From positions 1 through 28,896 of the IMG/VR virus record IMGVR_UViG_3300027797_002174: 28,896 nucleotides of DNA; one strand, given 5' to 3'. A program made the translations under genes and the position numbers. This DNA is from a virus. Shown one piece after another: positions 1-28,896 of the stretch. A model generated the notes under the pieces. It searched no databases. It saw nothing but the letters and a program-made list of their open reading frames with translations, and was not told the origin of the DNA. Numbering within the stretch: position 1 is the first letter of the stretch; each line of letters opens with the position of its first letter.

Positions 1-14
1 AAATCTCAATAATA

Positions 15-42
15 TTGACCTTACACTATAATAGTGTATAAT
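15..42 (+). promoter_or_regulatory. Sigma70-type promoter for the queD operon
   Basis: TTGACC at 15-20 and TATAAT at 37-42 are separated by 16 bases, close to the bacterial consensus. The predicted start is near 49, leaving a leader of about 65 bases before the queD start codon. This suggests early transcription by host polymerase. A perfect 7-bp inverted repeat (TACACTA, loop TAA, TAGTGTA at 22-38) fills the spacer and touches the -10. Confidence 0.7.
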
Positions 43-115
43 TACTGTATGCGGACTCAGGCATTCATCCCGCAATATAAACTCTGCATGCCATTGCTTA
101 TTCAAGGAGAATACA

Positions 116-622
116 ATGGCAACTTTACAACCTGTAGTATACAAGTATCAAAGCACAAAAGAATATCACGACGCATTTCCTTGCGCCTATCGTCAATGGC
201 GAAGTGATAGTCACTGTAACTTAATTCACGGTTACAGTTTTTCAATGAAGTTTTATTTTGGCACTAATGATTTGGATGTTCGTAATTGGGCGGCTGATTA
301 TGGTGGTTTAAAAGAACTTAAAAAGATCCTAGAAGATCAATTTGATCATACACTTATTGTAGCGCAAGATGATCCAGAAATGGCCACATACAAACTGCTA
401 CAGGAAAAGAAAATGGCTAAAGTGGTAGTTCTTCCACGTTTAGGATGTGAAGGATTGAGTGACATGCTTTACAAGTATGTGAATGGTGTTTACATTCCGG
501 AATTATGGGGGCCGGGCGAAGCGGCTCGTTTATGGTGCTATCGTGTAGAAGTACGTGAAACTCAAAGCAATATGGCATTCCGAGAAGGACACAGGGAATG
601 GAATGAGGACTTACTTTCATAA
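116..622 (+). CDS. queD: QueD-like 6-carboxytetrahydropterin synthase homologue with altered zinc site
   Basis: This 168-residue protein belongs to the T-fold family of QueD and 6-pyruvoyl-tetrahydropterin synthase. QueD converts dihydroneopterin triphosphate to 6-carboxytetrahydropterin on the way to 7-deazaguanines (queuosine, preQ0). The alignment I can make by eye matches the family cysteine to C34 (C-N-L-I-H-G-Y), the catalytic histidine to H78 (F-D-H) and the pterin-binding glutamate to E112. The usual three zinc histidines (one in FxAAH, two in HGH) become Y25, H38 and Y40, so two are replaced by tyrosine. The start follows AAGGAG by 8 bases. It is the first gene of an operon with the small membrane protein and uvsE. 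It could feed modification of phage DNA or host tRNA, but no other deazaguanine gene lies in the window. The family is fairly sure; the activity is not. Confidence 0.8.
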   Translation: MATLQPVVYKYQSTKEYHDAFPCAYRQWRSDSHCNLIHGYSFSMKFYFGTNDLDVRNWAADYGGLKELKKILEDQFDHTLIVAQDDPEMATYKLLQEKKMAKVVVLPRLGCEGLSDMLYKYVNGVYIPELWGPGEAARLWCYRVEVRETQSNMAFREGHREWNEDLLS

Positions 623-773
623 ACTTTGGCGTATTTGGGCCAAAGCATTGGGTGAAAAAGCAGGCAGTTCGGACGTGGAGGCGGATCGAATTGCTTGCAT
701 TCGTACCTTAGTTGTGTTAATATACATTATAACGAACTTTTTTATAATCGCAGGCGTCATAAGGCATTGGTAA
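603..773 (+). CDS. Small single-span membrane protein
   Basis: This 56-residue protein starts with MRTYFHKLWRIW. It has a basic/aromatic N-terminus, a charged middle (about residues 15-30, A-D-R-I-A-C-I-R) and one hydrophobic segment (about 31-50) ending in R-H-W. The start at 603 is preferred because AGGGA lies 5 bases upstream; an in-frame ATG further upstream at 555 has weaker support and would deepen the overlap with queD. The gene overlaps the queD end by 20 bases, and its stop overlaps the uvsE start as TAATG, so the three look translationally coupled. I remember similar short proteins with an ALGEKA-like motif and a C-terminal membrane span in T4-type cyanophages. Function unknown; an inner-membrane location is inferred. 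Confidence 0.65.
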   Translation: MRTYFHKLWRIWAKALGEKAGSSDVEADRIACIRTLVVLIYIITNFFIIAGVIRHW

Positions 774-1798
774 TGAAACGTATAGGCTTTGCATGTAAAT
801 GGATTGACTCTCCTCATCAGGTTAACGGCATCGATAAAAACGATGACGCTAAACAATACAACACTGGTACCACCACTATCAGCTGGTTAAACAGACAAAC
901 TAAAGATGTAGCGGAACAAAGACTATGGGACCTAATGGTTCAAAATCTTGAAGCCACACATAAACTAGTTAAACGAGTAGGAGAACTAAATGAGAATCTT
1001 AGGATGGTTCGTATTAGCAGTGATTTGTTGCCTGCTTTTACCCAAGATACTTGGAGTTATTTTTGGCGCAAGCCTGATGTTGTTAGCTATCTTGAACGCC
1101 ATTTTTTGGCTATTGGCAACAGTGCTCGTAGGAGCAATGTACGTCTTAGTTTTCATCCTGGTCAGTTCACTGTTCTTGCTTCCATTAATCCTGGTATTGT
1201 CGATCGTAGCATAGAGGAGTTTGAATATCATGCATCAATGGCCGCTTGGATGGGTTTTGGTAAAAAGTTCCAAGACCTTAAAATCAACGTACACATCTCG
1301 GGTAAACTGGGTCCAGACGGAATCCGACAAGCGTACAAACGCCTTAGTCCCGAAGCACGAAATTGCATTACAATTGAAAACGAAGAAAATGCATGGGGGT
1401 TAGATGATTGTCTCACTATCAGCGATATTATACCTATTGTTCTTGACGTCCATCATTTTTGGATCAGAGAAGGCAAATACTTGGATCCTAGCGATGCCAG
1501 AGTTGCACGGGTTGTTAATAGCTGGCGCGGTGTTCGTCCTACTATGCATTACTCCATCAGTAGAGAAGACTACCTTGTTGAGCATGATACAATGGTTTTA
1601 CCAGACCACGAACACCTTCTTCTAAACGGATACAAAAAGCAAAAGCTCAGAGCACACTCTGACTTTTATTGGAATACAAAAGTTAGTGAGTGGGCTTTGA
1701 GCTTTTTGGAAACACACGATATTATGTGCGAATCCAAAGGAAAGAATCTGGCTAGCTTTGCCCTTTACGAGCAAGCTAAGAAACTTAAACTGCTTTAG
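773..1798 (+). CDS. uvsE: UvsE/UVDE-type UV damage endonuclease
   Basis: This 341-residue TIM-barrel endonuclease is expected to nick DNA 5' of UV photoproducts. Family motifs appear in order: R-I-S-S-D (80-84), F-H-P-G-Q (127-131), N-V-H-I-S (172-176), I-E-N-E (201-204), D-V-H-H (225-228), M-H-Y-S (258-261), A-H-S-D (294-297) and C-E-S-K (319-322). Together they supply the metal ligands H128, H174, E202, D225, H228, H259, H295 and E320. The residue two before H259 is T257, where the Thermus enzyme has a carboxylated lysine. The start at 773 gives the normal family N-terminus (MKRIGFACKW) and overlaps the upstream stop as TAATG. A longer in-frame start at 695 would extend into the membrane-protein gene and is unlikely. 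The end overlaps the convergent gene at 1785 by 14 bases. It fits a phage exposed to sunlight in surface water. Confidence 0.93.
   Translation: MKRIGFACKWIDSPHQVNGIDKNDDAKQYNTGTTTISWLNRQTKDVAEQRLWDLMVQNLEATHKLVKRVGELNENLRMVRISSDLLPAFTQDTWSYFWRKPDVVSYLERHFLAIGNSARRSNVRLSFHPGQFTVLASINPGIVDRSIEEFEYHASMAAWMGFGKKFQDLKINVHISGKLGPDGIRQAYKRLSPEARNCITIENEENAWGLDDCLTISDIIPIVLDVHHFWIREGKYLDPSDARVARVVNSWRGVRPTMHYSISREDYLVEHDTMVLPDHEHLLLNGYKKQKLRAHSDFYWNTKVSEWALSFLETHDIMCESKGKNLASFALYEQAKKLKLL
990..1214 (+). CDS. Possible nested hydrophobic ORF inside uvsE (unproven)
   Basis: In the +1 frame of uvsE there is a 74-codon ORF beginning MRILGWFVLAVICC. It is almost entirely hydrophobic, with room for two or three membrane spans, and contains few charged residues. 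An AGGAGA sequence at 979-984 lies 5 bases before its ATG, as good a ribosome site as those of several real genes here. Against it: in this frame the second codon position is the third position of uvsE codons, which are T-rich in this genome. That automatically produces hydrophobic residues, and a second similar ORF at 1404-1625 in the same frame shows the effect. Low confidence. Confidence 0.2.
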   Translation: MRILGWFVLAVICCLLLPKILGVIFGASLMLLAILNAIFWLLATVLVGAMYVLVFILVSSLFLLPLILVLSIVA

Positions 1799-2015
1799 GA
1801 GTACGTGGCTTTTTAACAGCAGGTGCTTTCTTGGCAGCAGGTGCTTTCTTGGCAGCAGGTGCTTTCTTAGGTTTAGCTTCAATAACTGAAGTTATAGCAA
1901 CTTCAGCAACTGGTGCTGGTTCAGCAACTGGAGTTGGTTCAACTTTGTAAGGTACACCACCGGGTGCAACTACATCGTGCTTACCTGTGAAAAATTCTTT
2001 AATCTTATTGAACAT
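1785..2015 (-). CDS. Small protein with lysine/alanine/proline-rich repeat tail
   Basis: This 76-residue protein begins MFNKIKEFFTGK. A middle rich in P, V, A and E (about residues 18-46) is followed by a strongly basic tail (48-76) of three A-P-A-A-K-K-type repeats ending K-P-R-T-P-K-A-V. The start at 2015 is chosen because AGGAGG sits 7 bases upstream; a longer in-frame start at 2063 would lie beyond the ribosome site and promoter. A late-type box (CATAAATA, minus strand, about 2042-2035) precedes it with a leader of about 14 bases. The tail resembles histone H1-like or other nucleic-acid-binding tails, so binding DNA or another polyanion is a guess. Its 3' end overlaps uvsE by 14 bases, convergently. 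Function unknown. Confidence 0.75.
   Translation of the reverse strand: MFNKIKEFFTGKHDVVAPGGVPYKVEPTPVAEPAPVAEVAITSVIEAKPKKAPAAKKAPAAKKAPAVKKPRTPKAV
1819..1869. repeat. Three tandem copies of an 18-bp unit
   Basis: The unit starting GCAGGTGCTTTCTTGGCA begins at 1819, 1837 and 1855. The third copy is partial. The repeats encode the KKAPAA-type tail of the minus-strand gene and keep its frame, so unit number can change by slippage without a frameshift. Confidence 0.9.
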
Positions 2016-2034
2016 ATATGTTCCTCCTGTAGAG

Positions 2035-2050
2035 TATTTATGAATAAATA
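2035..2050. promoter_or_regulatory. Palindromic divergent pair of T4 late-like promoter boxes
   Basis: The 16 bases TATTTATGAATAAATA form a perfect inverted repeat, TATTTAT / GA / ATAAATA. Read on each strand it gives ATAAATA, 7 of 8 matches to T4 late TATAAATA (CATAAATA on the minus strand, AATAAATA on the plus strand). The minus copy is well placed for the gene starting at 2015. By T4 geometry the plus copy would start RNA at about 2056, the first base of the SOD start codon. Promoter activity is inferred from the match alone. Confidence 0.5.
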
Positions 2051-2055
2051 TCATT

Positions 2056-2616
2056 ATGTACAACTTTATTAAGCATATTACCCTAAACGAGGGTCACACT
2101 CCTAAAACATTGGAGCAGTCTCCTTTGCCGTATGCCAAAGACGATTTGGAACCAGTTAAAAGCGAAAAAACTATAGACTATCACTACGGCACATTATACA
2201 AAGGCTATGTGGACCGTTACAACAAAGGTGAAGGCGATGCTGACTTCAACGAAGCAGGTGCTTTTTTGCATGACATATATTTCAAACAATTTCACAAACC
2301 AGTTGGTAACAACCATCCTGAACACATATCTTTGAACTTTATCAATAAGCATTTTAAAACATTTGATAATTTTAAAGACAAAGTGCAAAAATCTGCCATG
2401 GGCATACAAGGTTCTGGATGGGTATATCTAGCACGAGATGGATCAATTAAAACCATCCAAAATCACCAAATCAAAATGGATATTATTCTGTTAATTGATT
2501 GGTGGGAACATGCGTGGGCGTTGGATTATCAAGCTGACAAAAAAGCCTATTTGCGCAACATATACAAAATTATCAACTGGAACTTGATCAGTTCTAGAAT
2601 TGGTCGAGTGTCTTAA
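2056..2616 (+). CDS. Fe/Mn superoxide dismutase homologue
   Basis: This 186-residue protein has the Fe/Mn SOD fold signature. The alpha-hairpin half carries L-P-Y-A-K-D-D-L-E-P (24-33) and D-Y-H-Y-G (41-45). The C-terminal half has G-S-G-W (119-122), D-W-W-E-H-A-W (148-154) and Y-L-R...I-N-W (165-175). The four metal ligands are all present: H43, H72, D148 and H152. The gateway tyrosine corresponds to Y51. The second-sphere Gln of many SODs is replaced by H137 (N-H-Q), as in mycobacterial-type Fe SODs, while the usual H30-type residue is L47. It may therefore convert superoxide to peroxide and oxygen, most likely with iron or either metal. There is no signal peptide, so it should be cytoplasmic. 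Length is close to normal. The 3' end overlaps the convergent zinc-finger-like gene by 23 bases. I see no good ribosome site at the start, which may be leaderless. The fold call is strong; activity is untested. Confidence 0.87.
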   Translation: MYNFIKHITLNEGHTPKTLEQSPLPYAKDDLEPVKSEKTIDYHYGTLYKGYVDRYNKGEGDADFNEAGAFLHDIYFKQFHKPVGNNHPEHISLNFINKHFKTFDNFKDKVQKSAMGIQGSGWVYLARDGSIKTIQNHQIKMDIILLIDWWEHAWALDYQADKKAYLRNIYKIINWNLISSRIGRVS

Positions 2617-2884
2617 GGCTACTTACTGGCATGTCCCAAACATGCCGACTTTCAACACCTTTTTCCTGGGCAAACTTCTTAGCATCACAATCCCCGCACA
2701 CGTGATAAAAATTGTTGTTTAGACGCTTGGGATCCATATTGCCCTTGTCACGTTTAAATACTCCTTGACAACAGTCACATCGAAACACAATGACTGTTTT
2801 TTTACGACTGTAAGTATGGTGCTTGCCGCGTTTGCTGGTGCGTACATGCTGGGTTTGAATAAATTCAGTGTTGATATACATCAT
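2594..2884 (-). CDS. Small CxxC zinc-finger-like protein
   Basis: This 96-residue protein is basic at the N-terminus (R-T-S-K-R-G-K-H-H, residues 15-23). It has a likely four-cysteine metal site: C-D-C-C around 36-39 and C-G-D-C around 63-66, with H62 nearby and a conserved-looking loop between. This is a zinc-ribbon-like arrangement, suggesting nucleic acid or protein binding. The start could be 2884 or 2881 (two adjacent ATGs), and no clear ribosome site is visible. A TGTAAATA box (minus strand, 2893-2886) lies just upstream. The gene is convergent with the SOD and divergent from erpA. I do not recognise a named family. Confidence 0.7.
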   Translation of the reverse strand: MMYINTEFIQTQHVRTSKRGKHHTYSRKKTVIVFRCDCCQGVFKRDKGNMDPKRLNNNFYHVCGDCDAKKFAQEKGVESRHVWDMPVSSLKTLDQF

Positions 2885-2885
2885 G

Positions 2886-2893
2886 TATTTACA
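2886..2893 (-). promoter_or_regulatory. Late-like promoter box for the zinc-finger-like gene
   Basis: TGTAAATA on the minus strand matches T4 late TATAAATA at 7 of 8 positions. By T4 geometry RNA would start near 2880, at or inside the first two ATGs, so the transcript would have essentially no leader. Confidence 0.35.
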
Positions 2894-2914
2894 TTAAGGT
2901 TATAAAAAGCCTTT

Positions 2915-2922
2915 GATAAATA
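2915..2922 (+). promoter_or_regulatory. Late-like promoter box for erpA and the giant fibre gene
   Basis: GATAAATA matches TATAAATA at 7 of 8 positions. The predicted RNA start near 2928 gives a 12-base leader that contains GAGGG (2930-2934), 5 bases before the erpA ATG at 2940. It is the nearest promoter candidate upstream of the structural block. Confidence 0.5.
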
Positions 2923-2939
2923 TCATATCGAGGGCTATT

Positions 2940-3263
2940 ATGATCACTATTTCCGAATCAGCAAAAACAAAAATCAAAGATTTACTCTACGAAGAGGGCA
3001 ATCCAAAACTATCATTACGTACTTTTGTACAAGGGGGCGGCTGTAGCGGATTCAGCTACGGATTTACTTTTGACGAAGAAATGAATGAAGACGATTTTCA
3101 ATTGCCTTTAGACGAATTTAAGGTACTTATAGATGCAATGAGTATGCAATATCTGTCAGGTGCTGAGATAGATTATAAAGAAGATTTACAAGGCAGTTCA
3201 TTCAGCATAAAGAACCCCAACGCAACTTCAACTTGCGGATGCGGTTCTAGCTTTGGAGTTTAA
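2940..3263 (+). CDS. erpA: ErpA/IscA-type (HesB family) iron-sulfur cluster carrier
   Basis: This 107-residue A-type carrier is expected to receive an Fe-S cluster and pass it to client enzymes. The three family cysteines are present: C35 in G-G-G-C-S-G-F and C99/C101 in T-C-G-C-G-S-S-F. The stretches G-F-T-F-D, M-S-M-Q-Y-L and N-P-N-A-T-S-T-C are very close to proteobacterial ErpA. The ATG at 2940 is preferred over an upstream TTG at 2913 because GAGGG lies 5 bases before it and it gives the normal family length. The ribosome site of the giant fibre gene (GGAG at 3255-3258) lies inside the erpA end, so the two are likely co-transcribed. HesB-like genes are known in marine T4-type phages. The client is unknown. 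Confidence 0.92.
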
Positions 3264-3266
3264 TAA

Positions 3267-6200
3267 ATGGCACAAAATATAATTGATATTGGCGTACAGG
3301 GTAACGACGGAACAGGCGATAGTATCCGCACATCATTTGATAAAGTTAATAAAAACTTTAACGAAATCTATGCTATCTTTGGCGGTGGTGGAACTATACC
3401 ATTTACCCAGCTGGCTGATGCTCCTGCTAGCTATTCAGCTAATCAAGTTATTATGGCCGCCACTACGGGTGGTGCTTTAACTGCACGAACAATACGAGGA
3501 ACAGGCGGTATTACCGTTATTACTTCAAATAACAGCGAAGTAGTTATTAATAGTAGCGATACAGGATTGGCAGCTGAGACAACTCCTACTTTAGGTGTAT
3601 CATTAAATGCTAATTCATTTACCATTGGACGTTTAGGCACACCTAGTCAAGCACTAGTGGATGCGTTTAATATCACTTTTCCAAATACTCCAACAACATT
3701 GTCTCAATTGGCAATCAGTAAAGGATATGCAGATTCTCGTTATATTGCTGTGTCTACAACAGGTGCTGTTGAAGGACCGTTAAAATCAAGAGATGAACCG
3801 CTGACACCTCAAATAGGTGTTAGTGGATACGATGACAGTTTAACCAGCAACTATCTTGCAACTGAAGTTATGCAACGTAAGGACACAGTGTACCGAGGTG
3901 GTGATACCATGACCGGTGCATTAACATTGAGCGATCATCCTAGTCCCATGGCTGGACAACAAACTCCCAATACCAGTGACGATTTACAAGCAGCCACAAA
4001 ATTTTATGTTGATAATAACACTTACTATAGCGGTGTTAATCTTTATGTTTCAGCTACCAAAGGTGACGATTTGCAATCCAAGACACCTGCTGGGCGAGAA
4101 GGTCGAGGATTTCAGTACGCATATAAAACTGTGGGTGCGGCTGCACTTCAAGCTGACAATTTAATTAATCTAAGTAATACTGAGCCTGGTCCATATAGAC
4201 AAACTATCACGTACACAGTTGGTCCAACTCAATACAAATCAACAATACAAAATGTTGTGTTGTCGGGCGGGAATTCTGGCATTTCTGGATACGTAGATGC
4301 GGCCGCACTATTAAGAGCAAATAAACAATTTATTCAATATGAAACTATTGCATATCTAAATAAAAAATATGTCAATGCATTTACAATTGATCAACCATAT
4401 TGGACAAATATAATTGGCAGAATTGTTGAAGGAGTAAGTTACGATTTAGTATTGAGTAATGATACTGGTTCTAACATAACTAATTACAACTCCGTTACTC
4501 AAACTTCAATTTTATACAATTCGTACAACGCCGATATTATTGCAAATCAGTTGAGCCAGTTAATAGACGGAATAACCTATGCTAAACAGCAAATATTAGA
4601 TTTTAGTTATGACACCACTGATTTACAAACATACGTTGGTTCACTAGTTGACGCATTAACTTACGATTTAGTTTTTGGTGGCAACTATCAAAGTATACAA
4701 GCGGCTCTTGCGTTTGCAGGTGCAGGAACTGATTTATCAAACGAAGAACTATCAGATCTTATTGATTATAGTTCTATTCAAGTTATTAGTTTGCTGACTA
4801 ACGGTAGTGATATCACGTTTACATTTGCAAGTCAAGACAGTGTTCCATACAAAGTTGGAAGTGATGTTATTATTAAAGGAATGGTCCCAATAGGTTACAA
4901 TGGAACATTTACTGTTACTGCTGTAACTAACAATAGCGTAACCATCAGTAGTGCATACATTACATCGTTAACATCTGCATCATTTACTGGACGTATTGAC
5001 AACGGTACTATTGGGCAGTCTGGAACAAAATTAACAGTGACTGGTTCTGTTACAGGAACTATCACTGTGGGTATGTCTTTGAGCGGTGGTAATATTCCCG
5101 TAGGAACATACGTGTCGTCTCAATTTTCTGGCACGCCTGGAGGAATAGGAGTATACATTCTTAGTTCAACATTGTCTCAAACATTGACCTCAATTGTTGG
5201 TGTGAGCAATGCTGTTGTAACGCCTGGAGTTATTGTAAAAAGCAATATCATTAATAATATTTTACAAGCCAACGGTGTGAGTGATAACACAACTGCGGTG
5301 AATTCATTAACAAGTAATGCTACTATTATTTCAAATATTCTAATTAGTGGTAATATTCCTGATTTTGAATTACCAACACAATCCGCAAATACTACTGGAC
5401 AAAAAAGTGCCGCAAGTTTGTTGTTGTCTAACATTAAATTTATACAGGCAGAATTAACTTCATATATCACTGAAAATTATCCAAATTTATCTTATGATAG
5501 AGTTGCGTCACGACGAGATATAGAGTATATTGTTTACAGCTTAGTATACGATTTACTATACGGTGGCAATAGCCAAAGTGTGTATGCAGGAAACAGATAT
5601 AGATACGGCGGGCTACTTCGTGTAACAACCGCAGAGCAACCTGCATGTGTGACGGCAATTGGCTATTTTAAAGATAAATTATTATCATTTATTGTAGATA
5701 ATAAAGCACCAGTTACATTGTTACAACAAACTGTATCTCAGTATACCAATGAAACATTAACTGGCGGGCTGGCATCGGCCAGCAGTTTAACAACAAACCT
5801 TAATTCTATTCAGCGCATAATTGACGGCACAGTTTTATCCCCAACTGTAACTTTGCCTACAACTACAACCACAAGTTCGTCATTACAAACTTTAAGAACT
5901 GCTATTCGAGCAAATACAAATGCATTAAAGAGTGTTGCATTAACATATGTTAATGCTAATTTTCCAGTTATTAATACACCAACTATTATTGCCACTGTCA
6001 ACAGTTTGTTCAGTTCAATAACTGATACGCTAACATTGGGCATTAGCACTAGACCAACAGTTAACTATAATTTTCCTGCTGGATTATCGACCGGATACCG
6101 CAATGCAATTTCATCTATTCTAAACAACTTGGATTTCATCAGTGCTGAGGCAGTGGCATGGATGAACATAAACTTTGCTGGAACTACTGGTCTTAACACC

Positions 6201-9200
6201 AAGAGTCTTAGAGATATAAAATATTTGCTAGAAGCCATTTGCTACGATTTGGCTTATGGTGGAAATTCAGCAACCATAGCGGCCGCAAAACAATTCTGGG
6301 CCAACGGATTACAAATTGTTGGTCTTAACGGACTCACGCAAGCATGTTACGGTGCTATAAATCATGCTCAAAATATTACAAAAGTGGTGGCGGCAAATGG
6401 TACAGTAGTACCTGTATACCAAAGCCCAGTTACATATCCTCAAGTAACTAGTGGATTACTTACCGGTGGGGCTGGGGCTGGCGGATTCATTGATCTTCGA
6501 TTCAACGAAATAAAAGATATAATGGCAAATAACACAGTGTATACGCCAACATATCCAATTTTAACCAGCTTTGATAGTGCATTGCAGGCAGCGGCAACTG
6601 TTATTAGAAACAATACTGCAACAATTAAAGATGATACAATTGATTACCTTGTTAAAAAATACGCAAGTAATTTTACATATAATGAAGCTACTTGTTTTAG
6701 AGACATTGGTTACATAGTAGACGGTTCAGCTATAGATTTGTTAACCGGTGGTAATTATCAATCAGTTAACGCAGGTAAGAGCTATTATAGAAATAGCAGT
6801 GCTAAATCTATTGCTATAGGCACTCAATTGACCGAAACAGTTGACGGCATTGAATTTGCTCGAAGTCTTGGACAACAAGTATTAAACAAAACAGTAGCCA
6901 ATCGTTATCAAACACAATATGTACAAGTAATAGGTTCACTAGCTCCATCAACTGCGGCTAAAAATACTTTCACAAGTAACTACAATATTATTTTAGATAT
7001 TATCAAAAGCGGATACGGAGTTGCTCCAACTGCAAGTTTTGGTACTGGAATTTATTCTATAACATTTGACAACGGTGGTAACGGATTTGTTGACCAAGGC
7101 GGAAACATCACCCCAGGAGCTCAGAGTTCAATTCATATTATTCCTGGAAAAATTCTAACAGGCAATGTATCAAACGCCTACGGACAAATTGTAAGTTATG
7201 AATCAGGAGGCGATGGCGATATTGCAAATGATACCATTACTGTAAGATTAACGCAACCAGGATTTTTCTCCGTAGGTGAAACGTTAGACTTTGGTGAAAC
7301 TGTTAACGATCTCAACATTACAATTTATGTAGAAAGTGGAATCTATTATGAAGATTACCCAATTAAGTTATCGGCTAACGTTACACTAAGTGGTGATGAT
7401 TTCCGTCGTACAATTATTCGTCCGTTAAACAGGATTAGTCAAAGCCCATGGCGTAATACGTTCTTCTATCGCGATGCAATTATTGACGGAATTCAGACTG
7501 GACTGATAGATTTTACCACTGACTATGCAACACCAGCTAACACATCTGCAACAATAAGCGGAACAACAGGAAATATATCAATTGCCTTGAGTAATAACGT
7601 TCAAGCATTAGCATCCTGGGTAGGCAAAGTGTTTATGGATGCCAGTGCTGAAACAGGACTTGCTGGTAAAGCTATCGTTAATACTGTTAGCGGTAACGTG
7701 ATGAACTGTACAGTTATCTATCCGTTTGTATCTGCTACAACGTATACAACAGGTAACTGGCACTTGTATGGAACATATAACTATGGTCGTCATTACTTAA
7801 CTAATCCTATTATTACAGAAGGTACTATTCAAGCTTCATTTGCTGGAATTATTGTTGGCGATCAATTGACAGTTGCTAATTTAATAGGAAATATTACTAT
7901 TGGACAGTTGGTATATGGTACTGGGGTAATTGATGGCACAAAAATTATTCAGAAACATCCAACTGAACTATCGAAATGGACTGTTAACTTTAGTCAGTCA
8001 GTGTCAACAAACATGACTGTTGTTAACACTGCAAAGAATAATAAAGAACTAGACGCATTCTTAGTTAATGATGCAGTTAGAATTAAATTGATAACTGCGC
8101 AAGGCCATGGCGGATTTATGATGGTGCTTGACCCAACCGGTCAAATCAAAACCAAATCGCCGTATTGTCAAGAATCTGCCAGCTTCTCAGGAAGTCTAGG
8201 CAGTGCCAAACGCTTTGCTGGTGGACAGTTTATTGACGGATTTGCAGGACGATTATTTGGAACTGTTACAAACATTGTCAATGAAGGTCGAACAATTACC
8301 GTTACAGGGGCTACCAACAGCGGACTAAATCTAAGACCTCCACAAGTACCTTGTGCATTTTATGTTGCAGGTGTTCGTCAGCAAATCAACGACGTACTTA
8401 CTTGGGATCCCACAGGCAACGGATCTGTAACATTGACATTGGATAACAGTACTCCTTTCAATCTTTCAAACGCATATAACACAAACACCAGTTTATTTGT
8501 CAATCGACTGGGATACACAGTTGAATCGGCTAATTTAGACATGGTGCTTGGAAGTAATTATAAATCTACTGCTGTTGGTTTATCATTCTTACAACCAACA
8601 AATGCATTAAATTCAATTGGTAAACTACTAACCGTTCAAGGTCTTGCGTATGCTAATACGCAGATTCAAGCACAGACATTTACTGGAACGAGCCAGTTAA
8701 TCAGTGGTAATAAAACTTCGTTTAACACAAACATATCGTTAGTAACAAGTATTATCAACAACTTACTAGATGCAGTTCCAGTTAATAGCGCAACTACTCG
8801 TAGTGCTATATTTGGTTCTAAATGGGATGATGGATCAAATGCAGCCAGGGCCGCAAAGATTATACAAACCAATAAAGAATTTATTAAATTAGAAATTGCC
8901 GCTTGGATTAGCAGTAACTATAATACACAAGCTATTATTGGATATAGTGCAGTAAACACTCAGCGTGATACAGGTTACATTTTAGATGCTATTACTTTTG
9001 ACATATTATATACCGGAAATAGTAGTGTATACGATCAAGCCCTATCTTACTACTATGCAAGTAGTGGTAGCACTACTGGGCCCATATTCAACGGAACCAT
9101 TAGCGGAACAACTCTAACAATAAACAGTTTGGCTTCGGGGGAGCTTGCTATTGGTCAAGTTATTACTGGTGCTGGCGTTACTACAAACACTGTGATAACA

Positions 9201-12200
9201 GGCGGTAGTGGAACATCCTGGACTGTTAACTTCTCGCAATCAGCTGGTCCAATAGCAATGTACAGCTCAAGTCAATCTAGCTACCTAACCCAACCAGCTG
9301 TTTATGTTGCGGCCATGGGTAGATTAAATAGTGTAGTTCGAGACTGTATAGTAAATGCATCAGTGGCACCAAGTGCTGGTAATCAATTATCACAAGATAC
9401 AAGTTTAACTGTGGCAACTTCAACTGAACAAGGAATAGTTACCACATTAACCAACTTGTTAATTGATTATATTGCCGACGGTGACTTTGACACACCAACA
9501 ACAAGAACGATTCCAACTATTTCAGGATATGGTACTAGTTACACAAACTGGGGAGTAGTTAATTCATCAATTAATACCATAAAGACCAATACACTAAGTT
9601 ACTTGAACACTGGTGCTGGCCTTGGCATAAACATCGAAATGGGCGGTAATAAGAGTATGTTGGCCAACGACTTTACTCAAGTCAACGATTTAGGTTATGG
9701 TATTCTATGTACCAATGCTGGTTTAACTGAACAAGTTAGTACATTCACGTATTATTGTCATACTGCTTATTGGGCGTTGAACGGAGCGCAAGTTCGAAGC
9801 GTTGCTGGATCAAATGCAAACGGTAACTACGGTTTACGTGCTACCGGTTTTGACGTTACTGAATTGCCAGACAGTGTTAATTTAACGTATAACATGGTGC
9901 AAAGTGCAATTGTGTATAAACAAGGTTCATACTCGACTGCAATGACTCCATCTGCAACTGCACAGGCATTACGAGTTTATATCGTTGGTTACGAGTATAT
10001 TCCAGCCAATACATCTGAATTAGAAATTGATCATACTGCATCAGGTGGTGGCATTGTACGATACGAAATATCTACAGTTACGCATACTCCGGTTACAATT
10101 AAAAATCAAAACGTTCTTGAATTACAATTAAGTACATCCGGCGCTAGCGGAACTAGCACAACTGGTCTAGCCACAGCATTGTATGATGGACAAAGTGTAA
10201 CTATTCGTGTGTTACAGAATTTTAAATTCCAAAATATTGATAACGTTAAGCCAGTTAGACCAAGTACAGCGTTACAATTTGTAACTAACCTGGGTGACAT
10301 TTATCGTATTATTAACTACACATTGATTGAATCAACTGGAGAACCGTTTGCTACCAATAGTGGTATCAGCATTTTAAGAACAGACTCCAGTTTTGCTTAT
10401 TATAAACTAGTTACCGATACAAATTACTTGGGTGCGGCTGATCCAACCACTAACATTACTGCGGTAGTTGCATACGGGGGTGCTGGTAACAGCACCAGTA
10501 GTACCACACTGACTGTTCGTCAAGTTGTTGGCACAATTGCCTTTGGACAAATTATTGGCGGTGCTGGATTCAACGGACAAAAGGTAGTGTCTGTAACAGC
10601 AAATTCCGCAACAGCAAGTTCTTGTACAATTAGCGGAACAACATTGACAATAGGTGGTAGTGTTACAGGTACGTTTACTGTTGGTATGGGTATCAGCGGT
10701 GTTGCGTCTGACACATACATTGTTAGATTAGTTAGCGGATCAGGCGGCGCTGGGACTTACACTATTAGCCCAAGTCAAACAGTAGGTTCAACTACTGCTA
10801 TCACAGGTACAACCAGTACTGTTGTAGTCAGTGCTGTTCCAACATTAGCACCTGTTGGTCCTGTGTTTTTCTCAACTAGTACACAGGGTAAAAATGTTAG
10901 AGATAACAAATTTGCTGTTACAGGATTGACAAATACTGCTACAATAAACCAATTAAATAAAGCAATTTATGTTTTAGGGTGGAATGGTAGAACTCATCGT
11001 ATCACAGGATATATTGATCAACAAAATATAGCTACTGGTGCGTATGCACCCGGTGGCAGTAGCGGAACAACTCTTAACCTTACTGGGGTGTCTGGAACTA
11101 TTGTTCAGGGTAGACTAGTCACAGGAACTGGATTTGATGGCACACATTATGTACAATCGGTTACTACATCTTCAGGTGGCGGCACAACCTCTGCTACTGT
11201 TATATTAAATAAAGCTCCCAGCAGTCCAGACGGGGCAATACCGAGCGCCACTATAACTTTTGGTATTTTTGCCAATGCTTATATAGCAATTGATCCTAAC
11301 CCAGTATATAATACCAGTGCGGTTGGCACTGGAGTAAATGCATTGACTTTTGCAGGTCAGCGTTTGCTAGCAGGTAGTACAACTCAAAAGATTGTAAAAT
11401 TCACAGTTCCGTATAATGCCAATGCAACTACAAACTATCCAGTACTACCACCAGTTGATAGTACATTAACTATTACTGGTAACGCTAATACAAATTATAA
11501 TGGCAGCTATCAGGTAGTAGGAGCAGTTAATACCACACAAGTTACATTAAGTGGTACAACTAATAACACCACTGCAAAACTTGCAGTTGGTATGGTGGTT
11601 AGATCGGCAACCGCTGGTGCGGTTATTCCTGATTCTACGGTTATTCAAAGTATTGATAGCATATTAAAGTTTACTGTATCCCCTGCGTGTTGGATCCCAG
11701 CAGGTGCTGTGCTAGTTTCTACGGCGGTTGCAACTGTTGATTCGCTATCATCATCAAGTAATATTGGTTCAGGTTACCTTGCTGGATTTCCTCCAACTGT
11801 TGTGTTGACAGGTGGTAATTATGGACGAATTGCATTATTCACGGCAACTGTTAACAGTGATGGTACAATCAACGTTACTAAAGTTGACCCTGGTTACGGT
11901 TACGAGTTCGCACCAACGGTACAGTTTGTGGGTGGTAGTGGAACTGTTTCACAAGTTATCACAGCAATTTTATCACAGCCAAGCGAACAAACCACAACAT
12001 CATTGGGCGGTATAAGTGCTCTTAAGCTGGATTTACTATATCCAGTTGATCCAGGAACAGCTGGCACAGTTTCTAATACAACAACGGGAGCTCCTAGTAC
12101 TGTCATACTGAGTACAAGTGCCAACATTACAGTTGGTAATCCAATCACATTTGGTGGTACAACCTTTGGTGGAGTAAGTGGAGCAACTGCAACAGCTGGG

Positions 12201-15200
12201 GCATTTACCATAGGACAATCATATACTATTGTGTCGTTTGGTGCTGACACAGCTACTACCTCAGTTACAGACTTTACTGCAATTGGTGCTGTACAAAACG
12301 CCATTGGTACAATATTCAAAGCAACTGGCGCTGGCAGCGGAAGCGGAACAGCATTAATAACATATTATATCAATAGTGTTAGTGGTCCAAATATCACTCT
12401 CAGTACATATTTTGGTGGACCTGCACTAGCATCACCAACAATTACAACTGACAGTGGTTCAATGACATTCTACAGTCCAAGTTTTACTCTTGGTACTGGT
12501 ATTACTATAAGTTCGTACACAACCAAATCTGGTTCAGGTCCATACTTGGTTACATTTGCAATTCCAACTAGCAGTATAACCAATGGTGCTTACTATGTTG
12601 TGTCTGGAAATAGTAATACATTGTACAACGGGGTATTTGCATGTACTAGTGCAACCAGCGGAAGTGCAACGAGTATTCAATTGAGTTACCCGTTTGATCC
12701 AGGAACATACGGGTCGGGCACTACCACTGTTACTAAAGAAACAACCGCAGGTACAAGCAGTGGTTTAGGTATTAGTAAATCATTCCCTACCTCAGGGTCT
12801 GTGGTATTGAGAGCAGGCTATCCAAGTGGACAAGCAGGTCAAATTACAGTACGTATCAGTACATGTCGTGCAACTGGACATGACTTCTTAGATATTGGTA
12901 CTGGTGGATTTAATACTTCAAACTATCCAAACCAAATCTACGGTAATGCTACTATACCATCAAATGCATCAAATCAAACTGTTGAAGAAACAGTGGGACG
13001 TGTATTCCATGTAAGCACTGACGAAAATGGTATTTTCCGGGTTGGTCGATTCTTCACAGTTGACCAAGGTACTGGTACTGTAACATTCAGTGCAAGTATT
13101 GCGTTGAGTAACTTGGATGGATTGGGATTTAAACGCGGTGTGGTTGTTACTCAGTTTTCAACTGATGCAACAATGACTGAAAACGCTCCTGAAATTGTTC
13201 CAGTACAAAGTGCTGTTCGCGGATTTGTTGACTTACGTTTGGGCTTGGATTATGGCGGTAACCCTGTTCCAACTAACACATTAATTGGTCCAGGTTATCT
13301 ACCATTGAATGGTGCGTTGGCCATGAAGAGCAATCTCAACATTGGTAACAACTATATTACAAACTTGTATATGCCTGCAAGTTCAGTAAGTCCGTACGAT
13401 GGCGTTAACAGATTGTATGTTGACAACAGCGTGGCAGGCACAAATAGCATTGCCAAACTAAAAGATGTTTCAATTCTAGCAACAGGAACATTTGTTAGTT
13501 TAAACAGTGCTACATTAACTGTGAGCGGATTGTTTGGTTCACTAATGATTGGACAACGAGTAGTTAATTTAGCAACTGCAACTGTATGTACAATCTCGGG
13601 TAATACACTAACTGTGGGCGGAATTGTTACTGGTATATTTGCAGTGGGTATGACCATTGCAGGCCCTGGTGTTCGTGCAGGTACAACTATTACAAGTCTT
13701 GGAACAGGAATTGGTAACGCTGGAAACTACACAGTAAGCGGAGCTGTTCAAACTGTTCCAGTAGGTATTCCACTTACTGCTACAGGGTTGGTGTTTTCAG
13801 GACAGACTGTTGATGCGTTTACTATCAATGGAGCCAACACAGTAGTTACTTTGAGTAGTGCTCCTGGATCATCTCCAAGTTCACAGATTACTATTGGATT
13901 CAGCAGTAGTGTTGCTGGTGACGTATTAACATACGATGCAGTGTCTGCAAGTTGGAAGAACGTGAGTTTACCAACAACCAGTACTGGCAACGATGTAACT
14001 ATTACTTACAATCCTTCAACTGGCTCGGGCGGATCATTTACAACTGCTATCCAAGATGGTAAAATTACCAACGCCTTGGTCAGTGCTACAGCGGCAATTG
14101 TACAAAGTAAGTTGAGTATGACATTGGCTACAACTAGATCTACTGCGCCAATAAATAATGGCGCAACACCTCCAGTTACATATACAGCGGCTGAGAGACA
14201 GGCATTCAGTGGTTTAGCTAGTTTTGACAATGCATACTTTACTGCAACCAACGGTTGGATAACTATTGGTAGTTCTAGTTCAACTACTACGGGTATTGGT
14301 TACGATAAAATTCGTTATGTAGGTGCAAATGCAATTCTAGGTAACTTAACCAATACTGCTACAACTATTCAAGAAGTAACAACAGGAGCAATTGTTGCCG
14401 CAGGCGATGGTATTAAAAATGCCACGTTTGGTTCATTCAATGGTGCAATGATACACGCCTGGGACGCTGCCACCAGTACCCATTCTTATAGTATTACTGC
14501 AATCAGTGACAACGGTGCCGCTAGCAGTATAGTTAAAACTGATCTCAACAGTATTGTTACTGCTACCAAATTAAAAATTGGAAATTCCAGCGTTGCCAAT
14601 CTAAGTTTAGACGCAACTGCAACTACACAGTTAAACTTGACAACTCCTGGCGGAATTAACTTCCTTACTGCAATTGGTACTACTACCAGCAATACTACAA
14701 CAACACTTACTGGCACATTTGATGCCACTAGTGGTACAATAAAAGTTGAAGATATTACCACAGGAGCAGTTGAAACAGTTGGTGATATTGTAGGTAATTG
14801 GAAAGTTGGTGCTAGTAGCACATGGGATGTTACAGCAGGTACATTAAAATCCACAACATTAAAAACTGGTGCCAATACTACTACAGGTGATATTGAAGGC
14901 AACTGGAGTTTAACTGCCAGCAGTGTTATTAATACCAAACTAGGAACTTTGAGATCCAAAACACTTGATGCTGGCAATGTGTCTACCACTTACACAGCGT
15001 CTGGTTCAAGCGGAACAACTTTAAAAGTGGCAAGTAGTGCTGGCATTGTTGCTGGTATGTTTGTTAGGGGTGTAGGTTTTATTACTGGACAAACTGTGGA
15101 CAGTGTGTCAGATACCACAACAGTAGTGTTAAGTACGCCGCCCACGACAGCTCCGGTTAACGGACAGGCATTGACATTTATAACTCCTGGCGCTATTAAC

Positions 15201-16580
15201 GGTGCATGGACACTAAATGGCACACTATCGCTTGATGGAATTAGTGACCTAACACTTGGTAATGGTAACTTTACTATGGGCAATGGTAACTTAACCGTTG
15301 GTAACAGCACTGTGGATATGAGCAGTAACACTGCACTATTAAAAGTTAGACACATTAGCACTGGTCTAGCAGCCACAACTGGCGATGTTATTGGTACTTG
15401 GACTGTGGCCAATGGAAGTACATTTGTTGCTACTAGCATTGTGAGTCAGGCCAATAGTGCAACAATTATTGCGGCATTAGGATATACAACTAAGATTGTG
15501 GGAATTACAAGTATAACTTATGTTGGTACTGCTATTACTGTAAACACATCGGCTCCCCACTTAATAACTGGTAATACTAGTGTTACTATTACAGGAACTA
15601 CTGCAACAACTAATCCGCCTAATGGAACATTTACAGCTACAGCAGTTAATGCAACACAATTTACATTTACAGCAACATCAACTCCAACAGGAACTGTTGG
15701 TGTGGGTTCTGCTACATTGACTATTACTGGTACAATTGATAAAATTGTAGCTAAAGATAGTGGCGGTAACTTTACCATTGCTGGTACTATGACTGGTACT
15801 GCTACTAAGGCCAATAACTTAACTGGTGGCAATGCAACAACGTTGCTAGGTAGCATACCATATCAAAGTGCCGCAGACACAACAACACTACTTGGGCCTA
15901 ATATTTCAGTTGTTAAGAAATATCTAACAATGACTGGTGACGATACTAACGGTGCGGCACCTTCATGGAGTGCGCTTGGAGTAATTGATGCCGCACAAAC
16001 TGCAAATACCATATACGCAGGACCAACGGTCACGCCAGCGGCAACACCAACGTTCCGTGCAATGGTGGCAGCTGATATTCCACCGTCACTGGTTGTAACA
16101 ATTACAGAACTAAAGACCAATATCTTAACTGCAAATAACAGCGGCACTGGAGTAGTAAAAGGTGCGTGGACTTTAGACACCGATGCCAAATTTCAAGCTA
16201 CCTATGCTGACTTGGCAGAATACTACGAAGGTGATCAAGAGTACGAACCTGGAACTGTTTTGGTGTTTGGTGGTGATAAAGAAGTTACCACAACAACAGT
16301 AATTAACGACACACGTTCAGCTGGGGTTGTTTCAACAGATCCAGCATACACTATGAACCATGCACAAACAGGTATCAGAGTTTGTATAGCACTTGCAGGT
16401 CGTGTACCATGTAAGGTTGTTGGTCGTGTTAAGAAAGGTGACATGTTGACCACTGCGGCTACACCAGGCTATGCTGTTAAGGCATTGAATCCAACACTGG
16501 GTAGTATTATTGGTAAGGCATTAGAAGACAAAGACTACGGCGAATCCGGAGTCATACAAGTTGCTGTAGGGAGAGTATAA
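3267..16580 (+). CDS. Giant (4437-residue) tail-fibre-like virion protein
   Basis: This single uninterrupted ORF of 13.3 kb encodes a huge modular structural protein, about four times the length of T4 gp37. It begins with a 40-residue motif shared with three later genes (N-D-G-T-G-D-S-I-R...N-K-N-F-N-E-I-Y). Around residue 210 comes the fibre motif G-G-D-T-M-T-G, followed by A-A-T-K-F-Y-V-D. Near 259 is L-Y-V-S...G-D-D, the usual lead-in to a pectin-lyase-like beta-helix. Seven diverged copies of a (R-D-I-x-Y-I)...Y-D-L-x-x-G-G-N unit lie at about 391-1911. A beta-helix-like part near 1350-1387 has V-E-S-G-x-Y-Y-E-D-Y-P, and G-H-G-G-F-M-M-V-L-D-P lies near 1613. At least eight small T-L-T-V..G..VG beta modules are scattered from 580 to about 4000. 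A fibre segment (F-H-V-S-T-D-E-N-G) starts near 3247. The end (4311-4437) has A-D-L-A-E-Y-Y-E and G-V-V-S-T-D-P, like C-terminal domains of phage appendages. It is Thr/Gly/Ser/Val-rich. GGAG lies 8 bases before the start. A role in host recognition or tail architecture is inferred. Confidence 0.9.
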   Translation: MAQNIIDIGVQGNDGTGDSIRTSFDKVNKNFNEIYAIFGGGGTIPFTQLADAPASYSANQVIMAATTGGALTARTIRGTGGITVITSNNSEVVINSSDTGLAAETTPTLGVSLNANSFTIGRLGTPSQALVDAFNITFPNTPTTLSQLAISKGYADSRYIAVSTTGAVEGPLKSRDEPLTPQIGVSGYDDSLTSNYLATEVMQRKDTVYRGGDTMTGALTLSDHPSPMAGQQTPNTSDDLQAATKFYVDNNTYYSGVNLYVSATKGDDLQSKTPAGREGRGFQYAYKTVGAAALQADNLINLSNTEPGPYRQTITYTVGPTQYKSTIQNVVLSGGNSGISGYVDAAALLRANKQFIQYETIAYLNKKYVNAFTIDQPYWTNIIGRIVEGVSYDLVLSNDTGSNITNYNSVTQTSILYNSYNADIIANQLSQLIDGITYAKQQILDFSYDTTDLQTYVGSLVDALTYDLVFGGNYQSIQAALAFAGAGTDLSNEELSDLIDYSSIQVISLLTNGSDITFTFASQDSVPYKVGSDVIIKGMVPIGYNGTFTVTAVTNNSVTISSAYITSLTSASFTGRIDNGTIGQSGTKLTVTGSVTGTITVGMSLSGGNIPVGTYVSSQFSGTPGGIGVYILSSTLSQTLTSIVGVSNAVVTPGVIVKSNIINNILQANGVSDNTTAVNSLTSNATIISNILISGNIPDFELPTQSANTTGQKSAASLLLSNIKFIQAELTSYITENYPNLSYDRVASRRDIEYIVYSLVYDLLYGGNSQSVYAGNRYRYGGLLRVTTAEQPACVTAIGYFKDKLLSFIVDNKAPVTLLQQTVSQYTNETLTGGLASASSLTTNLNSIQRIIDGTVLSPTVTLPTTTTTSSSLQTLRTAIRANTNALKSVALTYVNANFPVINTPTIIATVNSLFSSITDTLTLGISTRPTVNYNFPAGLSTGYRNAISSILNNLDFISAEAVAWMNINFAGTTGLNTKSLRDIKYLLEAICYDLAYGGNSATIAAAKQFWANGLQIVGLNGLTQACYGAINHAQNITKVVAANGTVVPVYQSPVTYPQVTSGLLTGGAGAGGFIDLRFNEIKDIMANNTVYTPTYPILTSFDSALQAAATVIRNNTATIKDDTIDYLVKKYASNFTYNEATCFRDIGYIVDGSAIDLLTGGNYQSVNAGKSYYRNSSAKSIAIGTQLTETVDGIEFARSLGQQVLNKTVANRYQTQYVQVIGSLAPSTAAKNTFTSNYNIILDIIKSGYGVAPTASFGTGIYSITFDNGGNGFVDQGGNITPGAQSSIHIIPGKILTGNVSNAYGQIVSYESGGDGDIANDTITVRLTQPGFFSVGETLDFGETVNDLNITIYVESGIYYEDYPIKLSANVTLSGDDFRRTIIRPLNRISQSPWRNTFFYRDAIIDGIQTGLIDFTTDYATPANTSATISGTTGNISIALSNNVQALASWVGKVFMDASAETGLAGKAIVNTVSGNVMNCTVIYPFVSATTYTTGNWHLYGTYNYGRHYLTNPIITEGTIQASFAGIIVGDQLTVANLIGNITIGQLVYGTGVIDGTKIIQKHPTELSKWTVNFSQSVSTNMTVVNTAKNNKELDAFLVNDAVRIKLITAQGHGGFMMVLDPTGQIKTKSPYCQESASFSGSLGSAKRFAGGQFIDGFAGRLFGTVTNIVNEGRTITVTGATNSGLNLRPPQVPCAFYVAGVRQQINDVLTWDPTGNGSVTLTLDNSTPFNLSNAYNTNTSLFVNRLGYTVESANLDMVLGSNYKSTAVGLSFLQPTNALNSIGKLLTVQGLAYANTQIQAQTFTGTSQLISGNKTSFNTNISLVTSIINNLLDAVPVNSATTRSAIFGSKWDDGSNAARAAKIIQTNKEFIKLEIAAWISSNYNTQAIIGYSAVNTQRDTGYILDAITFDILYTGNSSVYDQALSYYYASSGSTTGPIFNGTISGTTLTINSLASGELAIGQVITGAGVTTNTVITGGSGTSWTVNFSQSAGPIAMYSSSQSSYLTQPAVYVAAMGRLNSVVRDCIVNASVAPSAGNQLSQDTSLTVATSTEQGIVTTLTNLLIDYIADGDFDTPTTRTIPTISGYGTSYTNWGVVNSSINTIKTNTLSYLNTGAGLGINIEMGGNKSMLANDFTQVNDLGYGILCTNAGLTEQVSTFTYYCHTAYWALNGAQVRSVAGSNANGNYGLRATGFDVTELPDSVNLTYNMVQSAIVYKQGSYSTAMTPSATAQALRVYIVGYEYIPANTSELEIDHTASGGGIVRYEISTVTHTPVTIKNQNVLELQLSTSGASGTSTTGLATALYDGQSVTIRVLQNFKFQNIDNVKPVRPSTALQFVTNLGDIYRIINYTLIESTGEPFATNSGISILRTDSSFAYYKLVTDTNYLGAADPTTNITAVVAYGGAGNSTSSTTLTVRQVVGTIAFGQIIGGAGFNGQKVVSVTANSATASSCTISGTTLTIGGSVTGTFTVGMGISGVASDTYIVRLVSGSGGAGTYTISPSQTVGSTTAITGTTSTVVVSAVPTLAPVGPVFFSTSTQGKNVRDNKFAVTGLTNTATINQLNKAIYVLGWNGRTHRITGYIDQQNIATGAYAPGGSSGTTLNLTGVSGTIVQGRLVTGTGFDGTHYVQSVTTSSGGGTTSATVILNKAPSSPDGAIPSATITFGIFANAYIAIDPNPVYNTSAVGTGVNALTFAGQRLLAGSTTQKIVKFTVPYNANATTNYPVLPPVDSTLTITGNANTNYNGSYQVVGAVNTTQVTLSGTTNNTTAKLAVGMVVRSATAGAVIPDSTVIQSIDSILKFTVSPACWIPAGAVLVSTAVATVDSLSSSSNIGSGYLAGFPPTVVLTGGNYGRIALFTATVNSDGTINVTKVDPGYGYEFAPTVQFVGGSGTVSQVITAILSQPSEQTTTSLGGISALKLDLLYPVDPGTAGTVSNTTTGAPSTVILSTSANITVGNPITFGGTTFGGVSGATATAGAFTIGQSYTIVSFGADTATTSVTDFTAIGAVQNAIGTIFKATGAGSGSGTALITYYINSVSGPNITLSTYFGGPALASPTITTDSGSMTFYSPSFTLGTGITISSYTTKSGSGPYLVTFAIPTSSITNGAYYVVSGNSNTLYNGVFACTSATSGSATSIQLSYPFDPGTYGSGTTTVTKETTAGTSSGLGISKSFPTSGSVVLRAGYPSGQAGQITVRISTCRATGHDFLDIGTGGFNTSNYPNQIYGNATIPSNASNQTVEETVGRVFHVSTDENGIFRVGRFFTVDQGTGTVTFSASIALSNLDGLGFKRGVVVTQFSTDATMTENAPEIVPVQSAVRGFVDLRLGLDYGGNPVPTNTLIGPGYLPLNGALAMKSNLNIGNNYITNLYMPASSVSPYDGVNRLYVDNSVAGTNSIAKLKDVSILATGTFVSLNSATLTVSGLFGSLMIGQRVVNLATATVCTISGNTLTVGGIVTGIFAVGMTIAGPGVRAGTTITSLGTGIGNAGNYTVSGAVQTVPVGIPLTATGLVFSGQTVDAFTINGANTVVTLSSAPGSSPSSQITIGFSSSVAGDVLTYDAVSASWKNVSLPTTSTGNDVTITYNPSTGSGGSFTTAIQDGKITNALVSATAAIVQSKLSMTLATTRSTAPINNGATPPVTYTAAERQAFSGLASFDNAYFTATNGWITIGSSSSTTTGIGYDKIRYVGANAILGNLTNTATTIQEVTTGAIVAAGDGIKNATFGSFNGAMIHAWDAATSTHSYSITAISDNGAASSIVKTDLNSIVTATKLKIGNSSVANLSLDATATTQLNLTTPGGINFLTAIGTTTSNTTTTLTGTFDATSGTIKVEDITTGAVETVGDIVGNWKVGASSTWDVTAGTLKSTTLKTGANTTTGDIEGNWSLTASSVINTKLGTLRSKTLDAGNVSTTYTASGSSGTTLKVASSAGIVAGMFVRGVGFITGQTVDSVSDTTTVVLSTPPTTAPVNGQALTFITPGAINGAWTLNGTLSLDGISDLTLGNGNFTMGNGNLTVGNSTVDMSSNTALLKVRHISTGLAATTGDVIGTWTVANGSTFVATSIVSQANSATIIAALGYTTKIVGITSITYVGTAITVNTSAPHLITGNTSVTITGTTATTNPPNGTFTATAVNATQFTFTATSTPTGTVGVGSATLTITGTIDKIVAKDSGGNFTIAGTMTGTATKANNLTGGNATTLLGSIPYQSAADTTTLLGPNISVVKKYLTMTGDDTNGAAPSWSALGVIDAAQTANTIYAGPTVTPAATPTFRAMVAADIPPSLVVTITELKTNILTANNSGTGVVKGAWTLDTDAKFQATYADLAEYYEGDQEYEPGTVLVFGGDKEVTTTTVINDTRSAGVVSTDPAYTMNHAQTGIRVCIALAGRVPCKVVGRVKKGDMLTTAATPGYAVKALNPTLGSIIGKALEDKDYGESGVIQVAVGRV
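4408..9030 (+). repeat. Seven diverged protein repeats (Y-D-L-x-x-G-G-N units) in the giant fibre gene
   Basis: Units centred near 4437, 4660, 5547, 6243, 6733, 8536 and 8997 share the pattern R-D-I-x-Y-I-x-(D/E)-x-x-x-x-D-L-x-x-G-G-N-(S/Y)-Q-S. The two outer units and the sixth are the most diverged. Spacing is irregular (about 75 to 600 residues), so these are scattered domains rather than a tight solenoid. Confidence 0.75.
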
Positions 16581-17089
16581 TGAGTCGACAAGCAATCAAC
16601 ACAGGTGATAGTGCAAATGACAACAGCGGAGATCCAATACGATTGGCTTTTGAAAAATGCAATAATAACTTTACTGAACTGTATGCCAACTTGGTTACAT
16701 TTTTGCCAAGTCCAACTGGAAACGCTGGAAAGTTTTTGACAACCAATGGCACCACATTGTCATGGACAACCACAACCTTTGGCAATGCCAAAATTAGTAG
16801 TGGTCCAACTCCTCCAGGAAGTCCTGCAACTAGAGATTTATGGTTTGATGATGAGGGAGGAAGACTTTACATCTATTATGACAGTGCATGGATTGAAGCA
16901 AGTCCGCCCTTGGTCAATTTTAAATTGACCGTTCCACCAACTCCCAAGGGAGTGTCTGGAGATTCGCAAGGAGAATGGACTGCTGATTATAATTATTACT
17001 ATTATTGCACAGCAACTTACTCAGGAAACAATGCAAATATCTGGAGAAGAATTGCCTTCATAAATGATAACACTTGGACGAATCCATAA
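16580..17089 (+). CDS. Virion structural protein with shared N-terminal motif
   Basis: This 169-residue protein opens with N-T-G-D-S-A-N-D-N-S-G-D-P-I-R-L-A-F-E-K and N-N-N-F-T-E-L-Y-A, the same motif as the giant protein and two later ones. It continues with a G-K-F-L-T-T-N-G-T-T-L-S-W fibre-type segment (about 51-63). A module R-D-L-W-F-D-D-E-G-G-R-L-Y-I-Y-Y at about 85-100 has the D-x-W...Y-Y-x-x-x-W pattern common in phage fibre and baseplate proteins. Its tail is aromatic-rich (Y-N-Y-Y-Y-Y). Start and stop overlap the neighbours as TAATG on both sides, so it is made together with the two fibre proteins. A minor fibre or connector role is inferred; no named family is recognised. Confidence 0.8.
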   Translation: MSRQAINTGDSANDNSGDPIRLAFEKCNNNFTELYANLVTFLPSPTGNAGKFLTTNGTTLSWTTTTFGNAKISSGPTPPGSPATRDLWFDDEGGRLYIYYDSAWIEASPPLVNFKLTVPPTPKGVSGDSQGEWTADYNYYYYCTATYSGNNANIWRRIAFINDNTWTNP

Positions 17090-18867
17090 TGCCTATTATT
17101 TCATTTCCATCAAATCCTTACATAGGTCAACAATATTCAGCAACTAATAACCTATCCTATATATGGGATGGAGAAAAATGGTCCAGCATGGCCAGTTTGT
17201 TTGGCGGAGGCACCAACTATATTCTACCGGCGGCTAGTAACAGTGTTTTAGGCGGAGTTAAGATCGGTTCTAATATAACAGTAGATGGCGGTGGTGTAAT
17301 CAGTGTGGCTGTTCAGATTCAAAGCGATTGGACACAATCCAATGCAGTAGCATTGGACTACATTAAAAATAAACCCACTATACCAGCGGCACAAATTCAA
17401 AGCGATTGGAATGTTAGTGACAACACATTAAAATCTTATATTGCCAACAAACCCAATGTTCCGCAATTGCCAACCAATGCTGTTGGATATTTGTACAACA
17501 ACGGCACTGGCACATTGAGTTGGGCTCCTGTAACATCGGGATCTTCATTAGTCAACGGTGTTCACACACTGAGTCTTGGTTCAACTGGCAATACCACATT
17601 CCCAACAGGACTTACGCTAGGGGCACCAAGAGGGGTTGGCACAGTTAACTTTACCTGTAGTGTTGATAAAGAGTTTCAGATTGAAACAGGAACTGCCAGT
17701 GCTGGCAGACTATGGCAATTTGGCACAACTGGTACAACAACTTTTCCATCAGGGCTTACCTTACATAGATTAAGCACACCTTATTCTAACATCACCGCTG
17801 ATCTTGACAAAATTTTACAAATTGCAACACAAACTTCCGGTGGCAGAAAAGAATGGACCTTTGGCACAGATGGTAGTTTAACATTCCCAGATGCCACAGT
17901 ACAGACCACAGCTTTTACAGGCACAGGCAACATTGAATTTAGAAATGACACAATAAACAATCTTGCTGGTATTACCATTACCAATGCCAGTCAAACAACT
18001 GCATCCACTGCAAGTATTGCTATTCCAGCCAACGGCAGTGGCGTAGTGAGCATTGTTAATAATGCAAAAACTTGGACCTTTGGTGTAGATGGTAAATTAA
18101 CTGCTCCAGGAAACCTCCAAGTCAATGGCGGCAAAATAATTCTAAACACTGGTGGTAATGCTTATGTTGAGTCAGTTGATTACGGAGTCAACAGTGCCAA
18201 CAGTGCATTAAATATCTTTGGTGGTCCTTACCAGAAAATTAACCTACGAGCTGGCTTTGGTACTGAATCAACTTGGACTTTGCGCACTAACGGACAAATG
18301 ATATTTCCTCAAGGCACGGGTCTATTTGAATTGATTACAGGGCCAACTAATACGTTTGGTATTTTTGCCAACGCGGTAGTAGGCAGAAGTGTAACTATTA
18401 GAACATCTCCCCTTTCAGGAATTAACAAAGATTGGGTGTTTGGTGCAGATGGCAACTTGACATTCCCGGACTACACTGTTCAAAGCACAGCCTATCTGGC
18501 ACCAACCACTGGCAACAGTGTGATTAGCTCTATAGGTCCTCTTACTATTAGTAGAAACGGCATGACCATCAGAGTCACATCAGCAGGCATGATACAAATG
18601 TCCTTTGACAGTGTAATCAATATCACAGGCCGAAGTTCAATAAACAATGCTGATTCGGTAGTTATCTCATCACCCAACGGAGCCACTACTGCTAGTACTT
18701 GGTACAATATTGGAGCGGTATTAGCATTGGGCGATCATCTAACAGCCACCATAGTAGACGCTAGTTTTCATAGGATCTACAGACTAACTGTGATTATGCG
18801 CGATAAAGACACAACTCCTGGACTGGAACTAGCAGTAGCATACGCAATTATTGAACAGATACAATAA
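17089..18867 (+). CDS. Tail-fibre-like structural protein
   Basis: This 592-residue protein starts at 17089 (M-P-I-I-S-F-P-S-N-P), overlapping the previous stop as TAATG; a longer in-frame start at 17074 is less likely. The N-terminal S-N-P-Y-I-G-Q-Q-Y and Y-I-W-D-G-E-K-W form a small aromatic module. Two copies of I-Q-S-D-W followed by Y-I-x-N-K-P (about 85-128) are typical of phage tail fibres. At least six copies of a W-x-F-G-x-x-G-x-L-T-F-P unit follow between about 165 and 470, consistent with a beta-rich repeated shaft. The last 110 residues form a separate C-terminal domain (I-S-S-I-G-P-L-T-I-S...) without the repeat, perhaps the tip. Host binding is a reasonable inference, not shown. 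Confidence 0.82.
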   Translation: MPIISFPSNPYIGQQYSATNNLSYIWDGEKWSSMASLFGGGTNYILPAASNSVLGGVKIGSNITVDGGGVISVAVQIQSDWTQSNAVALDYIKNKPTIPAAQIQSDWNVSDNTLKSYIANKPNVPQLPTNAVGYLYNNGTGTLSWAPVTSGSSLVNGVHTLSLGSTGNTTFPTGLTLGAPRGVGTVNFTCSVDKEFQIETGTASAGRLWQFGTTGTTTFPSGLTLHRLSTPYSNITADLDKILQIATQTSGGRKEWTFGTDGSLTFPDATVQTTAFTGTGNIEFRNDTINNLAGITITNASQTTASTASIAIPANGSGVVSIVNNAKTWTFGVDGKLTAPGNLQVNGGKIILNTGGNAYVESVDYGVNSANSALNIFGGPYQKINLRAGFGTESTWTLRTNGQMIFPQGTGLFELITGPTNTFGIFANAVVGRSVTIRTSPLSGINKDWVFGADGNLTFPDYTVQSTAYLAPTTGNSVISSIGPLTISRNGMTIRVTSAGMIQMSFDSVINITGRSSINNADSVVISSPNGATTASTWYNIGAVLALGDHLTATIVDASFHRIYRLTVIMRDKDTTPGLELAVAYAIIEQIQ

Positions 18868-18868
18868 C

Positions 18869-18876
18869 GGTAAATA
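18869..18876 (+). promoter_or_regulatory. Possible late-like promoter box
   Basis: GGTAAATA matches TATAAATA at 6 of 8 positions. It lies in the only clear gap of the structural block. The predicted start near 18882 leaves a short leader with GGAG (18885-18888), 8 bases before the next ATG. Confidence 0.35.
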
Positions 18877-18896
18877 TACTAAACGGAGCGTGAAAC

Positions 18897-19469
18897 ATGC
18901 CAACATTACAATCAATTAACTTAGGGTCATACGCAAATGACGGAACTGGTGACGATTTACGCACAGCGTTTGAAAAAGTAAACATTAACTTTGGATTACT
19001 CTTTGCTGAAGCATCAGTTAATTCAGCCATTAATTTAGGCGGTGGCGCGGGCATTTTTGCACAGAAGAATCCAGGCACAGTTAACTTAGAATTTAAAACA
19101 CTAACCAGCACAGACGCTAGTGTTAACATTAATCAACTAACTACCACTATTGATTTAAATGCTAATACTAAACTTTTAAAAGATACATTACCCAAGCTAG
19201 GCGGCACACTAGATTTAAACGGATTTAATATTGCAGGAACCGGTGATATTCAAGCAACTGTGCAAGGATACGATTTAAAATTATTAAACAACACACTACA
19301 ACTGATTTTAGAATCAGGTGCTGTTAGCATCGACCTTGGAACATTTATAAATCCCACTGGTGGACAAACTGACACTGCTGGGTCGGGTGGTTATGTGTTA
19401 GACATGGGCCTATGGACTTTTGGTGACCCACAACCCAACAACGAACTTAATTTTGGAACGTTTGTTTAA
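18897..19469 (+). CDS. Virion structural protein with shared N-terminal motif
   Basis: This 190-residue protein begins with I-N-L-G-S-Y-A-N-D-G-T-G-D-D-L-R and F-E-K-V-N-I-N-F, the clearest copy of the motif shared with the giant protein. The rest is beta-rich and low in charge, with L-G-G-T-L-D-L-N-G-F-N-I (about 101-112) and a C-terminal D-L-G-T-F. I remember similar proteins beside baseplate genes of T4-type cyanophages. GGAG is 8 bases before the start. It is followed after 3 bases by the 860-residue Ig-like protein. Role inferred as baseplate or fibre attachment. Confidence 0.8.
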   Translation: MPTLQSINLGSYANDGTGDDLRTAFEKVNINFGLLFAEASVNSAINLGGGAGIFAQKNPGTVNLEFKTLTSTDASVNINQLTTTIDLNANTKLLKDTLPKLGGTLDLNGFNIAGTGDIQATVQGYDLKLLNNTLQLILESGAVSIDLGTFINPTGGQTDTAGSGGYVLDMGLWTFGDPQPNNELNFGTFV

Positions 19470-19472
19470 TAT

Positions 19473-22055
19473 ATGGCTTTAAATGTATGGACACAGCCAA
19501 GCGGGTATAATTTTGGAACTTTCTACGGAGAGGTTTCAATTGACTTGCCGTTGCCAATTAATCAAAATATTGGTAATACCACGTTTGAATTAATTTCAGG
19601 AAGTTTACCTAGCGGAGTGTTTTTATTACAACAAAACAACGTATGGAAACTTTATGGAGCTCCATTTGTTAGAAAAAATAAATTAAATTATAGCTTTTGT
19701 ATAAGAGCTAAACAAGGCGTACAGATTAGTGATAGAACATTCTATCTAGATCTAGTTGAACGCAACCTTCCAATATTTATTACACCCAGCGGAGATTTGG
19801 CCGCTGGAGTTCAAGATCAATTTTATGTGTTGGATTCTACCTATGTAAACTATCAATTGGAGGCAGTTGATTTAAATCCGTCTGCAGAAAGTTTAAAATT
19901 CTTTATTGCCAGCGGCGACGGACAACTACCACCAGGCTTAACATTAAGTGATTCTGGATTGATAGAAGGATTTGTTGAACCTTTGATAAAAATTACTCCA
20001 GCAGACGGTAATGGTAACTTTGATCAAAGCATTTTTGATAATATTGCTTATGATTTTGGAGTATTGCCAACCAACGGGTTTGATGACTATCAATACGATC
20101 TTGTAGATTTTGATTTTAGCATACCAACACAAAACATCATTACCCTAAATTCTAATTATCAATTTAGAGTAACTATGAATGATGGAGTTAATTCAACTCA
20201 AAGAATTTTTAGAATATTTGTTGTGGGCAACGATGCGTTCAGAGCAGACTCTACGGGCCGCAACGGATTATCAGGAACATTTACGGCAGATGCCACATAC
20301 ATACGTCAACCATTTTGGATCACAAATCCCAATTTAGGAACCTTTAGAGCTAACAATTACATAACACTTCCACTTGTATTGTACGATACCAAACTGATAG
20401 TTTTTAGATTAGAAACCACTAACCAAGAAGTTTATGCAACTACTATTCAAGTATCACAGTCTGATAACGTTGTTGGCAGTAACACCATCACTGTTACAGA
20501 TGTAACTGGAACTCCGGCAATTGGGCAGTATTTTAGTTTTCTATATTACTTAGACGGAGCAACAGAAGAGTTATATCAAGTTAGTCAAGTAACTAATTTA
20601 GGCAACGGCAGATATCGTTTACAACTTTCAAGTAGTTTGTTAATGACAATTCCAAATACCACAGTGGTTTACATGGGAACATTAACCAAACTGCCTCCAG
20701 GTATGCGTTTTGACTTGCAAACTGGGAATGTTGTGGGAGTTGTGCCATATCAACCCAATGTTACTCAGTCGTATCGATTTACAATAACTGCCACACGATT
20801 AGGCGAAAAAGATGACTTGGTTACAAATAGCAGAACATTTAATCTTGCTATTATTGGAGATGTCAATAGTGAAATACTGTGGAACAGCAATATAAATTTA
20901 GGTTCTATTCCTGCTAACTATACATGTACATTGTCTGTAAGTGCATCAAGCAATATTCCAAATGCCACAATAATATATCAACTGGTTGACGGTTTATTGC
21001 CTAACGGCTTAACACTAAATCCATCTGGTGAAATTATTGGAATCCCCAATCAATTTTTTAAACCTGCTTCAAACACATTAGGACTGATTACACTTGACGG
21101 AGGCAATACTACCTTTGATCAAAATACCACCACTGTGGATAGACAATACACCTTTGTTGTTAAAGCCAGTGATCAGTATGGGTACAGTGCAGTTACCAGA
21201 GAATTTTCAATAACACTTACTACACCTAACAATTTTAATTACAGTAATATAACTACCAAACCATTTTTAAACAATACGCAACGCACATTGTGGAAAAACT
21301 TTATCAACAACACTGATATCTTTACTCCTGGCAGTATATACAGACCAAACGATCCAACATTTGGATTACAATCCACTTTAAAAATGTTGGTGTATGCTGG
21401 TATCGAAACTAAAGTTGCATCTGCTTATGTTGGTGCTATGGGACTTAATCATAAAAGAAAACGTTTCCATTTTGGCGGAGTTAAAAAAGCCACTTCCGTT
21501 GACAGAGCTACCGGGTTTGCAGTATACGAAATAGTCTATGTACAAATGCTTGATCCGTTAGAACCAAACGGTAAACATTTACCACTAAAGTTAATCAGCT
21601 CGCAAGAAAACAATATCATCACTGCTGATAATAATCCAAATTCTTTATCAAATTTAACTATTGATTCCCATATCAATATTAGCAGTAACAACCCCATCAC
21701 CGTAGACAGCACAGGTTACGAAATTAGCGATCCTAGATCAAATAATTACTATCCAAATAGCATTACCAATTGGAGAACCCGACTTAAACAAGTCGGAGCA
21801 AATGAACGAAACTACCTGCCGTTATGGATGAGAAGTATTCCAGACGGTGAAAAAGAAGAAATTGATTATGTGTTAGCAATTCCGCTGTGCTATTGCCGTG
21901 TGGGAACAGCAGATAAAATACTATTAAACATAAAATTCAGCGAATTTGACTTTAAAAACATTGATTATACCGTGGATAGATACATAATAGATTCTGTCAC
22001 CGGTCAAGACAGTGATAAATATCTTGTATTCAAAAACGATAGGATAACAGTATGA
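19473..22055 (+). CDS. Large baseplate/fibre-type protein with putative Ig (He_PIG-like) domains
   Basis: This 860-residue protein carries several putative Ig-like domains of the He_PIG type, recognised by L-P-x-G-L-x-(L/F)...(S/T)-G-x-I-x-G. Copies are G-S-L-P-S-G (about 43), L-P-P-G-L-T-L-S-D-S-G-L-I-E-G (about 152), L-P-P-G-M-R-F-D-L-Q-T-G (about 407) and L-P-N-G-L-T-L-N-P-S-G-E-I-I-G (about 508). The last 270 residues form a different domain: P-N-D-P-T-F-G-L-Q and M-L-V-Y-A-G-I-E-T-K, then a basic N-H-K-R-K-R-F-H. I remember this kind of C-terminal domain from large structural proteins of T4-type cyanophages. The N-terminal W-T-Q-P-S-G-Y-N-F-G-T-F may be an attachment segment. Its stop overlaps the next start as ATGA. 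A baseplate-linked role is inferred. Confidence 0.82.
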   Translation: MALNVWTQPSGYNFGTFYGEVSIDLPLPINQNIGNTTFELISGSLPSGVFLLQQNNVWKLYGAPFVRKNKLNYSFCIRAKQGVQISDRTFYLDLVERNLPIFITPSGDLAAGVQDQFYVLDSTYVNYQLEAVDLNPSAESLKFFIASGDGQLPPGLTLSDSGLIEGFVEPLIKITPADGNGNFDQSIFDNIAYDFGVLPTNGFDDYQYDLVDFDFSIPTQNIITLNSNYQFRVTMNDGVNSTQRIFRIFVVGNDAFRADSTGRNGLSGTFTADATYIRQPFWITNPNLGTFRANNYITLPLVLYDTKLIVFRLETTNQEVYATTIQVSQSDNVVGSNTITVTDVTGTPAIGQYFSFLYYLDGATEELYQVSQVTNLGNGRYRLQLSSSLLMTIPNTTVVYMGTLTKLPPGMRFDLQTGNVVGVVPYQPNVTQSYRFTITATRLGEKDDLVTNSRTFNLAIIGDVNSEILWNSNINLGSIPANYTCTLSVSASSNIPNATIIYQLVDGLLPNGLTLNPSGEIIGIPNQFFKPASNTLGLITLDGGNTTFDQNTTTVDRQYTFVVKASDQYGYSAVTREFSITLTTPNNFNYSNITTKPFLNNTQRTLWKNFINNTDIFTPGSIYRPNDPTFGLQSTLKMLVYAGIETKVASAYVGAMGLNHKRKRFHFGGVKKATSVDRATGFAVYEIVYVQMLDPLEPNGKHLPLKLISSQENNIITADNNPNSLSNLTIDSHINISSNNPITVDSTGYEISDPRSNNYYPNSITNWRTRLKQVGANERNYLPLWMRSIPDGEKEEIDYVLAIPLCYCRVGTADKILLNIKFSEFDFKNIDYTVDRYIIDSVTGQDSDKYLVFKNDRITV

Positions 22056-22657
22056 CCAGCGCAATTAACCATTCAGCAATTATAGAAACTTTTCCTGTGG
22101 CAGGAAAAGATAACGACAGCCAAGGTTTTAGAGATAACTTTGCGGCAACACGTCTTGGATTATCTGTGGCAGCAGGAGAAATTGATCGACTACAATCACG
22201 CACTTTAAAAGCCGCTGATCTCACCAGTACAAATGGTACACCTGTAGTTAACGATTTATTAGGAAGCACTATCAGTAACGGGTTGTACAAACAATTTAAC
22301 GGTGTATTTTACAACGCTGGTACAATAACCGGAACACAAAACGTAAATTTAAATAATGGTCCTATACAAAAAATTACCATTTCTGGAAACAGTATTCTTA
22401 ACTTTATCAACTGGCCCGCATCTGGTCAACATTCAACTGTAAGATTGATGATCATTGGCAATCAACAAGGATCATATACTGTTAATTTTACCAGTGAGAA
22501 TTCAGGAATAATCTGGAGAACCACAACATTGCCGGTGCCGCCCACACCAACTGTAACTGTAACTTCAAATAATAATTACCAATTGATTGAAGCATTTACA
22601 TGGGACGATGGTACCAATGTATTTGTCAGTAAACTTTCAGAATATTCTCAAGACTAA
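22052..22657 (+). CDS. Virion structural protein, N-terminal motif variant
   Basis: This 201-residue protein begins with F-P-V-A-G-K-D-N-D-S-Q-G-F-R-D-N-F, a variant of the motif seen in three upstream structural genes (G-x-ND-x-x-x-x-x-R-x-x-F). A predicted helix (A-A-G-E-I-D-R-L-Q-S-R, about 40-50) leads into a beta-rich C-terminal domain with Q-K-I-T-I-S-G-N-S and L-N-F-I-N-W-P, as in small phage receptor-type beta sandwiches. It overlaps the 860-residue gene by 4 bases. It closes the structural block. Structural role likely; exact position in the virion unknown. Confidence 0.78.
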   Translation: MTSAINHSAIIETFPVAGKDNDSQGFRDNFAATRLGLSVAAGEIDRLQSRTLKAADLTSTNGTPVVNDLLGSTISNGLYKQFNGVFYNAGTITGTQNVNLNNGPIQKITISGNSILNFINWPASGQHSTVRLMIIGNQQGSYTVNFTSENSGIIWRTTTLPVPPTPTVTVTSNNNYQLIEAFTWDDGTNVFVSKLSEYSQD

Positions 22658-22668
22658 CAGGTTAGTTA

Positions 22669-22899
22669 ATGCATCCGTTATCAGGAACTCTTGACCATCT
22701 CAAAGATAATGAACTTGAGAGTAAAGTTGGTGACTTGACCAAAAAATACTTCATGACCTATAACACCGAAATTAAACATCAAATTTCCATGTTATTGGAA
22801 ACATATCGAGAAGAATTGAGTATGCGTCGCCAACGTGCTATTAAACAAATGATGGATTCGAGAGATAAAAAACTTGACAAGCTGATCAACATCAGCTAA
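22669..22899 (+). CDS. Small helical phage protein, function unknown
   Basis: This 76-residue, highly charged protein (M-H-P-L-S-G-T-L-D-H-L-K-D-N-E-L) is predicted to be nearly all helix. It has a long amphipathic, possibly coiled-coil segment from about 25 to 72 (Q-I-S-M-L-L-E-T-Y-R-E-E-L-S-M-R-R-Q-R). I remember small proteins starting with the same M-H-P-L-x-G-x-L motif in T4-type cyanophages, without a known role. AGGTTAG lies just before the start. It follows the structural block by 11 bases. Confidence 0.72.
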   Translation: MHPLSGTLDHLKDNELESKVGDLTKKYFMTYNTEIKHQISMLLETYREELSMRRQRAIKQMMDSRDKKLDKLINIS

Positions 22900-22909
22900 A
22901 ATATAGGCT

Positions 22910-23419
22910 ATGCGCCTAGATCAATTTGGTAATCCTATTTTTAATTCATTAGATATTTTCAAAGCTCTCTATCGAGGGAAGCTGACTGATATCAAAAATA
23001 TCACTGTGGATTATAGTGAAGACATTGAGCAATTAGAAAAAACTGCTGGATTCACATTTCAACAATTTAATGAGCAACTGAACGGCATCAGCATGGCTGA
23101 TTTTGATCAGGCACTGCAAACTGATTGGTTTATGCCTGATGAATACAGAAGTTTTGATATAAAACAATTTTGTATCAGTAGGTGTACAACTCCAGAACAA
23201 ATTTTACGTGTAGAAGTAGAAATGGATGCTTACGAAGTTAGGGGAATGATTCCCCTGTTGCAATGGACCAAGCATTTTGTAGATGCTTGTATACAAAATG
23301 ACATTGTATGGGGCATTGGTAGAGGAAGTAGTGTAGCCAGTTTTGTGCTGTTTTTACTGGGTGTACATCAAATAGATTCGGTCAAATATAATTTAGACTG
23401 GCAGGAATTCCTGAGATAA
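22910..23419 (+). CDS. Stand-alone protein resembling the GRGS region of DNA polymerase III alpha
   Basis: This 169-residue protein ends in a segment strikingly like the bacterial PolIII alpha (C-family polymerase) palm entry. W-G-I-G-R-G-S-S-V-A-S-F (134-145), L-L-G-V-H-Q-I-D and Y-N-L-D-W-Q-E-F-L-R (160-169) match the family's GRGS...A-x-x-L-G-I-T-x-I-D...Y-x-L-x-F-E-R-F-L. In the full polymerase the catalytic aspartates come after this point. Here the protein stops at that boundary, so it cannot polymerise alone. The N-terminal two thirds (M-R-L-D-Q-F-G-N-P-I-F-N) is not recognised. I recall similar short proteins in T4-type cyanophages, so it seems a conserved small gene rather than a fresh truncation. 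Nucleotide or DNA binding is a guess. Confidence 0.7.
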   Translation: MRLDQFGNPIFNSLDIFKALYRGKLTDIKNITVDYSEDIEQLEKTAGFTFQQFNEQLNGISMADFDQALQTDWFMPDEYRSFDIKQFCISRCTTPEQILRVEVEMDAYEVRGMIPLLQWTKHFVDACIQNDIVWGIGRGSSVASFVLFLLGVHQIDSVKYNLDWQEFLR

Positions 23420-23445
23420 GTAATACTATAATCGAGGAGATTAAT

Positions 23446-23772
23446 ATGGCAATGAAAGAACAACAAAGATCAGTGTATCGTACCGCAAGAGGACGTGAGC
23501 TTGACATGAACAAAATGGTTAACCAAAATGAATTAACAATTGCTGTGGGCAATGCTAAAGTAAATGCTCGTGGTGATAAGTTGGGCCCAGATGGTAAAAT
23601 TATTCAACGTAGAGAAGACTTGCAACGGTCCAATGATTCGGTGGCTATTCCAGAACAAATTAGCATACGTGAAGCTCCAGTTGTAGCAAAATCAATAGTG
23701 GAAAAATCCAAAGCTGTGCCTGTAAAAACTATTAAAAATGTAGTAGACATGGATCCCGAAGGCAACGAATGA
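23446..23772 (+). CDS. Conserved-type phage protein, function unknown
   Basis: This 108-residue protein is basic and probably poorly ordered. A recognisable core reads Y-R-T-A-R-G-R-E-L-D-M (10-20), then N-E-L-T-I-A-V-G-N (28-36) and V-N-A-R-G-D (39-44). I remember this core in hypothetical proteins of T4-type cyanophages. The C-terminal half is rich in V, K and P. A strong GAGGAG ribosome site lies 7 bases before the ATG. The end overlaps the GroES-like gene by 4 bases (ATGA), so the two are coupled. No function assigned. Confidence 0.72.
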   Translation: MAMKEQQRSVYRTARGRELDMNKMVNQNELTIAVGNAKVNARGDKLGPDGKIIQRREDLQRSNDSVAIPEQISIREAPVVAKSIVEKSKAVPVKTIKNVVDMDPEGNE

Positions 23773-24167
23773 AAGTAAAAGGCAAACTCATACCTATACG
23801 TGACAATGTTTTAGTCACTGATATGAACTTTGATGCCAGAGTAACAGCTGGAGGAATTGTATTGCCCAGCGACGATGGCAAAAGTGAAGGCGTTAGGCAT
23901 CGGTGGGCCCGTGTGTGGGCAATTGGTCCCGAGCAACAAGATGTAAAAGTTGGCGAATGGATTCTACTTGAGCACGGTCGCTGGACACGTGGTGTGACTG
24001 TTGAATTAGAAGATGGCAGTGACATCATAATCAGACGTGCTGACATCAAGGCTATTTTAATGGTGACTGATGAGAAACCAGCAGATGATACGTTTGGTGC
24101 CCATTCTAAAGTAAGTCATCAGACATTTGATCCCAGTACTTTTTCAAAATCAAGCTTCGAGCAATAA
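23769..24167 (+). CDS. GroES-like co-chaperonin
   Basis: This 132-residue protein matches the Hsp10/GroES fold. P-I-R-D-N-V-L-V (9-16) corresponds to P-L-x-D-R-V. A mobile-loop-like stretch with T-A-G-G-I-V-L-P (26-33) contains the G-G-I-V-L that binds GroEL. A-I-G-P-E (51-55), V-K-V-G-E-W-I-L and I-I-I-R-R-A-D-I follow in the expected order. A C-terminal extension of about 28 residues, rich in S, F and K, is not part of GroES. By analogy with T4 gp31 it may replace host GroES so GroEL can fold a phage capsid protein. It overlaps the previous gene by 4 bases and is the last gene before a terminator hairpin. Confidence 0.83.
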   Translation: MKVKGKLIPIRDNVLVTDMNFDARVTAGGIVLPSDDGKSEGVRHRWARVWAIGPEQQDVKVGEWILLEHGRWTRGVTVELEDGSDIIIRRADIKAILMVTDEKPADDTFGAHSKVSHQTFDPSTFSKSSFEQ

Positions 24168-24172
24168 AGAGC

Positions 24173-24198
24173 AACAGGACTATTGACTAGTCCTGTTT
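24173..24198 (+). terminator. Terminator-like hairpin after the GroES-like gene
   Basis: AACAGGACTA (24173-24182), loop TTGAC and TAGTCCTGTT (24188-24197) form a perfect 10-bp stem with a 5-base loop. Only a short T run follows (the last TT of the stem plus one T), so termination may be partial. The loop contains most of the -35 of the next promoter. Confidence 0.6.
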
Positions 24199-24211
24199 CC
24201 ACCTGTATAAT
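24183..24211 (+). promoter_or_regulatory. Near-consensus sigma70-type promoter for gene 44 and dCMP deaminase
   Basis: TTGACT (24183-24188) and TATAAT (24206-24211) are spaced by exactly 17 bases, differing from consensus at one position. The start should be near 24218, giving a leader of about 20 bases with AAGGAA (24227-24232) before the ATG at 24238. This implies early expression by host polymerase. Confidence 0.82.
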
Positions 24212-24237
24212 AAACAATTATATCATAAGGAACTACG

Positions 24238-25152
24238 ATGAAAGAATTGTGGGTAGAAAAGTATCGACCTAACACTGTTGACGGATATGTGTTTAGAGAT
24301 AATCATCAAAAAGAACAAGTGCAGAGCTGGATCCAACAAAAATCAATTCCGCATCTGTTGTTTAGTGGAGCGGCAGGAATTGGAAAAACAACTCTGGCCA
24401 AAGTGCTGTTTAATGAATTGGATCTTAATCCCCTGGATGTGTTAGAGATCAACGCAAGCCGTACCAACTCCGTTGAAGATGTACGCGATAAGATTGTAAA
24501 TTTTGTCCAAATGATTCCATTCGGAGACTTTAAGGTGGTACTACTGGATGAAGCTGATTACTTGTCTCCCAACGCTCAAGCGGCGTTGCGCGGTGTCATG
24601 GAAGAATATCATACTACCGCTCGTTTTATTCTCACTTGTAATTATCCAAACAGGATTATTCCTGCACTCCACAGCAGATGTCAAGGATTCCACATCGAGC
24701 GTGTGGACGTTACAGAGTTCACCGCGAGGGTTGCCACAATCCTTGTAGAAGAAAACATTGAGTTTGACCTTGACACCTTAGACACATTTGTTAAGGCAAC
24801 TTATCCTGACCTGCGTAAATGCATTAATACTGTGCAGATGAACAGTATGGATGACAAACTGCATACTCCGGAAAAAGGAGATAGCGGTCAAGCAGATTAC
24901 AAACTTGAAATGGTAAGTTTGTTCAAAGCAGGTAAGATTACAGAAGCACGTAAACTAGTTTGTGGGCAAGCCAGACCAGAAGAAATTGAAGAAATTTATC
25001 GTTGGCTGTACGATAATGTTGCAATCTTCGGTGAAGATGCAACTCAAGACAAAGCTATCCTTATCATCAAACAAGGTCTAGTGGATCATACCTTAGTAAG
25101 TGATCCTGAGATTAATCTAGCGGCAACTTTGATTAGATTATCACACCTATGA
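24238..25152 (+). CDS. 44: Sliding-clamp loader ATPase subunit (T4 gp44 type)
   Basis: This 304-residue AAA+ protein is of the RFC small-subunit/gp44 type, which loads the sliding clamp onto primer-template DNA. It opens with L-W-V-E-K-Y-R-P (4-11), the usual RFC box. The Walker A motif is G-A-A-G-I-G-K-T (44-51) and Walker B is L-L-D-E-A-D (102-107). The sensor/arginine-finger motif S-R-C is at 146-148. The rest is the helical lid and collar region. In T4 this subunit works with gp62, which is not in the window. The dedicated sigma70-type promoter upstream and the ATGA overlap with dCMP deaminase place it in an early replication/nucleotide operon. Confidence 0.94.
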   Translation: MKELWVEKYRPNTVDGYVFRDNHQKEQVQSWIQQKSIPHLLFSGAAGIGKTTLAKVLFNELDLNPLDVLEINASRTNSVEDVRDKIVNFVQMIPFGDFKVVLLDEADYLSPNAQAALRGVMEEYHTTARFILTCNYPNRIIPALHSRCQGFHIERVDVTEFTARVATILVEENIEFDLDTLDTFVKATYPDLRKCINTVQMNSMDDKLHTPEKGDSGQADYKLEMVSLFKAGKITEARKLVCGQARPEEIEEIYRWLYDNVAIFGEDATQDKAILIIKQGLVDHTLVSDPEINLAATLIRLSHL

Positions 25153-25598
25153 AAGAAAAGTTTGTAAATGCCTACATGGATGTTGCTGAACGATTTGCTG
25201 AACTAAGTTCAGCACGTAGACTTCATGTGGGTGCCATTGTGGTCAAGGATGACAGAATCATCAGTATTGGTTACAATGGTATGCCGGCGGGATGGGATAA
25301 CAACTGTGAGTATGAGGCAGCACCAGGATTTGGAGAAGCTGTTCCACCATTATTAAAAACAAGACCTGAGGTATTACATGCTGAAACAAACGCAATTGCT
25401 AAATTGGCTAAATCTAACGAATCTGGTTTGGGTGCTACTATGTTTATTACCCATGCTCCATGTTTGGACTGTGCCAAACTTATCTACCAAAGTGGTATTG
25501 GCAGTGTTTTATATAGGAACAGTTATAGGGATACTAGTGGCGTCACGTTTCTTGAAAAATCAAAAATAACAGTTACACAAGTAAAAAAGGACCCGTAG
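25149..25598 (+). CDS. cd: Deoxycytidylate (dCMP) deaminase
   Basis: This 149-residue zinc enzyme converts dCMP to dUMP, feeding dTMP synthesis. The zinc site is complete: H77-A-E79 (with E79 as the proton shuttle) and P104-C105-L-D-C108. G-Y-N-G-M-P (41-46) is the family's nucleotide-binding loop, and the N-terminal S-S-A-R-R-L-H-V-G-A (20-29) is also typical. Length is within the phage range. The start overlaps the gene 44 stop (ATGA). The stop codon lies inside the terminator hairpin that separates it from the convergent phoH. Confidence 0.94.
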   Translation: MKEKFVNAYMDVAERFAELSSARRLHVGAIVVKDDRIISIGYNGMPAGWDNNCEYEAAPGFGEAVPPLLKTRPEVLHAETNAIAKLAKSNESGLGATMFITHAPCLDCAKLIYQSGIGSVLYRNSYRDTSGVTFLEKSKITVTQVKKDP

Positions 25599-25606
25599 GC
25601 CCTTTT
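25583..25606. terminator. Bidirectional terminator between dCMP deaminase and phoH
   Basis: AAAAGGACC (25585-25593), loop CGTA and GGCCCTTTT (25598-25606) pair with one A-C mismatch. Read on the plus strand the stem ends in TTTT. Read on the minus strand it is followed by a run of six T (25588-25583), so it suits phoH best. The deaminase stop codon is partly in the loop. Confidence 0.65.
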
Positions 25607-25617
25607 CCTACATCCTA

Positions 25618-26337
25618 TTATTCTCCATAAACCGCTAACACCTCCTTCACGGCATTATGGCGTTCGATGTCTTTGGCGTCAAATCGTATGATATCGATAT
25701 GCTCCAAATATTCTTTTTGTTCAAGTAGATTGCAAAAATCAATTAGACCGTTATCGCTCATGCGGTCTGCCTGTGCCAAGTCTCCTGTCACTACCATCTT
25801 GGAACCCTCTCCCAGTCGGGTTAGTAGCATTTTCATTTGACTAACTGTGGCATTTTGCATTTCATCTGCAACTATGTATGCGTTTTTGAATGTGCGGCCG
25901 CGCATATAGGCCAGTGGACTTATTTCAATGGTTCCTTCCTCTAGCATACTTGCTATTTCTTTTTTTTGGTAATATTCGCCCAAGACATCGAATATGGGTC
26001 TTGTCCATGGAGCCATCTTTTCATTCAAGTCTCCTGGTAAAAATCCCAAATCCTCATCTACGGACACGGCGGGTCTTGTCACAACGATTCTGTCAACTTT
26101 CCCTTCCTGAAACAATTTAACACCAAACTGTACGGCCAGCATGGTTTTACCCGTGCCTGCGGGCCCAATAGCAAGCACTATGCTGGTGGATTCCTCGTAT
26201 AGTTTTGTGAGATATAGTTTCTGATTAGCATTACGTGCTTGTATATTCACACGTTGCTTTTTTGCCGGAAGATACGGCTGGAAATCAATTATGTTAACTT
26301 CTGATGTAAAACGTTTTTTCACTCGTTGTTTACTCAT
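25618..26337 (-). CDS. phoH: PhoH-like P-loop ATPase
   Basis: This 239-residue protein is of the PhoH family, related to the ATPase core of superfamily I helicases. Walker A is G-P-A-G-T-G-K-T (58-65). T-R-P-A-V-S-V-D-E-D-L-G-F-L-P-G (87-102) is the family's most conserved segment. Walker B is Y-I-V-A-D-E-M-Q-N (154-162), followed by T-R-L-G-E-G-S-K-M-V-V-T-G-D (168-181). PhoH is very common in marine phages. Its role is uncertain (an RNA-related ATPase or phosphate-stress response). AGGAG on the minus strand (26350-26346) lies 8 bases before the start. It is the only replication-type gene on this strand here and is transcribed alone towards the bidirectional terminator. Confidence 0.92.
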   Translation of the reverse strand: MSKQRVKKRFTSEVNIIDFQPYLPAKKQRVNIQARNANQKLYLTKLYEESTSIVLAIGPAGTGKTMLAVQFGVKLFQEGKVDRIVVTRPAVSVDEDLGFLPGDLNEKMAPWTRPIFDVLGEYYQKKEIASMLEEGTIEISPLAYMRGRTFKNAYIVADEMQNATVSQMKMLLTRLGEGSKMVVTGDLAQADRMSDNGLIDFCNLLEQKEYLEHIDIIRFDAKDIERHNAVKEVLAVYGE

Positions 26338-26494
26338 CTAAGTTGCTCCTACTTTATGAAAAGTAAGACTTATAGTGACCGCCCTGATAACTACAGAGGT
26401 CCTACAATATTATTTAACAGATACACAGAAATATAAACTAATACGTTATGATTTCGAACCAGCTAAATAAGTATAGAATAATCTGGAAGCCAAT
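26338..26494. other. Divergent intergenic region between phoH and the late operon
   Basis: These 157 bases hold the phoH ribosome site on the minus strand, a weak TATAAG-like -10 for phoH (26374-26369) without a convincing -35, and a late-like box for the plus-strand operon. No open reading frame or RNA gene was seen in it. Confidence 0.6.
26462..26469 (+). promoter_or_regulatory. Possible late-like promoter box for the lysis/virion operon
   Basis: GCTAAATA matches TATAAATA at 6 of 8 positions. The predicted start near 26475 gives a short leader with GGAAG (26485-26489), 5 bases before the ATG at 26495. CTAAATA-type boxes are plausible late promoters in T4-type marine phages. Confidence 0.4.
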
Positions 26495-27067
26495 ATGCAT
26501 GATATTTTAGATGTTATACGTAACATACAAGACTTATACGAAAACAACTCAAGCCTTGCTGTTTTAAAGGACTTTGAACGTGTGTTAGACGAGATGGACA
26601 TGTATGCTTACGAGAACTGGGAAGACGGTGAGTTGGCTTACGGGCCCAAAGTTGATCGTCATTGGATTACCGCTGGTTTCATGTGGCCAAAAGATAAGAT
26701 GCCTAATCCCATAGCAGGTAAACGTTTAACTGAGCTGGGTTGCAAAATCAGCTATCAAAAAAGCCATTTGCTTGAGCCTCGTAAGATACGCACACAAGAA
26801 GACATTCGTCCTGGCACAAAGAAAGGACATCTTGATCGCAACCCCATATGGATTGTAGAAATCACAATGCCAAAGAAAATAGCATTTGATATCTACAAAG
26901 GCTACATGGACAAGATGAAGAACGAAAATAAACAAGAAGAAGCGGCTCCAACTCAGGGAACTCCTATTCCAGGAGGTGCGGCTCCACAAGCACCGGCAGC
27001 ACCAGCGGCTGGAGCAGTTCCGGCAGTTCCTCCAGGCGGAGCACCAGCTGGCGGAGCACCACTATGA
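26495..27067 (+). CDS. Conserved-type phage protein with Pro/Ala/Gly-rich tail
   Basis: This 190-residue protein has a folded-looking N-terminal part. The first 40 residues are helical and acidic (L-K-D-F-E-R-V-L-D-E-M-D-M-Y). They are followed by Y-E-N-W-E-D-G-E-L (39-47) and T-A-G-F-M-W-P-x-D-K-M-P (59-70), a motif I recall from hypothetical proteins of T4-type cyanophages. From about residue 148 the sequence becomes a disordered tail of P, A and G. The stop overlaps the next start (ATGA). The late-like box upstream and its position before lysis genes suggest a late, possibly virion-associated protein. No function is known to me. Confidence 0.75.
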   Translation: MHDILDVIRNIQDLYENNSSLAVLKDFERVLDEMDMYAYENWEDGELAYGPKVDRHWITAGFMWPKDKMPNPIAGKRLTELGCKISYQKSHLLEPRKIRTQEDIRPGTKKGHLDRNPIWIVEITMPKKIAFDIYKGYMDKMKNENKQEEAAPTQGTPIPGGAAPQAPAAPAAGAVPAVPPGGAPAGGAPL

Positions 27068-27798
27068 ATTTAAATGAAAGTCTACGTGCAGGCGATCTTA
27101 GAGACCTAGTTAAAACGGTATTTGAGATTGACAGTTATAAAAGTAAAATTGGCAAGGACGAAGACGTAGTTGTTTTAAGTTTCACTGTTGACCAAGAAGA
27201 TCCTGCTAAAGATCTTGAAAATTTCTTTGAAATGGGTTACAGTTTTATACTGGATGCAGATGTCAGCCCCGGTGAAACAGATGATGGCACATACAAAGTG
27301 TATGTAGAGCTAGAAAGAACACGTCATGCCGCTGATCAAATTTTTGAATTGATAGAAGGTGTTGAAAAATTAACTGGCGAAAGTGACATGCGTTTTAGAT
27401 ATTTTAAAAGTTTTAAAAGTCAAAATGCTACATTAGAAAATTTAAAAACTGCTGTTCCAACAGACAAAGAAACGTATGCTGTTGCAACTGAACGCAATGT
27501 CTTAGAAAACTTTACTAATTTTTTTAGTAACAGCTATGTGGATGAAATTCAACTGCTTGACGAAAGCATCACATTCAAAAGAGTTTATAGTGGCCCTGTG
27601 AGTTTTAATATCCTAACCAGTGGCCCTAAACAACAAGTATATGAATCAATCAAAGGTCCTATTGTGTTAGAAGGCAAAGATATGGCCGAAGTAATGTTTT
27701 TAACCAAAGTGATAGGAAATTATAATATTACCAAAATTGGTAATGCTTTTATATTTGAAAACAACAACTGGGCAGTTGCCCTAGAAAGGAAACAATAA
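27064..27798 (+). CDS. Conserved-type phage protein, possibly virion-associated
   Basis: This 244-residue acidic protein opens with M-N-L-N-E-S-L-R-A-G-D-L-R-D-L-V (1-16) and F-E-I-D-S-Y-K-S-K-I-G (20-30). A V-V-V-L-S-F-T-V segment and E-M-G-Y-S-F-I-L-D-A-D-V-S-P-G-E-T-D-D-G-T-Y follow around 35-80. I remember this arrangement from structural-type or hypothetical proteins of T4-type cyanophages and pelagiphages. No membrane span, signal or catalytic motif is visible. Its start and stop overlap the neighbouring genes (ATGA and TAATG), so it is strictly coupled with them. Function unknown. Confidence 0.75.
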   Translation: MNLNESLRAGDLRDLVKTVFEIDSYKSKIGKDEDVVVLSFTVDQEDPAKDLENFFEMGYSFILDADVSPGETDDGTYKVYVELERTRHAADQIFELIEGVEKLTGESDMRFRYFKSFKSQNATLENLKTAVPTDKETYAVATERNVLENFTNFFSNSYVDEIQLLDESITFKRVYSGPVSFNILTSGPKQQVYESIKGPIVLEGKDMAEVMFLTKVIGNYNITKIGNAFIFENNNWAVALERKQ

Positions 27799-28427
27799 TG
27801 AGCGGATTTGAATTTGATTTTACACAAGCAAAGTTTGAACAAATTATTGGAAAGAATCCCAATGCAACCGACTGGTTCGAAGCATTGTGTGAAATTCTTC
27901 CAGACTATGATATCCACACAGTACCACGTGTTGCGGCTTTCCTAGCACAAACAGCACACGAGAGCGGTAACTATCGTGCTATTAAAGAAAATTTAAACTA
28001 CAAAGCAGAAAGTCTGTGTCGTGTGTGGCCGCGATATTTTCCCAACATTGACACAGCTCGTCAATATGCACAACAGCCAGAGCGTATTGCAAATCGTGCA
28101 TACGCAAATCGCATGGGCAATGGTCCAGAAGAAAGCGGTGATGGTTGGAAATTTTGTGGACGTGGACTGATCCAGTTGACTGGCAAAGACAACTATACAC
28201 GTTATGCTGAAAGCACAGAACAAACACTGGACGAAGCCAGCGAACATTTGACAACATTTGAAGGTTGTGTTCAAAGTGCCGCATGGTTCTGGGAAGCCAA
28301 CAACCTAAATCAATGGGCAGATGCTGGTGACATTCTTACACTAACAAAACGTATTAACGGCGGTACTATTGGGTTGGAAGATCGTCAAAAGCACTACACT
28401 CACGCATTGCATGTTCTAGGACATTGA
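27798..28427 (+). CDS. GH19 (chitinase-type) endolysin
   Basis: This 209-residue protein is a glycoside hydrolase family 19 lysin that should cut the glycan strands of peptidoglycan. T-A-H-E-S-G-N-Y (52-59) supplies the catalytic acid E55. E64 in K-E-N-L-N-Y (63-68) is the likely second acidic residue. The centre has A-Y-A-N-R-M-G-N-G and F-C-G-R-G-L-I-Q-L-T-G-K-D-N-Y, the most diagnostic GH19 stretch, and the end has I-N-G-G (about 190). There is no signal peptide, so a holin or similar pore is needed for access to the wall. None is certain in the window, though the first gene product after it has two membrane spans. It is followed after 1 base by the spanin genes, forming a lysis cassette at the end of a late operon. 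Confidence 0.92.
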   Translation: MSGFEFDFTQAKFEQIIGKNPNATDWFEALCEILPDYDIHTVPRVAAFLAQTAHESGNYRAIKENLNYKAESLCRVWPRYFPNIDTARQYAQQPERIANRAYANRMGNGPEESGDGWKFCGRGLIQLTGKDNYTRYAESTEQTLDEASEHLTTFEGCVQSAAWFWEANNLNQWADAGDILTLTKRINGGTIGLEDRQKHYTHALHVLGH

Positions 28428-28428
28428 T

Positions 28429-28896
28429 ATGTTTGGTTGGTTACTGAGCATTGTACCTGATAGTTTGTTTGTCTGGATCTACTACATATTTACAATAGTG
28501 GGTTTTGGCCTCTATATCTGTAGTAAACTTGTAACTTGGATTCCCATGATGGGACAATATAAGCTACCAGCGGAATTGGTTGGTGTTGCGTTATTGGTAG
28601 CAGGTGCTTATTTGTTTGGCGGATATGGAGTTCAACAGGCATGGACGGCACGTGTGGCAGAATTAGAAGCCAAAGTCAAGGCGGCCGAAGAACAAAGCCA
28701 ACAGGTCAACACAGTTATCGAAACTAAAATAGTTACAAAAGTTAAAGTCATTAAGGAAAATGTATATGTCAACAGAGAAATTATTAAAGAAGTTGCGGGC
28801 AAGCAGTTGGATGCTCAGTGTACTTTGCCTAAGTCTACTGTCAGCTTGCACGACAGCGCCAGTCGTAATGAAGTTCCCGAGCGTGCCGCCGCAACT
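28429..28896 (+). CDS. Rz: Rz-like inner-membrane spanin, partial at window end
   Basis: This ORF starts one base after the endolysin stop and remains open for 156 codons to the end of the window. It begins M-F-G-W-L-L-S-I-V-P. Two hydrophobic segments lie at about residues 8-35 and 46-65. A charged, coiled-coil-like stretch follows (V-A-E-L-E-A-K-V-K-A-A-E-E-Q, about 76-89), extending to about 125. The last part has C-T-L-P-K-S-T-V-S-L-H-D-S-A, the pattern seen near the C-terminus of Rz-type proteins. Classical Rz has one N-terminal span, so the extra span is odd. The gene encloses a lipoprotein ORF in the +1 frame, which strongly supports a spanin role: linking inner and outer membranes to complete lysis. 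Confidence 0.82.
   Translation, partial: MFGWLLSIVPDSLFVWIYYIFTIVGFGLYICSKLVTWIPMMGQYKLPAELVGVALLVAGAYLFGGYGVQQAWTARVAELEAKVKAAEEQSQQVNTVIETKIVTKVKVIKENVYVNREIIKEVAGKQLDAQCTLPKSTVSLHDSASRNEVPERAAAT
28766..28896 (+). CDS. Rz1: Rz1-like outer-membrane lipoprotein spanin nested in Rz frame, partial
   Basis: In the +1 frame of the Rz-like gene an ORF starts at 28766 and stays open for 43 codons to the window end. It begins M-S-T-E-K-L-L-K-K-L-R. A hydrophobic stretch (W-M-L-S-V-L-C-L-S-L-L, 15-25) leads to the lipobox L-S-A-C with the lipidated cysteine at C28. The +2 residue is Thr, compatible with outer-membrane sorting, and the mature part is proline-rich (F-P-S-V-P-P-Q), as in Rz1. AAGGAA (28753-28758) sits 7 bases before the ATG; the alternative ATG at 28760 is too close to it. 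This matches the lambda-type embedded Rz/Rz1 layout. Confidence 0.82.
   Translation, partial: MSTEKLLKKLRASSWMLSVLCLSLLSACTTAPVVMKFPSVPPQ

Follow-up and report, generated by a model that had tools for sequence, protein, structure and literature searches.

The superoxide dismutase gene and its neighbourhood

The stretch of viral DNA analysed here, referred to as the window, is 28,896 nucleotides long (IMG/VR record IMGVR_UViG_3300027797_002174) and carries on its plus strand, at 2056-2616 with the stop codon included, an ATG-initiated open reading frame for a 186-aa Fe/Mn superoxide dismutase (SOD). Both Sod_Fe_C (3.7e-22) and Sod_Fe_N (1.1e-8) were matched in excess of the curated cut-offs of Pfam, in which Fe/Mn superoxide dismutases are represented by PF00081 and PF02777, and the best matches among solved structures were Fe-SODs, headed by 8avm (1.5e-24). 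Structure prediction and comparison with Fe/Mn SODs, put forward as a check in the preliminary description of this DNA, yielded a confident AlphaFold2 model from 43 aligned relatives (mean pLDDT 90.4, pTM 0.85), the top PDB matches of which were SODs or SOD-containing complexes according to Foldseek; the E. coli Fe-SOD 1isa was superposed with a TM of 0.83 and an rmsd of 2.1 Å. By its domains and fold, as well as by its three His and one Asp metal ligands (H43, H72, D148 and H152), the protein is a member of SodFM. The features of the locus are collected in Table 1.

Table 1. Features in and around the SOD gene, in window coordinates
Feature	Position	Strand	Basis
ATAAATA, T4-late-promoter-like motif, 5 nt ahead of the SOD start codon	2044..2050	+	
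Leader MYNFIKHITLNE, proposed capsid-targeting propeptide	2056..2091	+	Extension, motif, dN/dS, disorder
Proposed gp21 cut between codons 12 and 13	2091/2092	+	gp21 rule (PMC9026906)
His43, metal ligand 1	2182..2184	+	217/217 phage relatives
Leu47, replacing the usual second-sphere His (His30 of other SODs)	2194..2196	+	Leu in 217/217 phage relatives
Tyr51, gateway Tyr	2206..2208	+	217/217 phage relatives
His72, metal ligand 2	2269..2271	+	217/217 phage relatives
His137, water-coordinating second-sphere His, C-terminal His state	2464..2466	+	217/217 phage relatives
Asp148, metal ligand 3	2497..2499	+	217/217 phage relatives
His152, metal ligand 4	2509..2511	+	217/217 phage relatives
ErpA-type Fe-S cluster carrier, no N-terminal extension	2940..3263	+	NCBIfam ErpA equivalog, 161 bits vs cut-off 117

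The ErpA neighbour is a recurrent companion, located on the same strand and at most 1.5 kb downstream of SOD in 172 of the 210 loci with enough flanking sequence, and this gene order suggests that the pair forms an Fe-S and superoxide module. Elsewhere in the window, positions 3267-16580 hold a single 4437-aa ORF, probably a giant tail-fibre-like protein, and a 169-aa ORF at 22910-23419 matches only the start of the catalytic part of DNA polymerase III alpha (PF07733); comparison with phrog_11127 (171 positions) makes the latter seem a conserved short form.

Active site and position among Fe/Mn SODs

Ten residues (H43, L47, Y51, G68, H72, H137, D148, W150, E151 and H152) are invariant in all 217 distinct phage SODs listed, and the position two residues ahead of the Asp ligand is Leu (193) or Ile (24). 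The Fe/Mn SOD assignment and the four ligands given in the preliminary description are thereby borne out, and its residue numbers were right for the gateway Y51, for H137 in place of the second-sphere Gln and for Leu47 in place of the usual His. Since the metal site is complete and invariant, the sequences argue for a working enzyme, and the C-terminal His together with the Leu ahead of the Asp ligand would suggest that it is Fe-using or cambialistic.

In a small sample of bacterial SODs drawn by pattern search, the place equivalent to Leu47 is His in 57 of 57 aligned sequences, the place equivalent to His137 is mostly Gln, and His occurs in nearly all at the position that is Tyr or Ala (residue 48) in the phage proteins. 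Both His of the HxxxHH motif are accordingly absent from the phage SODs, although three of them do have His in the final position. Most members of SodFM3/4, to which the mycobacterial SODs belong, show the C-terminal His state (PMC10172142), in agreement with the earlier likening of H137 to mycobacterial-type Fe SODs. Nevertheless, the phage proteins do not conform to SodFM3, in which HxxxHH accompanies the C-terminal His: the latter is present and the former reads HxxxLY. SodFM4 is missing the last His of HxxxHH (PMC10172142), while in the phage group the first is lost as well, to Leu, and the tree with which we compared them was drawn without a defined SodFM4 set. SodFM3 and SodFM4 are the nearest in the second sphere, and with SodFM1-5 the phage SODs have in common the fold, the four ligands, the gateway Tyr and the C-terminal water-coordinating His; they differ from them by HxxxL[YA] instead of HxxxHH, an N-terminal leader, a shorter helical hairpin, a shorter loop ahead of the Asp ligand and a separate branch. 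The homologue search and tree, likewise proposed at the outset, placed the phage SODs in one group with a support of 100/100, apart from 21 bacterial SODs.

Distribution of phage SODs

Scans of IMG/VR anchored on the SODs of the window, PA5oct and Vibrio phage 2.275 returned at least 594, at least 563 and at least 588 confirmed stretches, respectively, and SOD genes in freshwater phages were described in 2019 (PMC6802176). The gene is therefore not rare in phages, contrary to the preliminary view that it is uncommon there, nor is a phage-borne SOD a novelty. Among named phages, close relatives of the window SOD occur in the PA5oct group (41.6% identity) and in Vibrio phage 2.275 (39.5%). PA5oct gp223 and sodB of MIJ3 and Callisto fall on the same phage branch as the window SOD and carry the leader MNDSIKKYISIAE/A (the slash marks the expected cut, here and below); they are separated from it by a long branch and have ClpS, Hsp20, QueD and FtsH as neighbours.

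Matches in bacterial genomes that fell inside the phage group were considered as cellular SODs, but they are probably not, to judge by the look of their contigs. One of them (L407, from a Methylophilaceae MAG) is the sole 'bacterial' row within the phage group of the tree, as a partial gene, and its QueD, ClpS-like and Suf-like ORFs resemble those of a phage contig. By eye, its positions 4001-7800 hold a phage-type SOD fragment, QueD and a ClpS-like ORF, followed directly by SufB-, SufC- and SufS-like ORFs; this may be a phage that carries genes for Fe-S assembly. The other (L403, from a Polaromonas MAG) starts inside a phage-type SOD and continues through erpA, 70% identical to phage erpA, into apparently bacterial genes; it looks like a phage-host join at erpA, which either arose in assembly or hints at a phage erpA derived from such a host. 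A gp23 search of the L407 and L403 genomes gave no match.

A late-promoter-like motif abuts the start codon

The motif ahead of the window SOD is representative of the family, as 160 of the 217 phage SOD genes have [AG]TAAATA 4-7 nt ahead of the ATG, and many of the remaining genes have CTAAATA or TTAAATA at that place; among random ATGs, 0.8% have [AG]TAAATA 4-6 nt upstream. It resembles the T4 late promoter, TATAAATA. Late-promoter patterns are not in excess in the window (6 found vs 10.9 expected), and the evidence consequently resides in their place and not in their number. On this ground late expression of SOD, as presumed in the preliminary description, is supported by the upstream sequences. 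The distance between motif and ATG fell into two groups in six genomes, 4-7 nt and about 14-33 nt, and if the T4 start-site rule holds, the former would be candidate leaderless mRNAs. In the window and in the genomes G001, G003, G016, G018 and G024, many start codons have the motif ending 4-7 nt ahead of them, next to the second class at about 14-33 nt; a further late-like motif of the window lies at 2916-2922. On the minus strand, a small ORF at 1785-2015 encodes C-terminal Ala-Lys-Lys-Ala-Pro repeats that resemble a basic histone-type tail, and it has its own late-like motif at 2035-2041 (minus strand).

An N-terminal leader ending in the gp21 motif

The prohead protease gp21 of T4 cleaves after L/I-X-E, cleavable propeptides, 10-19 residues long, at their N-termini direct the internal proteins of T4 into the prohead, and the first 10 residues of IPIII suffice for prohead entry (PMC9026906). 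With the L-x-Y that opens the fold as reference point, the distance from start to fold has a median of 23 residues in phage SODs vs 8 in bacterial SODs, and the extra stretch is disordered in the AlphaFold2 model. The N-terminus of the window SOD reads MYNFIKHITLNE/GHTPKTLEQSP, and a cut after Glu12 would leave 11 residues ahead of the fold, near the bacterial length. As expected of a CTS cargo, a short N-terminal leader ending in L/I-x-E thus precedes the predicted mature protein. The leaders of other lineages are dissimilar, namely MAYNFIQKFIVE/G, MELRDHINLVE/A, MNDPTSFRTLIE/K, MSEFRKYITLVE/S and MKLHDFLTE/D, in addition to that of PA5oct.

Among 24 dissimilar leaders, chosen without regard to the motif and each shuffled, 23 contain L/I-x-E vs 9.7 expected, a count reached in 0 of 20,000 shuffles; the strict form, which takes account of position and permitted next residue, is found in 19 leaders vs 2.2 expected. 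The motif alone was dropped as evidence, given that L/I-x-E also occurs near the start of 15% of the other genes of SOD-bearing phages and at the N-terminus of 5 of 49 bacterial SODs. Across the leader codons of the MYNFI group, dN/dS is approximately 0.03 with synonymous changes near saturation, which indicates that the leader peptide itself is selected. Furthermore, the neighbouring ErpA lacks an extension, so a leader is not a habit of the SOD locus. The idea that the MYNFI leader is common to other proteins was rejected: SODs account for 93 of the 95 distinct ORFs that have it, and truncated SODs for the remaining two, so that different proteins do not have identical leaders. The SODs of Vibrio phage 2.275 and L275 lack the leader, from which it follows that the gene can persist without packaging.

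Prohead protease and virion proteins of SOD-bearing phages

The window is a fragment without head genes, and the presence of gp21 was accordingly assessed in its relatives, where all 11 SOD-bearing records that are 280 kb or longer, and a further one of 223 kb, contain gp21 (PF03420). The PA5oct group and Vibrio phage 2.275 both have T4-type gp21 and gp23, and gp23 was found in four of the four gp21-positive SOD-bearing records tested. Near the expected cut, the phages' own gp23 reads LLE/S in G001 and LAE/S in G003. In three SOD-bearing genomes, members of PHROG 14802, which is filed as a virion structural protein, start with MK[ST]F.[QE]YL[VIT]E, a leader similar to those of the SODs.

In the PA5oct record an ESI-MS/MS note is attached to the SOD, gp223, and also to gp282, the PA5oct member of the PHROG 14802 family; structural proteomics of this phage is cited in PMC6950013. 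The proteins so noted are mostly portal, capsid, tail and other structural proteins, and the list also includes ribonucleotide reductase, thymidylate synthase, ligase and FtsH. These enzymes are probably carry-over, and the presence of SOD there may be so likewise.

Discussion

We propose that the SOD of a T4-like freshwater phage is a late product, transcribed from a T4-type late promoter, and that the first 12 residues would act as a capsid-targeting leader by which the enzyme joins the scaffold core of the prohead. There gp21 would cut after Glu12 (LNE/G), leaving the trimmed SOD in the head with the DNA, and at the next infection the enzyme would be ejected together with the DNA and clear superoxide ahead of any phage gene expression; it may also shield the DNA in the head during the extracellular phase of the particle. 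The analysis establishes the SOD family and fold, the invariant metal site, the conserved leader with its gp21 motif, the late-promoter-like motif and the gp21 of the relatives; packaging, cleavage and ejection, along with catalytic activity, metal and benefit, we infer, and we regard this course of events as probable. A packaged, gp21-trimmed and injected SOD is, as a prediction, the best-supported mechanism.

The closest parallel lies in IPI, IPII, IPIII and Alt of T4, which like the phage SODs have a short N-terminal leader ending in L/I-x-E and belong to a gp21 phage, and by this analogy the SOD is likely packaged and ejected as the T4 internal head proteins are. It differs from them in that the cargo is a cellular-type metalloenzyme and in that leader sequence and spacing are unlike those of IPIII. 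In the chlorovirus PBCV-1, a Cu/Zn SOD (A245R) is made late and packaged in the virion, and superoxide is lower in cells infected by PBCV-1 than by a virus without the SOD gene (PMC7019647). The likeness is that of a late viral SOD, packaged there and predicted to be packaged here, whereas fold and metal are unrelated, the virus is eukaryotic and a gp21-type leader is lacking. In the literature searched, which covered few subscription papers, we found no report of a packaged SOD in a tailed phage. More broadly, we lean towards the view that a large branch of phage SODs, distinguished by a second-sphere signature of its own, is carried in T4-like heads by diverse gp21-cut leaders and injected. 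An antioxidant enzyme would thereby be delivered together with the genome, in convergence with the packaged Cu/Zn SOD of chloroviruses.

A different and, in our judgement, rather unlikely explanation is that of an ordinary auxiliary metabolic gene, where SOD works in the infected cell to guard the host, Fe-S enzymes or replication, and the N-terminal peptide serves another role, e.g. in stability or partner binding. This is how the many oxidative-stress genes of freshwater phages have been read (PMC6802176), the conserved ErpA neighbour fits a module for Fe-S protection in the cell, and the existence of leaderless relatives is in line with it. However, it leaves unexplained why the gp21 motif is kept across dissimilar leaders, why the length after the cut is near-bacterial and why the PA5oct SOD carries an MS note, and late timing is a poorer fit than early timing would be. 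The preliminary description had pictured a working or retuned enzyme in the infected cell; the conserved metal site favours that part of it which concerns the enzyme, while the N-terminal leader and the ErpA neighbour had been overlooked.

It is very improbable that the protein is a structural core component with a SOD fold and lost catalysis, e.g. a scaffold or a DNA-binding internal protein: the leader suggests a head protein, and Leu47 and Tyr/Ala48 occupy two second-sphere places where almost every bacterial SOD in the sample has His, but a purely structural role needs none of the ligands, gateway Tyr, His137, Trp150 and Glu151 that are invariant in 217 sequences. We give hardly any credence to the notion that the N-terminal codons are kept for translation of a late mRNA starting at or next to the AUG, and not for the peptide; the motif-to-ATG distance, which peaks at 4-7 nt in SOD as in numerous other genes, would agree with it, yet leader residues are kept while synonymous sites approach saturation, and other genes with an abutting motif have unrelated N-termini.

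The Leu47/His137 site defines an extra branch that the published SodFM scheme, in a paper without mention of viruses (PMC10172142), did not discuss. The SODs of phages have been interpreted as metabolic genes that aid the infected cell. If the enzyme is packaged, as we favour, SOD would be active from the very onset of infection as well as in the free particle, and superoxide would therefore be a hurdle to the entry or survival of phage DNA for which carrying a dedicated cargo pays off. The packaged SOD would also constitute a natural and widespread case of enzyme delivery through a T4-type leader, and it would provide a rule by which others could be sought, namely that a gp21 phage encodes a protein of known fold preceded by an extension with L/I-x-E at its end.
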